A stretch of 64,000 nucleotides of DNA from positions 1,178,001 through 1,242,000 of the forward strand of contig NZ_CP032489.1 of NCBI RefSeq assembly GCF_003600625.1, in the 5' to 3' direction. The notes under the pieces are model-generated. The model had not been told where the DNA came from. It ran no database searches and worked only from the letters and a program-made list of their open reading frames with translations. This DNA is from Arachidicoccus soli (GTDB taxonomy: Bacteria > Bacteroidota > Bacteroidia > Chitinophagales > Chitinophagaceae). The translations under genes and the position numbers were made by a program. Of this stretch, positions 1 through 64,000 are shown piece after piece; positions within the stretch are counted from its first letter, which is position 1, and every line of letters begins with the position of its first letter.

Positions 1-951
1 TTTGGAGGCCGTTTGGTAAGCCTGCAAGTGCCGGATAAAAATGGGAAAATGGTAAATGTAGTATGCGGATTCAAGAGCGTAGCCGACTATCAAAAATCAA
101 CAGAGCCCTATTACGGTGCGACGATTGGGAGGTTTGGCAACCGTATAGCCAAAGGCAGCTTTAGTTTGGAAGGCAAACAATATCATTTATTCTTAAACAA
201 CGGCCCCAACACATTACACGGCGGGAAAAAAGGTTTTCAATATCAGGTTTTCAATGCAACACAACCCGATAGCAGCACTATTGTCTTTACAAGAGTGTCC
301 AAAGATATGGAAGAAGGCTTCCCCGGTAATATGAATGTACAAGTCACCTATCATCTAAATAATAAAAATGGCTTAGAGATGGAATATGAAGCCCGTACCG
401 ATAAGCCAACAGTCGTAAACCTGACCAATCACGGCTTTTTCAATTTAAACGCAGAAGGTTCAGGGACTATACTAAATCACGAATTTCAGATATTTGCCAG
501 CAACTATACGCCAGTAGACACTACATTAATACCTACAGGTAAAATAGCATCAGTCACCAATACGCCATTTGATTTTAGAAAGCCCATGACGATGGGTTCG
601 AGAATAGATGCGGATAATCAGCAATTAAAAAACTGTAAAGGCTACGATATCAATTATGTATTGGATAGTACCAATGATTGGCATTTAGCTGCGATAGTTG
701 ATGGAGATAAGTCAGGCATAGAAATGCGGGTATACACAGACCAGCCCGGCTTGCAAGTATATAGTGGCAATTTTATGAATGCAGCCAACACGTTTAATAA
801 TGGAGTGAAAGACAGTTTCAGGACAGCCTTTGCGATGGAGACACAACATTTTCCTGATTCCCCCAATGAGCCCTCATTTCCTACAACGGAGTTAAAACCA
901 GGGCAAGTTTATCATACTAAATCGGAATATATTTTTTCGGTGAAAAAATAA
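1..951 (+). CDS. galM: aldose 1-epimerase (mutarotase), 5' end outside the window
   Basis: Interconverts alpha and beta anomers of aldoses such as galactose, glucose or arabinose. The reading frame is open from base 1, and the first codons (FGGRLVSLQVPDKNGK) already match the family's N-terminal GG-R-V-S-L strand. The gene therefore starts upstream, and the TTG at 13 is not a real start. Family landmarks are present: the GRFGNRI segment, the NNGPNTLHGG segment, the catalytic-acid His in TNHGFFNLN (codon 430-432), and the catalytic-base Glu in METQHFPDSPN (codon 838-840). Usual family length is about 340-380 residues; 316 are visible, so a few tens are missing, probably including a signal peptide. 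It lies 535 bases upstream of a SusC gene on the same strand and could serve that locus or an upstream one. The family call is secure; the exact sugar is not. Confidence 0.93.
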   Translation, partial: FGGRLVSLQVPDKNGKMVNVVCGFKSVADYQKSTEPYYGATIGRFGNRIAKGSFSLEGKQYHLFLNNGPNTLHGGKKGFQYQVFNATQPDSSTIVFTRVSKDMEEGFPGNMNVQVTYHLNNKNGLEMEYEARTDKPTVVNLTNHGFFNLNAEGSGTILNHEFQIFASNYTPVDTTLIPTGKIASVTNTPFDFRKPMTMGSRIDADNQQLKNCKGYDINYVLDSTNDWHLAAIVDGDKSGIEMRVYTDQPGLQVYSGNFMNAANTFNNGVKDSFRTAFAMETQHFPDSPNEPSFPTTELKPGQVYHTKSEYIFSVKK

Positions 952-1486
952 ATTAGAAATATAAAATGCATACATGTGCAAATGATTGAAGGCATCGCCA
1001 CAATAGTTAGTATATGAACTAATAAATAAAGCAATTATATAAAGGTAGGCAAGTATATGTTTCTAAAAAATTGTAGAAACATCTTGAAAGAAGACGCTAA
1101 ATAGTCTTGTTGCCGGAGGTTTTTGCAAGGTTGAAAGATTTTATCTCAATATCTGATCAGTAATAGCAATATATCTTAATAAAAAATGAATAGCGAAATA
1201 AATACGATTAGAAAAAACGATTCTTCGAAAAAAAGAATAAACAATTGCTTAAACGTATTTTTTTTTATAGGGCTTTTAAGCAAAACGCAAGGTGCTTTAA
1301 AGTTTTATAAAGGGATTATTTATAATAGCATTAAGGATGTTTAAAATAATTCTGTTTGAAGGGAAAAAATTATCATCCATTTAAAGTGATAATGAAGGTT
1401 GCAATTAAATATTATTCAAAGATTTGCTTCAATGATTTTGGTTTTCCGAGGCAGATGAAGCAGATTTTAAAATCCAATTATTACAT
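952..1486. other. 535-base intergenic region upstream of susC
   Basis: No RNA gene, repeat or recognised protein is visible. It holds a weak hairpin (arms gtttct/agaaac at 1059-1080) with no U-tract, and an ATG-initiated 52-codon frame at 1186-1344 that resembles no family I know. No TAnnTTTG element could be placed convincingly before susC; TATGTTTC-like and other AT-rich strings occur but depart from consensus. A long untranslated leader or a regulator site for the SusCD locus is possible but not shown. Confidence 0.5.
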
Positions 1487-4400
1487 ATGAACTCAAATCA
1501 TAAAAATATAAAGCCCTGCATTTATATGGCATTGCTCAGAAAAGTGGTATCAGTCATTTTAATATTATGGCTAATGCTAGGAGTCACTCAATTGAATGCC
1601 CAAAATGAAAAACAAACTTACACTGGAATTGTAACTAATAGTAGTGGCATTCCAATGCAAGGAGTTTCTTTAACTATAGTTAATAAAAAAGATAATGGAA
1701 CATTGACTAATGCGGCTGGTTCTTTTTCTTTAAAAGCAGAAAAAGGAGAATCCGTTTTTATTAGTTTCATTGGTTATTTATCGCAAAAAATAGATTTAGG
1801 CGACCAAAAAGATTTGAATATCGTTTTGGTACAGGCTGCAGATAGTTCTTTAAATGATGTGGTAGTAATCGGGTATGGAACACGTAAAAAAGAAAATGTA
1901 AATGCTGCTATTTCTACAATAAGTAGCAAAGATATGGAGGATGCACACAATGGTTCTACAGTAAGTTCTGCGTTAGCTGGCAAGATTCCGGGAGTAACCT
2001 TTAGAATGTCAGATAGCCGCCCTGGTGCAAGCGCCTCTGTCTCCATTAGAAACATGGGAACACCATTATATATTATCGATGGTATTCAGCAAGATGAAGG
2101 GCAGTTTAATAACTTAGCCCCGAATGATATTGAATCTATTTCTGTTCTTAAAGATGCCTCTGCAGCTATTTATGGAGTGCAGGCAGCCAATGGTGTAGTT
2201 CTGGTGACAACTAAAAGGGGGAGACAAGGTGCCCCAAATCGTATAAATGTCAACGCATATACTGGTTGGCAAAACTGGACGCGTTTCCCCAAAACTGTAA
2301 ATCTATATGACTGGGAAAAAGGAAAAGTAGAAGCTGATGTTAACCAAGGAAGAGTGCCAATTTCTCAAGAAGAACTAGATAAATATAAGGTAGGGACGCA
2401 GCCGGGTTATAAAAGTTTTGATTGGTATGATTTCATTGTGAAGAAGAATTCTCCATTAAACAATGTCAATATTAATTTTACAGGAGGCTCTGATAAGATA
2501 AATTATTACGTATCTGCGACCAATCTTTTTCAAAATTCAGTTTTAGGAAGGCAGTATAAATTTAATAGATCTAATATTCAAAGTAATATTGATGTTCAAG
2601 TTACAAAACGATTAAAAATTGGCGCGCAAATTAATGGTCGGGTGGAGGATCGTCAAAATCCTGGCGTCCCCGGTACAGACGATTATTGGGAAGCGCGCTT
2701 TGCAATCTTAAGGAATACTCCTTGGGAAAGACCTTATGCAAATGATAATCCTGCATATTTGAATGATATTGGGCATAACAATGAAAATTGGGGGTTGCTG
2801 AATACCACGCTTTCAGGTAAATATAGAGATACTTGGCGCGTATTGCAAACCAATTTGAATGCATCATACAATACCCCAATTAAAGGGCTATCTCTAAAAG
2901 GGATGTTCTCTTATTACTATGCAAACGAATTGCTTAATAACCATGAATATACATATGATGCTTACACTTATGACCCAAAAGATAGTACTTATAATATAAC
3001 TGGTGGAAGCTCTAATCCATGGAGAGAAAGAAGACAAAGAACTATTTTATCATCTAACGTTCAATTACAAGCTGATTATGTGCGCCAGTTTGGTAAGCAT
3101 AATATTGATTTAACTTTCGTAAATGAAAGAACTAGAAGACAAGACATGAATAATTGGCTTCATTCTGTGCCAACGACTAACATTTTGCCATTGATTTATT
3201 TTAATACAATGGATACCTATAATGATGGTGATGTAACTACTTCTAAAATAGGATATGTTGCACGTTTTAGTTATAACTATGATAATAAATATTATTTGGA
3301 TATTGCAGGTCGTAGAGATGCTTCAGCAATTCTTTCACCCCAGCATAAATGGGGTACCTTCCCTTCTGCAACTCTTGGGTATCGCATTACTAAAGAAAAA
3401 TTCTTTCAAGAATTGGTAAATCCCAATATATTAAATGAGCTAAAAATACGTGCATCGTATGGTGTTACGGGTGACGATAGGAATTTACCTATTGATGAAT
3501 TTTCTTATCTGGATGCATACAATTATAACAGTGGTTCTCCAGCAATATTAAATGGCAACCCGGTCATAACTTCGGCATACAGAGGCATCCCGATTACAAA
3601 CATCTCTTGGATTAAAAGTAAAATGTTAGATATTGGTTTGGATTATGGATTGTTCAATGGGAAAGTGAGCGGAGCTTTGGATTATTTTAAAAGAGAGCGT
3701 ACTGATTTACCTGGTACTAGATATGATGTTTTATTGCCAAATGAATTAGGTTATACGCTTCCGCAAGAAAGTCTGCCTCAACAAAGAGATAAAGTTGAAG
3801 GGTTCGAAGGCTCAATTGCCTATAGTGGCAAAATTAAAAATGTTAACTTTAGTATTGCCGGTAATTTATCCTTCTCGAGACCTTGGGATGTATCTAGTTA
3901 TAAACCAAGATATTTTAATTCATTAGATCAATATTATGCAGGACATACTAATCGCCCCCAAAACCTATTCTGGGGTTATATAGCTGTTGGTCAATTTAAA
4001 TCCCAAGAACAAATCAATAATTACCCGGTAAATGAAGACGGTCAAGGTAATAAAACCTTATTACCAGGAGATATAATTTATAAAGATTTAAACGGGGATG
4101 GGGTGATCAATGGAGATGACACAAGACCTATTGGCTGGGGTGAAGGAAGAAACCCACTTATTAACGGGGGACTTAATTTGGCAGCTAATTGGAAAGGTTT
4201 AGATATACACGTTGATTTTTCTTATGGCTCAGGTTACTCATTTAATCGTAATTGGGAAATGCGTTGGCCTTATCAAAATGGAGGTGCATTGCAAGAAGTA
4301 TTTTATAAAAGCCATTGGCATCACGAAGACATATATGATCCTAGTAGCCCATGGATTTCGGGTGAATATCCTCCTTTAACATTCAATAATGGAGGAGGGA

Positions 4401-4663
4401 ACAGTTACAACAAGAATTCGACATTTTGGTTGGTTAATGTAAAATATTTGCGCTGTCGCAATATCGAAATTGGCTACTCTCTTCCACAGGCGCTCCTTAA
4501 TAAAGTAAAAATCAATAAAGTAAGATTTTATGTAAATGCCAGCAATTTATTCTCTATCGATAACGTACACCAGTATGGTATTGATGCAGAAATCGCTGAT
4601 GGTAACGGATTGACCTACCCACAAAGTAGATACATAAATGTTGGTGTTAATCTTAGCTTTTAG
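1487..4663 (+). CDS. SusC/RagA-family TonB-dependent outer-membrane transporter
   Basis: Outer-membrane barrel that takes up oligosaccharides with its SusD lid, energised by TonB. The 1058-residue length is typical. In order: a cytoplasmic tail and hydrophobic signal peptide (to about residue 39, ending LNAQ); a carboxypeptidase-D-regulatory-like beta-sandwich (about 43-115) with the usual GIVTNSSGIPMQGVSL and ISFIGY strings; a TonB-box-like DVVVIGYGTRKKENV (about 124-138); a plug with SISVLKDASAAIYG and NGVVLVTTKRG; then the barrel ending in ...VGVNLSF with C-terminal Phe. No STN secretin domain precedes the regulatory domain, so it is not a FecA-type signalling receptor. The SusD gene begins 21 bases downstream. 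Substrate cannot be read from the protein; the downstream GH127 and GH2 enzymes suggest an arabinose-containing glycan. Confidence 0.95.
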   Translation: MNSNHKNIKPCIYMALLRKVVSVILILWLMLGVTQLNAQNEKQTYTGIVTNSSGIPMQGVSLTIVNKKDNGTLTNAAGSFSLKAEKGESVFISFIGYLSQKIDLGDQKDLNIVLVQAADSSLNDVVVIGYGTRKKENVNAAISTISSKDMEDAHNGSTVSSALAGKIPGVTFRMSDSRPGASASVSIRNMGTPLYIIDGIQQDEGQFNNLAPNDIESISVLKDASAAIYGVQAANGVVLVTTKRGRQGAPNRINVNAYTGWQNWTRFPKTVNLYDWEKGKVEADVNQGRVPISQEELDKYKVGTQPGYKSFDWYDFIVKKNSPLNNVNINFTGGSDKINYYVSATNLFQNSVLGRQYKFNRSNIQSNIDVQVTKRLKIGAQINGRVEDRQNPGVPGTDDYWEARFAILRNTPWERPYANDNPAYLNDIGHNNENWGLLNTTLSGKYRDTWRVLQTNLNASYNTPIKGLSLKGMFSYYYANELLNNHEYTYDAYTYDPKDSTYNITGGSSNPWRERRQRTILSSNVQLQADYVRQFGKHNIDLTFVNERTRRQDMNNWLHSVPTTNILPLIYFNTMDTYNDGDVTTSKIGYVARFSYNYDNKYYLDIAGRRDASAILSPQHKWGTFPSATLGYRITKEKFFQELVNPNILNELKIRASYGVTGDDRNLPIDEFSYLDAYNYNSGSPAILNGNPVITSAYRGIPITNISWIKSKMLDIGLDYGLFNGKVSGALDYFKRERTDLPGTRYDVLLPNELGYTLPQESLPQQRDKVEGFEGSIAYSGKIKNVNFSIAGNLSFSRPWDVSSYKPRYFNSLDQYYAGHTNRPQNLFWGYIAVGQFKSQEQINNYPVNEDGQGNKTLLPGDIIYKDLNGDGVINGDDTRPIGWGEGRNPLINGGLNLAANWKGLDIHVDFSYGSGYSFNRNWEMRWPYQNGGALQEVFYKSHWHHEDIYDPSSPWISGEYPPLTFNNGGGNSYNKNSTFWLVNVKYLRCRNIEIGYSLPQALLNKVKINKVRFYVNASNLFSIDNVHQYGIDAEIADGNGLTYPQSRYINVGVNLSF

Positions 4664-4684
4664 TAACCATTAAAATTATTTCAA

Positions 4685-6556
4685 ATGAAGAAAATATTTT
4701 TTATATCCATTGCCGTTGCCTTGTTATCATCGGCATGTAATGACAAAAGTTTTTTAACGAATGAACCAACATCTATCTTAACAACTGATCAGGTTTATTC
4801 AAGTTCTGAATTAGCTTTTTCGGTTTTAGCTAATTTATATAATGGATATGTAGACCAGCAAACTATTACCAATTGGGCGGAATTCACCAACTTTGATGAA
4901 GCCTTCCCATCAGAAGCAGGTAATTATTGGCGCGTGCAACAGATTAATTATCCTTATAACTGGTGGAGTCTGTGGAACTATGATTATATCCGTAATATTA
5001 ATTTATTTATTCAAAATTGTCAGGCTTCAACAAAATTGAGTGATGGAGATAAAACACAATTTATTGCTGAGGCGAGGTTTTTGCGCGCTGCTAATTATTT
5101 TGAGTTGGTAAAACGAATGGGTGGGGTCCCAATTATTACTAAACCCCTTACATATGATTATAGTGGTGATCCTACCTATCTGCAGCATCCAAGGGCAAAA
5201 GAATCCGAAGTATATGATTTTATTTTGTCAGAACTTGATACCATCAAAAATATACTTCCAGATGATGCAAGTATTCAAGACCGTGCAACAAAAGGAGTTT
5301 GTCTCGCAATGCAATCAAGAGCTGCTTTATATGCTGCATCCATTGCTAAATATGGGGTTAATACACCTTCTGTAAATCTACCGGGTGGTGAAGTTGGTAT
5401 TCCTGCATCTATGGCGAACGCTTATTATGAGAAGTCAAGAAACGCGGCCTTAGAACTAATCAATAGTGGTAAATATCATTTGTATATGAAACATCCGGAT
5501 GATTTGGCAACCAATTTTGCTGCGTTGTTTTATGATAAGTCCAATAATCCTGAGGTAATTTTTGCTCAAAATTTTAAACTAAAAAGTGGAACTGTAGAGG
5601 CCTGGACTTTAAATAATCAGCCACGTGCTATTGCAGAAGAAGCACAAGGTGGTCGTTTAAACCCTTCTTTAAATCTTGCATTACAATATGAGAAACTGGA
5701 CGGTACTTATGCACCGTTTAATACTGATAGTGATTATGCAAATGAAGGTGATATTTTTGCCAATAGAGATGCTCGTTTAGCAGGTACCTTTATATTACCT
5801 GGTAGTCAATTCAAAGGACAGAACGTAGATATTTGGGCAGGCTATATTTTGCCAGCTTCAAATAATACAATTATTACTTCCAATGTATTTGGTGGTCAGG
5901 CGCAGTTGCCGGGTAAAAACTACAAAGAGCAAGTTGTTGGTTTTTCAGGGCCAATCGATGGATTAGAATTTAGTGCGCAAACGGGCTTCTATGTACGTAA
6001 ATTTATGGACCCTGCAACTGGGTCAGGGCAAATAGGTACACAGAGTGAAGTTTGGTGGGTTAGATATCGCTACGCTGAAGTTTTGTTGAATATTGCAGAA
6101 GATGAATTTGAATTAGGTAATAATGATTCTGCTGCTATGTATTTAAATCAAGTGCGTCTCAGGGCAGGTCTTACTATTCCACTTACTCCATCAGAAATTA
6201 CTTTTGATAGAATAGTTCATGAAAGAAGGGTTGAGCTTGCATTTGAGGGACACGAATTATTTGATAACAAACGTTGGCGTATTGCTGATAAAGTTTGGAA
6301 TGGTCAACAAATATCTGCTCAAGACCTCTTCAATAATATAGGCAAAGCGTCTGCACCTAATACTATGATTTATGGGATGTGGCCTTATAAAATTTATCAA
6401 CCAGGCAGCATAAATGACGGAAAATGGATTTACAAAGTGCTTAAACCAAATGAAGTTACGGCTGCACATAATTTTCAATTAGGAAACTACTATTCACAAA
6501 TCGATCAAGGGATTTTAAGCAATAATTCAAAACTTGTGAAAAACCCAAATCAATAA
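4685..6556 (+). CDS. SusD/RagB-family glycan-binding outer-membrane lipoprotein
   Basis: Surface lipoprotein that captures glycan and caps the SusC barrel. It has a lipoprotein signal peptide with lipobox LSSAC, acylated Cys18. The body (623 residues) shows the family's tetratricopeptide-like helices, including FIAEARFLRAANYFELVKRMGGVP near residues 124-146, and the C-terminal helix set with YAEVLLNIAEDEFELGNNDSA, VRLRAGL and VHERRVELAFEGHELFDNKRW (about 460-535), all classic RagB/SusD signatures. It is 21 bases downstream of the SusC gene and clearly co-transcribed with it. Binding specificity is unknown. Confidence 0.95.
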   Translation: MKKIFFISIAVALLSSACNDKSFLTNEPTSILTTDQVYSSSELAFSVLANLYNGYVDQQTITNWAEFTNFDEAFPSEAGNYWRVQQINYPYNWWSLWNYDYIRNINLFIQNCQASTKLSDGDKTQFIAEARFLRAANYFELVKRMGGVPIITKPLTYDYSGDPTYLQHPRAKESEVYDFILSELDTIKNILPDDASIQDRATKGVCLAMQSRAALYAASIAKYGVNTPSVNLPGGEVGIPASMANAYYEKSRNAALELINSGKYHLYMKHPDDLATNFAALFYDKSNNPEVIFAQNFKLKSGTVEAWTLNNQPRAIAEEAQGGRLNPSLNLALQYEKLDGTYAPFNTDSDYANEGDIFANRDARLAGTFILPGSQFKGQNVDIWAGYILPASNNTIITSNVFGGQAQLPGKNYKEQVVGFSGPIDGLEFSAQTGFYVRKFMDPATGSGQIGTQSEVWWVRYRYAEVLLNIAEDEFELGNNDSAAMYLNQVRLRAGLTIPLTPSEITFDRIVHERRVELAFEGHELFDNKRWRIADKVWNGQQISAQDLFNNIGKASAPNTMIYGMWPYKIYQPGSINDGKWIYKVLKPNEVTAAHNFQLGNYYSQIDQGILSNNSKLVKNPNQ

Positions 6557-6617
6557 ATAATGATTTTACTTAATTACTTTAAGAAAATCCATTGTGCAAA
6601 TTTTAAATTTTTAAAAA

Positions 6618-7361
6618 ATGAAATACATAAAATTTTATAAAAAGATCTTAGTCATAGGTGGGCTTATGAGTTGTTTTAATGCCTGTAAAAAGGACAACTA
6701 TGCACCCCCCACTAATAAATTTACAGGGAGAGTAGTCTATCAAGGCACACCATTGGGTTTGAAGAACAATAATGGAGGTACTGTCTATTTTGAATTATGG
6801 CAGGGAGGGTATGGAAAAAGCGGAGCTATTAATGTATATTTTAATCAAGATGGTTCATTCTCTGATTTATTGTTCAATGGTACTTATAAGATGGTAATAC
6901 CAACCTCTCAAGGGCCATTTATGAGTATTGAGAATCCGGAAACACATACTGATACTATTCCATTAGTATTAACAGGAGACAAAACAATGGACATAGAGGT
7001 GATGCCTTATTATATGATTAATAATGCAAAGTTTATTATTGGTGCTGATTCCGTTGTAACAGCCTCATGTTCTGTTAAGAAGATAATTACAGATACAAAT
7101 GCAAAAGACATTCAGTTTGTAGCATTATATGTAAATCGTACAGATTTTGTTGACGATAATAACAGCTTTGTAAGTAATACAATTGCTGGAGGTGATATTT
7201 CAGATATGAACAATCTTTCTTTTACAGCTAAAATACCTACTAATATAGCTAATGCAAATATTGGAGTAGGTAAACAAAATTATTTTTATGCACGTATCGG
7301 GCTAAAAATAGTTGGATTAGATGATATGCTTTTTTCTGACGTAGTAAAAGTATCTCTGTAA
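6618..7361 (+). CDS. DUF3823-type lipoprotein of the SusCD locus
   Basis: 247-residue secreted lipoprotein. The signal peptide ends in a Cys-containing stretch (MSCFNACKKD), so the acylated Cys is at about residue 20 or 24. The mature part starts with a transthyretin/CNA-B-like sandwich (FTGRVVYQGTPLGLKNN, VYFELWQGGYGK, FNQDGSFSDLLFNGTYKMV), a pattern I associate with DUF3823. Proteins of this family usually follow SusC/SusD pairs in the Bacteroidota and are thought to be accessory surface glycan-binding proteins; no enzymatic residues are evident. It starts 61 bases after SusD. The role is inferred from position. Confidence 0.8.
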   Translation: MKYIKFYKKILVIGGLMSCFNACKKDNYAPPTNKFTGRVVYQGTPLGLKNNNGGTVYFELWQGGYGKSGAINVYFNQDGSFSDLLFNGTYKMVIPTSQGPFMSIENPETHTDTIPLVLTGDKTMDIEVMPYYMINNAKFIIGADSVVTASCSVKKIITDTNAKDIQFVALYVNRTDFVDDNNSFVSNTIAGGDISDMNNLSFTAKIPTNIANANIGVGKQNYFYARIGLKIVGLDDMLFSDVVKVSL

Positions 7362-7367
7362 TCTAAT

Positions 7368-7411
7368 GAATATGTTAACTGCAATAAAAGCTTATTGTGG
7401 TTAACATATTC
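7368..7411 (+). terminator. long two-tier intercistronic hairpin
   Basis: Perfect 12-bp outer arms (gaatatgttaac at 7368-7379 and its complement at 7400-7411) enclose a perfect 6-bp inner stem (caataa / ttattg, loop aagc), separated by a 2x2 internal loop. It begins seven bases after the DUF3823 stop codon. No U-tract follows (aaatttagata), so it may be a partial terminator, or an RNA-processing/stability element separating the SusCD-DUF3823 message from the enzyme genes. Confidence 0.6.
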
Positions 7412-7591
7412 AAATTTAGATATATAATGACTTGAAAGGTAAGGTGCATCCTATGTTTTACAATAATTTAGAAGTATAACAGAAGGGAAAAGGATTAATT
7501 TTCTTATGTTGGTAAATAATCTACCAAGAAAATAGCTGCTTTAGATTGTCAGCGTGACTTCTATATTAGATAGTTGACAAAACGATTATAG

Positions 7592-7599
7592 TAATTTTG
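7592..7599 (+). promoter_or_regulatory. Bacteroidota-type -7 element (TAATTTTG)
   Basis: TAATTTTG fits TAnnTTTG exactly and lies 16 bases before the ATG at 7616. A TTG at 7574-7576 is 15 bases upstream, somewhat closer than the usual 17-23. Together with the hairpin at 7368-7411 this suggests that the enzyme genes can be transcribed separately from SusCD. Confidence 0.45.
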
Positions 7600-7615
7600 A
7601 TAATTTGGAAAAATA

Positions 7616-10099
7616 ATGAATAAAACAACAAAAAATATTTTAAAAAATGGCAGCTTGGCAATTGCAGGCTTAAGCCTCTCTTTAGCCTCAATAGCACAAA
7701 AGCAAATAGCACCATCATATCCGCTGATTTCGCATAACACCTATTTTAGTATTTGGTCTAATAGTGATTTGCTCAACGAAAGCACCACTACGCACTGGAC
7801 AGGTGCGAAACAATCTTTAGTAGGAATCATAAAAGTTGATGGAAAGTTTTATCGTTTTTTAGGTAAACCAGCTGAAAGTTATACTTCAGTTTTACCTACT
7901 TCAGATCAACAAAGTTATCAAGTAAAATATACTGAAGAAAAACCCGGAGACAAGTGGATGCAACCAGGTTTTGATGCTACTAATTGGCAAGTAGGTATAG
8001 CACCTTTTAGTGATGATGTAAAAGAAGCTAAGACTTTGTGGAAGTCGAAAGATTTGTGGATGCGCAGAATATTTGATATCTCGGACATTTCCTTAAAGAA
8101 TTTATTTTTAAAAATTCACAATGATGATAATATCGAAGTGTATTTAAATGGTAATGAGATTTATCACAAAGAAGGTTGGAACGACCATTTTGAAGATGTG
8201 GATGTAAAAGGTGCAATTGAGAAAAATTTGAAAAGAGGTAAAAATGTGTTAGCTATTCATTGTGCGAATACAGCGGGGGGTGCATATTTGGATGCGGGTA
8301 TCGATCAAAAAATAATTCAGGCATCTAATGGTAAAATTTTATTGGCTATTCAAAAGAATGCTGAAATTACAGCGACACAAACGAAGTACAATTTTGATTG
8401 CGGCCAGGTTTCATTAGAAGTAAAGTTCATTTCGCCTTTACTTTTGAAAGCCCCAGAGGTCTTATCACGCCCTGTTTCATATATCTCTTATGGTGTAAAA
8501 TCTAGAGATGGAAAACCGCATCAGGTCGCTATTTATTTTGGTGCAAGCTCAGATGTAGCAGTGAATGTTCCTTCTCAAGAAGTAATTGCAGAAACTGCAA
8601 ATACAAAAGAACAAGACTTATTAAAAGTGGGAACAACTAGCCAACCTATTTTGCAGAAAAAAGGTGACAATACCCGAATTGACTGGGGCTATTTCTATGT
8701 AGGCGTAAAAAATAACGCAAATGCAGAACAATACATCAGTACAAGTGCCGAAGATGGCATTAATGCGTTTGTTTCGAATGGTCAAAATACAGCAGTACAA
8801 ACCAAAGGACATAGCCTGATGCTGAATACTGTTCTGAGCTTTGGCGCCATTAATTCGAAGACTGAAAAACATATAGAATTAGGTTACGATGAAATTTATT
8901 CGGTACAATATTTTCATCAGAATTTACGCCCTTGGTGGAACAAAGGTGGCAATAGCACGCTTCCTAAACAGATGGATATAGCAGCTAATGATTTTGCAAA
9001 AGTAGAAAAAGAGTGTAATAGCTTTGATCAACAGCTCTTTAGCAATGCCGTAAAGTCCGGGGGAGAAGATTATGCAAAACTTTGTGCATTGGCTTATCGT
9101 CAAAGCATTGCGGCACATGCATTGGTACAAAGTCCTACAGGTGAAATATTATTTTTATCCAAAGAAAATTTTAGTGGTGGGTTTATCAATACGGTAGATG
9201 TTACATATCCTTCTGCGCCGCTATATTTAATGTACAATCCAAAATGTTTGGAAGGGATGCTCAATGGTATTTTTTATTATAGTGAAAGCGGCCAATGGAA
9301 CAAGCCTTATCCTGCGCACGATTTGGGAACTTACCCTATAGCCAATGGACAGACTTATGGTGAAGATATGCCGGTAGAAGAAGGAGGCAATATGGTGATT
9401 TTAACGGCTGCAATTGCTAAAGTGGAAGGCAATGCCAACTATGCGGCGAAGCATTGGAAAGAGCTGACCAGATGGGTGAACTATTTGACTCAACAAGGGC
9501 TAGATCCTGCCAATCAATTGTGCACGGATGATTTTGCCGGTCACTTGGCAAGAAATGCCAACTTATCCGTAAAAGCAATTGTAGCAGTAGGATCTTACGG
9601 AATGATGGCAAAGATGTTGGGCAAGAAAGAAGACGCTGCAAAATATACCCAAATGGCTAAAGAAATGGCCAAGAAATGGATGCAACTGGCAAATGCAGGC
9701 AATCATTATGCGCTGACATTTAATGACAAAAATACCTGGAGTCAAAAGTATAATTTGGTTTGGGACAAAGTACTGGACTTAAACATTTTTCCAAAATCTG
9801 TTGCAGAGAAAGAAATTTCTTTTTATTTGACCAAGCAGAACAAATATGGTCTACCCCTTGATAGCAGAAAAACATATACTAAATCAGACTGGATCATGTG
9901 GACCGCAACCCTCTCCGATAATAAATCGACATTTGAAAAATTTGTGAGACCTATTTACAGGTATGTAACGGAGACCCCCGACAGAATACCTTTGAGTGAC
10001 TGGCATTATACGGAATCGGGTAAGCACGTGGGCTTTCAGGCAAGGAGTGTGGTAGGCGGCTATTTTATGAAAATGTTGGATGATAATTTGAATAAATAA
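7616..10099 (+). CDS. secreted glutaminase-like protein (DUF4964/DUF5127/DUF4965/DUF1793) with an inserted beta-sandwich module
   Basis: 827 residues with a signal peptide (LSLASIAQ, cleavage about residue 28). The N-terminal segment (about 29-95, PSYPLISHNTYFSIW...GKFYRFLG) looks like DUF4964. It is followed at about 110-230 by an inserted module (FDATNW, KDLWMRR, LKIHNDDNIEVYLNG, AIHC, AYLDAGI) that recurs at the C-terminus of the GH2 protein in this locus. The DUF5127-like middle and the helical (alpha/alpha)6-like DUF4965/DUF1793 region (about 480-820; NTVDVTYPSAPLYLMYNP, GEDMPVEEGGNMVIL, DDFAGHLARNANLSVKAI, DSRKTYTKSDWIMW) follow. The family is named after fungal glutaminase A, but bacterial members sit in glycan loci and their activity is not established. 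Likely periplasmic. Confidence 0.85.
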   Translation: MNKTTKNILKNGSLAIAGLSLSLASIAQKQIAPSYPLISHNTYFSIWSNSDLLNESTTTHWTGAKQSLVGIIKVDGKFYRFLGKPAESYTSVLPTSDQQSYQVKYTEEKPGDKWMQPGFDATNWQVGIAPFSDDVKEAKTLWKSKDLWMRRIFDISDISLKNLFLKIHNDDNIEVYLNGNEIYHKEGWNDHFEDVDVKGAIEKNLKRGKNVLAIHCANTAGGAYLDAGIDQKIIQASNGKILLAIQKNAEITATQTKYNFDCGQVSLEVKFISPLLLKAPEVLSRPVSYISYGVKSRDGKPHQVAIYFGASSDVAVNVPSQEVIAETANTKEQDLLKVGTTSQPILQKKGDNTRIDWGYFYVGVKNNANAEQYISTSAEDGINAFVSNGQNTAVQTKGHSLMLNTVLSFGAINSKTEKHIELGYDEIYSVQYFHQNLRPWWNKGGNSTLPKQMDIAANDFAKVEKECNSFDQQLFSNAVKSGGEDYAKLCALAYRQSIAAHALVQSPTGEILFLSKENFSGGFINTVDVTYPSAPLYLMYNPKCLEGMLNGIFYYSESGQWNKPYPAHDLGTYPIANGQTYGEDMPVEEGGNMVILTAAIAKVEGNANYAAKHWKELTRWVNYLTQQGLDPANQLCTDDFAGHLARNANLSVKAIVAVGSYGMMAKMLGKKEDAAKYTQMAKEMAKKWMQLANAGNHYALTFNDKNTWSQKYNLVWDKVLDLNIFPKSVAEKEISFYLTKQNKYGLPLDSRKTYTKSDWIMWTATLSDNKSTFEKFVRPIYRYVTETPDRIPLSDWHYTESGKHVGFQARSVVGGYFMKMLDDNLNK

Positions 10100-10130
10100 G
10101 TGCCAGTTAGAAAAATCTAAAAGATAAAAC

Positions 10131-12197
10131 ATGATAAAATATGTAAAACCTATTCTCGGAACATTTGCCATTGTTGCAACTTGTCTTTCTGTAATAAGTT
10201 GTAAAACAGCAAAGGAAAATGAAGGGGCAATTAGTGTAAAAATGCCTCCGATAGTTTCAACCAACAGTTTCTATACAAGTAATAAAGCACCATTACAACC
10301 GCTTCGGTTTATAAAATTGCCCATTGGAAGTATTGAGCCCACCGGTTGGGTGAAAAAGTATTTGAATTTAATGAAGAATGGACTTACAGGCCATTTAGGT
10401 GAAATAAGTGCTTGGCTAGAGAAAAAAGATAATGCTTGGTTAAGCAAAGACGGTAAAGGTGGTCATGGTTGGGAAGAAGTCCCTTATTGGCTAAAAGGTT
10501 ATGGAGATCTGGCATACTTGCTCAAAGATCCATCTATGATCGCTGAAACGAAAACTTGGATAGATGCAGTATTGGAACATCAGCAACCCGACGGCTATTT
10601 TGGACCAGTTACAATGAAGAACGGCAAACCTGATTTATGGGCAAATATGCTAATGCTTTGGTGTTTGCAATCTTACTATGATTACAGTAAAGACAATCGG
10701 GTAATCCCTTTTATGACCAAATATTTTCAATGGGAACAAAAATTACCTGATAGCATGTTTTTAAAAGACTACTGGGAGAATAGTAGGGGTGGGGATAATT
10801 TATATAGTGTCTACTGGCTTTACAATCGTACTGGGGATACTTCTTTATTAAGCTTAGCCAAGAAAATTCATCGCAATACTGCTGATTGGGAACAAGCTAA
10901 AAATTTACCTAATTGGCATAATGTAAATATTGCTGAATGTTTTAGAGAGCCGGCAACATATTTTATGCAAACAGGTAACCCACGTGATTTGAAAGCAACT
11001 TATAATGATTTTCATTTGGTGCGGGATATCTATGGGCAGGTACCGGGAGGCATGTTTGGTGCTGATGAAAATGCAAGAGAGGGATATATTGATCCGCATC
11101 AGGCGGTGGAGACTTGTGGTATGGTAGAGCAAATGGCTTCAGACGAAATGTTGATTCGTTTTACAGGAGATCCCTTCTGGGCCGATAATTGCGAGAATGT
11201 TGCGTTTAATACTTTTCCTGCTGCTGTAATGCCGGATTTTAAATCGCTGCGTTATTTGACGGCACCTAATATGGTTGTCAGCGACAATAAAAATCATAGC
11301 CCGGGCATTCAAAATGACGGTCCTTTTTTAATGATGAACCCCTTTAGCAGCCGCTGCTGTCAACACAATCACGCACAAGGTTGGCCCTATTATACAGAAA
11401 ATTTATGGATGGCTACTCCAGATAATGGTCTAGCCGCTGTTTTGTACAACGCATCGAATGTCACCGCCAAAGTAGGTGACGGTACAACAGTTACTTTTAA
11501 GGAAGAAACGAGATATCCTTTTGAAGAAAATATAGACTTCACAGCGAAACTACCTCATACTGTAGGTTTTCCCTTGTATTTGCGTATCCCAGGTTGGTGT
11601 AAAAATGCGAGTATTCAAATCAACGGGAAAAAATTTGCAATTGAATTGACTCCTGATACTTATGCTTGTATCAATAGACAGTGGAAAAATGGTGATAAAG
11701 TTAGTTTGCAACTACCGATGAAGGTATCTTTAAACACTTGGATTAAAAATAAAAATAGTGTTAGCGTAAATTATGGCCCACTTACTTTTTCCTTAAAAAT
11801 AAAAGAACGATTTGAAAAGGAGGATAGCCGCACAACAGCCATTGGAGATTCGCATTGGCAGCCAGATGCGGATGCCAGCAAATGGCCCGCTTATAATATT
11901 TATGCAGACAGTCCTTGGAACTATGGACTAGATTTGACGGCTTCTGGCGATGTGGCTGATTGGAAAGTGGTACATAAAGCATGGCCAAAAGATTCTTTTC
12001 CTTTTACGCCTGATAATGTACCATTATTTATAAAAGTAAAAGCGAAACAAATACCAACCTGGACCATTGATAAAAATGGTCTCTGTGGGGTGTTGCCACT
12101 AAGTCCGGTTAATGTAAATACCCAAGATGAAGAAGTAACCTTAATCCCAATGGGCGCAACTCGTTTAAGAATTTCTTCTTTCCCTGTAGTAAAATAA
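10131..12197 (+). CDS. beta-L-arabinofuranosidase-like glycoside hydrolase (GH127/DUF1680 type), lipoprotein
   Basis: 688 residues with a lipobox-like VISC around Cys24, so probably membrane-anchored. The (alpha/alpha)6 barrel follows (GWEEVPYWLKGYGDLAYL at about 113-130, QPDGYFGP at 152-159), then C-terminal beta-sandwiches. The metal/cysteine active-site pattern of GH127 enzymes is visible: E327-T-C329 (AVETCGMVEQ) and the vicinal Cys pair C409-C410 (SSRCCQHNHAQG). In the characterised Bifidobacterium enzyme HypBA1 the equivalent residues bind zinc and one Cys is the nucleophile. Such enzymes release beta-L-arabinofuranose, for example from hydroxyproline-linked arabino-oligosaccharides. 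Related families (GH146, GH142) share the fold, so exact linkage is uncertain. It begins 31 bases after the glutaminase-like gene. Confidence 0.88.
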   Translation: MIKYVKPILGTFAIVATCLSVISCKTAKENEGAISVKMPPIVSTNSFYTSNKAPLQPLRFIKLPIGSIEPTGWVKKYLNLMKNGLTGHLGEISAWLEKKDNAWLSKDGKGGHGWEEVPYWLKGYGDLAYLLKDPSMIAETKTWIDAVLEHQQPDGYFGPVTMKNGKPDLWANMLMLWCLQSYYDYSKDNRVIPFMTKYFQWEQKLPDSMFLKDYWENSRGGDNLYSVYWLYNRTGDTSLLSLAKKIHRNTADWEQAKNLPNWHNVNIAECFREPATYFMQTGNPRDLKATYNDFHLVRDIYGQVPGGMFGADENAREGYIDPHQAVETCGMVEQMASDEMLIRFTGDPFWADNCENVAFNTFPAAVMPDFKSLRYLTAPNMVVSDNKNHSPGIQNDGPFLMMNPFSSRCCQHNHAQGWPYYTENLWMATPDNGLAAVLYNASNVTAKVGDGTTVTFKEETRYPFEENIDFTAKLPHTVGFPLYLRIPGWCKNASIQINGKKFAIELTPDTYACINRQWKNGDKVSLQLPMKVSLNTWIKNKNSVSVNYGPLTFSLKIKERFEKEDSRTTAIGDSHWQPDADASKWPAYNIYADSPWNYGLDLTASGDVADWKVVHKAWPKDSFPFTPDNVPLFIKVKAKQIPTWTIDKNGLCGVLPLSPVNVNTQDEEVTLIPMGATRLRISSFPVVK

Positions 12198-12223
12198 TTT
12201 TTATAAAAGAATAATTTAAGCAG

Positions 12224-14476
12224 ATGTATAAAATGAAAAATTTATTGTCTATCGCAATATTAGCATTGATAACACAAAGTATACAGGCGCAGAATTGGAC
12301 GCCTAAAAAAGCGACTTTGATGACAGGTTTCAGTAAAGATGTGAAAGCTGATAATGTATTACCAGAATATCCAAGACCACAAATGGTACGAAAGGATTGG
12401 TTGAATTTAAATGGTGTTTGGCAGTTTCAGCCGGGTGTAAATGCAGATGATGCTTTGCCTCAAGGGAAATTGGCTAGAACTATATTGGTTCCTTTTCCAG
12501 TCGAGTCCGCATTATCTGGAGTAATGGAACACCACGAGAGGTTATGGTATAAAAGGTCTTTTAGAATTCCGACAACTTGGAAAGGAAAAGATGTGCTACT
12601 CCACTTTGGTGCTGTAGACTTTCAGTCTGAAATTTTTATTAATGGCAAAAGAATAGGCTCACACAAAGGCGGTTATGACCCTTTTAGTTTCAATATTACG
12701 CAATATCTGAAAGGCGCAGGCGCGCAAACTATTTCTGTAAAAGTATATGACCCGACTGATAATGGAGGAAACCCTCGAGGTAAGCAATCATTACACCCAG
12801 GCGGAATTATGTACACTTCGACAACAGGTATTTGGCAAACAGTTTGGTTAGAACCGGTGGCAAAAACAAATATTGAAAATATTAGAATGGTGCCAGATAT
12901 TGATAAATCCTTACTAAACCTTACGGTAAACACTGAAGGCAATAGCGATGGTATCGTTGTAAATGTTAAAGTAAAAGAAGGCAATAAACTGGTGAAATCT
13001 TTTACCGGTGACGCCAATACAGAGCTCTCTATTCCGGTGCCAAATGAAAAACTTTGGTCTCCCAACAGTCCATTTTTGTACAATATTGAGATCTCACTAA
13101 ATAAAAATGGGAGACAAATTGATCAAATAAAAAGTTATTTTGGCATGCGCAAAATTGCATTGGCAGATGATCATGGCTATAAAAAACTTTATTTAAATAA
13201 TAAATTTTTATTCGAATTAGGACCCTTAGATCAAGGATTTTGGCCGGATGGTATTTATACCGCGCCCACAGATGATGCTATTAAATATGATTTATCCACC
13301 ATTAAAAAATTAGGATTTAATATGGTGCGTAAGCACATAAAAGTTGAACCTTACCGTTGGTACTATTGGGCAGATAAATTAGGCTTGTTAATATGGCAGG
13401 ATATGCCTTCAGCAAATTCTTACACCGCGCATACTCCACCAGTGAATAAAGCCGAATTTAAATCAGAGTTGCAGCGCATGGTAGAAACACATTGGAACTC
13501 ACCAAGTATTATAATGTGGGTCATCTTCAATGAAAGTCAAGGACAACACGATACACCTGAGTTGGTTAAAATGGTCAAGAAAATGGATCCCTCTCGTTTG
13601 GTAAATCAAGCAAGCGGTGGTAGTCATTTTGGAGTAGGAGATGTTTTTGATATTCACAGTTACCCACCACCTGCTGCCCCTGCAAATAATCATTTTCAGG
13701 CACTCGCATGTGGAGAGTACGGTGGTATCGGCTATGTTGTACCTGATCATACTTGGAAAAAAGCACCCACTTATATTATGATGAAGGATGTAAAAGACTA
13801 TACGAATTTGTATCGTGAATTTGCAAGAGATCTAGAGATATTTAAAACCAACAATGGCTTAAGTGCAGCTGTATACACTGAAACTACAGATGTTGAAAGT
13901 GAATTGAATGGCTTGATGACCTATGATAGGGCTATAATTAAAGTTCCGGTTGATAAAATACGAGATGCAAATTATAATGCGATTCATGGAATGCTGTATC
14001 TATCTACAATATTAGCAACATCCAAAGAGAACCCAAGGCAGTGGAAATATACTTTGGAACAGCCTAATTCTAATAATTGGTATTTGCCAAATTTTGATGC
14101 TGCGAATTGGAAAGACGGACAGGCTGGTTTTGGCTCAGAGGGTACTCCAGGTGCAGTAATAAAAACTAATTGGACAACTCATGATATTTGGTTGAGGCAG
14201 TCATTTAGTTTGAAAAATATATCAAAAGTAAATCGTAAAAATTTAATGCTAAATATTCATCATGATGATGCATGTACTGTTTATATTAATGGTGTGAAAG
14301 CGGCAGAACTAAATGGTGCAACTTCTGGATATACAATTACTAACATGAGCGAAGCGGCTCAAAATGCGCTTCATTTAAATGGAGAAAATATAATGGCAAT
14401 TCATTGCCATCAAGATGGGGGTGGACAATATATAGATGCAGGAATTTCAATAATTAGTAATTCTAAGCCGGAGTAA
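12224..14476 (+). CDS. glycoside hydrolase family 2 protein with an extra C-terminal module
   Basis: 750 residues with a signal peptide ending IQAQ. Domains in order: GH2 sugar-binding sandwich (about 55-210; LNGVWQFQPG, RLWYKRSF, VDFQSEIFINGKRIGSHKGGY), immunoglobulin-like domain (about 215-310), TIM barrel (about 315-600). The acid/base Glu is E437 in VIFNES and the likely nucleophile is E498 in ACGEYGG. The C-terminus (about 616-742; FDAANWKDG, DIWLRQSF, LNIHHDDACTVYINGV, AIHC, QYIDAGI) is not a standard GH2 domain but a copy of the module inside the neighbouring glutaminase-like protein. Substrate is unknown; beta-galactosidase, beta-glucuronidase or alpha-L-arabinopyranosidase-like activity are all possible. 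Last gene of the locus, 26 bases after the GH127 gene; the internal M4 (12233) is an alternative start. Confidence 0.9.
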   Translation: MYKMKNLLSIAILALITQSIQAQNWTPKKATLMTGFSKDVKADNVLPEYPRPQMVRKDWLNLNGVWQFQPGVNADDALPQGKLARTILVPFPVESALSGVMEHHERLWYKRSFRIPTTWKGKDVLLHFGAVDFQSEIFINGKRIGSHKGGYDPFSFNITQYLKGAGAQTISVKVYDPTDNGGNPRGKQSLHPGGIMYTSTTGIWQTVWLEPVAKTNIENIRMVPDIDKSLLNLTVNTEGNSDGIVVNVKVKEGNKLVKSFTGDANTELSIPVPNEKLWSPNSPFLYNIEISLNKNGRQIDQIKSYFGMRKIALADDHGYKKLYLNNKFLFELGPLDQGFWPDGIYTAPTDDAIKYDLSTIKKLGFNMVRKHIKVEPYRWYYWADKLGLLIWQDMPSANSYTAHTPPVNKAEFKSELQRMVETHWNSPSIIMWVIFNESQGQHDTPELVKMVKKMDPSRLVNQASGGSHFGVGDVFDIHSYPPPAAPANNHFQALACGEYGGIGYVVPDHTWKKAPTYIMMKDVKDYTNLYREFARDLEIFKTNNGLSAAVYTETTDVESELNGLMTYDRAIIKVPVDKIRDANYNAIHGMLYLSTILATSKENPRQWKYTLEQPNSNNWYLPNFDAANWKDGQAGFGSEGTPGAVIKTNWTTHDIWLRQSFSLKNISKVNRKNLMLNIHHDDACTVYINGVKAAELNGATSGYTITNMSEAAQNALHLNGENIMAIHCHQDGGGQYIDAGISIISNSKPE

Positions 14477-14500
14477 AGGATAGCAATTTTTATCATTTAT

Positions 14501-14540
14501 CGACCACTTAGTATTTTCTATAAGTGGTCGATTTTCTTTG
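14501..14540 (+). terminator. terminator of the glycan-utilization locus
   Basis: Perfect 10-bp inverted repeat cgaccactta / taagtggtcg (14501-14510, 14521-14530) with a 10-base loop, followed by attttctttg. It lies 24 bases after the GH2 stop codon. Confidence 0.8.
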
Positions 14541-14635
14541 TGCGCCCAGCACGGAGTATTTCAGAGAGGTGAGAGACTGGGATTTTTAAAAATTGACAAA
14601 TAATTGGGTTGAGGTATAATCTTCAAAAAGTATAT

Positions 14636-14666
14636 AAAATACAAAAGCCCCGATAGAAATCGGGGC
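14636..14666 (-). terminator. terminator of the peroxiredoxin gene
   Basis: Perfect GC-rich stem gccccgat / atcggggc (14647-14654, 14659-14666, loop agaa). Read on the - strand it is followed by ttttgtatttt. It lies about 70 bases downstream of the peroxiredoxin stop codon on the - strand. Confidence 0.82.
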
Positions 14667-14739
14667 CGCAAGTACAATGTAATAACTAACTAAGAAAACC
14701 TTTATATAAATTGAGTATCTGAGCTACTCAACTATTGTC

Positions 14740-15369
14740 TTATGGAGCTGGTGTAAAACGCAAATATGGTTTTACTTCTCTCACACCTTTTGGAAATTTC
14801 GCCTTCGCTTCTTCTGTAGAAATCTTAGGAGAAATTACCACGTCTTCACCTTGTTTCCAATCGGCAGGTGTAGAAAATCCTTGATTGGCTGTTAATTGCA
14901 AAGAATCAATCACACGCAATATTTCTACAAAATTTCTTCCGGTAGAAGCAGGGTAGGTGATGATTAATTTTACTGTTTTATCCGGGCCAATAATTAGCAA
15001 TGAACGAACTGTTGCAGTAGCAATCGCATTCGGATGGATAAAATCATATAAATTAGAAACTTTACGATCTTCATCAGCAATAATTGGAAACTGTACATTT
15101 ACATTTTGTGTTTCATTAATATCGCTAATCCAACCTTTATGGCTGTCAACACCATCTACACTTAGCGCTAATACTTTTACACCACGTTTATCAAATTCAC
15201 CTTTTAAAGCTGCGGTAGCACCCAATTCCGTTGTGCAAACAGGTGTGTAATCCGCAGGGTGAGAAAATAATACACCCCAGCTATCGCCCAAAAATTCGTG
15301 AAAATCAATATCTCCTTGAGATGTTTTTGCCTGAAAGTTGGGAGCTATATCCCCTAATTTTATAGACAT
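14740..15369 (-). CDS. 1-Cys peroxiredoxin (Prx6 type)
   Basis: Cytoplasmic thiol peroxidase that reduces H2O2, organic hydroperoxides and peroxynitrite. 209 residues, with the peroxidatic Cys45 in HPADYTPVCTTELG; the PVCTTE form is the Prx6 hallmark. It is the only Cys in the chain, so this is a 1-Cys enzyme needing an external thiol. The C-terminal arm (TPADWKQGEDVVISP, KPYLRFTP) is also typical of Prx6 dimers. Single-gene unit with its own promoter (15410-15439) and terminator (14636-14666). Peroxynitrite reduction would fit with the NO-related cluster 4 kb away, but there is no direct link. Confidence 0.95.
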   Translation of the reverse strand: MSIKLGDIAPNFQAKTSQGDIDFHEFLGDSWGVLFSHPADYTPVCTTELGATAALKGEFDKRGVKVLALSVDGVDSHKGWISDINETQNVNVQFPIIADEDRKVSNLYDFIHPNAIATATVRSLLIIGPDKTVKLIITYPASTGRNFVEILRVIDSLQLTANQGFSTPADWKQGEDVVISPKISTEEAKAKFPKGVREVKPYLRFTPAP

Positions 15370-15409
15370 AATTTATATTGTTTAAATGATTAAATGATTA
15401 TTGAGAATG

Positions 15410-15439
15410 CAAATATATTAATACTCTACTAAAAAACAA
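15410..15439 (-). promoter_or_regulatory. promoter of the peroxiredoxin gene
   Basis: On the - strand: TTG (15439-15437), a 19-base spacer, then TATATTTG (15417-15410), an exact TAnnTTTG with the canonical Bacteroidota -33/-7 spacing. It leaves a leader of roughly 35-40 bases before the ATG at 15369. Confidence 0.7.
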
Positions 15440-15634
15440 GACTATTGTAATATTTTTTTAAAATTTATATGTAAATGGAGAAATGTGATTAAAATGAGTA
15501 TAAATTTTGTATTTATTTTTAGATACATTTTATTTTTTAACACGTTATTTGCAACATTAATTAATCATTAACTATTATTAAACAATTAGGTTTTTGGCTT
15601 TCAAATCTTTTATTTTGCAAAAAATCCAAATTTT

Positions 15635-18600
15635 ATGTTTTTGAAAAAATCTTTACAGTTATTACTAGTCTTTCTGCTGCCAGCATTTGCGATGGCACAG
15701 GTAACTACCAGTTCGATTGTAGGTACAGTAACTACGAGTAGTGGTGCAGCCTTAGAAGGCGCTTCCATTAAAGCGATACATACACCTTCAGGAACCTCTT
15801 ATGCTACCTTTTCCAGAGGTGGTGGTAACTTTACGATTCCGAACATGCGTGTAGGCGGGCCATATACAATTACTATTAGTTATGTAGGGTATAAGAGTTA
15901 TGTTTATAATGACGTTTATCTACAATTGGGTGAGGCTTCAAAATTAACACCTGTTTTAGTTGATAATAGCGCCACCCTTTCTGATGTCAGTGTTGTATCA
16001 ACTAAAAACTCATTAATTAGTAAAGACTTAACTGGAACTTCGGTTTCTGTAACACGTACACAAATGGATTTATTACCTACAATTACACGTAATATTAATG
16101 ATTTCGCTCGTTTAAGCCCAATTGCACAGGTAAGAAGTAGTAGTACAGACGGAAGTCCATTAGGTATTAGCTTTGGAGGACAAAGTACGCGTTATAATCA
16201 ATTTTCGATTGATGGTGCAAACTCTACTGATATTTTTGGATTATCAAGCAATGGTACAAACGGTGGACAAGCGGGTATCAATCCAATTCCTTTTGATGCC
16301 ATTGATCAATTACAAGTAATATTGGCTCCATATGATGTTACGCAAGGAGGTTTTACAGGCGGTGGTATGAATGCGGTTACACGTAGTGGTACAAATGAAT
16401 TGCATGGCTCTGTTTATGGTTATTTCCAAAATCAAAAATTAGTTGGAAAAAGTATAACTACTAATTCTGCTTATCCGAATTTCAAAAATGAACAATACGG
16501 TGCTAGATTAGGTGGAGCAATAATTAAAAACAAGTTGTTCTATTTTGTGAATTATGAAGGTTTAAATAGAACATCTCCAATTGCAAATCAACCTGGAGGT
16601 GCAGATAAAATTTCTCAAATAGATGTTGCAACCGCTCAATCACTAAAAGATTATGTGCAAAATAAATATGGTTACAATGTTGGTAGCATTAATGGTATTA
16701 ATACTACCAGAAAATCAAATTCTGTTTTTGCACGTGTTGACTGGAACATCAATGATAAGAATAAATTAATGATTCGTGACAACTATGTCAATGGCAGCAA
16801 CTATAGTATTTCTGATGCAAAATCTTCCATGTCTTTTGGAAATAACGGTTATACATTTAACTCAAAAACCAATTCAATTGTAGCAGAGCTAAATTCCAAC
16901 ATTTCTAGTCGAGCTTCTAACTTATTACGTTTTACCTTCACTTCTATTCGTGACGCACGGCAAGTGGGAAGCCCATTTCCAAGTGTTACAATCAGTGATA
17001 ATGGTGCAACCTATAAGTTCGGTAACGATTATAGCTCTCAAGCAAATAGCTTAAACCAAAATATAGCTACATTGACAGATAACTATAATATTTACGCAGG
17101 TAGTCATACCATAACACTAGGAACAGATAACATGTTTTATCAAACAAAGAATGTATTCTTACAAGGTGTAAATGGAGATTATTCTTTTAATAGTTTGGCT
17201 GGGTTTATGAACAATGCTGATACCGCATCATTGACTCAATATCAAACAACATATTCTAATGATCCAAGTAATCCATTAGGTGCGGCAAGTATTAAAATGG
17301 GTTCATTTAGTTTATATGCTCAAGATGCATGGCAAGTTAAAAATAACTTTAAGTTGACTTATGGTTTGCGTGCCGATATGCCTGTTTTCTTTAATAAGCC
17401 TGTTGATAATGATGCATTTAATGGGTCCGATATAGCTGTCGAAAATCATGTAATGAATAACCAACCTCCTAAGACCAAAATCTTATTATCTCCAAGAGTT
17501 GGTTTTAACTGGGATGTTTATAATAATGCAAAAACACAAATTCGTGGTGGTATAGGTTTGTTTACAGGTCGTGTACCAATGGTTTGGGTTTCCAACCAGT
17601 ATTCTAATACAGGTATTGCTACTACAAAATATACAGCGAATCATGCTGCAATTGTGGCCAATAATATTCAATTTAACCCTGGAAACCCCTATAAAGGAAC
17701 TGTTACAAATCCTCCGCCAACCGAAGTCGATGTAACTGATCATAACTTTACCGCACCTAGAACATTGAGGGCTAATTTAGCATTAGATCAACAACTACCT
17801 TGGGGTATCGTAGGTACCATTGAAGGTGTTTATACAAAAACCATTAAAGATATTTTATATCAAGATATTAATATGGCGCCTTCTAGTATGACCATTGATT
17901 TGGGTAATGGAGTGTCACGTCCTTTTTATAATTCTGCGAGAAATAATGCAGCTTATACAAACGTTTTGTATTTGACCAATACAAATAAGGGTTATGCTTA
18001 TAATGTCTACGCTAGATTGAAAAAACAATTTTCAATGGGATGGATGGCTAGCATTGTTTATTCACTAGGTCATTCTTATGGAATGAATGACGGAACTTCT
18101 TCGACTGCTGCATCTAACTGGCGTTATGCATATAATATCAATGGCTTAAATAACTTAGACTTGGCAAGAAACAACAATGATCAGGGTTCAAGAGTAACTA
18201 TCGTTTTGGGTAAGAAATTTACTTATGGCAAATTTGCTACGAACTTAGGATTATTCTATACCGGGCAATCTGGACAAACACTTTCTTATGTGTTTTTTAA
18301 TGACTTGAATGGAGATGATGGTTCTACTGCTTCGCCTAAGTCTTCCTATTCTAAAAATAGTGCAGACCTTATGTTTGTACCGACGGAGGTTACCGACTTT
18401 GCACCAATAACCACCAATAAGGGAGTAGTGATAACAACTGCTCAGGAGGAGTTTACTGGATGGCAAGCATTTGTAAACTCCGATCCATATTTAAAGTCAC
18501 ACCAAGGACAGAATTTAAAAAGAAATGGGTCTCGTTTGCCCTGGGAGAATCATGTTGATTTTAAATTTGCTGAAGATTGGAATATTTCGGGAACACATAA

Positions 18601-18853
18601 AATTACTTTATCCATTGATATTTTAAATGCGGGTCATTTGCTGAGTAAAGATTGGGGAAAGGCGTATTATGCAAGTAATCAAGAATTACAACCATTGGAT
18701 GTAGTTGGTTTTTCTCAAACAGGAAATAAGGTGACTCCTAAATATCAGTTTAATCCAACTTATGGTTTAGATACTTACACGCATAAAACCTATTCATATT
18801 CTGATTACCTTTCTCGTTGGAGTATGCAAGTAGGTTTGCGCTATTCATTCTAA
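15635..18853 (+). CDS. Oar-like TonB-dependent receptor with N-terminal carboxypeptidase-regulatory domain
   Basis: 1072-residue outer-membrane barrel. Signal peptide MFLKKSLQLLLVFLLPAFAMAQ, then a carboxypeptidase-regulatory-like beta-sandwich (SSIVGTVTTSSGAALEGASI, FTIPNMRVGGPYTITISYVGY), a plug domain (RNINDFARLSPIAQV, FSIDGANSTDIFG, GGMNAVTRSGTNELHGSVYGY) and a long barrel that closes with MQVGLRYSF, ending in Phe. The plug wording (N-D-F-A-R-L-S-P and VTRSGTN..HGS) is that of the Oar/OmpA-related group rather than SusC. Flanked by its own leader region and a terminator (18886-18918), with no SusD partner. The cargo is unknown; peptides or protein secretion roles have been suggested for Oar relatives. 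Confidence 0.9.
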   Translation: MFLKKSLQLLLVFLLPAFAMAQVTTSSIVGTVTTSSGAALEGASIKAIHTPSGTSYATFSRGGGNFTIPNMRVGGPYTITISYVGYKSYVYNDVYLQLGEASKLTPVLVDNSATLSDVSVVSTKNSLISKDLTGTSVSVTRTQMDLLPTITRNINDFARLSPIAQVRSSSTDGSPLGISFGGQSTRYNQFSIDGANSTDIFGLSSNGTNGGQAGINPIPFDAIDQLQVILAPYDVTQGGFTGGGMNAVTRSGTNELHGSVYGYFQNQKLVGKSITTNSAYPNFKNEQYGARLGGAIIKNKLFYFVNYEGLNRTSPIANQPGGADKISQIDVATAQSLKDYVQNKYGYNVGSINGINTTRKSNSVFARVDWNINDKNKLMIRDNYVNGSNYSISDAKSSMSFGNNGYTFNSKTNSIVAELNSNISSRASNLLRFTFTSIRDARQVGSPFPSVTISDNGATYKFGNDYSSQANSLNQNIATLTDNYNIYAGSHTITLGTDNMFYQTKNVFLQGVNGDYSFNSLAGFMNNADTASLTQYQTTYSNDPSNPLGAASIKMGSFSLYAQDAWQVKNNFKLTYGLRADMPVFFNKPVDNDAFNGSDIAVENHVMNNQPPKTKILLSPRVGFNWDVYNNAKTQIRGGIGLFTGRVPMVWVSNQYSNTGIATTKYTANHAAIVANNIQFNPGNPYKGTVTNPPPTEVDVTDHNFTAPRTLRANLALDQQLPWGIVGTIEGVYTKTIKDILYQDINMAPSSMTIDLGNGVSRPFYNSARNNAAYTNVLYLTNTNKGYAYNVYARLKKQFSMGWMASIVYSLGHSYGMNDGTSSTAASNWRYAYNINGLNNLDLARNNNDQGSRVTIVLGKKFTYGKFATNLGLFYTGQSGQTLSYVFFNDLNGDDGSTASPKSSYSKNSADLMFVPTEVTDFAPITTNKGVVITTAQEEFTGWQAFVNSDPYLKSHQGQNLKRNGSRLPWENHVDFKFAEDWNISGTHKITLSIDILNAGHLLSKDWGKAYYASNQELQPLDVVGFSQTGNKVTPKYQFNPTYGLDTYTHKTYSYSDYLSRWSMQVGLRYSF

Positions 18854-18885
18854 CCTCATTCATCTTCCAACATGTATATTCAGTC

Positions 18886-18918
18886 AAAAGCCGGCAATTT
18901 TGCTGGCTTTTGTTTTTT
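18886..18918 (+). terminator. terminator after the Oar-like receptor
   Basis: Stem aaaagccggca / tgctggctttt (one G-U pair) spanning 18886-18911, followed by gtttttt. It lies inside the 5' extension of the next open frame, which argues that the next gene starts at 18962 and not at 18872. Confidence 0.8.
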
Positions 18919-18961
18919 ATCTTTACTGTGGCAAAGTGACTTAACTATAAAATTCTCTAGA

Positions 18962-19267
18962 ATGAAAAATTATGATACCGTTTCTGAAGCTGTCAATGAT
19001 TTATGTAAAAGAGGGTATGTCCACGATTTCAATATCAAAGAGGAATGTATTGTCTGTGGCAATACCGGCGTATCCCTCTCACCGGAAGAATTTGAAATAG
19101 ATGAGGTACATCGCTTCGAAGGCGATACCGATCCCGGTGATGAAATGATTGTTTATGCCATCTCAGCAAAACATATTACGGCAAAAGGTGTGTTGGTCAA
19201 TGCATTTGGGACTTACTCGGATACGCAAACTTCACGTATTGTAAAGCGTTTGTTTTTGTCACATTAG
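18962..19267 (+). CDS. small conserved protein often labelled 'phosphoribosylpyrophosphate synthetase'
   Basis: 101 residues, M-K-N-Y-D-T-V-S-E-A-V-N-D-L followed by a CIVCGNTG pair of Cys and an acidic EFEIDEVHRFEGDTDPGDE stretch. I recognise the pattern as a small Bacteroidota family commonly auto-annotated as phosphoribosylpyrophosphate synthetase, but it is far too short for Prs and has no PRPP-binding loop, so that name should not be trusted. Start chosen at ATG 18962: the longer frame from 18872 would translate through the terminator of the preceding gene. No signal peptide or membrane segment. Function unknown. Confidence 0.75.
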   Translation: MKNYDTVSEAVNDLCKRGYVHDFNIKEECIVCGNTGVSLSPEEFEIDEVHRFEGDTDPGDEMIVYAISAKHITAKGVLVNAFGTYSDTQTSRIVKRLFLSH

Positions 19268-19314
19268 TTTATTTATATGAAGTATATCTTCCTCTTCTCT
19301 TATCATATGAGTCG

Positions 19315-19331
19315 ATGAAATATTTTTTCAT
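19315..19331. promoter_or_regulatory. inverted repeat upstream of rrf2
   Basis: atgaaa-N5-tttcat, a 17-base AT-rich dyad about 40 bases upstream of the rrf2 -7 element. Size and composition are compatible with an Rrf2-type dimer site (autoregulation), but no consensus is available here and AT-rich dyads arise by chance. Confidence 0.3.
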
Positions 19332-19371
19332 AAAAAAGATAAAAAACTCTTTTAATTGTAGATTATTATTT

Positions 19372-19379
19372 TACCTTTG
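19372..19379 (+). promoter_or_regulatory. -7 element of rrf2 (TACCTTTG)
   Basis: Exact TAnnTTTG match 20 bases before the ATG at 19400. No well-spaced TTG/TTTG -33 box was found, which is common for regulated promoters. Confidence 0.55.
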
Positions 19380-19399
19380 CACCGAACAAGCAAAATCAA

Positions 19400-19834
19400 A
19401 TGTTTTCAAAAACCTGTGAATATGCTATAAGAGCGATTATCTTCATTGCATTGCAATCGAAGGAGGGTAAGAATGTTTCTATTAGAGATATTGCTAAAGG
19501 CATCGATTCCCCTGAACATTTCATTGCAAAAATACTGCAGGAAATGAGTCGCAAAGGTTTTGTAAATTCTATAAAAGGCCCCAATGGAGGTTTTTATATG
19601 GATAAAAAAACACTTAAAATTACCATTGCAGATATCGTATCGCATTTTGATGGCGAAAAAGTTTTTACAGCTTGTGCCATTGGATTAAAACAATGTTCCG
19701 AAGCCAAACCTTGCCCACTTCATGAACAATATAAACCCATTCGCAAACACATTAATGATATGTTGCGGGGAGCGCAAATTGGCAATATCAGCGAGCAATT
19801 AGATATAGAATTAGCTTATTTGAAATTGAAGTGA
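19400..19834 (+). CDS. Rrf2-family Fe-S transcriptional regulator (NsrR-like)
   Basis: 144 residues. The winged helix is recognisable from the start (MFSKTCEYAIRAIIFIA, VSIRDIAKGIDSPEHFIAKILQEM, GFVNSIKGPNGGF). A three-Cys cluster motif follows at C92, C99 and C105 (CX6CX5C), the region that ligates an Fe-S cluster in IscR, NsrR and RsrR. The spacing matches none of those exactly as I remember them, so the paralogue type is open. It opens a co-directional cluster of NO/O2-related genes and the next gene begins 46 bases later, which favours an NO- or redox-sensing role. No isc/suf genes are nearby, which argues against an IscR function. Confidence 0.9.
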   Translation: MFSKTCEYAIRAIIFIALQSKEGKNVSIRDIAKGIDSPEHFIAKILQEMSRKGFVNSIKGPNGGFYMDKKTLKITIADIVSHFDGEKVFTACAIGLKQCSEAKPCPLHEQYKPIRKHINDMLRGAQIGNISEQLDIELAYLKLK

Positions 19835-19880
19835 TTTTTTTGATATAATAGAAGATAAAAAAGTATTAATATCTATTAAA

Positions 19881-22040
19881 ATGAATAAAATGAGTCTTAC
19901 CCCCCCTACCTCTAAACTATCGGTCAGCACGCTTTTATTATTACTTGTTAGAAGCATTCCATTGCATGCACAAACGACCCCGCCTGCATTACAAGAGGCT
20001 TCAGTTACCAATACGGGTCTTTGGATTTTTTTAGCATTAATGATTGCGGCTGTATTGAGTGTTCTCATCTGGCTTAAAAATAGTGTACGAGAAATCAATC
20101 AAACGACTAAACAACTTAAGAAGCCAGTCGAAGAAGAAAAGATTAATCAATATATGAAAAACTTTGACAGTGCTCAAATAGACAGCTTTTTGAAATTTAA
20201 AGACAAGCAGAAAAAGCCAAATAATAATAACACAACTATTGTACCTGCTATTATTTTAATGGCTGCATTGCTGTTGCCCGCTACATCATTGTTTGCACAA
20301 GATGCAAGAGCAACTCCTACAAAGTCAGTATTGGGAGAGGGTGGGGTTATTATTACGATAATTTTGGTTTTAATTCCAATATTACTCGCTCTGGTTTTGA
20401 TGGCTGTAAAGACCTCTAACGTATTACGGCAATTTAGAAATAAACGAATGACAGAGGAGGCTGAGAAACTTGCCGAACGACTTAAAGAAGCTACAGATGA
20501 TAGTTTGAAAGAAGTATTGAAAAAAAGGAAATCTGCATTGGACTTTCAATTGACTCGTAACGAATTGTCTGGTACAGCAACTGCTGAGGATAAAAAAGGG
20601 TTGTTAAATATTAATAGCAATACGGAAATAGCAGTGGTGAACCCTAAAAAGAAAGCGACAAAACGGCCAAACGTTGACCCAGCTTTATCCAAAATGATAC
20701 TTTGGTATATAGGCTGTGCTGCCTTTTGGCTCGTGGTGGGGACTTCTGTGGGTGAGTATTTGGGTATAAAATTCGTGGCACCCGATGTGGATCATGTAAG
20801 CTGGCTAAGCTTTGGCCGGTTGAGGCCTGTACATACCAATATTGTATTTTGGGGATGGTGCTCTTTAGCGATGCTTGGATTGGGTAATTATATTGTACCT
20901 AGAGTTGGAAACAATAAGTTGGCTAGTATGAAATTGGGATGGTGGACATTGATTCTGATTAACCTTACCGTAATCTTAGGCTCTATTTGTTTAATGGCCG
21001 GCATCAGCAATATTGGAGAATATAGAGAATATATCTGGCCTGTAATGTTACCTTTTGCAGTTGGTTTACTGCTTACTTTAATTAACTTTTTACGGACGAT
21101 TGCTAAGCGAAATACCAAAGAGATATATATCGCGAACTGGTATATTGTAGCGGCAATTATTTTTACTATAGTTATTGTTTTGGTAGCCTATCTACCCTGG
21201 TGGCAGGATGGTCTAGGTGAAACCATTGCACAAGGTTACTATATGCACCAAGGAGTGGGAATGTGGTTTATGCTATATACTTTGGGTGTGGTGTATTATT
21301 TCTTGCCACAACAATTAAACAAACCAATTTATTCTTATAGTTTGGGTATTCTCGCATTCTGGACGCAAATTCTTTTTTATACATTGATTGGTTCGCATCA
21401 TTTCGTGTTTAGCCCGATACCTTGGTGGTTACAAACTGTTGCCATTGTTGGAAGTATGGGTATGGTGATTCCGGTAATTGCAGGTACTACCAACTTTTTA
21501 ATGACTTTTAAAAGTGGATGGCATAAAATTGCCGGGAGTTATACACTGCCTTTTTTCTTAGTTGGGATTATCTGTTATTTTACCGGTTCATTGCAGGGAA
21601 CGGCGGAAGCCTTTCGCTCAACTAATTTAATGTGGCATTTTACTGACTTTACCGTTGCGCACTCTCATTTGACGATGTATGGTATTATATGTTTCTTTAT
21701 GTGGGCTGGTATATATGCTCTTGTACCAAGACTCACAGGCAAGGAGCCTCCACAAATCACTGTAGGTGCACACTTTTGGCTAGCCTTAATAGGTATGTTA
21801 TTTTATGTAATACCGTTGATGCTGGGAGGGACCATGAAAGGTCTTATGTGGATACAGGGAAAACCATTTATAGATGGTGTTATAGCAATGGCACCGTACT
21901 GGCTTTGGCGTGCCATCGGTGGCAGTCTAATGTGGTTGGCGCATATTGTATTTGCCTACAATTTTTACAGAATGTTGGCAACACCAAAAGTGGTGGATGT
22001 GAAAGAAACCGCCATTGCCCGCCTTAGTGAAGAAAAGTAG
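19881..22040 (+). CDS. cbb3-like haem-copper oxidoreductase subunit I with N-terminal membrane extension (O2 or NO reductase)
   Basis: 719 residues. From about 269 onward it is a CcoN-like 12-helix core: low-spin haem His H318 (FGRLRPVHTN), CuB ligands H456 (YYMHQG) and H506-H507 (LIGSHHF), and the two haem ligands H594 and H596 (AHSHLTMYG). Y500 sits six residues before H506, the position of the cross-linked Tyr of cbb3 oxidases. The Glu that NorB carries four residues after the first metal His is Gly here, as in CcoN. Two departures: the CcoN 'FEG' Glu before the helix-X ligands reads Gln (LQG, Q572), and AHxHLxxYG looks more like NorB than CcoN (GHVHAG). Residues 1-268 are extra: two successive signal-like/transmembrane units (about 13-66 and 120-177). 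Alignments are from memory. The family is secure; O2 versus NO chemistry is not. Confidence 0.85.
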   Translation: MNKMSLTPPTSKLSVSTLLLLLVRSIPLHAQTTPPALQEASVTNTGLWIFLALMIAAVLSVLIWLKNSVREINQTTKQLKKPVEEEKINQYMKNFDSAQIDSFLKFKDKQKKPNNNNTTIVPAIILMAALLLPATSLFAQDARATPTKSVLGEGGVIITIILVLIPILLALVLMAVKTSNVLRQFRNKRMTEEAEKLAERLKEATDDSLKEVLKKRKSALDFQLTRNELSGTATAEDKKGLLNINSNTEIAVVNPKKKATKRPNVDPALSKMILWYIGCAAFWLVVGTSVGEYLGIKFVAPDVDHVSWLSFGRLRPVHTNIVFWGWCSLAMLGLGNYIVPRVGNNKLASMKLGWWTLILINLTVILGSICLMAGISNIGEYREYIWPVMLPFAVGLLLTLINFLRTIAKRNTKEIYIANWYIVAAIIFTIVIVLVAYLPWWQDGLGETIAQGYYMHQGVGMWFMLYTLGVVYYFLPQQLNKPIYSYSLGILAFWTQILFYTLIGSHHFVFSPIPWWLQTVAIVGSMGMVIPVIAGTTNFLMTFKSGWHKIAGSYTLPFFLVGIICYFTGSLQGTAEAFRSTNLMWHFTDFTVAHSHLTMYGIICFFMWAGIYALVPRLTGKEPPQITVGAHFWLALIGMLFYVIPLMLGGTMKGLMWIQGKPFIDGVIAMAPYWLWRAIGGSLMWLAHIVFAYNFYRMLATPKVVDVKETAIARLSEEK

Positions 22041-22091
22041 AGAGCCTTTACAAAAAAAGATAAATAAATCATTAATCTTAATCAAATAAGA

Positions 22092-23093
22092 ATGGAATTC
22101 TTTGATAATCATAAAAAACTTTTTGGCACAGCAGCTGCATTTTTTATAGGGCTAACAATATTAGTCGCTATTGTACCTGCATTTCAAAATCAAAATAATA
22201 ATAAGCCTTTACCCGATGCAGTACCTTTAAGTCCCGATGCGGTAAAAGGGAAAGCCATATATGTGGCAAATGGTTGTGTCGGTTGCCATACACAGCAAGT
22301 ACGCGATATTTATATGGATAAAGTTTGGGGCTCCCGACCAAGTATTGCAGCAGATTATGCTGACGACCATCGTTTAAATGTTTGGCAAAATACGGCTACT
22401 TTAATGGGCACCGAACGTACCGGCCCGGATTTAACCAATATTGGCGAAAGGCAACCAAGTAAAGATTGGAATCTTGTGCATCTGTTCGACCCTAGAATTT
22501 TGGTTAAAGAATCCGTGATGCCTGCATATCCTTATTTATTTATTTATAAAGATTCTGCTGCAAAAGGAGACGTTGTGGTAAATATTCCTACAGAATATAT
22601 GAATGGAAAAACAGGAAAATATGTAGCCTCTAAAAATGCCATGTATTTATTAGCTTATTTGCAATCTTTAAAACAAACAAAACTACCTGATGGTATCAGC
22701 GCTCCGGCATTTTTGTATAAACAAAAAGTAGCAACTGCTACTGGTGGATCTGCAAAACCGGATGGTGCTGCTTTATATACCGCCAACTGTCAAAGTTGTC
22801 ACCAACCGAATGGAGAAGGGTTGCCAGGAGCATTTCCTCCATTGAAAGGTGATCCCGTTGTTACAGGTGACAATTTGGAATTGTATGTAGATATTATTAC
22901 AAATGGCTATACTGGACTTGAAAAAAAAGGATATGGTGCAATGCCATCTGTGGCAAAAACAGCAAATTTAACAGCTGAAGAAGTTACTGCAATAATGAAC
23001 CATGAACGCACAAGCTGGGGAAATAATGCAAAAGAAGTGACTGTAGAACAAATTAAACCTTTATATGAAGCGGCTAAATTAAAAACACCATAA
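22092..23093 (+). CDS. membrane-anchored dihaem cytochrome c, CcoO-CcoP-like fusion
   Basis: 333 residues with one N-terminal anchor (about 10-31). The first c-domain is CcoO-like: haem motif C62-V-G-C65-H66 (NGCVGCHTQQVRD), then GSRPSIAADY, MGTERTGPDLTNIG and axial Met in ESVMPAYPYLF (M143), all hallmarks of the cbb3 monohaem subunit. The second domain is a separate class I cytochrome (C233-Q-S-C236-H237, axial M284 in GAMPS) resembling one CcoP domain. It would deliver electrons to the preceding subunit I, 51 bases upstream. Canonical Bacteroidota cbb3 operons, as I know them, carry a CcoN-CcoO fusion and a separate CcoP; here the split is different and no ccoG/I/S assembly genes are near. 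Confidence 0.88.
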   Translation: MEFFDNHKKLFGTAAAFFIGLTILVAIVPAFQNQNNNKPLPDAVPLSPDAVKGKAIYVANGCVGCHTQQVRDIYMDKVWGSRPSIAADYADDHRLNVWQNTATLMGTERTGPDLTNIGERQPSKDWNLVHLFDPRILVKESVMPAYPYLFIYKDSAAKGDVVVNIPTEYMNGKTGKYVASKNAMYLLAYLQSLKQTKLPDGISAPAFLYKQKVATATGGSAKPDGAALYTANCQSCHQPNGEGLPGAFPPLKGDPVVTGDNLELYVDIITNGYTGLEKKGYGAMPSVAKTANLTAEEVTAIMNHERTSWGNNAKEVTVEQIKPLYEAAKLKTP

Positions 23094-23225
23094 ATATGAA
23101 ATTGACTTACAGATTGAACAATATTTGAATGATTTACATATGAAATCGAGTATGATAAACTGTCTCACACAGAGAGATGAATAAACGAGGCCTTAGCCAA
23201 CAAATAGAAAAAATAAAAAATTATA

Positions 23226-23477
23226 ATGAAAAAGTATATATTATTGATAGCCTTTAGCTTTACTGCTTATGTAGCAATCGCTAATTCATTATTCTGTGAG
23301 GCGCAACCTTCTAGGAACTTAAATGGAAGGAGTCAGGGGGGCATACTGAGTTATACTGCTATTTTTATTATGGTCATTATTACAGTTGGCACTTTATTCC
23401 TTTCTGTGAAATTGATTTTTAAACCAGGAGAAAAGTCAAAAACGCACATTAAAAGAACTATTTTAAAAGAAGAATAA
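23226..23477 (+). CDS. small membrane protein of the haem-copper cluster
   Basis: 83 residues: signal-peptide-like N-terminus (MKKYILLIAFSFTAYVAIANS), a short polar linker, a transmembrane helix (about 42-63, LSYTAIFIMVIITVGTLFLSV) and a basic tail. I do not recognise the family. The size and one-helix topology are reminiscent of CcoQ/CcoH-type accessory subunits, but no sequence signature supports that. Stop and the next start are one base apart (23477/23479), so it is translationally linked with the following gene. Confidence 0.65.
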   Translation: MKKYILLIAFSFTAYVAIANSLFCEAQPSRNLNGRSQGGILSYTAIFIMVIITVGTLFLSVKLIFKPGEKSKTHIKRTILKEE

Positions 23478-23478
23478 C

Positions 23479-23886
23479 ATGGAATCAAACAGCACCATTT
23501 TTATTTTTATTGACGATGAGACAAAACCCATTGCTGAATTCAAATCGCCCGTTAATTTTGAATTGGATACGACTAAATTGGTCGATGGAGCACATACTTT
23601 AAAAATTGTTAGCAAAGGTTCTGATGGCGTAGAAGGTATTCGATTGGTGCCATTCGAGGTACGGAATGGACCAGCTATATCGATTGAAGGTATTCGTGAA
23701 AATGCGGTAGTGGATGGTATATTGCCCTTGATGATTAATGCTTATAGTAAAGGCAATTCAAAAGAGTTTAATATTATTGGCAGCGAAACACCACATAGTA
23801 TACCTTCTTGGGTATGGATTTTGATTATTGGTTTCTTTGGGTGGGCACTGTATTATTTATTTATGTATATTCATTTAAAGCAATAG
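23479..23886 (+). CDS. Ig-like domain protein with C-terminal membrane anchor
   Basis: 135 residues with no signal peptide. An all-beta domain (about 5-100; FIFIDDETKPIAEFKSP, LVDGAHTLKIVSKGSDG, VRNGPAISIEGI) resembles the Ig-like domains that speak of 'd-G-x-H-t-l' strands. A short PSWVWILIIGFFGWALYYLFMY helix (about 112-133) anchors the C-terminus. Similar proteins in the Bacteroidota are, to my recollection, sometimes labelled cytochrome c because relatives continue into a haem domain; no CXXCH is present here. It starts one base after the previous stop and ends six bases before the haemoglobin gene, so it is surely part of the operon. Possibly an accessory subunit of the haem-copper complex (inference). 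Confidence 0.65.
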   Translation: MESNSTIFIFIDDETKPIAEFKSPVNFELDTTKLVDGAHTLKIVSKGSDGVEGIRLVPFEVRNGPAISIEGIRENAVVDGILPLMINAYSKGNSKEFNIIGSETPHSIPSWVWILIIGFFGWALYYLFMYIHLKQ

Positions 23887-23892
23887 AAGAAG

Positions 23893-24288
23893 ATGTTAGA
23901 TCAAAAAGAGATATTATCAATTGAAGATATTAAACTGCTGGTAGATACTTTTTATGAAAAGGTTCGACAAGATAAGCTGATAGGGCCTATTTTTGAAGAG
24001 CGCATTCAAAATCGCTGGCCGGAACATTTGGAAAGGATGTATCGTTTTTGGCAAACCGTACTATTAGATGAACATACTTATTTTGGAAGCCCTTTTCCAC
24101 CACATGCTCAATTGCCGGTCGTTTGGGAGCATTTTGAAAGATGGCTTGAATTATTCAATGCAAATATTGACGAAAAGTTTTCTGGAAAAATAGCGGAAGA
24201 AGCTAAATGGCGGGCTAATAAAATGGCAGAGATGTTTAATTATAAAATACAATATTACAGAGACAATAACGCTAAGCCTATTTATTAG
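23893..24288 (+). CDS. group III truncated haemoglobin
   Basis: 131-residue haem protein of the trHb3 class that binds O2 and NO and is linked to nitrosative-stress defence in bacteria such as Campylobacter (Ctb). Class features: FYEKVRQDKLIGPIF near residues 20-34, RMYRFWQTVLL at 48-58, YFGSPFPPHAQLPV with candidate proximal His71 at 63-76, and EHFERWLELF at 79-88, all characteristic of group III. No transmembrane segment. It sits six bases after the Ig-like gene, inside the Rrf2-headed cluster, supporting a role in NO or O2 handling. Confidence 0.93.
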   Translation: MLDQKEILSIEDIKLLVDTFYEKVRQDKLIGPIFEERIQNRWPEHLERMYRFWQTVLLDEHTYFGSPFPPHAQLPVVWEHFERWLELFNANIDEKFSGKIAEEAKWRANKMAEMFNYKIQYYRDNNAKPIY

Positions 24289-24449
24289 GGTATATCTTAT
24301 TCTTGATAATTGTTAGCATAAAAGTCATTTCTGTAAAATACGCTTCAAGATGAAAGGTTTATTATAAAATTTACCACTATTATCAAAAAGGAATATAAGA
24401 TGTATAATGGTAAGTCCCATTAGACATTTAAATCCATAAAAATTAACGA

Positions 24450-24911
24450 ATGAAATCGAATAAAGGATATAACGTAGCTATTGCTTCGACGTTTATATGG
24501 ATTGGTTTTTTATGTGCGATTAGTTTTATGGAAGCATGGCTTAAGTTTCGTGCACCTGGTGTCACTATTGAGATTGGTTTAGGTATTGGTAAATTAGTAT
24601 TTGGTGCATTAAATAAAGTAGAAATCGTTTTGTCAATTATTATCCTATTTAATTTATTGGTGAATAATATTGGGATGCCTTTTGCCCAAAAGGTATACTT
24701 TTATGTGGCTTTCGTTATCGTTATTTTAGAGACTTTTTGGGCTTTACCCGCATTAGACAAAATAGCCAATCTCGTGATTCAGGATCGACCTTTACCTGCA
24801 TCAAATCTCCATATTTATTATGTGGTAATGGAAGTAATTAAATTAGGCTGCCTTATTCTTTTCGGCTTATATCTACTCAATAAAAAATCTTCCATTTCTT
24901 TAAAAAAGTAA
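24450..24911 (+). CDS. four-helix integral membrane protein of unknown function
   Basis: 153 residues, four predicted transmembrane helices (about 8-29, 47-72, 80-101, 123-144). Conserved-looking polar features inside the membrane are Glu28 in FMEAWLKFRAP, Lys56/Glu58 in NKVEIV, Glu94 in LETFWALP and the HIYYVVMEVIK stretch. I do not recognise a named family. It follows a 161-base gap and ends one base before the ric gene, so it is co-translated with it. The charged intramembrane residues could suggest haem, quinone or ion contact, but this is speculation. Confidence 0.7.
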   Translation: MKSNKGYNVAIASTFIWIGFLCAISFMEAWLKFRAPGVTIEIGLGIGKLVFGALNKVEIVLSIIILFNLLVNNIGMPFAQKVYFYVAFVIVILETFWALPALDKIANLVIQDRPLPASNLHIYYVVMEVIKLGCLILFGLYLLNKKSSISLKK

Positions 24912-24912
24912 T

Positions 24913-25650
24913 ATGAAAAATATAGATGAAAATTCAATAGTGGGCTCGATCGTTGCTGATGATTATCGTATGTCTTCTGTTTTTGTAAAATTTGGTATTG
25001 ATTTTTGTTGCCAGGGAAATCGCTCTATCGCTGAGTCCTGTAAAGCAGAAGATATAAATATGAATGAAGTTATAGATGCATTGAAACAGCAATCGGAAAA
25101 TCCAACAACTACTCGTACAGAAGACTATGAAAGTTGGTCTTTAGATTTTTTGGCACAACATATCATACAGAAGCATCATAAATATGTAACAACGCAAATT
25201 CCGATCCTTCAAACTCTTCTTGCCAAAATAGTGCAAGTGCATGGGGCTCTTCACCCTGAGTTGAAACAAATTGAAAATTTATTCAATATCTCTGCAGGTG
25301 AATTTACAATGCACATGAAGAAAGAGGAGTTAATGCTTTTCCCATTTATTCGTAAAATGGTGATTACAAAAGAGACCAATGGAGAATTGCCAATTGCGCA
25401 TTTTGGCAAAATAGAAAATCCAGTGCATTTAATGATGCAAGAGCATGATGGAGAAGGCGAGCGGTTTAAAGAAATGGCAGCATTGAGTAATAATTTTACG
25501 CCACCAATAGATGCTTGTAACACTTACAGAACGACTTATAAATTATTAAAAGAGTTTGAAGAGGATCTGCATTTGCATATTCATTTGGAGAACAATATTT
25601 TATTTCCTAAATCCATTGAATTGGAAGAAGAACTTTCGAAAAATAGTTGA
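24913..25650 (+). CDS. ric: iron-sulfur cluster repair di-iron protein (Ric/YtfE/ScdA)
   Basis: 245 residues. The N-terminal DUF542/ScdA_N domain (about 5-60) carries the conserved FGIDFCCQGNRS motif (C32, C33) and C43. The hemerythrin-like domain follows with the expected His/Glu set: HIIQKHHKYV, VHGALHPEL, FTMHMKKEELMLFPFI, MMQEHDGEGERF and LHIHLENNILFP. The family repairs Fe-S clusters or releases iron/NO after nitrosative or oxidative damage, and in many bacteria is under NsrR or related control. The start codon lies one base after the previous stop. Strong support for the NO-stress reading of this cluster. Confidence 0.95.
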   Translation: MKNIDENSIVGSIVADDYRMSSVFVKFGIDFCCQGNRSIAESCKAEDINMNEVIDALKQQSENPTTTRTEDYESWSLDFLAQHIIQKHHKYVTTQIPILQTLLAKIVQVHGALHPELKQIENLFNISAGEFTMHMKKEELMLFPFIRKMVITKETNGELPIAHFGKIENPVHLMMQEHDGEGERFKEMAALSNNFTPPIDACNTYRTTYKLLKEFEEDLHLHIHLENNILFPKSIELEEELSKNS

Positions 25651-25663
25651 AACTTTAGAAACC

Positions 25664-26023
25664 ATGTTATCCATAAAAATAAAACGTATTTATGAGCCCA
25701 TCTGTGATAAGGATGGCTATCGTATTTTAGTAGATCGGCTATGGCCGCGTGGAATAAAAAAAGAGACTGCTAATCTGAATGCTTGGATGAAAGAACTCGC
25801 ACCATCGACCTCCTTAAGAAGATGGTTTAACCATGAGCCTGAAAAATGGACTGACTTTAAAAGGGCCTATCTGAAAGAATTAAAACAACAAGAGGAAACT
25901 GTAAAAGAACTCTTAGATATCATAAAAAAACACCAAACCATAACGCTCTTATATAGCGCCAAAGATGAGAAACACAATCAAGCGCTGGTGTTAGAAAAGT
26001 ATATTCAATCACTGTTGAAATAA
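25664..26023 (+). CDS. DUF488 family protein
   Basis: 119 residues of the DUF488 family: IKRIYEP...GYRILVDRLWPRGIKKE near residues 4-29, then LNAWMKELAPSTSLRRWF and TLLYSAKDEKHNQALVL. The start is taken at ATG 25664, 13 bases after the ric stop; a longer frame from 25556 would overlap ric by 95 bases and add a non-conserved extension. Function is unestablished. Members are repeatedly found next to hemerythrin/NO-response genes, which matches this neighbourhood; whether it acts on a nucleotide or a protein is not known to me. Confidence 0.88.
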   Translation: MLSIKIKRIYEPICDKDGYRILVDRLWPRGIKKETANLNAWMKELAPSTSLRRWFNHEPEKWTDFKRAYLKELKQQEETVKELLDIIKKHQTITLLYSAKDEKHNQALVLEKYIQSLLK

Positions 26024-26029
26024 TGCGAA

Positions 26030-26509
26030 ATGCCTAGAAAGCCCATTAAAAGAAGTCCACAAATATTGCCACTTTCGCGGGAACATCATTTTAGCCTTTT
26101 ATTTTGTTGGAAATTAAGGCAGGGAATAAAACGCACAATTGAAGAAGCACGTATTGTGAAATATATAGATTATTTCTTTCACCATTTTATTTTACCCCAT
26201 TTTAACGAAGAGGAAAATACACTTTTTTATTTGTTACAAGATGAAAAAGTAGATAAGGCACTCAAAGAACATATCTCTATAAAAGAATTGGCAAATTCAA
26301 TATTAAATGCTCAAACAAATACTAGTAATGCGCAAATAGAGGAATTGGCAAATTTAGTTGAAATGCATACGAGATATGAAGAACGGGATTTATTCCCTTA
26401 TATTGAAGAGCGCTTGTCATTAGCACAATTAAATGAAGTGGGTCGCAAGCTAGGACAATCTGAAATTCTTGCAGATAATTTTGAGGATGAGTTTTGGATA
26501 ACGAAATAA
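26030..26509 (+). CDS. hemerythrin-domain (HHE) cytoplasmic protein
   Basis: 159 residues, a single four-helix hemerythrin-like domain with di-iron ligand pattern: SREHHFSLLF (about 16-25), YFFHHFILPHFNEEENTLF (about 48-66) and VEMHTRYEERDLFPYIE (about 107-124). Proteins of this group bind O2, NO or iron. It closes the cluster, six bases after DUF488, and is the second hemerythrin-type protein in it besides Ric. It lacks the DUF542 domain, so it is not itself a Ric protein. Confidence 0.88.
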   Translation: MPRKPIKRSPQILPLSREHHFSLLFCWKLRQGIKRTIEEARIVKYIDYFFHHFILPHFNEEENTLFYLLQDEKVDKALKEHISIKELANSILNAQTNTSNAQIEELANLVEMHTRYEERDLFPYIEERLSLAQLNEVGRKLGQSEILADNFEDEFWITK

Positions 26510-26578
26510 TAGCTTGCAGCACTTGCTGAATAGAAACTTATACTGTTAGCATAATGTTTTAGAAGCAGATTTTTTACA

Positions 26579-26610
26579 TTTGACAAATTTCTGTTTCCGA
26601 ATTACTTTTG
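26579..26610 (+). promoter_or_regulatory. promoter of hisF with canonical -33/-7 elements
   Basis: TTTG (26579-26582), 20-base spacer, TACTTTTG (26603-26610), a textbook Bacteroidota sigma-ABfr promoter. Transcription would begin about 26614, leaving only about six bases before the hisF ATG at 26620 and no room for a ribosome-binding site. Confidence 0.7.
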
Positions 26611-26619
26611 CAGCTATCT

Positions 26620-27378
26620 ATGTTGACAAAAAGAATCATCCCTTGTTTGGATATCAAAGACGGAAGAACGGTAAAAGGTGTAAACTTTGAAAGTTTGCGT
26701 GATGCCGGAGATCCGGTAGAATTAGGTAAGCTTTATGCACAGCAAGGTGCTGATGAATTAGTTTTCCTCGATATTACTGCGACTAACGAAAAAAGAAAAA
26801 CATTACGGACCTTGGTCAATAAGATTGCGCATAATATTAATATTCCCTTTACAGTTGGCGGCGGCATTAGTAGTGTAGAAGATGTAAGTTTGCTTTTGCA
26901 AAATGGAGCGGATAAGACTTCTATTAACACTTCTGCATTTAAAAATCCAAAATTGATAACTGATTTGGCAAAAGAGTTTGGCAGTCAATGTGTTGTCTTG
27001 GCTATTGACACAAAAAAAGAAGAAGATGGCCAATGGTATGTATATTTAAATGGTGGTCGTGTGAAGACAGAAATGAAGTGCATTGATTGGGCGAGGCAGG
27101 CTGTGGACTTAGGTGCCGGTGAAATCTTGCTTACTTCGATGAACCATGATGGTACCAAACAAGGATTTGCGATTGATATCACAAAAACCTTATCAGAAAC
27201 TTTGCCTGTTCCGGTAATTGCGAGTGGTGGTGGTGGAAAAATAGCACATTTTGTAGATGTTTTTGAATTAGCGCATGCAGACGCGGCTTTAGCCGCCAGT
27301 ATCTTTCATTTTAAAGAAGTGGAGATACTACATTTAAAACAGGTCTTAAAAGAAAATAATATTCCAGTAAGAATTTAA
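26620..27378 (+). CDS. hisF: imidazole glycerol phosphate synthase cyclase subunit
   Basis: Cyclase half of IGP synthase: with the glutaminase HisH it converts PRFAR to imidazole glycerol phosphate and AICAR. 252-residue TIM barrel. Catalytic Asp11 in [12 protein letters not shown], phosphate-binding [24 protein letters not shown] (second catalytic Asp) and ASGGGG are all present. Start set at ATG 26620 ([11 protein letters not shown], as in other HisF proteins) rather than TTG 26608, which overlaps the -7 element. Followed 15 bases later by hisIE. The HisH partner gene is not in this window. Confidence 0.97.
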
Positions 27379-27393
27379 AAATGATAACAGAGA

Positions 27394-27993
27394 ATGGAAA
27401 TTAATTACGCAAAATATAGCGATGGTCTCGTGCCCGCTGTTATTCAAGATGTTTCTACGAATAAAGTCTTAATGCTTGGCTTTATGAATGAAGAAGCTGT
27501 GCAAAAAACACAAGAATTAAAGAAAGTGACATTTTTTAGCCGCTCTAAACAACGCCTGTGGACAAAAGGAGAGGAGAGTGGTAATTTTCTTTTATTAAAG
27601 GATATAAAAGTTGATTGTGATAATGATACATTGCTCATAAAAGCTACACCAGTTGGGCCTGTATGCCATACCGGAGCTGATACTTGCTGGAATGAAGAAA
27701 ACACAAATGAAAATTTTCTTGAACAACTTGAAAAGATAATACAACAACGTAAAGAGGCTGCTGCGGACAATTCTTATGTTGCAAGCCTGTTTAAAAAAGG
27801 GATTAATAAAATTGCGCAGAAAGTAGGAGAAGAAGCAGTAGAAGTGGTGATTGAAGCAAAAGATAACGACGAAGGCTTATTTTTGAATGAGAGCGCAGAC
27901 TTGCTGTTTCATTATCTTATCCTTTTAAATGCAAAAGGATATTCTTTGAAAGATGTTACCAATATTTTGCAACAACGACATAAAAAGCGTTAG
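27394..27993 (+). CDS. hisIE: bifunctional phosphoribosyl-AMP cyclohydrolase / phosphoribosyl-ATP pyrophosphatase
   Basis: Catalyses steps 2 and 3 of histidine synthesis. The N-terminal HisI domain (about 1-105) has LMLGFMNEEA, TFFSRSKQRLWTKGEESGN, VDCDNDTLL and the metal-binding GPVCHTGADTCW. The C-terminal HisE domain (about 110-195) has SYVASLFKKGINKIAQKVGEEAVEVVIEAK and DLLFHYLILL, the MazG-like helical motif. Length 199 matches fused HisIE proteins. It ends nine bases before a tlpA-like gene, which is probably read through from the same promoter. Confidence 0.97.
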   Translation: MEINYAKYSDGLVPAVIQDVSTNKVLMLGFMNEEAVQKTQELKKVTFFSRSKQRLWTKGEESGNFLLLKDIKVDCDNDTLLIKATPVGPVCHTGADTCWNEENTNENFLEQLEKIIQQRKEAAADNSYVASLFKKGINKIAQKVGEEAVEVVIEAKDNDEGLFLNESADLLFHYLILLNAKGYSLKDVTNILQQRHKKR

Positions 27994-28002
27994 CCGTTTT
28001 TT

Positions 28003-28842
28003 ATGAAGAAAATATACTTTTTACTTATTCTTTTGGCACCGTTTTTTGTTCAAGGACAAGATGTGTATAATGAGTTGAACGAAAACCAAAACACGAATTG
28101 GTACAATGCGATATTTAAATCCTCTGAGGATAGTGTATTGTTTTATCAAGAAGCAATGAAGCTGCCACAGGTTCCGGAAGCTCGGAGGGAAAATTTGGAG
28201 AATTATCAAAAGAAACTGCAACTTTATCGCGATGGACTTCATTCTTTTGTCAACTTACACCGTCAGGATGATTCTGCCGCTCAGGTTTTGCTGATAAGCT
28301 GTTTCAGAAATATCGAAATTAATTTGGATACTTTAAGTTCGATGGCTAAAACCCTTGATGGTAAGGGTTTAAATAACAAGTATGCAGACTATCTTTTACA
28401 AGAAATTGCCGGAAGAGAAAATGATGAAGTGGGAAAGATGTTGGTGCCTTTTTCTATGCCCAATGTACATGGTGACATGATTTCTTCCAATAATTTTAAG
28501 GGGCATTATGTGTTAGTTTTATTTTGGGCGAGCTGGTGTATTCCCTGTCGAGCCGAAATACCACAGATGCTTTCAGTTTATCATCAATTTAAAAATTCTG
28601 GATTTCAAGTACTAGCTATTTCGGTAGATAGTCAAAAGCAAAATTGGTTACAGGCCATTTCTCAAGATAAAAGCGATTGGCATAATTTATTTGATGGGAG
28701 TGCCTGGAATACAAAGGTGGTAAGAAATTACGCCATTCATGTTATTCCTCAAAGTATTCTGGTAAACCCTGAAGGTGAAATAGTTGCCAAGAATATTTCG
28801 CCGCAAGGCTTACAAAAATTGCTCTTTCAGAATTTGAAATAA
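28003..28842 (+). CDS. TlpA-like periplasmic thioredoxin-fold protein
   Basis: 279 residues: signal peptide (MKKIYFLLILLAPFFVQGQ), a helical N-terminal domain (about 25-145, no known family) and a C-terminal AhpC/TSA-Redoxin domain with active site W178-C179-I-P-C182 (FWASWCIPCRAEIP) and cis-Pro in VIPQSILV. Such proteins reduce disulfides or act in cytochrome c maturation in the periplasm. It is joined to hisF-hisIE by a nine-base gap, probably without functional connection to histidine. Confidence 0.88.
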   Translation: MKKIYFLLILLAPFFVQGQDVYNELNENQNTNWYNAIFKSSEDSVLFYQEAMKLPQVPEARRENLENYQKKLQLYRDGLHSFVNLHRQDDSAAQVLLISCFRNIEINLDTLSSMAKTLDGKGLNNKYADYLLQEIAGRENDEVGKMLVPFSMPNVHGDMISSNNFKGHYVLVLFWASWCIPCRAEIPQMLSVYHQFKNSGFQVLAISVDSQKQNWLQAISQDKSDWHNLFDGSAWNTKVVRNYAIHVIPQSILVNPEGEIVAKNISPQGLQKLLFQNLK

Positions 28843-28935
28843 TAAGAAATTTCTGTACGAATGAGCTAATGCTTTATCGAAGAATAAACAAATTCTTTAA
28901 TTGCCTTATCTTCGCAATCCAAAAAATAAGAAAAT

Positions 28936-30756
28936 ATGTATCGTTCACATACTTGCGGTGAATTGAATATTGCCGATATCAATAAAGAAGTAACACTCTC
29001 AGGTTGGGTGCAAACTGTGCGCAAATTTGGCTCCATTACTTTTGTCGATTTACGCGATCGTTATGGAATTACACAATTACTATTTGGAGAGAGGCTAAAT
29101 GAGCAATTAGACCAAACCCCATTGGGACGTGAATTTGTATTACAAGTAAATGGCGTAGTGGCTGAGAGAAGTAATAAAAATAAAAATATTGCTACCGGTG
29201 AAATTGAGCTAGACGTTCATTCTTTTAAGGTACTCAATAAATCGGCTGTCCCCCCTTTTACCATTCAGGATGAAACAGATGGTGGCGATGATTTGCGAAT
29301 GAAATACCGTTATTTAGACTTGCGTAGAAACCCGGTAAAAAGAAACATTGAACTACGCTATGCAGTAAGCCGCTCTGTTAGAAATTATATGCATGAAAAT
29401 AACTTCATGGATATTGAAACTCCTTTTTTGATTAAATCGACACCAGAGGGAGCACGTGATTTCGTGGTGCCTTCTCGTATGAATGAAGGTCAGTTTTATG
29501 CATTGCCTCAGTCACCGCAGACATTTAAACAACTGTTGATGATAAGTGGTTATGATCGTTATTATCAGATAGTGAAATGTTTTAGAGATGAAGATTTGAG
29601 AGCGGATCGTCAACCTGAATTTACACAGATAGATTGCGAAATGAGTTTTGTGGAACAAGAAGATATTTTGCAAATGTTTGAGGGGCTAGTTCGTCGTGTT
29701 TTTAAAGATGTAAAACAGATTGATTATTCTGAAATTATAGAAAGAATATCTTGGGAAGAAGCTATGTGGCAATATGGAAATGATAAACCGGATATTCGCT
29801 TTGGAATGAAAATCGCTAATTTGAAATTCCCGCAACATAGTTTTCCGACTAAAAAGGAGCAATCTGAGATATTTGATGGAGTAGATTTTAAAGTATTTAA
29901 AGAGGCTGAAACGGTCGTGGCTATCACCGTTCCGGATGCTGCCGAATATTCTCGTAAACAAATTGATGAATTAACTGAATGGGTAAAACGTCCACAGATA
30001 GGAATGATGGGTTTGGTAAATATTAAATATAATAAGGATGGTTCTTTAAGAAGTAGTATTGATAAATTCTTCAGCGAAGAAAAACTGAAAGCGATGGCAG
30101 CGGTTGCCGGAGCAAAAGCCGGTGATTTGATTTTAATATTAGCTGGGAAAGAGGAGCGCACACGTAAAGCCATGAGTGAATTACGTTTGGAAATGGGCAA
30201 AAGATTAGGTTTCCGTAAAGACAATGAATACAAATTGCTGTGGGTATTAGATTTCCCTTTGTTTGAATATGCTGAAGAGGAAAATCGTTGGGTTGCCCGT
30301 CATCATCCATTCACATCGCCAAAACCTGATGATATTGCAACAATGATTAACAATAATCCTAAGATTGAGCATCCCGAAAAATATTTAGAACATCCTTATG
30401 CCAATATCAAAGCAAATGCTTACGATATGGTATTGAATGGTAATGAAATCGGTGGTGGCTCCATTCGTATATTTCAAAAAGAATTACAGCAAAAAATGTT
30501 TGCTGCTTTAGGTATGAGCGATGAAGAAGCCAAAGAAAAGTTTGGTTTTTTATTAGGCGCTTTTGAATTTGGGGCACCTCCACATGGTGGATTAGCTTTT
30601 GGATTTGATAGGCTTTGCGCTTTATTAGGAGGAAGTGAAAGTATTCGAGATTTTATTGCTTTTCCAAAAAACAATAGTGGTCGTGACGTAATGATTGATG
30701 CACCAAGTGCAATAGATCAAAAGCAATTGGATGAGCTACAATTAAGTATAAATTAA
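28936..30756 (+). CDS. aspS: aspartyl-tRNA synthetase
   Basis: Attaches aspartate to tRNA-Asp. 606 residues, class II synthetase with OB-fold anticodon-binding domain (about 1-110; [26 protein letters not shown]), motif 1 ([15 protein letters not shown]), motif 2 ([23 protein letters not shown]), the bacterial GAD insertion (about 290-420), and motif 3 ([19 protein letters not shown]). The bacterial-type length indicates the large AspRS. A near-consensus -7 element TATCTTCG (28907-28914) precedes the ATG by 21 bases. Transcription ends before the his leader; only an AT-rich dyad (30776-30803) follows. Confidence 0.97.
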
Positions 30757-30775
30757 TGAACACTTGCTAGTCTAT

Positions 30776-30803
30776 TAATTTAAAATTAATTTATTTTAAA
30801 TTA
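30776..30803. repeat. AT-only 11-bp inverted repeat between aspS and the his leader
   Basis: taatttaaaat (30776-30786) and its exact complement (30793-30803) around a 6-base spacer. It lies 19 bases after the aspS stop and just upstream of the -33 region of the his promoter. Too AT-rich to be a strong terminator; it could be an operator or chance in this composition. Confidence 0.35.
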
Positions 30804-30825
30804 GGCAATATTCAAAATTTCACTT

Positions 30826-30833
30826 TACATTTG
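30826..30833 (+). promoter_or_regulatory. -7 element of the hisGDCB operon (TACATTTG)
   Basis: Exact TAnnTTTG match. The leader peptide ATG (30839) begins five bases after it, so transcription would start at or within about two bases of the ATG. A partial -33 candidate TTAG (30801-30804) lies 21 bases upstream. Confidence 0.65.
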
Positions 30834-30838
30834 CGCAA

Positions 30839-30889
30839 ATGTTTACAAACACTCATACACATCATCATCATTTCTTATCCCGCGGGTAA
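30839..30889 (+). CDS. hisL: histidine operon leader peptide
   Basis: A 16-codon frame, M-F-T-N-T-H-T-H-H-H-H-F-L-S-R-G-stop, with five His codons (30854-30856 and 30860-30871) among seven consecutive codons around one Thr. It sits between the promoter and the terminator upstream of hisG and is the classic sensor of histidyl-tRNA charging. Its stop codon overlaps the antiterminator arm. No ribosome-binding site is possible because the message would start almost at the ATG, so it is probably translated as a leaderless mRNA. Confidence 0.85.
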   Translation: MFTNTHTHHHHFLSRG

Positions 30890-30956
30890 GCTAAATTGTT
30901 TTGTTGTGTACTTAATATAAAACATTGAAGGCTTGCCGGTTGGCGAGCCTTTTTTA
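30885..30956 (+). promoter_or_regulatory. translation-coupled attenuator of hisGDCB
   Basis: Terminator: aaggcttgcc (30928-30937) pairs with ggcgagcctt (30942-30951, one G-U), loop ggtt, followed by a T-run. Competing antiterminator: ggtaagct (30885-30892) can pair over all eight positions (six Watson-Crick, two G-U) with ggcttgcc (30930-30937), the left terminator arm. A ribosome stalled at the His codons leaves 30885-30892 free and the antiterminator can form. A ribosome reaching the hisL stop codon (30887-30889) covers that arm and lets the terminator fold. The logic is that of enteric his attenuators; the pairing is my own reading. Confidence 0.8.
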
Positions 30957-30983
30957 TTCATTAAAAAACTAAATATTAAAATA

Positions 30984-31841
30984 ATGCTACTTAAACTAGC
31001 TATTCAAAAGTCTGGACGTTTGCACGATGATTCTGTAAAATTATTGAAAGAATGTGGTATCGAAATTAGTAATAACGTTAAGAACCAGTTGAAGGCAACG
31101 GCATCTAATTTTCCTTTGGAAGTGTTTTTCTTGCGCGATGATGACATTCCGCAATATGTAGAAGATGGGGTGGCTGATATTGGATTTGTAGGAGAAAATG
31201 TAATCTATGAATCAAAGAAAAATGTTACAGTTACTGAGTTGTTAGGTTTTGGGAAATGTCGCCTTTCAATCGCGGTTGGCAAAAATGAACCTTATCCGAA
31301 CGTGCAATGTTTAGAGAGTAAGAAAATTGCAACGAGTTATCCGGTTTTATTACAAAAATTTCTTGATGAAAACAAAGTGAATGCAGAGATTCATGAAATA
31401 AGCGGAAGCGTGGAAATAGCGCCCGGTATAGGTTTAGCCGATGCAATTTGTGATCTGGTGAGCAGTGGATCAACCTTATTTATGAATGGGCTACAGGAGA
31501 CAGAAGTAATCTTGAAATCGGAATCTGCTTTGATAAAAACGCCTACTTTATCGGGTGAAAAGCAGAGGATTTTGGATAAACTATTGTTCCGTATTCAGAC
31601 AGTCAAAAAAGCGAAGAACAAAAAATATGTCTTGATGAATGCGCCCAATGATAAATTGGAAGAAATTATTAAAATCCTGCCCGGCATGAAAAGCCCGACA
31701 ATTTTACCACTTGCAGTAGAAGGTTGGAGTAGCATTCATACTGTACTTAGCGAAAATGATTTCTGGGAGCATATAGAAGAGATTAAAACGGTGGGTGCCG
31801 AAGATATTTTGGTATTGCCTATTGAAAAAATGGTGATTTAA
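30984..31841 (+). CDS. hisG: ATP phosphoribosyltransferase, long form
   Basis: First and committed step of histidine synthesis (ATP + PRPP to PR-ATP), feedback-inhibited by histidine. 285 residues: catalytic periplasmic-binding-like domains (LKLAIQKSGRLHDDSVKLLKECGI, VADIGFVGENV, and the PRPP loop region EIAPGIGLADAICDLVSSGSTL) plus the C-terminal ACT-like HisG_C domain (about 210-285; YVLMNAPNDKLEEIIKILPGMKSPTILPL), so no HisZ is required. Start at ATG 30984: the longer TTG frame at 30933 runs through the attenuator hairpin. First structural gene of hisGDCB. Confidence 0.97.
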   Translation: MLLKLAIQKSGRLHDDSVKLLKECGIEISNNVKNQLKATASNFPLEVFFLRDDDIPQYVEDGVADIGFVGENVIYESKKNVTVTELLGFGKCRLSIAVGKNEPYPNVQCLESKKIATSYPVLLQKFLDENKVNAEIHEISGSVEIAPGIGLADAICDLVSSGSTLFMNGLQETEVILKSESALIKTPTLSGEKQRILDKLLFRIQTVKKAKNKKYVLMNAPNDKLEEIIKILPGMKSPTILPLAVEGWSSIHTVLSENDFWEHIEEIKTVGAEDILVLPIEKMVI

Positions 31842-31875
31842 GTAGTAAGTATTTATAAATAGTTATCATTAGAGA

Positions 31876-33153
31876 ATGAAAAAATATATAAACCCTTCAA
31901 AAAGCCTTTGGCCGGAGATGCTTTCTAGACCCGTATTAGACAATACTTCCTTAAAAGAAAGAGTCGCGGAAGTCTTGAAAGAAATAAAAGCAGGTGGCGA
32001 TGAGGCTGTTAAGAAATATACAGAGAAATTTGACAGAGTTGTACTAGAAAGCTTCCTTGTTACACAAGATGAAATTAAACTGGCAGTAGCGGAAATATCG
32101 AAAGATCTAAAAGATGCTATTGAGTTAGCAGCAAAAAATATCAGGCTCTTCCACGAAAAGCAAACTGCTAAAGTGGAAATAGTGGAAACGCGACCCGGAA
32201 TTAAATGTTGGCGTAAATCGGTGGGAATAGAAAAAGTAGGTTTGTATATTCCGGGTGGTTCGGCGCCCTTGTTTTCTACAATTTTGATGTTGGGAATTCC
32301 TGCGCAGATAGCTGGTTGCAAAGAAATCTTACTATGTTCTCCTCCTAATAAAGAGGGTAAATTGCACCCGGCAATTTTATTTGCAGCCCAATTAGTGGGG
32401 GTTACTAGAATTTATAAGATCGGTGGCGTACAAGCGATTGGTGCAATGGCATACGGCACCGGTACAGTACCAAAAGTTTATAAAATTTTTGGACCCGGCA
32501 ATCAGTTTGTAACCTGCGCTAAACAAATGGTGCAAGAAGATGGTCTTGCTATTGATATGCCTGCTGGCCCAAGTGAAGTTTGTGTTCTTGCCGATGATTC
32601 GGCAATACCCGCTTTTGTGGCGTCCGATTTATTATCGCAAGCAGAACATGGTGCAGATAGCCAAGCCATTTTGATTACGACAGCTCAAAGTATTTTGCAG
32701 AAAGTTGAGGCAGAACTAGAAAAACAGCTGGCCCTTTTGCCAAGAAAGGCTATTGCTGAAAAAGCTTTGGCAAATAGTAAATTGATTTTAGTTCCCTCCA
32801 TAGAGGAAGCAATAGAGATCGCTAATGAATATGCTTCAGAACACCTGATTTTGGCTTGTGAAAATGCGGAAGAGGTTGCTGAGAAAATAGTGAATGCGGG
32901 CTCTATCTTTATCGGAAATTATTCACCGGAAAGTGTTGGAGATTATGCCAGCGGCACTAATCATACTTTGCCTACGAACGGTTATGCAAGAGCGTATAGT
33001 GGTGTAAGTGTAGATAGTTTTATAAAAAAAATTACCTATCAAAAACTTACCCAGCAAGGCTTGCAGCTGATTGCTTCTCCAGTTATTTTAATGGCAGAAG
33101 CAGAAGGCTTGCGCGCTCATGCGAATGCGGTCAACATTAGACTAAATGCTTAA
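31876..33153 (+). CDS. hisD: histidinol dehydrogenase
   Basis: Oxidises L-histidinol to L-histidine in two NAD-dependent steps, zinc enzyme. 425 residues. Recognisable segments: VGLYIPGGSAPLFSTILMLGIPAQIAGC, KIGGVQAIGAMAYGTGTVPKV, KIFGPGNQFVTCAKQ, IDMPAGPSEVCVLAD, DLLSQAEHGADSQ (zinc-binding Gln/His), and GSIFIGNYSPESVGDYASGTNHTLPT. It follows hisG by 34 bases, the standard Bacteroidota order. Confidence 0.98.
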   Translation: MKKYINPSKSLWPEMLSRPVLDNTSLKERVAEVLKEIKAGGDEAVKKYTEKFDRVVLESFLVTQDEIKLAVAEISKDLKDAIELAAKNIRLFHEKQTAKVEIVETRPGIKCWRKSVGIEKVGLYIPGGSAPLFSTILMLGIPAQIAGCKEILLCSPPNKEGKLHPAILFAAQLVGVTRIYKIGGVQAIGAMAYGTGTVPKVYKIFGPGNQFVTCAKQMVQEDGLAIDMPAGPSEVCVLADDSAIPAFVASDLLSQAEHGADSQAILITTAQSILQKVEAELEKQLALLPRKAIAEKALANSKLILVPSIEEAIEIANEYASEHLILACENAEEVAEKIVNAGSIFIGNYSPESVGDYASGTNHTLPTNGYARAYSGVSVDSFIKKITYQKLTQQGLQLIASPVILMAEAEGLRAHANAVNIRLNA

Positions 33154-33201
33154 TATTTTATCGATATAAATCTATCTTAGCTCACAATTTATTATTATAG
33201 G

Positions 33202-34251
33202 ATGTTTAATTTAAACAAGCTTTTAAGAGAAAATATAAAAAAACTGGCACCTTATTCTTCTGCGCGTGATGAGTTTTCAGGAGACGCAAAAGTATTTTTA
33301 GATGCCAACGAAAATAGTTTAGGTTCACCATTGCTGAAATGGTACAATCGCTACCCTGACCCACATCAACAGCAATTGAAAAAGGCTATCAGTTCAATAA
33401 AGAATGTTGCGGAAGAAAATATCTTCTTAGGGAATGGCAGCGATGAGTGCATCGATTTGTTATATCGTAGTTTTTGTAATCCGGGAAAAGATAATGTAAT
33501 AATTTGCCCCCCAACTTATGGTATGTATGAGGTTTCGGCTAACATCAATGATGTCGAAACGCGTATAGCACCATTATTAGACGACTTTCAATTAAATTTA
33601 GCGCATATAGAATCCTTAGTGGATGCCGATACAAAAATTATTTGGCTTTGCTCCCCAAATAACCCGACAGGGAACTCTTTGAATCGCGACGATTTGGAAA
33701 TGGTTCTTAATAATTTCAATGGCATTGTTGCAATTGATGAAGCATATATAAATTTTGCGAAACAAAAATCTTTTTTACAGGAGTTGAAAGATTATTCCAA
33801 TCTTGTTGTTTTACAAACTTTCAGCAAAGCCTGGGGGTTGGCGGGTTTACGTTTGGGCCTGGCATTTGCATCTAAAGAGATTATCGATATTTTAAGTAGG
33901 GTTAAACCTCCTTATAATATTAATCAGGCAACACAAGAATTGGCATTAAAAGCGCTGGAAGAGGTGGGACAAGTAAATGATATGATTAAGGAAATAGTAG
34001 ATATGCGGGATGCTTTGGCAGGTGTTTTTGAACAGATGGCTATTATAGAAAAGGTATATCCTTCTGATGCTAATTTTTTACTGATAAAAATTAATGAAGC
34101 AAAGAAAGTATATGATTATTTATTAACTAAGGGAATTGTGGTACGCGATCGCAGCCGCGTATTGCTTTGTGAAGATTGCTTGCGTATAACTATCGGTACG
34201 GAAAAAGAAAATACGGAATTGGTAGACGCACTTATTTCAATGAAAGACTAA
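33202..34251 (+). CDS. hisC: histidinol-phosphate aminotransferase
   Basis: PLP-dependent fold-type I aminotransferase that converts imidazole-acetol phosphate to histidinol phosphate with glutamate. 349 residues. DANENSLGSPLLKWYNRYPDPHQQ at the N-terminus, FLGNGSDECIDLLYR, CSPNNPTGNSL, VAIDEAYINF, the PLP-lysine in TFSKAWGLAGLRLG, and a C-terminal VRDRSR...LRITIGT Arg that binds substrate phosphate. Starts 48 bases after hisD. Confidence 0.98.
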   Translation: MFNLNKLLRENIKKLAPYSSARDEFSGDAKVFLDANENSLGSPLLKWYNRYPDPHQQQLKKAISSIKNVAEENIFLGNGSDECIDLLYRSFCNPGKDNVIICPPTYGMYEVSANINDVETRIAPLLDDFQLNLAHIESLVDADTKIIWLCSPNNPTGNSLNRDDLEMVLNNFNGIVAIDEAYINFAKQKSFLQELKDYSNLVVLQTFSKAWGLAGLRLGLAFASKEIIDILSRVKPPYNINQATQELALKALEEVGQVNDMIKEIVDMRDALAGVFEQMAIIEKVYPSDANFLLIKINEAKKVYDYLLTKGIVVRDRSRVLLCEDCLRITIGTEKENTELVDALISMKD

Positions 34252-34290
34252 AAAAATTAACCATTAATAATTTATAATTAACCAGTAATA

Positions 34291-35427
34291 ATGAAACCAG
34301 TATTATTTATCGATCGCGATGGAACCATTATCGTAGAAACCCGTACCTCATATCAAATTGACAGTTTTGATAAATTGATATTTTATCCGGAAGTTTTTCA
34401 ATATTTATCAAAAATAGCAAAAGAGTTAGATTATGAATTAGTGATGGTTACCAACCAAGATGGTTTGGGTACAGAAGGGTTTCCGGAAGCACCTTTTTGG
34501 GAAGTACAGAAGTTTATCATGCAATGTTTAGAAAGTGAAGGTATTCATTTCTCTAAAGTATTTATTGACAAGACTTTTAAGAAAGATAATATTCCTACAC
34601 GCAAACCCGGAACTGGAATGCTTACAGAATATATCAACAATCCTTCTTATGATTTACAAAATTCCTTTGTTATAGGCGATCGTATTACGGATGTGCAATT
34701 AGCTAAAAATTTAGGAGGTAAAGGTATTTGGTTAAATAATGATGCAGAACTTGGAGCGGATGAGATTGCAGATAAGGAAGCTATAAAAGAGAGTATTGGT
34801 TTAGTGTCTTCAAGTTGGAAAGATATTTACGAATTCTTAAAACTAAAATCTCGTAGTATTCATCACGAAAGAAATACAAATGAGACGAAGATATCTATTG
34901 ACCTAAATTTAGAAGGAACCGGTAAAACCAATATTCATACTGGTTTGGGGTTTTTCGATCATATGTTAGAGCAAATTGCCCGCCACGGGAATATTGACTT
35001 AACCATAGAAACAAAAGGTGATTTGCATATTGATGAACATCATACTATTGAGGATACCGGTATTGCTTTGGGGGAAGCTTTCGCTAAATTATTGGTGGAT
35101 AAAAGGGGCATGGAACGTTATGGATTTGCTTTGCCTATGGATGAAGCAGAAGCAAAAGTTTTGATAGATTTTGGTGGTCGTAGTTGGATTGTTTGGAACG
35201 CGGTATTTAAAAGAGAAAAAGTAGGAGAGATGCCTACAGAAATGTTCTTTCATTTTTTTAAATCTTTTAGTGATGCAGCCAAATGCAATTTGAATATCGA
35301 ATGTAAAGGTGATAATGAGCATCATAAAATAGAGGCTATTTTTAAAGCTTTTGCTAAAGCTATCAAAATGGCCGTAAAGCGCGACCCGCTTAGTGATGCG
35401 TTACCCAGCACCAAAGGTGTTTTGTAG
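34291..35427 (+). CDS. hisB: bifunctional histidinol-phosphatase / imidazoleglycerol-phosphate dehydratase
   Basis: 378 residues in two parts. The N-terminal HAD phosphatase (about 1-165) has the nucleophile motif FIDRDGTII, VMVTNQDGLGTEG and IGDRITDVQLAKNLG. The C-terminal IGPD domain (about 190-378) has its metal-binding HHERNTNETKI, GLGFFDHMLEQIARHG, DEHHTIEDTGIALGEA, FFKSFSDAAKCNLNI and DNEHHKIEAIFKAFAKAIK. It performs steps 7 and 9 of the pathway. Usually hisH and hisA follow in the Bacteroidota; here the block stops at hisB with a terminator. Confidence 0.98.
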   Translation: MKPVLFIDRDGTIIVETRTSYQIDSFDKLIFYPEVFQYLSKIAKELDYELVMVTNQDGLGTEGFPEAPFWEVQKFIMQCLESEGIHFSKVFIDKTFKKDNIPTRKPGTGMLTEYINNPSYDLQNSFVIGDRITDVQLAKNLGGKGIWLNNDAELGADEIADKEAIKESIGLVSSSWKDIYEFLKLKSRSIHHERNTNETKISIDLNLEGTGKTNIHTGLGFFDHMLEQIARHGNIDLTIETKGDLHIDEHHTIEDTGIALGEAFAKLLVDKRGMERYGFALPMDEAEAKVLIDFGGRSWIVWNAVFKREKVGEMPTEMFFHFFKSFSDAAKCNLNIECKGDNEHHKIEAIFKAFAKAIKMAVKRDPLSDALPSTKGVL

Positions 35428-35460
35428 TCGTTTATAAAGTTGAGATTCATATACAATAAA

Positions 35461-35486
35461 AATAGCAGGCAATATTGCCTGCTATT
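35461..35486. terminator. bidirectional terminator between hisB and dnaK
   Basis: Perfect 26-base palindrome (13 bp per arm, aatagcaggcaat and its complement) between the convergent hisB (+) and dnaK (-) genes. Followed by acattttattg on + and preceded by an A-rich run that reads as T on the - strand. Confidence 0.82.
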
Positions 35487-35513
35487 ACATTTTATTGTAG
35501 GAAGGAAGCGTAT

Positions 35514-37427
35514 TTATTTTACTTCTTCAAACTCTGCATCTGTTACATCATCGTGACTTTCTCCAGAAGGTTGTTCTGCTCCTGCATTTGCTTGTTGTCC
35601 GGCATCGGCAGCTGCGCCTCCCTCTTGTTGTGCTTTGTAAATATCTTCACTAGCGGCTGTCCAAGCGGCATTCATTTCTTCTAATGCTTTATCAATGGAA
35701 GAAATATCTTGTGTTTTATGCGCATCTTTCAACTTTGTCAATGCTGCTTCAATAGGAGCCTTTTTCTCTGCAGGGATTTTTTCGCCAAATTCTTTCAATT
35801 GTTTTTCTGTTTGGAAAATCAAACTATCAGCTTGATTAAGCTTATCAACTTTTTCGCGTTCAGCTTTATCGGCTGCTTCATTGGCTTTTGCTTCATTCTT
35901 CATTTTTTCAATTTCCTCTTTGCTTAAGCCACTACCTGCTTCAATACGTATTTTTTGTTCTTTACCTGTTCCTTTGTCCTTTGCGCTTACATGTAATATG
36001 CCATTAGCGTCAATATCAAAAGTTACTTCAATTTGCGGAACACCTCTTGGTGCTGGTGGGATACCGTCTAGGTTAAATACGCCAAGGCTTTTATTGTCTT
36101 TTGCCATTGAACGCTCACCTTGTAAGATATGTATTTGTACACCAGGTTGATTGTCACTAGCGGTTGAATATACTTCTGTCTTTTTTGAAGGTATAGTCGT
36201 ATTTGCAGGAATCATCGGTGTCATTACACTACCCATTGTTTCAATACCCAAAGTAAGTGGGGTAACGTCTAACAACAATACATCTTTCACTTCTCCTGTT
36301 AATACAGCACCCTGAATAGCAGCACCAATTGCAACTACTTCATCTGGGTTAACACTTTTATTTGGTTTTCTTCCAAAGAATTTTTCTACAATTTCCTGTA
36401 CTTTAGGAATACGGGTAGAACCCCCTACTAAAATTACTTCATCTATATCGGAAGCTTTATAGCCGGCATCTTTTAATGCCGCTTCACAAGGTTTTAAACA
36501 ACGGTCAAATAAAGAATCTGCTAAGCTTTCAAATTTTGCACGGCTTAATTTTTTTACCAAGTGTTTAGGTACACCATCTACAGCTGTGATATAAGGTAAG
36601 TTGATTTCGGTTTCGTTAGAAGAAGATAATTCAACTTTAGCTTTTTCTGAAGCCTCTTTTAGACGTTGTAAGGCCATTGGGTCTTTGCGTAAATCGATTG
36701 CTTCTTCATTTTTAAATTCATCAGCTAACCAATCCATAATTACCTTATCAAAATCGTCACCACCTAAATGCGTGTCACCATTAGTAGATTTTACTTCGAA
36801 TACACCATCTCCTAAATCCAAGATAGAAATATCAAAAGTACCACCGCCTAAGTCGAATACAGCAATTTTATGCTCTTTACCACCTTTGTCCAGACCGTAG
36901 GCCAGGGCAGCGGCTGTTGGTTCATTTACAATACGACGTACATTTAAGCCTGCGATTTCACCTGCTTCTTTTGTTGCCTGACGTTGTGCATCGTTGAAAT
37001 AAGCAGGAACAGTAATAACTGCTTCAGTTACCTCTTGTCCCAAATAATCTTCAGCCGTTTTTTTCATTTTCTGCAGGGTCATTGCAGAAATTTCCTGAGG
37101 CGTATATTGACGTCCGTCAATATCAACACGGACAGTATTATTATCACCTTTTACTACTTTGTAGCTATAATGTGTAATTTCATTACCTACTTCATCAAAT
37201 TTACGGCCCATAAAACGCTTCACACTCATGATCGTGTTTTGTGGATTCGTAATTGCTTGACGTTTAGCAGGATCACCTACTTTACGCTCGCCATTCTTTA
37301 AGAAGGCTACTACAGAAGGTGTGGTACGGCGACCTTCGTCATTTGCAATAACAACTGGTTCATTGCCTTCCATTACTGACACGCAACTATTGGTTGTTCC
37401 TAAGTCAATACCTATTATTTTTCCCAT
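35514..37427 (-). CDS. dnaK: molecular chaperone DnaK (Hsp70)
   Basis: 637 residues, full length. Nucleotide-binding domain begins [20 protein letters not shown] and shows [36 protein letters not shown] and [14 protein letters not shown]. The substrate-binding domain follows ([30 protein letters not shown]), then a helical lid and the acidic tail ending EFEEVK, the conserved EEVD-like motif of bacterial DnaK. No dnaJ or grpE is adjacent. The upstream 228 bases hold no CIRCE element (TTAGCACTC dyad) and no clear TAnnTTTG box, so the heat-shock control is not visible. Confidence 0.99.
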
Positions 37428-37655
37428 ATTTATTAAATTTTATAATTTACAATTTTATTAAATACTAGTATTCAAGCATTGTGCCATTACAAGAAGTTGT
37501 GCAAAAATGACAGTTTTGCAATCGGCCTAAATATTATAGTTTGCAATATATTATTGAAATACTGATGGAATGTCAGGCGTTTTAAATTCTCAAAAACTTA
37601 TAGAAGTATGACAATGTGGTAACAAATAATATACCTGATTATATTGCAATAAGCA

Positions 37656-38768
37656 TTATCTGTGAAGGAAATCAATCACTGCCTTCGCAGCATTTTGGGA
37701 CGCATTTCCACCTGCTGAGAGTAAGTTCTTTAGTTGATCATAATCATTGATGACCCTAGAACGTATATTTTCGTTGTTTAATATATATTCGAGTTCGCGT
37801 CGTATGTTATGTACAGTTAGTGCTTGCTGAATAAGCTCGGTGACCACAGGTTTATTCATAATGAGATTTACCAATGAGATATATTTAATTTTTATTAATC
37901 TTTTGGCAATCTGGTAACTAATGTTACTGCCTTTGTAGCATACAATTTCAGGAACACTAAATAATGCTGTTTCCAGTGTTGCAGTTCCACTTGTAACTAG
38001 GGCTGCATAAGCATTTGAAAGTAATTTGTAAGTCCCGTCCTCTACAGAGGTAACATTTGGGTAAGGTGCAAGCATTTCTTGATAAAATTCATTTGCTAAG
38101 GATGGTGCTTTAGCCACGATAAATTGGTAGGCTGGAAAATGCTTGGAAGCCTCTAGCATGATCGGCAACTTTTTTCGAATTTCTTGTTTGCGACTTCCGG
38201 GCAATAAGGCAATTATTTTTTCCTTATCAAAAGATGGTGCGGGAGCCTCATTTTTTTTAAAATCCTCAATCACTTTCACCAATGGGTGCCCGACATATTC
38301 TACATCCCAGTTAAAATTTTGTTTAAAATATTCTTTTTCGAATGGAAGAATAACCAGCATCTTATCAATGCTTTGCATCATTTTTGGCACACGACTTTCT
38401 TTCCAGGCCCAGACCTGTGGGGAAATATAATAGACTACTTTTATATTTTGCTTTTTCGCCCATTCGGCAATGCGCAAATTAAATCCTGGATAATCTATTA
38501 AAACCAATACGTCCGGATTATATTCCTGAATATCTTTTTTGCAAAATGTGAGGTTTTGCAGGATGGTTGGTAAGTTACTGATCACTTCGATAAAACCCAT
38601 AAATGCCAGATCACGATAATGCTTTACCAAAATAGCACCAGAAGACTGCATTTTATCGCCGCCCCAGCAACGCACCTGACAATCTGTATCTAAATCGTAT
38701 AATTCTTTTATCAGATTGCTACCGTGCAAATCGCCACTTGCCTCACCGGCTATAATGTAGTATTTCAA
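37656..38768 (-). CDS. lpxB: lipid-A-disaccharide synthase
   Basis: Condenses UDP-2,3-diacylglucosamine with lipid X to make the lipid A disaccharide at the inner membrane. 370 residues of the GT19 family: start KYYIIAGEASGDLHGSNLI, WGGDKMQSSGA, FMGFIEVISNLPTIL, VLIDYPGFNLRIA, YYISPQVWAWKESR, LPFEKEYF, YVGHPLV, ALLPGSRKQEI and the nucleotide-binding SGTATLETALF. Third gene of an SDR / SAM-adenosyltransferase-like / lpxB unit, 40 bases after the preceding gene. Confidence 0.97.
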   Translation of the reverse strand: MKYYIIAGEASGDLHGSNLIKELYDLDTDCQVRCWGGDKMQSSGAILVKHYRDLAFMGFIEVISNLPTILQNLTFCKKDIQEYNPDVLVLIDYPGFNLRIAEWAKKQNIKVVYYISPQVWAWKESRVPKMMQSIDKMLVILPFEKEYFKQNFNWDVEYVGHPLVKVIEDFKKNEAPAPSFDKEKIIALLPGSRKQEIRKKLPIMLEASKHFPAYQFIVAKAPSLANEFYQEMLAPYPNVTSVEDGTYKLLSNAYAALVTSGTATLETALFSVPEIVCYKGSNISYQIAKRLIKIKYISLVNLIMNKPVVTELIQQALTVHNIRRELEYILNNENIRSRVINDYDQLKNLLSAGGNASQNAAKAVIDFLHR

Positions 38769-38808
38769 GTTTTATATTTGATGTAAAATGTAAATAAAAT
38801 AACATTAT

Positions 38809-39666
38809 TTATTCAAAAAAGATACGAATAGTTTGGTACACCCAATCACGCTTCCCACTATTTTTTGCTTCACTAAATGCTTGAGAATTAGCGAAAGAGG
38901 AATTTTCAGTTTTATATCCTTTTAGCCCAAATAGCCCGGCAAGATTTCCATTTTTTATGGCTAATTCTAACATTCCTGCAGAATTAAAGGTCGCAATGTA
39001 GTCTTCATTATTAGAGGAAGAATAGTTTTCTTGTATCTCGGTGATAATACTATTACCACGCCCAAAATTGATATTATAATTGCGCCCTTTGCGGCATTCT
39101 TCAAACTCAATTTCGGAGATATTTACCACAACATTTTCAAACCTATCAATAAAAATAATTTGCCCCTCTATCCAGTCGCTACTAAAAGTTGGGCGCATTG
39201 GATAGCGCTCCACAAAATTATCCGTTGCTTGACCTACTTGCAGGGATGATCTTCCTGTAGCTAATTTATGCGCTGCTAAAGCAATATTTTCTAAACATTG
39301 AATCGTATTAATTTTTGCCTCTTTTTTTATGGGTAATCTAAAAACATTATCGGGTTTCTGTTTACAAATCATCGTTAAAATACCATTATCCGGACAAAGG
39401 ATATATTGTTTGCCATATTTGGCCAATAGTAACTGACTTGGATTAAATTCAAATAAATTTACCAATACAATATGTACGGTTTCTTCCGGATAATATTTAA
39501 ATGCATTCACGCATATATATGCAGCTTCAGCAAAATTAGTAGATGACAATTGATGTGTGATATCTACTATTTGCGCATTAGGCTGCAATGTCAATAACTG
39601 CCCTTTAAAAGCGCCTATAACAAAATCGTTGGTGCCAATATCAGTTGATAGTGTAATGATGGCCAT
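38809..39666 (-). CDS. SAM hydroxide adenosyltransferase-like protein (DUF62), divergent active site
   Basis: 285 residues. The fold family is recognisable: ITLSTDIGTNDFVIGAFKGQLL (D9 in TDIG), IVDITHQLSSTNFAEAAYI, YILCPDNGILTMI, and the C-terminal barrel with EGQIIFIDRFENVVVNIS. Family members hydrolyse S-adenosylmethionine to adenosine and methionine, and relatives are the chlorinase and fluorinase. Here the usual VDPGVG...RR segment reads LVNLFEFNPSQLLL (Asn70 in place of the catalytic Asp), and the HGRD...AP motif before the second domain reads QCLENIALAAH. The Asp-Arg-His triad is therefore not evident. It may be an altered-function subgroup. Encoded between SDR (14-base gap) and lpxB. 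Confidence 0.82.
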   Translation of the reverse strand: MAIITLSTDIGTNDFVIGAFKGQLLTLQPNAQIVDITHQLSSTNFAEAAYICVNAFKYYPEETVHIVLVNLFEFNPSQLLLAKYGKQYILCPDNGILTMICKQKPDNVFRLPIKKEAKINTIQCLENIALAAHKLATGRSSLQVGQATDNFVERYPMRPTFSSDWIEGQIIFIDRFENVVVNISEIEFEECRKGRNYNINFGRGNSIITEIQENYSSSNNEDYIATFNSAGMLELAIKNGNLAGLFGLKGYKTENSSFANSQAFSEAKNSGKRDWVYQTIRIFFE

Positions 39667-39680
39667 TTTATAAGTTGTAC

Positions 39681-40487
39681 TTATTTAATGAGTTCGTTAT
39701 TGTTAAAATAAAATTTTCTAATGAGTTTGTCTGCAAGTGCTGGGAGGAACCTGTTGAGATATACAGCTTCTTTTCCTTGTGTAGTCAATATAAGCGTACG
39801 CTTTCTTTTTTCAATAGCCTCAAATATATGTTGGGCGCACTGTTCGGCGCTCATCATTTTTTCTTCTTTCATTAAGGATTCTGCTTCCGGTTTTGCATCT
39901 TTGTTTAATGCAACTTTTCTGATATTAGAACTGGTAAACCCGGGACAAACTGTTACCACCGAAACGCCTGTTTCTACCAATTCTGTACGTATCGATTCTA
40001 ACCAACCATTTAATGCAAATTTAGAAGCAGAATAGCCGCTTCTTCCCGGCAATCCTCTGAAACCGGCAATGGAAGATACGCCCACTACTACTCCTTGATT
40101 CTGAATTAAAAAGGGTAGGGCGAATTTTGTACAATACACTGCTCCCCAAAAATTCACATCCATTAATTTTCGAAGTGTTTCTAATTCGGTATCTACAAAT
40201 AATGCACGCATAGAAATACCGGCATTATTGATTAGGACATCGATGCTGCCATATATTTTAATTACTTTTTGAATAAAAGAATTGCATTCATTTTCTTTGC
40301 TGATATCTGCTGTATGCGTCAATAAAGGCATATCAGGATATTGTGTTTGCAAATGATACAATTTATCGAAGTTTCTACTACAGGTGGCTACTTTAGCTCC
40401 TTGTTGCAAAAATATATCTACTAGTGCGCGGCCAATTCCTTCAGAACCACCCGTGATTACGATTACTTTATTTTTAAATTGTGACAT
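39681..40487 (-). CDS. short-chain dehydrogenase/reductase
   Basis: 268 residues, classical SDR with cofactor motif TGGSEGIGRA near residue 12, NNAGISM, catalytic Ser in VGVSSIAGFRG and YSASK (Tyr and Lys), then VCPGFTSSNI. An extended C-terminus with an amphipathic tail suggests membrane association like 3-ketosphinganine-reductase-type SDRs, but the substrate is open. Start chosen at ATG 40487 (MSQFKNKVIVITGG) because the longer TTG start at 40508 lies inside the -7 element. First gene of the unit that continues with the DUF62 protein and lpxB. Confidence 0.9.
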   Translation of the reverse strand: MSQFKNKVIVITGGSEGIGRALVDIFLQQGAKVATCSRNFDKLYHLQTQYPDMPLLTHTADISKENECNSFIQKVIKIYGSIDVLINNAGISMRALFVDTELETLRKLMDVNFWGAVYCTKFALPFLIQNQGVVVGVSSIAGFRGLPGRSGYSASKFALNGWLESIRTELVETGVSVVTVCPGFTSSNIRKVALNKDAKPEAESLMKEEKMMSAEQCAQHIFEAIEKRKRTLILTTQGKEAVYLNRFLPALADKLIRKFYFNNNELIK

Positions 40488-40505
40488 ATTAAATAGATTA
40501 TGCTG

Positions 40506-40513
40506 CAAAAGTA
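40506..40513 (-). promoter_or_regulatory. -7 element of the SDR-lpxB unit (TACTTTTG on - strand)
   Basis: Exact TAnnTTTG on the - strand, 18 bases before the ATG at 40487. No TTTG -33 box at the canonical spacing was found. Confidence 0.5.
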
Positions 40514-40565
40514 ATTACTTAATTTCAGCAGCTGTTTTTGTAAGGTAAAAAAATTATATGAAATG

Positions 40566-40602
40566 AAAAAGCCGGAAAACTATTTTGTTGTATTCTCCGG
40601 CT
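40566..40602 (-). terminator. terminator after the Mla-type ATPase gene
   Basis: Arms agccgga (40570-40576) and tccggct (40596-40602) close a 19-base loop with partial further pairing. On the - strand the right arm is followed by ttttcattt. It lies 33 bases beyond the ATPase stop codon. Confidence 0.7.
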
Positions 40603-40634
40603 CCTTACAATTTCTTATTTATTTAAAAGAAATG

Positions 40635-41414
40635 CTATTTGGCCTTTTGCTTATCTTCTTCCATACGCATTTCTTTTACATCCTGTAAAAATTGTGAAGC
40701 AAAAATGAATTTGTTCAGCATTTCATCTTTACTGTGAATAATTTCTTGATTGTTGCCTTCCCAACGTTTTTGACCGTTATACATATATACAATGTGATCA
40801 CCAATTTCCATTACACTATTCATATCGTGGGTAATTACTACAGTGGTCATTTGATATTCTTCTGTGATTTCCTTAATTAATTTATCGATTAATAAAGATG
40901 TCTGCGGATCTAAACCAGAATTCGGCTCATCACAAAATAGATATTTCGGATTAAGCACAATTGCACGAGCAATCCCCACTCTTTTTTTCATTCCTCCACT
41001 TATCTCAGCAGGAAGTTTTTTGTTGGAATCTTTCAAATTTACGCGCGCCAATACATCGTTTACACGTTTCTTCTTTTCATTTATGGACATATTTGAAAAC
41101 ATGTCCAGTGGAAACATCACATTTTGTTCTACCGTCATGGAATCAAAGAGTGCAGAACCTTGAAATAACATGCCAATTTGTTGGCGTAGCTCTTTTCTTT
41201 CTTTTTTCTCGAGTTGTAAAATATTTTGATTTTCGAATAATATTTCCCCTTCATCGGGTTTAAACAACCCTACAATACATTTGGTTAGAACAGTTTTGCC
41301 GCTTCCGCTCGCACCAATTATAAGATTACATTTACCAGCCTCCATTACCATTGAAACTCCTTTGATAATAGGCTTCCCGTCAAAACTTTTTTTTACATCT
41401 TTTAATTCAATCAT
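40635..41414 (-). CDS. MlaF/Mkl-type ABC transporter ATP-binding protein
   Basis: 259 residues. Walker A GASGSGKT, Q-loop LFQGSALFDSMTVEQNVMFPL, signature ISGGMKKRVGIARA, Walker B YLFCDEPNSGLDP, switch TTVVITHDM. The 'GSALFDSMTV..NV.FPL' wording is that of MlaF-type ATPases that energise inner-membrane phospholipid transport (with MlaE permease and MCE proteins). No mlaE or MCE gene is adjacent; the upstream neighbour is lysA, 45 bases away. The permease is therefore presumably elsewhere, or this ATPase serves another MlaE-family permease. Confidence 0.9.
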   Translation of the reverse strand: MIELKDVKKSFDGKPIIKGVSMVMEAGKCNLIIGASGSGKTVLTKCIVGLFKPDEGEILFENQNILQLEKKERKELRQQIGMLFQGSALFDSMTVEQNVMFPLDMFSNMSINEKKKRVNDVLARVNLKDSNKKLPAEISGGMKKRVGIARAIVLNPKYLFCDEPNSGLDPQTSLLIDKLIKEITEEYQMTTVVITHDMNSVMEIGDHIVYMYNGQKRWEGNNQEIIHSKDEMLNKFIFASQFLQDVKEMRMEEDKQKAK

Positions 41415-41458
41415 AGTTTCATTTAATTAAAAAGTTGGGGGTGAATGTAAACGATTTT

Positions 41459-42682
41459 CTATAACACTTCTATTTGATTGCGTAACAAATCTTCAAATGT
41501 ATCTCTTCTTCTTATTAAATGTACATCATTATTTATTACCAAAACTTCTGCAGGTTTTAAACGAGAATTAAAATTACTGCTCATTTCAAAACCATAAGCT
41601 CCGGCATTATAAAAACAAAGCAAATCGCCTTCATGTGTTTCTGCTATTTTTCTGTCCCAGGCGAAGGTATCTGTTTCACAAATATTGCCTACGACTGTAT
41701 AAATTCTTTCTGAGCCTTTAGGGTTACTGATATTTTCCACCCGATGATATGCCTCATAAAACATAGGACGGATAAGATGATTAAACCCGGAATCTACTCC
41801 AACGAATACTGTCGCAGTTGTTTGTTTTATAACATTGGCTTTAACCACAAAATATCCTGATTCACTTACAAGATATTTCCCCGGCTCAAACCATATTTGC
41901 AATTTTTTACCTATTTCTTTTTCAAATGCTTTAAAGGCTTCCCCTACCTTTTTACCCAATGTTTCTACATCTGTTTCTATATCTGTTTCTTCATAAGGCA
42001 CTTTAAACCCGCTGCCCAAATCTAAAAATTCAATTTTCGGAAAATGCCGAGCTAAATCGAGCATTACATCCAAAGCATTTAAAAATAAATTGATATCTTT
42101 TATTTCGCTGCCGGTATGAATATGTAATCCGCGTACATGTAGTTTAGTCGTTTTAACCACACGTTCTATATGCCGCATCTGATGAATAGAAATGCCAAAT
42201 TTACTATCTACGTGGCCGGTCGATATTTTGTAATTCCCCCCTGCCATTATATGCGGGTTTAATCGAATACTGATTGGATAGGAACCCCCGTATTTATTGC
42301 CAAACCGCTCTAGGAAAGAAATATTATCAATGTTGATATTTACACCTAATTCTTTGCCTGCTTCTACTTCAGAAAAATCGACACTGTTGGGGGTAAACAT
42401 AATTTGTTGTGGTTCGAATCCAGCTGCCAGGCCCAACTTTACTTCGTTTATGCTTACACAGTCCAAATCAGTTCCAATACTTTTCATCAGTTTTAAGATG
42501 TTGATATTGGTCAGTGCTTTGCAGGCATAAAAAAAGCGCGTATCTGTTTTCGCAAATGCTTTTTTTAATTTATTGTACTGTTCTTTAATTTTTTCAGCAT
42601 GGTAAATATACACCGGCGTACCATATTCATTGGCAATTGCCGACAGTTGTTCATTAGAAAGTTGCATGGATAATTTATTCAT
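41459..42682 (-). CDS. lysA: diaminopimelate decarboxylase
   Basis: Last step of lysine synthesis, PLP fold-type III. About 407 residues: PLP Lys in FFYACKALTN, CVSINEVKLGLAAG, FTPNSV, KFGIS, LHIHTGSEI, FLDLGSGFKVPY, EPGKYLVSESGYFV, GNICETDTFAWDRKI and FYNAGAYGFEMSSNFNSRLKPAEVLV. The start at ATG 42682 (MNKLSMQLSNEQL) is preferred over an upstream non-ATG extension; a near-consensus -7 box lies just before it. Transcribed with the Mla-type ATPase. Confidence 0.96.
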   Translation of the reverse strand: MNKLSMQLSNEQLSAIANEYGTPVYIYHAEKIKEQYNKLKKAFAKTDTRFFYACKALTNINILKLMKSIGTDLDCVSINEVKLGLAAGFEPQQIMFTPNSVDFSEVEAGKELGVNINIDNISFLERFGNKYGGSYPISIRLNPHIMAGGNYKISTGHVDSKFGISIHQMRHIERVVKTTKLHVRGLHIHTGSEIKDINLFLNALDVMLDLARHFPKIEFLDLGSGFKVPYEETDIETDVETLGKKVGEAFKAFEKEIGKKLQIWFEPGKYLVSESGYFVVKANVIKQTTATVFVGVDSGFNHLIRPMFYEAYHRVENISNPKGSERIYTVVGNICETDTFAWDRKIAETHEGDLLCFYNAGAYGFEMSSNFNSRLKPAEVLVINNDVHLIRRRDTFEDLLRNQIEVL

Positions 42683-42692
42683 TTTAGCTGCA

Positions 42693-42700
42693 CGAAAATA
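42693..42700 (-). promoter_or_regulatory. -7-like element of lysA (TATTTTCG on - strand)
   Basis: One mismatch to TAnnTTTG, ten bases before the ATG at 42682, again implying a very short mRNA leader. Confidence 0.35.
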
Positions 42701-42748
42701 AGAAACCTTAAGGTTATGCAATGTTTTATTTAAGAATGTTTGTAAAAA

Positions 42749-42784
42749 AAAAGACCGTCCATTAAATGAACGGTCTTTTACACT
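42749..42784 (-). terminator. terminator of the PorT-like gene
   Basis: Perfect 10-bp arms aaaagaccgt / acggtctttt (42749-42758, 42770-42779) with an 11-base loop. On the - strand a run of T follows. Begins 11 bases downstream of the PorT-like stop codon. Confidence 0.82.
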
Positions 42785-42794
42785 TAAATTTTAT

Positions 42795-43379
42795 TTATAA
42801 AATAGAAAAACCGACACCTAATTGTATTTGCTGGTTCTTCCATTTTTGTTGATTGCTGATATCGTTGATATTTGACAATCCAATATTATAACGACCGTAG
42901 ATACGCAATCCACCAAGATTCAATTGTACTCCGGCAACAGCAGCAAAATCGCCACTTTTAATAGCATTTTTGCCATTCTGTATCAAGGATGAATCCTTGT
43001 TCATTAAAATGCTGTATTGTGGACCAACATTTATTGTCAGCAGCTTATTTACATTGATTCGTAGTAAAAGAGGAATACTTAGATAATTCAATTTAGCATC
43101 TTTTGTAGACTGATAGTATGAATTTGCGTCGGACTGTCGGCTTTGTGTCGTTGTATTTGTCTGATTAAATAAAACTTCCGGCTGAATACCAATTGTTTTA
43201 CCAAAATCGTATTCTAAAAAAGCACCGGCATGAACTCCAAACTGGAATCCATTTTTAAAGGATTCGCCTTGAATCTTGTTAAGATTTCCACCGGCTTTGA
43301 TACCAAGTGCAAAATGCTGCGCATTGGCAAAACCCCCTAGCAATAATAAGGTAAGGAGCGTTAAGAGCGTTTTTTTCAT
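42795..43379 (-). CDS. PorT-family outer-membrane beta-barrel protein
   Basis: 194 residues from ATG 43379 (MKKTLLTLLTLLLLGGFANAQ, a clean signal peptide; the longer frame from 43445 has no such start). The mature part is an eight-strand-type OMP barrel of the PorT/OMP_b-brl_2 group: FALGIKAGGNLNKIQG, FQFGVHAGAFLEYDFGKTIGIQPEVLF, YLSIPLLLRINV, INVGPQYSILM, VAGVQLNLGGLRIYGRYNIGLSNI, QIQLGVGFSIL. No partner gene. Structural or adhesive role is unknown; it is not the gliding/secretion PorT itself on this evidence. Confidence 0.88.
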   Translation of the reverse strand: MKKTLLTLLTLLLLGGFANAQHFALGIKAGGNLNKIQGESFKNGFQFGVHAGAFLEYDFGKTIGIQPEVLFNQTNTTTQSRQSDANSYYQSTKDAKLNYLSIPLLLRINVNKLLTINVGPQYSILMNKDSSLIQNGKNAIKSGDFAAVAGVQLNLGGLRIYGRYNIGLSNINDISNQQKWKNQQIQLGVGFSIL

Positions 43380-43541
43380 TTGAAACTTTTTATGGTTTTG
43401 TAACAAAAACAATTCCAATTTCTTGTGATCAAAGATAATTATCAAAATTAAATATTTATATCAATTTGGTGTTTTTTTATAAAATAGCAGCAACTTTATA
43501 TTTTATTCCAAATTAAAGTTCAAAAGTATTACATTCTAATT

Positions 43542-44042
43542 ATGCACAATATTTTGACCATTAGAGATGCTGAAGAAACTGATTTATTGACTATTAAAGA
43601 AATAATGAATGATGCAGTCCTCAATACTACAGCAATTTATGATTATTATGAAAGAGATGAACAATATGTAAAAAACTGGTTTTCCAATATGCAAAAGCAA
43701 TCCATGCCTATAATTGTTTGTGCTTATGAAGGTAAATGTGCTGGATATGGATGTTACACCATTTTTCGCCCCAAAGACGGGTATCGTTTTTGTGTAGAAC
43801 ATTCAGTGTATGTTCATAAAGATTTTAGAGGGAAAGGTATTGGTGCACAATTGTTAACCGCCTTGATTAAAAGAGCTAAGGTCGACAATTATCATACGAT
43901 GATTGCAGGTATCGATGCTGATAATAAATTCAGTATTGAATTTCACAAGAAATACGGGTTTGTAGAAGTGGGATACTTAAAGGGAGTAGGTTACAAATTT
44001 GACCGTTGGTTAGATTTAGTATTTATGCAAAAAATGCTGTGA
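43542..44042 (+). CDS. GNAT-family N-acetyltransferase (phosphinothricin-acetyltransferase-like)
   Basis: 166 residues. IRDAEETDLLTIKEIMNDAVLNTTAIYDY at the N-terminus is characteristic of the Pat/Bar-like GNAT subgroup. The acetyl-CoA loop is FRGKGIGAQLLTAL (about 96-109), followed by AGIDADNKFSIEFHKKYGFVEVGYLKGVGYKFDRW. The natural substrate is probably an amino-acid-type amine (methionine sulfoximine or similar); resistance to phosphinothricin is not implied. Stand-alone gene whose 3' end is embedded in a terminator stem. Confidence 0.92.
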   Translation: MHNILTIRDAEETDLLTIKEIMNDAVLNTTAIYDYYERDEQYVKNWFSNMQKQSMPIIVCAYEGKCAGYGCYTIFRPKDGYRFCVEHSVYVHKDFRGKGIGAQLLTALIKRAKVDNYHTMIAGIDADNKFSIEFHKKYGFVEVGYLKGVGYKFDRWLDLVFMQKML

Positions 44043-44066
44043 AATAAGTTCCACAGCATTTTTATT
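44030..44066. terminator. bidirectional terminator overlapping the GNAT stop codon
   Basis: 12-bp perfect arms aaaaatgctgtg (44030-44041) and cacagcattttt (44052-44063) with a 10-base loop. The GNAT stop codon (44040-44042) is within it, and the convergent pepE gene ends at 44066. Confidence 0.78.
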
Positions 44067-44767
44067 TAAAAAGAGATTTCACTATGTGCCGCTAATTCAT
44101 ATGGCTCTTTGTCTTTTTCAAAGATTTTTGCCGGTAGGCTTCCCTCTAGTTTAACCAAATCATTCTTTACACGAATCCAACTACCTTCTCTTAATCCAAT
44201 TACAGGTATTTGATTTTGGGAAAGAAATTCCTTTATACGCGTTTCTCTTGTTTCACCCATACTTTTCGTATAAGTAGCTTCATCCAGAAAGTGAGGATTG
44301 ATATTAAAGTCCACTAGCCCCATCGTTTCAAAAGACGATGGATATACAATTGGCATATCATTGGTCGTTTGCATATTCATACCCCCAATATTGCTGCCCG
44401 CGCTGCAACCAAGATAAGGCTTGCCTTTCAGCACCTCATCCCTAAGCATGTACATTAATTTATGTTCATGTAATTGTTTCACTAATAGAAATGTATTACC
44501 CCCTCCAGTGAAAAAACCTTGTGCATTTTTTATAGCGTCTGTTACAGTTGAAAATTCATGCAGCCCTTTTACTTTCTTATTTATTGATGCAAAGAAACTG
44601 CGTGCTTTTTCGGTATATTCGTCGTGAGAAATACCGCTAGGGCGAGCATATGGAATAAATATTATTTCATCTACAGATTTAAATAGCTCTATAATTTCAC
44701 TCTTCAAATAATTCAAATAAGTACCACCTAAAAGAGTAGATGTGCTAGCAAGGAGGATATCGCGCAT
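44066..44767 (-). CDS. pepE: dipeptidase E (peptidase S51, alpha-aspartyl dipeptidase)
   Basis: 233 residues. Cleaves Asp-X dipeptides in the cytoplasm. Nucleophile Ser in GCSAGSNIGG (nucleophile elbow), AQGFFTGGGNTFLLV, DIPIVYP-like DMPIVYPSSFETMG, and the His in DFNINPHFLD complete the S51 pattern. Third gene of a phoH / DUF4878 / pepE unit (32-base gap). Confidence 0.94.
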   Translation of the reverse strand: MRDILLASTSTLLGGTYLNYLKSEIIELFKSVDEIIFIPYARPSGISHDEYTEKARSFFASINKKVKGLHEFSTVTDAIKNAQGFFTGGGNTFLLVKQLHEHKLMYMLRDEVLKGKPYLGCSAGSNIGGMNMQTTNDMPIVYPSSFETMGLVDFNINPHFLDEATYTKSMGETRETRIKEFLSQNQIPVIGLREGSWIRVKNDLVKLEGSLPAKIFEKDKEPYELAAHSEISF

Positions 44768-44799
44768 AAAAATATTTACAAGTACAAGCCTTCTATAAT

Positions 44800-45303
44800 T
44801 TATTTCCCTAAAGAGTCCGGATTTGTTTCTTCTAAAGAATCTGAAGACATATCATCAGCTTGCATTTGCATCCCGCCACCTTCTTCTTGCATCATTTTCT
44901 TCATGGTACCAAAAATATCTATACGCCACTGTCCGTTTTCTTTTTTCAAAGCAAGGGTTTCATTGTTTTCCTTCTTGCCCATTATTTCTTTAGGAAGTAC
45001 CGTTTTCAATACGACAGATGCTGTGGTGTCATTTTCAATCTTTTCATTGATGATTTTTATGGTAGCTATTTTTATAAGCGATTTTATAGAATCGGGCAAG
45101 GGGTTTTCTTTACTCATTTGCTCGTTTTCCTGTAATATTTTCGCACTCTCTACCGTTGATAATTTTTCAGCAGTTGCATAATCATCATTCAGCATTGCTT
45201 TTGAAAATTTTTCCGCAATAGCTGAAGGAGAAGAAGATGATTTACAAGACGGTGCAAGAAATACTATCGAAAGCATAGCTGCGCATATAAAGGCTTTTTT
45301 CAT
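44800..45303 (-). CDS. DUF4878-like lipoprotein
   Basis: 167 residues from ATG 45303 (MKKAFICAAMLSIVFLAPSC, lipobox LAPSC); an ATG three codons upstream is also possible. The body, with PSAIAEKFSKAMLNDDYATAEKL and VVLKTVLPKEIMGKKENNETLALKKENGQWRID, is an NTF2-like cystatin fold of the DUF4878 type. A methionine- and Glu-rich tail (EEGGGMQMQADDMSSDSLEE) follows. Periplasmic or outer-membrane lipoprotein of unknown role. Confidence 0.8.
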   Translation of the reverse strand: MKKAFICAAMLSIVFLAPSCKSSSSPSAIAEKFSKAMLNDDYATAEKLSTVESAKILQENEQMSKENPLPDSIKSLIKIATIKIINEKIENDTTASVVLKTVLPKEIMGKKENNETLALKKENGQWRIDIFGTMKKMMQEEGGGMQMQADDMSSDSLEETNPDSLGK

Positions 45304-45361
45304 TTGGCTCATTTAATTTTTAATAATGGAAATTGAAAGGTGAAAATTACTATAATAATTA

Positions 45362-46375
45362 TTACAATGACCTATCCTTGCCAATCTTTTTATTGACATA
45401 AAATTTTTGTTCTTCTTCTTCTTTTTCATCAGCCATATTGTAGGCCTTGATAATCTGTTTAACTAGTTTATGTCTTACCACATCTTCTTCATTCAATTCG
45501 ATATGGGCAATACCGTCAATATTTCTAAGAATAGACACAGCTTTCCACAAACCACTTCTTTGATTTTTTGGTAAATCTATCTGTGTAGGATCCCCGGTAA
45601 TAATGGCTTTTGCATTGGCTCCGATACGTGTCAAGAACATTTTTATTTGCAAATCGTTGGCGTTCTGTGATTCATCTAAAATGATAAATGCATTGTCTAA
45701 AGTACGGCCACGCATATAAGCCAAGGGTGCAATCTCAATAGTTCTTGTACTCATATAATAACCCAATTTGTCAGCAGGAATCATATCATCCAAAGCATCA
45801 TATAAAGGACGCAAATAAGGATCTATTTTTTCCTTTAGATCACCGGGAAGAAAACCCAAACTTTCTCCGGCTTCAACAGCAGGGCGTGTTAAGATGATTT
45901 TTTTTACAATTTTATTTTTTAATGCGCGCACAGCAATAGCGACTGCAGTATAAGTTTTACCGGTTCCTGCAGGCCCTATAGCAAAAACAATATCATTTTT
46001 ATCAGCGGCTTCCACCATGGCTTTTTGATTGGTAGTACGTGCGCGAATACTTTTCCCGTTAGGTCCAAACACCAGTACATCGTTGGGATGTCTTTCAACA
46101 AAATTATCAACTTTGTCGTCGTCGATACTGCCGAGTATTTCTTCAAAATAGTTATCGCTTAAATCGCCACTGCGTTCCATGTACTGTAATATCAAATCAA
46201 TTTTAGCTTTTGCTGCCTCTACATGTTCCTGGGCTCCGCTCAATTTTATCTGCGTGCCACGGGAAAGGATTTTCAATAAAGGAAAGCGTTTTTTTAATAG
46301 GTTGAGTTTTGCATTGTTTACGCCAAAAAACTCGATTGGGCTCAGGGTGTTTAATTCAATGATTGTGTCTGTCAA
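45362..46375 (-). CDS. PhoH-family ATPase
   Basis: 337 residues: a KH-like N-terminal region (IEFFGVNNAKLNLLKKRFP, LSRGTQIKLSG) then the PhoH P-loop domain with Walker A AIGPAGTGKTYTAVA, LTRPAVEAGESLGFLPGDLKEKIDPYLRPLYDAL, Walker B FIILDESQNA and TGDPTQIDLP. Likely an RNA-related ATPase; in many bacteria it neighbours ybeY, which is not seen here. The upstream 119 bases contain no obvious promoter. Confidence 0.94.
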   Translation of the reverse strand: MTDTIIELNTLSPIEFFGVNNAKLNLLKKRFPLLKILSRGTQIKLSGAQEHVEAAKAKIDLILQYMERSGDLSDNYFEEILGSIDDDKVDNFVERHPNDVLVFGPNGKSIRARTTNQKAMVEAADKNDIVFAIGPAGTGKTYTAVAIAVRALKNKIVKKIILTRPAVEAGESLGFLPGDLKEKIDPYLRPLYDALDDMIPADKLGYYMSTRTIEIAPLAYMRGRTLDNAFIILDESQNANDLQIKMFLTRIGANAKAIITGDPTQIDLPKNQRSGLWKAVSILRNIDGIAHIELNEEDVVRHKLVKQIIKAYNMADEKEEEEQKFYVNKKIGKDRSL

Positions 46376-46494
46376 AATAGATAAATTTAAGGAGGGTTAA
46401 GTATTTTGTTGCTATACGCAATTTACGAATTTGAATCTTTGATACTGAGAATTAGTTATCAACAAATGTGCTAAGTTTTTTTACATTGAAATAT

Positions 46495-49107
46495 CTATTT
46501 CTTATTTTTCGATTGAATAATTTTAGCGACTAAACCCGTCCATCCGGTTTGATGCGATGCTCCCAATCCCTTACCTGTATCGCCATGAAAATATTCATTG
46601 AATAAAATATAGTCGTTGAAGTTTTTATCTTTTTGAAGCGTTTGGTTGTCACCCAAAAACGCACGGTTCCCATGCTCATCTTTAACAAACAGACTTACTA
46701 CTTTATTAGATAAATGTGTAGCAATTTCTTTTAATGATAAAAAATTGCCACTATGTGTTGGGCACTCTACTTTAAAGTCCTCACCATAGTAATAATTAAA
46801 TCTTTGTAAGCTCTCTATGATTAAAAAATTCATCGGCATCCATACAGGTCCGCGCCAATTGCTATTACCGCCAAACATACCTGAATCAGATTCTCCGGGC
46901 GTATAAGCCACTTCGAAATGGGCATTGTTTATAGAAAGTTGATAAGGGTTTTTCTCGTGAAATTTTGAAAGAGAGCGCACGCCATGCGAGCTCAAAAACT
47001 CATTTTCATCCAATAACCTTTCTAATATTTTCTTCATACGATGGCCACGTAATAAAGACAAAAGATGTTGTGTATTATTTTGTTCCTGCCAACGAGACAC
47101 CAACGCAGCCAATTCAGGCCTGTTTTCGTAAATCCAGTTCATTCTTTCTTTAAAAAGGGGTGCTTGTTGCAAACTATTATCATCGATTACTTCTACCGCA
47201 AATAATGGAATTATGCCGACAATACTTCTTAACCTTAAAATTCTATTATCGCCACATCTAGAGCGAATCCTATCATAATAAAACTGATCTTCTTCGTCCC
47301 AAAGTCCCTGCCCATCAGCCTGCAAGTTTTCCATGGCATAGGCAATGGTTAAGAAGTGTTCAAAAAATTTAGATGCCATATCCTGATAAACATCATCAAA
47401 TTTAGAAAGCTCTAAAGCAATGCGCATCATATTAAGTGCAAACATCGCCATCCAGCTTGTTGCATCTGATTGCTCTAATTGCAGACCTTCCGCTAATGGC
47501 ATGTTTCTGTCAAATACGCCAATATTATCCAACCCCAAAAAGCCGCCTTCAAAAATATTGTCTTCTTCTTTATCTTTTCTATTCACCCACCAGGTAAAGT
47601 TGAGTAATAGTTTATGGAACACGGCCTTAAGAAATTCGGTATCCGGTTTTCCATTGTAAGTAGCATCTATTTTATAAACGCGCCAAGCTGACCAGGCATG
47701 TACCGGAGGGTTTACATTTCCAAAATCCCATTCATACGCAGGCAATTGCCCATTTGGGTGCATATACCAGTCGTGTGTAAAAAGTTTTAATTGTTCTTTT
47801 GCAAGATTAGAATCAATTACAGCAAGCGTTACACAATGAAATGCCAAATCCCAAGTAGCATACCATGGATACTCCCACTTGTCCGGCATACTAATTACAT
47901 GTTTATTATTTACGTGTTGCCATTCGTAGTTACGTCCCTGTTTGCGTTGTTGGGGTGGGGGAGGCATGCGCGCATCACCATTTAGCCATTTTGTTACATT
48001 GTAGTGATAAAATTGCTTACTCCACAACATGCCCGCAAATGCTTGTCTTTGAATTAATTTCTCATCCTCACTTTTAATCTCAGCTTGTATAGTTGTATAA
48101 AAATCATTGGCATCCTGAATTCGTTGTGCGTATATTTTATCAAAATCACTGAAAGCATTCTCTAGCTTCTCTTTAGATAACCTAAAACAAAAACTAACAG
48201 GCTTTCCCGGTATAATTTCTACATCATAATTAACCGATAGTTTTGTCCCCTCTTCGCTGTTCACAGCATTTTCATCATTGTTTACAATATAATTATGAAT
48301 ACCGTCTTTTGTGTAATTAGAATCGTTTTTTGATTGATAAAGCCGCTCGTTATTTGTTTCATTTTCACAATATAAAAGAGGTGCTTCTTCTTTTATATAG
48401 AAATAATATTTATCCATTGACTGATGCTGTAAGAGTATTTCTTCTTCAGATAAACTAGTAATGTTGGGTTTACGGGTATTGTTTTGCCAACTCCAGTCAT
48501 TACTGTACCAAAGAGTGGGAAGAATATTAATCTTCGCATTATTAGATGATAGATTATTAATGGTAACTTTTATCAAGAGATCGGTGGGAGAGGCCTTGGC
48601 GTATTCAATGAGAATGTCGAAATAATTATTGTTGTTCATTACACCTGTATCAATCAACTCAAATTCAGGGTCCAGTCGAGTACGTTTTTTATTCTCTTCA
48701 ATCAGCTGTTCATAAGGAAATGCTGCAATCGGATATTTGTACAACATTTTCATGTAAGAATGAGTAGGCGTATTATCCAAATAATAATACAACTCTTTCA
48801 CGTCTTCGCCATGGTTGCCTTCGTAGTTGGAAAGGCCAAAAAATCGCTCTTTTAATATGGCATCTTTCTTATTCCAAAATACCCAAGCGAAACAAATATT
48901 TCCCAAATTATCACAAATGCCGCCAATTCCTTCTTCGCCCCAACGCCAAGCTTTTGAGCGAGCCATGTCGTGTGTGGTAGAACGCCAAGCATCTCCGTTT
49001 TCGCTGTAATCTTCACGTACGGTACCCCATTGCCGATCACTTATATAGGGTCCCCATTTTTTCCAGTCATCGTTTTCCAGCCTTTTGGCTTCCTCAGTAT
49101 TATTCAT
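46495..49107 (-). CDS. GH63-like glucosidase (MGH1-like alpha-toroid hydrolase)
   Basis: 870 residues, no signal peptide, so cytoplasmic. N-terminal beta-sandwich (about 1-330; RLENDDWKKWGPYISDRQWGTVREDYS, AWRWGEEGIGGICD) and (alpha/alpha)6 barrel (about 345-865) with EWQHVNNKHVISMPDKWEYPWYATWDLAFH, EGGFLGLDNIGVFDR, DATSWMAMFALNMM, FGGNSNWRGPVWMPMNFLI and FNEYFHGDTGKGLGASHQTGWTG. This matches the long bacterial 'glucosidase' group related to GH63, which is found in many genomes but mostly uncharacterised; the substrate may be a glucosyl- or mannosyl-conjugate. Co-transcribed with an SDR gene 46 bases upstream. Confidence 0.85.
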   Translation of the reverse strand: MNNTEEAKRLENDDWKKWGPYISDRQWGTVREDYSENGDAWRSTTHDMARSKAWRWGEEGIGGICDNLGNICFAWVFWNKKDAILKERFFGLSNYEGNHGEDVKELYYYLDNTPTHSYMKMLYKYPIAAFPYEQLIEENKKRTRLDPEFELIDTGVMNNNNYFDILIEYAKASPTDLLIKVTINNLSSNNAKINILPTLWYSNDWSWQNNTRKPNITSLSEEEILLQHQSMDKYYFYIKEEAPLLYCENETNNERLYQSKNDSNYTKDGIHNYIVNNDENAVNSEEGTKLSVNYDVEIIPGKPVSFCFRLSKEKLENAFSDFDKIYAQRIQDANDFYTTIQAEIKSEDEKLIQRQAFAGMLWSKQFYHYNVTKWLNGDARMPPPPQQRKQGRNYEWQHVNNKHVISMPDKWEYPWYATWDLAFHCVTLAVIDSNLAKEQLKLFTHDWYMHPNGQLPAYEWDFGNVNPPVHAWSAWRVYKIDATYNGKPDTEFLKAVFHKLLLNFTWWVNRKDKEEDNIFEGGFLGLDNIGVFDRNMPLAEGLQLEQSDATSWMAMFALNMMRIALELSKFDDVYQDMASKFFEHFLTIAYAMENLQADGQGLWDEEDQFYYDRIRSRCGDNRILRLRSIVGIIPLFAVEVIDDNSLQQAPLFKERMNWIYENRPELAALVSRWQEQNNTQHLLSLLRGHRMKKILERLLDENEFLSSHGVRSLSKFHEKNPYQLSINNAHFEVAYTPGESDSGMFGGNSNWRGPVWMPMNFLIIESLQRFNYYYGEDFKVECPTHSGNFLSLKEIATHLSNKVVSLFVKDEHGNRAFLGDNQTLQKDKNFNDYILFNEYFHGDTGKGLGASHQTGWTGLVAKIIQSKNKK

Positions 49108-49153
49108 TCTTCTACTTGGTTATTTGTTATTTATAATCATTATTTCGTAGGGG

Positions 49154-49957
49154 TTATCCATTTGTCGTAAACCCGGGAAATAATGTCATTCCTCCATCTA
49201 CAAAGAGTGATGTGCCGTTTACATAATCACTATCATCACTTGCCAACCATACAGCCGCTTTACCTATATCTTCCGGTTGACCAATTCTTTTGTAAGGAAT
49301 CAATTTCATTAAATTATTCAATGCTTCAGGCGTACTCCAGGCATCTGTGTTGATAGGTGTTTGAATGGCGCCCGGACAAATACTATTGATACGAATTTTC
49401 TTTGGTGCAAATTCTTGCGACAATGTCTGCATCAACATATTGATACCGCCTTTACTGGTAGCGTAGTTGGCATGACCAGCCCAAGGGATAATTTGATGTA
49501 CACTACTCATATGAATAATTTTTCCGGCAGCTACCGATTTTGTTTCATCTACACCGCGACGCAAGAATTCTTTAATAGCTTCCCGCGCGCATAAAAATTG
49601 TCCGGTGAGATTTACACCTATCACCGCATTCCATTGAGATAGCGTCATTTTTTCAAATGGGGAATCTACTTGAATGCCGGCGTTATTCACTAAAATATCT
49701 ACCGTGCCATATTGTTGAATAGTTTGTGCAAACATATTTTGCACTTCATCCTCTTTGCTTACATCGCATTGACAAATCATGCCATCGCCCCCGGCTTGTT
49801 TTATTTCATCTAAAACTGCTTGTGCATCATCTTTGGTTTTTTCAAAAGGATAATTGATAACGACTTTAGCACCTTCGAGTGCTAAACATTTTGCAACACT
49901 TTTGCCAATGCCGCTGCTAGCACCTGTAATAATAGCTATTTGATTTTGGAGTTTCAT
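49154..49957 (-). CDS. short-chain dehydrogenase (glucose 1-dehydrogenase-like)
   Basis: 267 residues from ATG 49957 (MKLQNQIAIITGASSGIGKSVA). Features: TGASSGIGK cofactor site, CDVSKED, NNAGIQVDSPFEKMT, catalytic IIHMSSVHQIIPWAGHANYATSKGG (Ser, Tyr, Lys), and VNGTSLFVDGGMTLFPGF at the C-terminus, the layout of glucose/polyol 1-dehydrogenase SDRs. The neighbouring GH63-like glucosidase suggests sugar metabolism, for example oxidation of released glucose (inference). Confidence 0.9.
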   Translation of the reverse strand: MKLQNQIAIITGASSGIGKSVAKCLALEGAKVVINYPFEKTKDDAQAVLDEIKQAGGDGMICQCDVSKEDEVQNMFAQTIQQYGTVDILVNNAGIQVDSPFEKMTLSQWNAVIGVNLTGQFLCAREAIKEFLRRGVDETKSVAAGKIIHMSSVHQIIPWAGHANYATSKGGINMLMQTLSQEFAPKKIRINSICPGAIQTPINTDAWSTPEALNNLMKLIPYKRIGQPEDIGKAAVWLASDDSDYVNGTSLFVDGGMTLFPGFTTNG

Positions 49958-50524
49958 AGAATGGTTTTTATTAATAATAAAACACAATATCGTTTATTTA
50001 GATTTAAGAAATTGTTATATTCAATCAACAGATATTTATACTATTGGATAAATTGGCACTCTAGGAAAAATGCTATTCCAGCTTTGCAATATTAAATCTA
50101 CATTCACCAATTTGCTATCTGCAATATAAAATATAATATGCATTGCAAAAGCAGGGTAATGATTTAATAATGTAACCATCAATATTTGGCCTTGAATTAG
50201 TGAAAGGCTAAAGAGAAATGGATGTTCTTGTAATCATGAAGAGATGAGTACAAATGTAACATTTCCCCCACCTGGCAAGATTGAGGCGTGGATATGTGGG
50301 ATGGCTTCTTGTGCTAAATTAATATGAAATTAAAATAAAACGATTCCGCCTTTGTTGATATTATGTGTGGGCATAGTAGCGTAGGTATCGCCAACAACAT
50401 AAAAAATAATGAAAAGAGTAACAGAATATTCATAATTCTATTGCCATTGGTGAAGTCCACACTAACGGACCAATATGCAACACCAACAGCGGTTTAAAAA
50501 TCAGAAAAATCTCGATAGTTTAAT
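49958..50524. other. 567-base gene-poor interval
   Basis: Lies between divergently arranged genes. I see no ORF of note, RNA gene, repeat or element boundary. AT-rich throughout with a short GC-richer patch near 50255-50310 and an imperfect hairpin potential around 50450-50475 (attgg / ccaat arms). It may carry the promoters of the - strand SDR and + strand TlpA genes, but no TAnnTTTG box stands out for either. Confidence 0.4.
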
Positions 50525-51730
50525 ATGAAAAGAACACTAACGACACTATTGCTCGCTGCAATATGCTTTAATTTCGACATTGCTGTTGCTCAAGAAGCAA
50601 GTAATAAAATTAATAGATTGAAAGGGGAAATGGAACTCACAATTGATATATCGAAAATGACCGATACTGTGGGACGGTTCATGGTAATGGTAGGAGGTGA
50701 AATTTTTTACCCAGAAATAAAAAATAGTGTAATGACTATTCATAAATTAATGGAAGAACCAAGAAAAACTTTCTTGGCATTTTATACAGCAAAAAAAATA
50801 AAAGAAAACCCCGGTAAAGCATTAAACTATATTGCTGCAGGGGTTTCGGATAACATTGATTTTCTAGGAATAGCGGGAAAATATAAAATTGTTGTACAAG
50901 GCACCATAGCTAATAGTAAAATAATAAACCCTTCTCCCCATCAAAAAAAATTTAATGAATTGCTTAAGCTAAAAACAAATTTTGATAAAAGGGTGTTTGA
51001 AGAGAACGCATCATTAATAACAGAAATAAAAAACACACAGAACGTTAATACCCGAGATTCTTTGATTTCGATTTTTTATAAACAATATCAAGGGAAATAT
51101 CCAAAATATTATCAGGACACCATACTTGGTTTTGTAAAGCATCATCCAGACGAACCCGCCTCGTTACTGGAACTAGAAGAATATTCCTATAGGAATGATA
51201 AGAACTTAGCTACACTAAGCATTTTGTATAATAATCTGACAGAAAGACTTAAAACTTTACCAACTGCGGAGCGAGTTTATAGTACTATAAACCATGAACA
51301 GTTTGCCGGTAGTTTAGTAGGTCGACAGGCACCGACCTTTGTACAAAATGACCCATTAGGTAAATCAGTTTCATTAAATAATTTTAAAGGAAACGTAATA
51401 CTACTTGAGTTTTGGGCGAGTTGGTGCGGTGCTTGTCGGGCATCGAACCCTAGCATTGTAAAAACATATCAAAAATATAAAGATAAAGGTCTTAAAATTT
51501 TAGGAGTTTCGTTAGACAGTGACAAGGAACGCTGGGTAAAAGCAATTAAAGATGACAGTCTTACATGGACTCATGTTTCAGATCTACAAGAGTTTAATAA
51601 TGCTGCTGCAGTGCTGTATCATGTTTACTCTATCCCTTCTAATTTTCTTATTGACAAATCAGGAAAAGTAATAGTTGCAGATTTGGACGAAAATGAATTA
51701 ACTGAGTATTTGGAAAAATTACTGAAATAA
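50525..51730 (+). CDS. TlpA-like thioredoxin-fold protein with DUF4369-like N-terminal region
   Basis: 401 residues. Signal peptide to about residue 22 (IAVAQ), an N-terminal region reminiscent of DUF4369 (about 30-135; GEMELTIDISK, KIVVQGTIANSKI), a helical middle, and a Redoxin/AhpC-TSA domain at about 262-401 with C301-G-A-C304 (FWASWCGACRASNP) and cis-Pro YSIPSNFLIDKSG. Periplasmic thiol-disulfide oxidoreductase of a type expanded in the Bacteroidota. Flanked by long non-coding stretches on both sides; transcribed alone. Confidence 0.85.
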   Translation: MKRTLTTLLLAAICFNFDIAVAQEASNKINRLKGEMELTIDISKMTDTVGRFMVMVGGEIFYPEIKNSVMTIHKLMEEPRKTFLAFYTAKKIKENPGKALNYIAAGVSDNIDFLGIAGKYKIVVQGTIANSKIINPSPHQKKFNELLKLKTNFDKRVFEENASLITEIKNTQNVNTRDSLISIFYKQYQGKYPKYYQDTILGFVKHHPDEPASLLELEEYSYRNDKNLATLSILYNNLTERLKTLPTAERVYSTINHEQFAGSLVGRQAPTFVQNDPLGKSVSLNNFKGNVILLEFWASWCGACRASNPSIVKTYQKYKDKGLKILGVSLDSDKERWVKAIKDDSLTWTHVSDLQEFNNAAAVLYHVYSIPSNFLIDKSGKVIVADLDENELTEYLEKLLK

Positions 51731-52002
51731 TATTCTAACTCGTGCAGATTTGCAGCAAGGCCGCCTCTGTGCGTTGGTGTATCTGTGCTTATATGATTTC
51801 CAAACTAGCCAAACTTGTCTCCTTGCCAGTTAGAGTGCAAATTAATGGCCCTTTTTTAGTAGGTTCTCCACCGTGGTGACGAATCTTTGATAAAAGGTTT
51901 GTTTAAAAGTTTCATGCCATATTGAAAAAATATCTTATAATATATATAAAATATTGTACCTTGTAAGGTGGTCTTCTTTAATTAAAATCAAAATTAACAA
52001 AA

Positions 52003-52476
52003 ATGAAAAAATTAATTCAATGGAGTCTGTTAATTGTTTTATTTGGCACAATCACTCCTGCCTTTTCACAATTGGAATGGTCACCTGCACAAAAAGAAGT
52101 TTGGAAAACAGAAACTACTATCACAGACCTTTTTATGAAAGGGGATTTTCAAGCGGCTTATGCATATTATGATGAAAGCTATATGGGCTGGAATAATAGT
52201 ATGCCTGCTCCAATGCCTAAATCGAGTATGATGAAGGAGATTGCTTATGAAGTCTCTTTAGGCGGCAAATTTGATTATTATAATGCTGTTCCAGTAGTAA
52301 TTTGGGTAAATGGTAACTATGCTTATGCCGATTACTATTACAGTGCTGTTTTTTCAGATAAGGATGGTAAAAAGATGAATGAGCATGGTCGTTGGTTGGA
52401 TGTATTAATGAAGAAAGATGGTAAATGGCTATTGGTTGGAGACCACGGTGGCAGTGATCCTTCTCCAACAAAATAA
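52003..52476 (+). CDS. secreted NTF2-like (SnoaL/DUF4440-type) protein
   Basis: 157 residues: signal peptide MKKLIQWSLLIVLFGTITPAFSQ, then an NTF2-like cone fold (TITDLFMKGDFQAAYAYYDESYMGWNNS, VVIWVNGNYAYADYYYSAVFSDKDGK, GRWLDVLMKKDGKWLLVGDHGG), as in DUF4440/SnoaL-like proteins. No catalytic residues can be named. A TACCTTG string (51957-51963) 39 bases upstream is one base short of a -7 element. Ends at a strong terminator. Confidence 0.82.
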   Translation: MKKLIQWSLLIVLFGTITPAFSQLEWSPAQKEVWKTETTITDLFMKGDFQAAYAYYDESYMGWNNSMPAPMPKSSMMKEIAYEVSLGGKFDYYNAVPVVIWVNGNYAYADYYYSAVFSDKDGKKMNEHGRWLDVLMKKDGKWLLVGDHGGSDPSPTK

Positions 52477-52509
52477 ATTAGACTCCCTATATTATTCTTA
52501 GGGGATAAA

Positions 52510-52545
52510 AAAAGTACGAAGTTTTTTGCTTCGTACTTTTTATTT
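52510..52545. terminator. bidirectional terminator
   Basis: 12-bp perfect arms aaaagtacgaag / cttcgtactttt (52510-52521, 52529-52540), T-run after it on + and A-run before it, between the convergent NTF2-like gene and the adaptor gene ending at 52547. Confidence 0.85.
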
Positions 52546-52546
52546 T

Positions 52547-53899
52547 TTATTTGCTTGTTGTGTTAGCTTGAAAAAGTTGTGATTTATCCACCACCTTTAC
52601 TTTGTCTCCAGACTTTAATAATTTACTTACTGTATCATAAGGTCCGGTTACAACCAAGTCTCCTTCTTTAATTCCATTTAAGATTTCAATATAATTAATA
52701 TCTTGAATGCCCGTTTTTACAATTACAGGTTTTACTTTATTGTCTTTTCCTATTACAAAAACAACTTCAGATAAACTATCGTTGGCGTTTAACTGTTTAT
52801 TATTTTGGTTCTTTAAAGTAGAATCATTCTTTATTAAATCACTATAATCCCTCGTCGTGACTGCATTAAGTGCTACAGATAAAACATTGACATTGGTTTT
52901 TGTTTGTATGTCCGCACTTGCAGACATACTGGGACGGAAGGGGAATGGTCTGCCTTTGACCATCAAGTCTTTATAGCTATCAGGCAATAATCTTATATGG
53001 ACTAAATAATTGGTGGCTGTAGTAGAAGTGGAAGTAGAAGCATTTTCAGTAGGTTGTGGATTTGCAATTTGAGTAACAATTCCCTTGAATGTTCTTTGAT
53101 TGTAAGCATCTACTTGAATATTGGCGCTGTCCCCAAGGCGTACTTTGGATATATCGTTTTCTCCTACATTTACACGAACTTCTATTCTACCTAAATCTGC
53201 GATTCTCATCATTTCTGTACCGGTCATCTGTGCAGTTCCTACAACACGTTCTCCTTTTTTGACATCCATCAAGCTGATAACGCCATCCATTGGTGAAACA
53301 ATTGTTGCGCGATCAACATCAGTTTGCGCTCTTATCAGGCTCGCTTCTGAACTTTGGACATTTGCTTTTTGTGCATTAATGGTCGCTTGTGCTGCAGCAT
53401 AATTTGCTTTAGCAGAAAGGTAGGCTTGCTGTGCCTGTTCAAATTCTGATTGTGAAATTACTTTTTGGTCAAGCAAGGTCTTTTGCCTTCTATAGGCATC
53501 ACTTGTTTGATCCATTGTTGCCTTTAAGCCAGCTAATTGATTTACCGCATTTATTTCTTGTGCCTTTGATTGAGAAACGATGGCAGCCGCCTGATCGCGT
53601 TGACTGGCATAAATATCCGCATATATTTTTGCCAATATTTGTCCTCGTTTTACAGTGTCTCCTTCATTTACAGGTAAATCAACGATTTCTCCGGAAATAT
53701 CAGAAGAAACTTTTACTTCAACTTCAGGATATATTTGCCCGCTTGCTGTTACAATTTCTGTAATAGTTCGTTTCTGAACTTTTTCTGCAGATACTTGAAT
53801 TCCTTCTTTTTTGCCAAGAATGCCAGTCTTGCTGAGCAGAATTAATAATATAATAAGAAAAACCAGGATGGCAATAATCCATTTTAATTTTTTACTCAT
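52547..53899 (-). CDS. MacA-like periplasmic adaptor (HlyD/RND MFP family)
   Basis: 450 residues. Single N-terminal anchor (KWIIAILVFLIILLILLS), lipoyl halves (VSSDISGEIVDLPVNEGDTVKRGQILAKI and TIVSPMDGVISLMDVKKGERVVG), a coiled-coil hairpin (about 85-200, Ala/Gln rich), beta-barrel and membrane-proximal domains with ALNAVTTRD and GIKEGDLVVTGPYDTV. The arrangement is that of adaptors for MacB-type ABC exporters. The tolC-like gene is 37 bases upstream in the same transcript, but no macB or RND pump gene follows; transcription ends at the terminator. Confidence 0.92.
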   Translation of the reverse strand: MSKKLKWIIAILVFLIILLILLSKTGILGKKEGIQVSAEKVQKRTITEIVTASGQIYPEVEVKVSSDISGEIVDLPVNEGDTVKRGQILAKIYADIYASQRDQAAAIVSQSKAQEINAVNQLAGLKATMDQTSDAYRRQKTLLDQKVISQSEFEQAQQAYLSAKANYAAAQATINAQKANVQSSEASLIRAQTDVDRATIVSPMDGVISLMDVKKGERVVGTAQMTGTEMMRIADLGRIEVRVNVGENDISKVRLGDSANIQVDAYNQRTFKGIVTQIANPQPTENASTSTSTTATNYLVHIRLLPDSYKDLMVKGRPFPFRPSMSASADIQTKTNVNVLSVALNAVTTRDYSDLIKNDSTLKNQNNKQLNANDSLSEVVFVIGKDNKVKPVIVKTGIQDINYIEILNGIKEGDLVVTGPYDTVSKLLKSGDKVKVVDKSQLFQANTTSK

Positions 53900-53936
53900 A
53901 ATAAAGATATATCTAGTTTATATATTTGTTTCTATA

Positions 53937-55271
53937 TTATAATCTAATGTGATTGTATTTGTAAAACTCCAATACTTTCAGCCTAAAAATATATTCGTAA
54001 TGTGCGGATGCTTTATTCATTTTTGCTGTGTACAGATTATTTTGAGAAATGAGGTAATCAGATGTTGACATCATCCCAATATCATATCTTTTTTGTGCCA
54101 ATTCGTAGGCATAGGCAGCGTAGGATTCTCCTTTGGTATTAGCATTATAATTTTGAATACCAGTTTCCGCATTGTTATAAGCGGTATAAATATTTTGTTG
54201 CAAGGTTTGATTGTTTTTTTCTTGCGTTAATTGAGCGGAAGTGATATTTGCTTTTGCACGTTCATAAGAGGAATGAGATTGTCTATTATTGAAAATTGGA
54301 ATATCTAAGCTTAATCCAACAAATTCAGAAATATTAGCATCGAACATTTGCTTGCCGTAGGAAAAACCATAGGCTTGTTTATAGGAATTTGCATAATTAC
54401 TTCCAATAGAGCCAGCCATTCGTAAAGATGGGTACATGGCTGCCCGAGCAGATTTTGCAGCTTCTTTAGCAGACAATAGATTTAAACTATCCACTTTTTG
54501 CTGAAATTGATTGAATAAAGCTGTTCTATAAATATCTTGCGGTTGCATTTCACTCAGCGGTTCCAAAGGAATGTTTTCAAGGTCTGGCAATGAAACATTG
54601 AAATCTGCATCTGCGCTGAGGTTTAGTAACGCAAGCAGCTGCAATTTATTTTGATTCATTGTTGCTTTATTCGTAATAAAAGTGCTGCTATCGGTTGCCA
54701 GTTGTGATTCTAATTGCGCCGAATTTAATTCCGGAAGACTGCCGGCCGCAACTTGTTTATTGGTCAGATTTAACTGTTGTTGACTGAGTGCGATTTGCCC
54801 TTTGGCAATATTTACTTGCTCTAAAGACAATAGATATTGCAAATAGGCTGCTGCAACATTCAATGCGACATCGTTTTTGGCGCGTTCAATATCATATTTA
54901 TTTGCCTGATCTTGCGCTTCCGCCGATTTGATGGAGTGTTGTTGATTGAAGAAATTAAATAGCGTAATGCCGGATTGCAAACTTAGTGTTTGTGAAAATG
55001 ATTTATTTGTCGCAAATTGGTTGGTGGTCGGATTGATATATCGGCCAAAATTCTCACCGGCCTGAGAATTCAAATTCAAAGTCGGAATTTGCATTGCTTT
55101 TGATTGCTTTAGCTGGATAGCCGAAAGTCTTTCCTGTACATCACTTTGACGAACCGATATATTGTGTGATAATGCATAATCTACACATCTTTGCAAATCC
55201 CAAGTGTCTTTTTGAGAAAAGGCGAAAATAGGTATGCAAAATAAGAGAGGAATAAAAATAAATTTCTTCAT
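53937..55271 (-). CDS. TolC-family outer-membrane efflux protein
   Basis: 444 residues with signal peptide (MKKFIFIPLLFCIPIFAFSQ) and two outer-membrane efflux repeats: WDLQRCVDYALSHNISVRQSDVQ near residue 24, LNVAAAYLQYLLSLEQVNIAKGQI, LSAKEAAKSARAAMYPSLRMAGSIGSNY, LDIPIFNNRQSHSSYERAKANI and AYELAQKRYDIGMMSTSDYLISQNNLYTAK. Forms the trimeric exit duct for the adaptor encoded next to it. Confidence 0.95.
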   Translation of the reverse strand: MKKFIFIPLLFCIPIFAFSQKDTWDLQRCVDYALSHNISVRQSDVQERLSAIQLKQSKAMQIPTLNLNSQAGENFGRYINPTTNQFATNKSFSQTLSLQSGITLFNFFNQQHSIKSAEAQDQANKYDIERAKNDVALNVAAAYLQYLLSLEQVNIAKGQIALSQQQLNLTNKQVAAGSLPELNSAQLESQLATDSSTFITNKATMNQNKLQLLALLNLSADADFNVSLPDLENIPLEPLSEMQPQDIYRTALFNQFQQKVDSLNLLSAKEAAKSARAAMYPSLRMAGSIGSNYANSYKQAYGFSYGKQMFDANISEFVGLSLDIPIFNNRQSHSSYERAKANITSAQLTQEKNNQTLQQNIYTAYNNAETGIQNYNANTKGESYAAYAYELAQKRYDIGMMSTSDYLISQNNLYTAKMNKASAHYEYIFRLKVLEFYKYNHIRL

Positions 55272-55427
55272 CGATCAAAGTTTTAAGCCAAACCAGGAAC
55301 ATTTCAACATATTTTGGCATTATTTGACAAATATAATATTCATTTTATGGTTTATGGTTATTTTTAGATGAGCGGATATAGACTAGCTTGTACGGTAATT
55401 TCAAAGCATTTTCTATTTTTACACATT

Positions 55428-56195
55428 ATGAATGAATTAAAAGGTTTCTTGAATCAAAAAGTTGAACAATACAATCACACTGATTTTATTGCGAATGATC
55501 CAATTTGTATTCCGCATCTCTTTACAAAAAGACAAGATATAGAAATTGCGGGTTTTTTTGCGGCCATATTCGCTTGGGGAAATAGAACCATTATTATTAA
55601 GAAAGCAAAAGAGCTGTTGCAGAGGATGGATAATGAACCATACGATTTTTGTTTGCATCATTCGGAAGAGGACTTAAAGAAATTATTACAATTTAAACAT
55701 CGTACTTTTAACGACACCGATTTGTTATATTTTGTTGCATTTCTTCAGCACCATTTTAAGAAACAAATCTCTCTGGAAAATGCTTTTTTAATTGGAAAGG
55801 GAAAGACCTTTTCTATGAAAGTGGCCTTGGAAAACTTTCATCATTATTTCTTTTCTTTAGAAGATTTCCCCCCAAGAACTAAAAAGCATATTGCTTCTCC
55901 AGAGAAAAATTCAACTTGCAAACGTATCAATATGTACTTGCGTTGGATGGTACGCAAAGATAATTGTGGTGTGGATTTTGGCCTTTGGCAAAAGATAAAA
56001 CCTGCTGATTTGATTTGCCCCATTGACTTACACGTGGCGCGTGTAGCAAAACGATTGAACCTTTTAAATAGAAAACAAATAGATTGGAATGCTGCAGTTG
56101 AGCTTACCAATCATTTAAAGAAAATGGATAAAAATGATCCGACAAAGTATGATTTTGCGTTATTTGGATTGGGGGTAGTGGAAAAATTTTATTAG
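55428..56195 (+). CDS. TIGR02757/DUF2400 family protein
   Basis: 255 residues from ATG 55428 (MNELKGFLNQKVEQYN); the longer frame from 55368 adds a non-conserved segment. Recognisable family text: DFIANDPICIPHLFTKRQDIEIAGFFAAIFAWGNRTIIIKK, CKRINMYLRWMVRKD..GVDFGLW, ICPIDLHVARVAKRLNLL, and DPTKYDFALFGLGV. The C-terminal helical region resembles the helix-hairpin-helix DNA-glycosylase fold, but no catalytic function has been established to my knowledge. Cytoplasmic, single-gene unit. Confidence 0.9.
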   Translation: MNELKGFLNQKVEQYNHTDFIANDPICIPHLFTKRQDIEIAGFFAAIFAWGNRTIIIKKAKELLQRMDNEPYDFCLHHSEEDLKKLLQFKHRTFNDTDLLYFVAFLQHHFKKQISLENAFLIGKGKTFSMKVALENFHHYFFSLEDFPPRTKKHIASPEKNSTCKRINMYLRWMVRKDNCGVDFGLWQKIKPADLICPIDLHVARVAKRLNLLNRKQIDWNAAVELTNHLKKMDKNDPTKYDFALFGLGVVEKFY

Positions 56196-56202
56196 TTGTT
56201 AA

Positions 56203-58620
56203 TTACTTCAATCTACTTTGTTCTTCTTCATTGCTGCTTTCAATTTTGTGAGATTTGAAAGATTTCCCTAAATCAAAATTATACGCAATGCCAAGTGTGA
56301 ATTTTTGTCTTCGTTCTATGTCGCTGAAATTTAAGTTGAAGTTGGTATAATAAAATGTTCCTTTTACATTATTCTCTGAGCTAAAAACATCATCCAAGGC
56401 GGCCTTCAACGTTAAATGTTTATTGAGAAATTTCTTCTGCATGGCAATATCCATTCCACCTATATGGTCGAGAATTGCATTATTGGAAATGATGCTATTA
56501 AGGTAAAATGCATGCAAACTTGCCGTAAAGTCTTTCCCTAAATTAAATTGCATATTTGTAGAGAGTGTGACTAAGTTTTTAGAGAAATTGAATGCGCCCG
56601 GTGCATTCATATGCCTGTAATCATATTCCACATATTCCTGTGTTGTCCACCATTTTGTAAGATTGATTGGAATATATGCACTTAACATCCATTTACTGGA
56701 AGTACCTGAATTTACAGGCTGTTGCGTCATTTGGTCGGGGCTGCCTGAAACTGGATGAATGCCATTTATAATTACATCATTTGCATAAAAATAATTTGCC
56801 GTAAAAGTATATTTGTTCTTTAAAGTATAATCCAATCCATAAGAATTATCATACTCGGGCTGCAAGTAGGGATTTCCACGACCTGTAGTGTAATTGTCTA
56901 CATAGACAACATGCGGATTTAAATTATCAAAAGAGGGACGACTCAAACGACGCGTATATATAAAAGTCAAGCTTTCGTCTGCCGCCTTATTTAAATTTCG
57001 TTTTAAGAACAAAGAGGGAAATAAACCAAAATAATTTTTTCCGGTTTTCACATAGGAAGTATCATATAAGGTTCCCGTATAGTGTGTGTTCTCTCCGCGC
57101 AACCCAATTTGCACATCAGTTTTTAGAATATTTCCTTTATAGTTCAAATAACCTGCAATAATATTTTCTTTATAATTGTAAATAAAGTTCTGGTCTTTGC
57201 TGTCAATCCATTCGCTTCCATATGGGCTTTGATATTGAAAATTAGCCATATTATTAATATTCGTTGAACTGAGTTTTGCTCCAAAACTTAAGTTACTCTC
57301 TGTATTAAAAACCTTTAAATATTTAGCATCCGCGGTAAAGATTTTTGCAATTGAGGGCGTGAAATTCTTATAAGCCGTATCAGTAGCAATATTGTTTTCA
57401 ATCGTTGTACTTGTAACGCTGTTATTCACCTGATTTGAATTGTGCGTATAGTCAGATAATAGGGTAAATGAGGAGCCGAGCGTATCTGTTTGTATATGAT
57501 AATTTATCCCTATATCATTGTATTTTCCATTCCATACATTTGGAAATGTTCCTTTGGAACGGATGTTATTAGCAGGATTGGAAGGATAACTGACAGTACT
57601 CTTAGCAACCCAGTTTTCTACATCATTAGAAAAGCTTCCTGTATAATCAATTGCCAAATATTGTTTGTCTGTAATATCATAGGTCATTCCAGCATGAATA
57701 TCATTACTCAAGGAATGTTTATTCGCACTATCTGTTGCGGTATAAATTCCATTATTACTGAAACTTCTATTTTGTTTTAAAAATTGAAAGTGTTTATTAT
57801 AATTATAATCATAATTGGCGAACAAGCCAACTTTACCTTTTTTGAAATTTAATTGTAATCCATCCGAAGTTCCTGGAAAATTGAAATATTTTTTCATTTC
57901 GGAAAAATTACCATAAACACTGCCGTTTAAACCAGTTTCTCTTCCTTTTTTTAAAATAATATTGATGATACCTCCGGCGCCCTCAGCATCATACTCAGCA
58001 GGTGGGTGCGCCATTATTTCAATTGATTTTATATCATCACTACGTAGAGAATTGAGGTAATTGTTGAGGCTTTCTCCTGTCAATTGTAACATTTTACCAT
58101 TCACCATTATTCTCGAAACCGGAATTCCATTTAATAAAATCTGATTATTATAAACCAATATGCCGGGTGCAAGTCCGATTGTTTCCATAGAGGATTTTCC
58201 TGTTGCCAATGGATTATTATCTACATTCATGATGATGCGATCAATCTTTTTTTCTACCATTGGCAGTTTGGCGTTGACCGTTACGTCATGTAAATTATTT
58301 ACCAGCTTTTTCATCACAAAATCCAGGCGCACCGGGTTATTTTTATCAACAGAAATATTCTTTTTTATTTCTTCAAACCCAACAGCTGTCACACGAATTA
58401 TATATTGCCCTTTATCTTTTAAGGTAAGTTCAAATTTGCCAGATGTGTCCGCAATTTTAGCAGCAATATTTTTGTGAGTTGAATCACTTGTAATAATAGT
58501 TACGAATGCAAATGGAACAGGATCTTCAGCCTGATCTTTAATATTCCCTGAAATAACAGTTTGTGCAAAACTACTGATAGAAATAAGTAGTAGTGAAGAT
58601 AGAATTATCAAAAGCTTCAT
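56203..58620 (-). CDS. TonB-dependent receptor-type outer-membrane protein (OMP_b-brl_3)
   Basis: 805 residues: signal peptide (LLISISSFAQ), carboxypeptidase-D-regulatory-like domain (VISGNIKDQAEDPVPFAFVTI), plug (KLPMVEKKIDRIIMNVDNNPLATGKSSMETIGLAPGIL, ILLNGIPVSRIMVNGKMLQLTGESLNNYLNSLRSDDIKSIEIM, AEGAGGIINIILKKG) and outer-membrane beta-barrel with TRRLSRPSFDNLNPHVVYVDNYTTGRGNPYLQPEYDNS. The 'PPAEYDAEGAGGIINI' wording is the OMP_b-brl_3 subgroup, which often lacks a SusD partner. The C-terminus does not end in Phe but in a charged tail. Cargo unknown. Its stop is eight bases from the convergent TIGR02757 stop. Confidence 0.9.
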   Translation of the reverse strand: MKLLIILSSLLLISISSFAQTVISGNIKDQAEDPVPFAFVTIITSDSTHKNIAAKIADTSGKFELTLKDKGQYIIRVTAVGFEEIKKNISVDKNNPVRLDFVMKKLVNNLHDVTVNAKLPMVEKKIDRIIMNVDNNPLATGKSSMETIGLAPGILVYNNQILLNGIPVSRIMVNGKMLQLTGESLNNYLNSLRSDDIKSIEIMAHPPAEYDAEGAGGIINIILKKGRETGLNGSVYGNFSEMKKYFNFPGTSDGLQLNFKKGKVGLFANYDYNYNKHFQFLKQNRSFSNNGIYTATDSANKHSLSNDIHAGMTYDITDKQYLAIDYTGSFSNDVENWVAKSTVSYPSNPANNIRSKGTFPNVWNGKYNDIGINYHIQTDTLGSSFTLLSDYTHNSNQVNNSVTSTTIENNIATDTAYKNFTPSIAKIFTADAKYLKVFNTESNLSFGAKLSSTNINNMANFQYQSPYGSEWIDSKDQNFIYNYKENIIAGYLNYKGNILKTDVQIGLRGENTHYTGTLYDTSYVKTGKNYFGLFPSLFLKRNLNKAADESLTFIYTRRLSRPSFDNLNPHVVYVDNYTTGRGNPYLQPEYDNSYGLDYTLKNKYTFTANYFYANDVIINGIHPVSGSPDQMTQQPVNSGTSSKWMLSAYIPINLTKWWTTQEYVEYDYRHMNAPGAFNFSKNLVTLSTNMQFNLGKDFTASLHAFYLNSIISNNAILDHIGGMDIAMQKKFLNKHLTLKAALDDVFSSENNVKGTFYYTNFNLNFSDIERRQKFTLGIAYNFDLGKSFKSHKIESSNEEEQSRLK

Positions 58621-58669
58621 GATCTAGCGTTTTCTAATAGACTTGACATATAATAATTGTAAAGACGCA

Positions 58670-58695
58670 TATATTTGTTGAAAGGTTGCACCTTT
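58670..58695 (+). promoter_or_regulatory. -7-like element followed by an AAAGGT-N3-ACCTTT dyad
   Basis: TATATTTG (58670-58677, + strand) matches TAnnTTTG. Three bases further lies aaaggt-tgc-acctttg (58681-58696), a perfect 15-base dyad positioned where transcription would begin. It is 61 bases upstream of the - strand TonB receptor start and 143 bases upstream of the + strand osmC start. Could be an operator for either gene. Confidence 0.4.
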
Positions 58696-58838
58696 GAATA
58701 AATAAATTTTTAAGTGGCAAAGTTTAGCTTATTTTTCTTGTGGTTAAAGCTCTTTTCTGTCAACGGTATTTTTGTCTATTTGAATGGTAATTTTATCTGA
58801 TAAAAAATGCTTTATTATAATTATACTTATTATTCATA

Positions 58839-59297
58839 ATGAGCCAAGAACATCAATATCAACTGTGCATTAATTGGGAAGGTGAAACACGCAATTATAA
58901 TGCATATAGTCGTAGTCATTACATATCTGCAGAGGGGAAACCCAATATTTATTGTTCTTCTGACGTTAGTTTTCGTGGAGATGCAACAATGTATAACCCG
59001 GAAGAAATGTTAGTTGCTTCCATAGCAAGTTGCCACATGCTTTGGTATTTACATTTGTGCGTGGAGGCCAAAATTGTTGTGATAAAATATACGGATAACC
59101 CCGTTGGAATAATGTTAGAAGCCAAAGATGGGAGTGGAGCGTTTAAAGAAGTAATTCTTCATCCGAATGTGATTGTGACAGAAGCTTCGATGATAGATTT
59201 AGCTAATGAGCTACATAAAATGGCCAACAAAAAATGCTTTATTGCCAATTCTGTAAATTTTCCGATACTTCATCGACCAATGTGCATATTGCAATGA
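58839..59297 (+). CDS. OsmC/Ohr-family protein
   Basis: 152 residues. Structure pattern: YQLCINWEGETRNYNAYSR, SSDVSFRGDATMYNPEEMLVASIASCHMLWYLHLCVEA with a Cys in the ASCHM motif (about residue 66), and the second peroxidatic-Cys region is altered (CFIANSVNFPILHRP). Family members are thiol peroxidases against organic hydroperoxides; the canonical second Cys before 'CP.S' is not obvious, so activity is uncertain. Single gene with a strong terminator. Confidence 0.88.
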   Translation: MSQEHQYQLCINWEGETRNYNAYSRSHYISAEGKPNIYCSSDVSFRGDATMYNPEEMLVASIASCHMLWYLHLCVEAKIVVIKYTDNPVGIMLEAKDGSGAFKEVILHPNVIVTEASMIDLANELHKMANKKCFIANSVNFPILHRPMCILQ

Positions 59298-59301
59298 TTT
59301 T

Positions 59302-59345
59302 ACATAAGAACCTGCAATAGAAAATTGCAGGTTCTTATGTATTTT
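59302..59345. terminator. long bidirectional hairpin after osmC
   Basis: 17-bp perfect inverted repeat (59302-59318 and 59324-59340) with a 5-base loop agaaa, followed by attttatttta. Lies between the convergent osmC and glycosylasparaginase genes. Confidence 0.85.
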
Positions 59346-59348
59346 ATT

Positions 59349-60380
59349 TTAATATAGATACTTTGAATCGATTAATTTATTATTTATTTCATTGCTATAT
59401 ACAGCATAGTTGAATCCTTTTTGAATTGCATAACCGCCAACAATTCCTTGCTTGTTAATGGCTATATATGCCACTTGGAATGTCTTGGCTTTTTCGATGC
59501 TATTGCGTTTTATAACCCTTTGTATTGCAGCTTTACAAGCTTCTTCAGGCGGGTATCCATGCCGCATATATTCTACAACAGTATGTGTGCCGGCAGTTTT
59601 TATTACTTCTTCACCTAAACCTGTAGATACAGCTGCCCCTATTTCATTATCCACAAATAACCCAGATCCGATTAAGGGAGAATCGCCCACACGACCACGC
59701 ATTTTAAATGCCATGCCGCTGGTTGTGCAACTACCGCTTAAATTACCGGCAGCATCAATTGCAATCATTCCAATAGTATCATGATTCCAATCTCCATTCG
59801 ATAATTTTAAAGGAGCAAAAGCAGTTGGGTTTGTTCCTGTTTGTTCAATATTTATTTTAGGTTTGTATTGCGAAGTTTTCAGCCATTCTTTATATTCTAA
59901 TTCTGCTTCCGGCGAAAGACTCTTGGACTCTAATGGGAAGCCTTGCGAAACAGCAAATTGCTGTGCACCTTCACCCACTAACAATACATGCGGTGTATTT
60001 TCCATCACCTTACGAGCTACAGAAATGGGATGCTTTATCCTTTCTATTGCAGCTACTGCACCTGCGTTTCCAAATTCGTCCATTATTGAAGCATCTAATG
60101 TTACATAGCCATCTCTGTCAGGGTTTGCGCCCAAACCCACACAACAATTTATTGAAGATTCTGTAACCATTACGCCTTTCTCGACTGCGTCTAAAGCCCG
60201 ACCGCCATTGCTTAAAATTTTCCAAGCGTCTATGTTTGCAGCAATTCCTGTATTCCAAGTTGCAGCAACAACAGGCTTGATAACTTTGTTATTTTTAAAT
60301 TTAATACCAAAACTTTTTGAAGCAATTAAACTTCCGGCCCCCAAAGAACTCAGCTGAATAAATTTTCTACGATGTAGCAT
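59349..60380 (-). CDS. N4-(beta-N-acetylglucosaminyl)-L-asparaginase (glycosylasparaginase), Ntn hydrolase
   Basis: 343 residues. Tat-like signal peptide (MLHRRKFIQLSSLGAGSLIAS), so exported. Precursor self-cleaves at D201-T202: the WNHDTIGMIAID motif gives Thr202 as nucleophile. Other family text: ATWNTGIAANIDAWKILSNGGRALDAVEKG, GLGANPDRDGYVTLDASIMD, MRGRVGDSPLIGSGLFVDNEIGAAVSTGLGEEV. Releases GlcNAc-type glycan-Asn linkages, similar to Flavobacterium (Elizabethkingia) glycosylasparaginase. Role is likely salvage of glycoprotein fragments. Confidence 0.95.
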   Translation of the reverse strand: MLHRRKFIQLSSLGAGSLIASKSFGIKFKNNKVIKPVVAATWNTGIAANIDAWKILSNGGRALDAVEKGVMVTESSINCCVGLGANPDRDGYVTLDASIMDEFGNAGAVAAIERIKHPISVARKVMENTPHVLLVGEGAQQFAVSQGFPLESKSLSPEAELEYKEWLKTSQYKPKINIEQTGTNPTAFAPLKLSNGDWNHDTIGMIAIDAAGNLSGSCTTSGMAFKMRGRVGDSPLIGSGLFVDNEIGAAVSTGLGEEVIKTAGTHTVVEYMRHGYPPEEACKAAIQRVIKRNSIEKAKTFQVAYIAINKQGIVGGYAIQKGFNYAVYSNEINNKLIDSKYLY

Positions 60381-60494
60381 GACTTTTAAGTAATATTAGT
60401 TAAAACAATTGTACTCTTTTAATATTTGCGCGCGTACTTGATGACTTAAAACTAATAAAAACTGGATTGTTTTACAATTTTATTTATTGAAATA

Positions 60495-62711
60495 TTATAC
60501 AATCCAGTTGGCCTTGATCTTTTTTGTTTGTGCTATAAAGTTTTTTAATTCAATTTCTTGTTGAATGATGAAGCTATTATCTGAAAACTTGCCAACGACA
60601 TTATCCATCTCAGTTTGCGAGTTATACATCATTTTTCTAAATGGATTGGAATAGTCTTTTTCGCGAGATTTTTTTATCTCTTCAAATATCCATTTCTTTG
60701 TGACAATGGCCTCGTCAATAAACTGAATAAATGTTTTTTTATCAAGCTGCGACAAGTTTATATTGAGGAGCTCTTCTAAAGAAGCAATAGCATGCATTGT
60801 TTTTTCTTTTACATATTTTTCCCCCTCTAAAGCATATTGTGCATGCAATTCATCCCAAGAATTTACTTTGTTATTGCAGATCTTCTCTTTTAATTGCAAT
60901 ACATTTTTTTCAGGAATTAGTTGACCCCCAACATTAATCCAAACGCCTCTTTGCGGTTTTTTGGGGAAGGACTTTTGCCATTTTGTGACTGAATTAATTC
61001 CTTCTTTTTGAACAAAATTGAACAGATGTAAATAACCATAAAATGCAATTATTCTTTTAAAAATATTGTATGCCTTTTGCACTTTTATGATTTCTACATT
61101 GCGTTTGCTATTTTCGTATCCTTCCGCTAATATGCTTAATTCATCAATATTTACAGAAGCATCATTTAAAAGTTCTTTACCTTTTTTGCGATAAATACTT
61201 TCTGTGGAGCTCTTATTATTTTGAATAGATTTGAAATAAGCTTTGCCTGTAAATATTTCCAATGATTTTAAAGCGGAAAACATTTCATTTATCGTATCAG
61301 GGGCTAAAAAGTCATATTCGATTAATTGTACTTTTTCATTACGTTGATCCCGATCTACATATTTCCATGCATTACGTGTAAGCGCATACATATTGTACAT
61401 AAACCAATAGCCCGGCATTATTACCAAAGAGTTCGTTATTGGGTGAATGCTGATTAAAGAAAAGGGTAGGGGGATATCCAGCTCATAATTATAATCTCCT
61501 TTTGCCAACATCGTAAAGCTGGCAAATTTTGAATTATGCTTTAGGCTTACACATAGAGCCGGCCAAAACCCTCTACCGGCAATAATCTCGCCATCTGCAC
61601 CACGTGAATTATGGTTAGAACCAATGGTGGCACCTGCAGGAATATTACTTTGCCCCATAATAGTTGCAGCGCATAAGAAAGAATTGTTATGATGCTGTTC
61701 GTGACCAGGGAAGATTAAAGAATTTAAAACTTCACAACAAGAAATGGTCGCATTGCTGCCAAGATAAGAGTTAATCAAACGTGCACCGTACTTAAGCTGT
61801 GTATGTGCCGCGGTAACAAATCGCACAGCTTTAACGCCATAAAATATACGACTTCCGAACCCGACACTACCATTTACCAATTCGCAACCTTCTCCAATTT
61901 GTGTACGGCCCTCAGTCCCTGAGTTTATTGTGAGATTTTTTAATTTGTTTGCACCTTTGATATAAGCATCCGAGCCTATCCAAACATCCTTAATGATATT
62001 GGTATTTTTTATGACCGTTCTATCACCTACTTTTCCATAAAAGCCGCGAGCCGTTTTAAATTCCGATTCGGTAAATTCTTGAAATTTATCGAGGAGTTTC
62101 TCATCGTCTCTATATTTGCTCCAAAGCCATGCATCGCCGGGAAGCATGCCATTGAATGGTAGTATTTTTCGCCCTCCATTTTCATTGCAAAGCTCTAGCC
62201 AAATACGAGAACTTTCATCTTCACCTTCTTTAATAATTCCATTCCCGAACTTACATTTATCAGTTGTTTGCATTTCATTGATATTAGTAAGAATAACTTC
62301 GGCACCAATTACATAATGGGACAAATAATGAACATTATTTATTACGGAATTATCTCCGATATCGCTACTGATAATAGTGCTGTCGTACAATCCAACAGCG
62401 ACTTTCAGGTCGCTGAAGCTTAAAAAGAAGGGCTCTAGTTTTCCAATACGAACCAATCCATAAAACCTACAATTTTTAACCAATTCAGGGTTAAATTGGT
62501 CAGAAACCAAAAGGTTATTCCAGTTGTCACTTGTATTCCTGTTTCGCACTAAAGCCTCAATTTCAAAAGCACTTAAATGTCTATATTCCGTACCATTTCT
62601 ATTTTGCAGGTTGCGTAAATAATATTCATTTTCGCCTTCTGGTAAATATTCTTTTTTTATAAAATCATATCCTAAAGAATTGATGGGAAGTCTGGTAATA
62701 TTATTGTTCAT
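60495..62711 (-). CDS. DUF4954 family protein with left-handed beta-helix
   Basis: 738 residues, no signal peptide. The middle (about 230-400) shows a hexapeptide left-handed beta-helix: KVGDRTVIKNTNIIKDVWIGSDAYIKGANKLKNLTI, IGEGCELVNGSVGFGSRIFYGVKAVRFV, GSNATISCCEVLNSLIFPGHEQHHNNSFLCAATIMGQSNIPAGATIGSNH. It is flanked by a conserved N-terminal region and a helical C-terminus. DUF4954 proteins are widespread in the Bacteroidota; their function (perhaps sugar-nucleotide acyl- or transferase-like) is unknown. It lies 52 bases after glmS and is probably in the same transcript, hinting at amino-sugar or envelope metabolism. Confidence 0.88.
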   Translation of the reverse strand: MNNNITRLPINSLGYDFIKKEYLPEGENEYYLRNLQNRNGTEYRHLSAFEIEALVRNRNTSDNWNNLLVSDQFNPELVKNCRFYGLVRIGKLEPFFLSFSDLKVAVGLYDSTIISSDIGDNSVINNVHYLSHYVIGAEVILTNINEMQTTDKCKFGNGIIKEGEDESSRIWLELCNENGGRKILPFNGMLPGDAWLWSKYRDDEKLLDKFQEFTESEFKTARGFYGKVGDRTVIKNTNIIKDVWIGSDAYIKGANKLKNLTINSGTEGRTQIGEGCELVNGSVGFGSRIFYGVKAVRFVTAAHTQLKYGARLINSYLGSNATISCCEVLNSLIFPGHEQHHNNSFLCAATIMGQSNIPAGATIGSNHNSRGADGEIIAGRGFWPALCVSLKHNSKFASFTMLAKGDYNYELDIPLPFSLISIHPITNSLVIMPGYWFMYNMYALTRNAWKYVDRDQRNEKVQLIEYDFLAPDTINEMFSALKSLEIFTGKAYFKSIQNNKSSTESIYRKKGKELLNDASVNIDELSILAEGYENSKRNVEIIKVQKAYNIFKRIIAFYGYLHLFNFVQKEGINSVTKWQKSFPKKPQRGVWINVGGQLIPEKNVLQLKEKICNNKVNSWDELHAQYALEGEKYVKEKTMHAIASLEELLNINLSQLDKKTFIQFIDEAIVTKKWIFEEIKKSREKDYSNPFRKMMYNSQTEMDNVVGKFSDNSFIIQQEIELKNFIAQTKKIKANWIV

Positions 62712-62763
62712 TATTAAGAATTCAAAAAGTGATAATAAGAATGTAAAGTCACTGTTTTTACAT

Positions 62764-64000
62764 TTATTCCACTGTCACTGATTTAGCCAGATTACGTGGC
62801 ATATCTACATTGCAGCCTCTGGCAATCCCTATATGATAGGAGAGTAATTGTAGAGGAATTACATTTAAAATTGGTGCAATTATCTCATCAGTTTCCGGAA
62901 TAGCAATTACTGCATCCGCAATCTTAGGAGTTATTGTATCGCCCTCATTAATGATCGCAATCACTTTCCCTTTGCGTGCTTTTATTTCCTGCATGTTACT
63001 GATAATTTTTTCGTGATAAACATCTTTTGTTGCAACAAAAATTACCGGTAGATTTTCATCTACCAACGCAATTGGGCCGTGTTTCATTTCGGCAGCCGGG
63101 TAACCTTCAGCATGGATATAAGATATTTCTTTTAGTTTTAAAGCGCCTTCTAAAGCAATGGGGAAATTATAGCCCCGGCCAAGGAAAAGTGTATCAGAAG
63201 CGTCTTTTAGCGTTTCAGCCACTGCTTTAATTTCATCATTCATTTGTAAAATTCTTTCAACTTTTTCTGGTACGAAAGAGAGCTCTTCACAAAGATGAAA
63301 AAACCTTTCCTCTGTAATTGTTTTTCTATGATGTGCAATCTTAAAGGCAATCATCATTAAAGCAGCAAGTTGTCCAGTAAATGCTTTCGTGCTAGCTACC
63401 CCAATTTCGGGGCCTGCATGTGTATAGGCTCCCGTTTGAGAGATGCGTGAAATAGAGGAACCAACCACATTTACAATACCCATTATAATGGCTCCTTGTT
63501 CCTTGGCTTTTTCAATTGCAACAATAGTATCCGCCGTTTCGCCACTTTGTGAAATAGCAACTATCATATCACCTTTATGGACGATGGGGTTGCGGTAGCG
63601 GAACTCGGAGGCATATTCTACTTCGACAGGAATTCGACAAGTCTCCTCAATAATATATTCTGCAATTAAGCCCGCATGCCAGCTGGTGCCACAAGCAATA
63701 ATAATAATACGTGGTGCATTTGAAATTTCATCTAAATAATCTTCGATGCCACTGATATTGATACTCCCTTTTTCCGCATTTAACCGACCGCGTAAACAAT
63801 CATAAATTGTTTTAGGCTGTTCAAATATTTCTTTCAACATGAAATGGTCATAACCACCTTTTTCAATTGTGTCTAATTCGATGTCAAGTTTAGTAATAAA
63901 AGGCGTTTGTTTCTCGTTACCTAGATTTTTCAGAATAAGTTCGTCAGGTTTTACAATCGCAATCTCATAATCATTTACGTATACAACCTCCTTGGTATAT
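62764..64000 (-). CDS. glmS: glutamine-fructose-6-phosphate aminotransferase (isomerizing), 5' end beyond the right edge
   Basis: The frame is open through base 64000, so the gene continues out of the window; the methionine at 63840 is internal (the in-frame residues upstream, ...DTIEKGGYDHFMLKEIFEQP, match the linker of GlmS). Present: most of the isomerase half with two SIS domains (IIIACGTSWHAGLIAEYIIEE, VAISQSGETADTIVAIEKAKEQGA, VGSSISRISQTGAYTHAGPEIGVASTKAFTGQLAAL, GRGYNFPIALEGALKLKEISYIHAEGYPAAEMKHGPIALVDE) and the C-terminal RNLAKSVTVE. The glutaminase half lies outside. Makes glucosamine-6-phosphate for peptidoglycan and lipid A. Confidence 0.98.
   Translation of the reverse strand, partial: YTKEVVYVNDYEIAIVKPDELILKNLGNEKQTPFITKLDIELDTIEKGGYDHFMLKEIFEQPKTIYDCLRGRLNAEKGSINISGIEDYLDEISNAPRIIIIACGTSWHAGLIAEYIIEETCRIPVEVEYASEFRYRNPIVHKGDMIVAISQSGETADTIVAIEKAKEQGAIIMGIVNVVGSSISRISQTGAYTHAGPEIGVASTKAFTGQLAALMMIAFKIAHHRKTITEERFFHLCEELSFVPEKVERILQMNDEIKAVAETLKDASDTLFLGRGYNFPIALEGALKLKEISYIHAEGYPAAEMKHGPIALVDENLPVIFVATKDVYHEKIISNMQEIKARKGKVIAIINEGDTITPKIADAVIAIPETDEIIAPILNVIPLQLLSYHIGIARGCNVDMPRNLAKSVTVE

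Follow-up and report, generated by a model that had tools for sequence, protein, structure and literature searches.

An Rrf2-headed operon of Bacteroidota joins a non-canonical C-family haem-copper enzyme to NO-protective proteins in a candidate NO/Fe-S-stress module

In the NsrR regulons of Proteobacteria, as described in PMC1274295, an Rrf2 regulator, ric/dnrN, nnrS, a globin and sometimes nos are brought together under one operator, and one predicted NsrR regulon contains an oxidase (Aox in V. fischeri; PMC1274295). Rrf2 genes have also been reported on metagenomic scaffolds with clade II nos, which already connects Rrf2 to nosZ (PMC6264515). Among terminal reductases, a Glu is described as mandatory in authentic cbb3, and Muntyan et al. 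2015 separate an "Unknown group" of C-type haem-copper enzymes from authentic cbb3 (both via PMC5492636); NO reductases (NORs) are reported to lack the Tyr link and to retain a Glu (PMC10256718). In one survey, Bacteroidota made up 53% of "terminator" genomes, and 9% of the Bacteroidota with denitrification genes had nir and nosZ without nor (PMC12569097).

The window analyzed here is a 64,000-nucleotide stretch of the Arachidicoccus soli genome (contig NZ_CP032489.1). It carries an operon that we propose to encode, alongside protective proteins, a NO/Fe-S-stress-inducible C-family terminal reductase, all controlled by an NsrR-like Rrf2 repressor; we place moderate confidence in this reading. 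The first-pass annotation had described ten co-directional genes in the order listed below, mostly 1-60 bases apart; ORF calls bear out the order and place the genes at 19400-26509, and the spacing is true for seven of the nine gaps (46, 51, 132, 1, 6, 161, 1, 13 and 6 nt from rrf2 to the HHE gene).

19334-19353, no strand assigned: predicted operator of Rrf2, AAAAGATAAAAAACTCTTTT, separated by 46 nt from the ATG of rrf2 (contig 1197334-1197353)
19372-19379, + strand: putative Bacteroidota -7 box TACCTTTG, called from sequence
19400-19834, + strand: Rrf2-family regulator, rrf2 (PF02082 94.9 bits, TIGR00738 99.7)
19881-22040, + strand: subunit I, 719 aa (PF00115 284 bits)
22092-23093, + strand: di-haem cytochrome, 333 aa (FixO 95.8, Cytochrom_C 60.6, Cytochrome_CBB3 51.6 bits)
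23226-23477, + strand: 83-aa small membrane subunit, no Pfam or credible NCBIfam family
23479-23886, + strand: 135-aa subunit, N-terminal beta-rich domain and CcoP-like TM anchor
23893-24288, + strand: group III truncated haemoglobin (PF01152 25.9 bits, cut-off 21)
24450-24911, + strand: 153-aa multi-pass membrane protein, no Pfam or credible NCBIfam family
24913-25650, + strand: Ric, a di-iron protein of Fe-S repair with ScdA_N and HHE domains (TIGR03652 233 bits, cut-off 204.7)
25664-26023, + strand: DUF488 protein, inactive N3i subclade (PF22752 DUF488-N3i 140.1 bits)
26030-26509, + strand: HHE/hemerythrin-like protein (PF01814 39.8 bits, cut-off 25.3)

Profile and PDB matches back the identities first given to the regulator, the cbb3-like subunit I, the CcoO/CcoP-like cytochrome, the globin, Ric, DUF488 and the HHE protein. 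The globin's best PDB relative is the group III truncated haemoglobin 2ig3 (E 3e-17), and the PDB relatives of Ric are ScdA and YtfE. The cytochrome is a FixO/CcoO protein fused to one CcoP-type cytochrome c domain, with two CxxCH motifs in 76 of 77 relatives. Two other products had been called small membrane proteins. That description suits the 83-aa subunit, which is present at 76/80 named loci (some copies truncated); the 135-aa subunit, found at 74/80, is corrected to a beta-rich domain followed by a single C-terminal TM helix, as suggested by a low-confidence model from which only secondary structure was used (pLDDT 71.5, pTM 0.41, best PDB match E 0.02). Its FixP_N match is weak (13.1 bits, under the cut-off of 24.9), and an alignment-based PDB search with it returned nothing better than E 0.12. 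Among its relatives, Glu103 is invariant (74/74) and a Pro follows six residues later in 72/74, the same spacing as Glu49...Pro55 in CcoP; the beta-rich domain is probably cytoplasmic.

Subunit I comprises a C-family haem-copper oxidase core at about residues 272-700, preceded by a 270-aa membrane/helical N-terminal extension. The ccoN model TIGR00780 gives it 243.9 bits, below the cut-off of 583.15, and its identity to CcoN is about 30%. Foldseek searches with its structural model (pLDDT 73.7, N-terminus poor) returned cbb3 CcoN as the top matches (TMt 0.86), with a TMt of 0.83 to the cNOR/qNOR structure 4xyd. Its clade, represented by 22 sequences in the tree, stands cleanly apart (UFBoot 100, branch 0.70); the NOR and A-type outgroups lie on very long branches, and the root and deep order were therefore disregarded. 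As read from sequence, subunit I is a member of a distinct non-canonical C-family haem-copper clade, which probably belongs in the published "Unknown group".

The active site was followed across 104 distinct subunit I loci (109 minus five duplicates), mostly from Bacteroidota and some from Verrucomicrobiota. Numbering follows P. stutzeri, in which H60, H347, H345, H207, H257 and H258 are the low-spin haem, haem b3 and CuB histidines. H347 is kept in 103/104 loci and the other five in every one, as are the active-site Tyr251 (whose cross-link is itself invisible in sequence) and Tyr223, Tyr317 and Thr293. The K-path Ser240 has become Gly in 101/104. At position 323, all 104 carry Gln, a residue common to all sampled non-canonical C-family sequences, in place of the Glu present in 21/21 Bacteroidota CcoNO; this is presumably the Glu that PMC5492636 calls mandatory. 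The position of the NOR Glu211, four residues past the first FeB histidine, is Gly in 104/104, whereas qNORs of the same family have Glu there (4/4) and Ala or Ser in place of the active-site Tyr (4/4). Judged by these residues, subunit I is not a NOR by anatomy, and its active site is of the O2-reductase type.

These residues weigh against the view that the enzyme is a dedicated NO reductase, a new C-family type replacing NorB/qNOR in denitrifying Bacteroidota: all 104 loci retain the Tyr and the three CuB histidines, and none has the NOR Glu. The view draws support from a gene census of 29 carriers and 166 non-carriers, whose P values assume an independence that genomes do not have. Both nosZ (23/29 carriers versus 72/166 non-carriers, p 5e-4) and nirK (12/29 versus 19/166, p 3e-4) are enriched among carriers, with presence lists, like those for NOR, transferred by hand from profile-search listings; the 95 NosZ-positive genomes comprise 91 above cut-off and four with fragmented matches, and the 31 NirK-positive genomes 22 above cut-off and nine at 171-212 bits. 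Six carriers have nirK and nosZ without any of the NOR-like genes sought, 5 of the 23 nosZ-positive carriers have nosZ no more than 41 kb from the module (a simple binomial, applied post hoc, puts the chance at about 6e-5), and the module's palindrome precedes one nosZ operon. Canonical cbb3, moreover, reduces NO slowly (PMC9266656).

Compensation for missing nor genes is nevertheless not seen. Among nirK-positive genomes, the module occurs in 6/15 without and 6/16 with NOR-like genes, a census confined to PF22085 and a divergent NorB-like family, and so to NORs other than the B-family eNOR, sNOR, gNOR and nNOR. By PF22085 alone, carriers are slightly richer in NOR (6/29 versus 12/166, p 0.03), the opposite of replacement. 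The window's own genome returned no match to NosZ, NirS, qNOR or divergent NorB and only a weak, partial one to the NirK model. NirS, searched through PF02239, gave only weak partial matches and was taken as absent. Replacement of NorB by the module is therefore not supported within this census, and the earlier suggestion that this terminal enzyme acts in place of NorB/qNOR finds no backing in either its O2-reductase active site (104/104) or its occurrence. A dedicated NO reductase is, in our estimate, rather unlikely.

Conservation of the neighborhood varies by gene. The cytochrome accompanies subunit I at 100/104 loci, an Rrf2 gene lies within 7 kb at 70, a globin at 52, the Ric/DUF2249 cluster at 32, HHE at 30 and a flavohaemoglobin type (assigned on one representative) at 11. 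The 153-aa protein has a homologue at 18, and the cluster holding the 135-aa subunit (90 loci) includes another protein, its exact number being uncertain. As controls, 20 loci with ordinary CcoNO from the same family, picked among the CcoN matches listed, have one Rrf2 neighbor and no globin or HHE. Ric is not module-specific, with 6/20 ordinary cbb3 loci against 12/28 carrier loci (p 0.55); these 28 exclude the window and include short contigs, making the neighbor counts lower bounds. The full ten-gene set recurs in three of the 28 (L035, L036 and L038), and the accessory tail varies in the rest. The expected company of subunit I orthologues thus holds for Rrf2 and globin and in part fails for Ric. 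Since Rrf2, globin and HHE are enriched over the control operons and a palindrome is shared (below), the grouping goes beyond chance.

The same controls bear on whether the enzyme is an ordinary micro-aerobic cbb3-type oxidase, its stress neighbors mirroring low-O2 life and not NO. Its O2-reductase ligands are intact and its fold is cbb3-like, and the window's genome has no ordinary cbb3, its other oxidases being only an A-type oxidase and a cytochrome bd. At least 21 of the 29 carriers, however, hold ordinary CcoNO elsewhere as well, and the 20 control operons, bar one Rrf2, are without Rrf2, globin or HHE neighbors. The separate clade (UFBoot 100) with about 30% identity to CcoN, and a palindrome common to Fe-S repair operons and missing before all 20 CcoNO, further leave this an unlikely account.

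The palindrome, AAAAGA-N8-TCTTTT, was derived by footprinting 58 regions upstream of adjacent, co-oriented rrf2 genes. It lies about 41 nt before rrf2 in 42 of the 58, with at most two mismatches (22 exact; shuffles give 3.5 and 0.0 exact), and its arms are 78-100% conserved around a more variable spacer. Beside it, TAnnTTTG, which we take to be the Bacteroidota -7 box consensus, begins 12-19 nt past the palindrome in 35/42 loci against 1.7 expected from shuffles. Outside this set stand the other 46 of the 104 loci, of which 33 have no site (up to two mismatches) upstream of subunit I; none of the 20 ordinary CcoNO has one. Rrf2 probably binds this palindrome, which differs from the NsrR consensus.

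In the window's genome, nine exact core sites were found against three for the reversed pattern. Five of the nine lie within genes, and two are found ahead of genes without an obvious connection to NO, at distances of 29 and 131 nt. Another, 57 nt before the start of a second operon, is the only longer-armed (T...A) site in promoter position apart from the module's. This operon encodes Ric2-DUF2249, a DUF1858/DUF2249 protein, an oxidase-like 426-aa membrane protein (a weak PF00115 match and none in the NnrS-model search) and an Fe-S assembly factor; the common palindrome ties it to the module.

The extended site was then sought in 20 of the 28 other carriers and 20 of the 166 non-carriers. The carriers have 23 sites against six of the reversed pattern, and the non-carriers four against six. 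Sixteen of the 23 precede the module (8), DUF2249/DUF1858 operons (4), DUF488 (2), HHE (1) or a cytochrome c-nosZ pair (1); two of the sites counted as regulatory (L236 and L246) overlap mechanically called ORFs judged spurious or begun too early. Four more lie within genes, two stand ahead of genes that were assigned by eye to NDH-2 and NuoE, both in one genome (G107), and one (G007:C32) falls outside the target tally. Eight of the 20 carriers have no exact extended site. Taken together, the predicted targets look like an NsrR-like regulon.

The regulator itself has three cysteines in a C-x6-C-x5-C-x2-H cluster motif, and the pattern C-x5..7-C-x4..6-C-x2-H is found in 53/53 relatives above 150 bits at named loci. 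The NsrR model gives it 46.5 bits where 182 are required, and the IscR model 65.2 where 207.55 are; with both so far short, the scores do not assign its signal. An IscR-like Rrf2 that senses Fe-S supply or oxidative damage, with NO one trigger among several, would fit the higher IscR score, the Fe-S assembly factor among the targets and a cysteine spacing that resembles that of IscR. The palindrome also occurs in the non-carrier G005, ahead of genes for a CDGSH protein and for a class-V aminotransferase that looks IscS-like, which points to Fe-S status as such. Against it, Ric, nnrS-type, flavohaemoglobin and nos genes are typical members of NO regulons in PMC1274295; we consider the IscR-like alternative quite improbable and NO the probable signal.

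For the NO/Fe-S-stress operon that we favor, resting cells would have Rrf2 in its Fe-S form bound at the palindrome, covering the promoter, and NO, or other cluster damage, would free it and switch on the module and the second operon. In the membrane-bound, cytochrome-c-fed enzyme, electrons would run from two c haems via haem b to the haem b3-CuB site and reduce O2, probably its main substrate, so that respiration is sustained when NO is a stress and O2 is low. The globin, Ric and HHE proteins may meanwhile clear NO or reverse damage to Fe-S and di-iron sites. The enzyme may tolerate NO, or may usefully reduce it as a side activity; since NO strongly inhibits the cbb3 oxidases characterized so far (PMC9266656), tolerance would be novel. 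The enrichment of nosZ and nirK among carriers and the Aox precedent also favor this reading. Against it stand the low NsrR and IscR scores of the regulator, the Fe-S-related genes behind the palindrome in G005, the core sites inside or near genes unrelated to NO, the loci and carriers without a site, the changes at Ser240 and Glu323, and the absence of both nosZ and nirK from five carriers besides the window's genome. The proposal of a dedicated NO-defence or low-O2 system thus survives as an Rrf2-headed NO/Fe-S-stress module, by its neighbors and shared palindrome, with no support for a reductase standing in for NorB/qNOR.

A bolder version, which we advance as a doubtful extension, holds that an unrecognized, widespread C-family class is a NO-inducible Bacteroidota oxidase with Gln323 and an altered proton path that works in, and consumes, NO. 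It would account for NO removal in nirK- and nosZ-positive strains without nor, and its regulator would differ from NsrR and be able to control nosZ as well. More broadly, the module offers concrete candidates for how terminator-type Bacteroidota respire and survive around NO, since its conserved operon links NO-protective genes, and nosZ in a single genome, with a terminal reductase of non-canonical type. The related gene sets in many other Bacteroidota make it a testable candidate NO-induced respiratory enzyme, with a testable operator and predicted regulon for a Bacteroidota Rrf2 regulator and a naturally occurring series of C-family enzymes lacking the Glu that cbb3 is said to require.

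Finally, we recognized no description of the operon, the enzyme clade or the operator among the open-licence papers that our searches listed, which is weak evidence of absence; the palindromic operator is the new element of this analysis. With canonical cbb3, the system shares metal ligands, active-site Tyr, most K-path residues, CcoO- and CcoP-like c haems and the subunit I fold. It differs in Glu323 to Gln, Ser240 to Gly and His243 to Ala, in the N-terminal extension of subunit I, in a CcoP-like anchor that bears a beta-rich domain instead of a cytochrome, and in its operon and regulator. Relative to cNOR/qNOR, it lacks the FeB Glu, has the Tyr and features a di-haem CcoO-type donor in place of NorC. 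Unlike the NsrR regulons of Proteobacteria, the predicted Rrf2 regulon includes the haem-copper reductase operon.

All ten genes of the module (window 19400-26509) are there in the sequence, in one direction and tightly spaced, and family searches upheld the families named in the first-pass annotation: Rrf2, a CcoN-like subunit I, a FixO/cytochrome c fusion, Ric, DUF488, and HHE. The closest relative of the globin among solved structures is a group III truncated haemoglobin, and no credible family match was found in family searches for the 83-aa and 153-aa proteins. Directly upstream of rrf2 lies a gene for a 131-aa protein; in loci L035 and L036 a homologue is part of the module, where its gene separates those of the cytochrome and the 83-aa subunit, and a few further loci have one close to the module. 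The features discussed below are as follows.

Window 18872-19267: gene of the 131-aa protein, directly upstream of rrf2
Window 19334-19353: predicted operator, a palindrome
Own genome 3180874-3180893: second site, with longer arms TAATAAAAGA...TCTTTTATTG, 57 nt upstream of the second Ric operon
Own genome 3.178-3.181 Mb (locus L188, 7642-10818): second Ric operon, behind another copy of the module's palindrome

Orthologues of subunit I were expected to keep Rrf2, globin, and Ric as neighbours. Across 104 distinct loci (five duplicates removed; neighbours counted within 7 kb), the cytochrome accompanies subunit I in 100, and 86 have the 83-aa subunit; Rrf2 lies nearby in 70, globin in 52, a Ric or DUF2249-type protein in 32, HHE in 30, the 153-aa protein in 18, and a flavohaemoglobin-type protein, assigned from a check on one representative, in 11. 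The complete ten-gene set recurs in only 3 of 28 other Chitinophagaceae loci. As a control, 20 ordinary CcoNO operons from the same family had Rrf2 as a neighbour in one case and had neither globin nor HHE nor the 153-aa protein nearby in any; at the 28 carrier loci, the four are found in 22, 18, 8, and 11, respectively. The expectation therefore holds for Rrf2 and globin but only in part for Ric, which is not a specific marker of the module because it accompanies 6/20 ordinary operons and 12/28 carrier loci. A hexameric tyrosine-coordinated haem protein (PF11534; L157, 10878-11114) lies near the core in six loci.

A comparison of the DNA ahead of 58 adjacent rrf2 genes revealed a common palindrome, AATAAAAGA(C/T/G)-A/T-rich-(G/C/A)TCTTTTATT. 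Its core, AAAAGA-N8-TCTTTT with up to two mismatches, is present in 42 of the 58 (22 exact), compared with 3.5 (0.0 exact) in shuffles and 0/20 regions upstream of ordinary CcoNO. The arms are less variable than the spacer, as in a binding site, and we regard the palindrome as a predicted operator. In 35/42 regions, a TAnnTTTG -7 box begins 12-19 nt after the palindrome (1.7 expected); therefore, the operator would overlap the upstream promoter element. From position and co-occurrence, we infer that Rrf2 is the binder.

The own genome contains nine exact core sites (reversed pattern, three), one of them the module's own. The second site precedes genes for a second Ric with the domains DUF2249-ScdA_N-HHE, a DUF1858/DUF2249 protein, an oxidase-like membrane protein of 426 aa that weakly resembles PF00115 (33.8 bits), and a factor for Fe-S assembly. 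Of the remaining seven, five are intragenic and two sit in front of genes without an evident NO link, at distances of 29 and 131 nt. A search of 20 other carriers for the extended pattern TAAAAGA-N8-TCTTTTA yields 23 sites spread over 12 genomes (reversed, 6), versus 4 in 20 non-carriers (reversed, 6). These 23 precede the module (8), a DUF2249/DUF1858 operon (4), DUF488 (2), HHE (1), and a cytochrome c-nosZ pair (1); of the others, four are intragenic, two lie ahead of genes judged by eye to encode parts of NADH dehydrogenase, and one is unassigned. The pair belongs to genome G084 (L246, around 1501), where the palindrome is upstream of the cytochrome c gene with nosZ next, which suggests Rrf2 control of N2O reduction there. 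The non-carrier G005 has two good palindromes (L254, L257), one ahead of an IscS-like (Aminotran_5) gene and the other ahead of a CDGSH gene.

The predicted fold of subunit I (window 19881-22040) resembles cbb3 CcoN (TMt 0.86) and cNOR (0.83). In the 104 loci (P. stutzeri CcoN numbering), H347 is kept in 103 and all other histidine ligands in every one; the active-site Tyr and the K-path Tyr223, Thr293, and Tyr317 are retained; and the NOR Glu is absent. Gln replaces Glu at position 323 in 104/104 and Gly replaces Ser at 240 in 101/104. Since each of the 16 other non-canonical C-family sequences sampled also has Gln323, this residue marks such enzymes generally rather than this clade alone. 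It is present in non-canonical CcoN-like enzymes of Sinorhizobium meliloti (L222), Komagataeibacter xylinus (L218), and the Cupriavidus metallidurans CH34 megaplasmid (L216), the last clustering with five Bacteroidota sequences. The 135-aa subunit scores under the FixP_N cut-off, but its invariant Glu with Pro six residues on matches the spacing of CcoP Glu49-Pro55, and we read it as a putative CcoP membrane anchor without the cytochrome.

Subunit I orthologues (at least 54% identity) occur in 29 of 195 Chitinophagaceae genomes, own genome counted; other CcoN-type proteins among the matches listed share 28-32% identity. In a phylum-wide sample, 9/296 genomes, own genome counted, have a match of at least 53%; in six of the nine, the protein is a short form that lacks the N-terminal extension. 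In Mucilaginibacter pineti (L118, 5809-6183), a small upstream gene of its own seems to encode part of this extension. The 80 named loci of a GTDB genome scan, the best of more than 580, come from Chitinophaga, Pedobacter, Mucilaginibacter, Flavobacterium, Kaistella, Algoriphagus, Pontibacter, and others, with a few Verrucomicrobiota and one MAG labelled Azovibrio beyond Bacteroidota.

Carriers more often encode nosZ (23/29 versus 72/166 non-carriers) and nirK (12/29 versus 19/166). In at least 5 of the 23 carriers with nosZ, that gene and the module are no more than 41 kb apart. The proposal that the enzyme stands in for NorB/qNOR did not survive as a simple replacement, because among nirK-positive genomes the module is equally frequent with (6/16) or without (6/15) the NOR-like genes sought. 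A NorC-like cytochrome and NorB-like pair (L042, 1272-3042; also L225, L226, and L247) may be a NOR whose FeB site is altered: in the four sequences checked, the NorB-like protein keeps GHH and THGTHITVAH and has WKxxGxMVGxWN in place of the HxxxE FeB motif. Its gene is found in 32/195 family genomes, 25 with nosZ, which by coordinates is within about 12 kb in at least eight.

Six carriers lack both nirK and nosZ, including the own genome, a 4.10-Mb single contig. Family searches of it gave no match to NosZ, NirS, qNOR/cNOR, or divergent NorB, and a single weak, partial match to the NirK model; NO would therefore probably reach it from outside. Its oxidases comprise one A-type subunit I, cytochrome bd, the module enzyme, and the weak PF00115 protein at 3.178 Mb, with no ordinary cbb3 found in the search for oxidases.

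Overall, the best-supported reading is an NsrR-like operon, inducible by NO or Fe-S damage, that would add a non-canonical C-family terminal oxidase to NO-protective proteins. There is precedent in principle in Aox, which belongs to the NsrR regulon predicted for V. fischeri (PMC1274295). Ordinary cbb3 enzymes are described as strongly inhibited by NO, yet slowly reducing it (PMC9266656); thus NO tolerance or useful NO reduction by the module enzyme, both candidates here, would if true be a real property to find.
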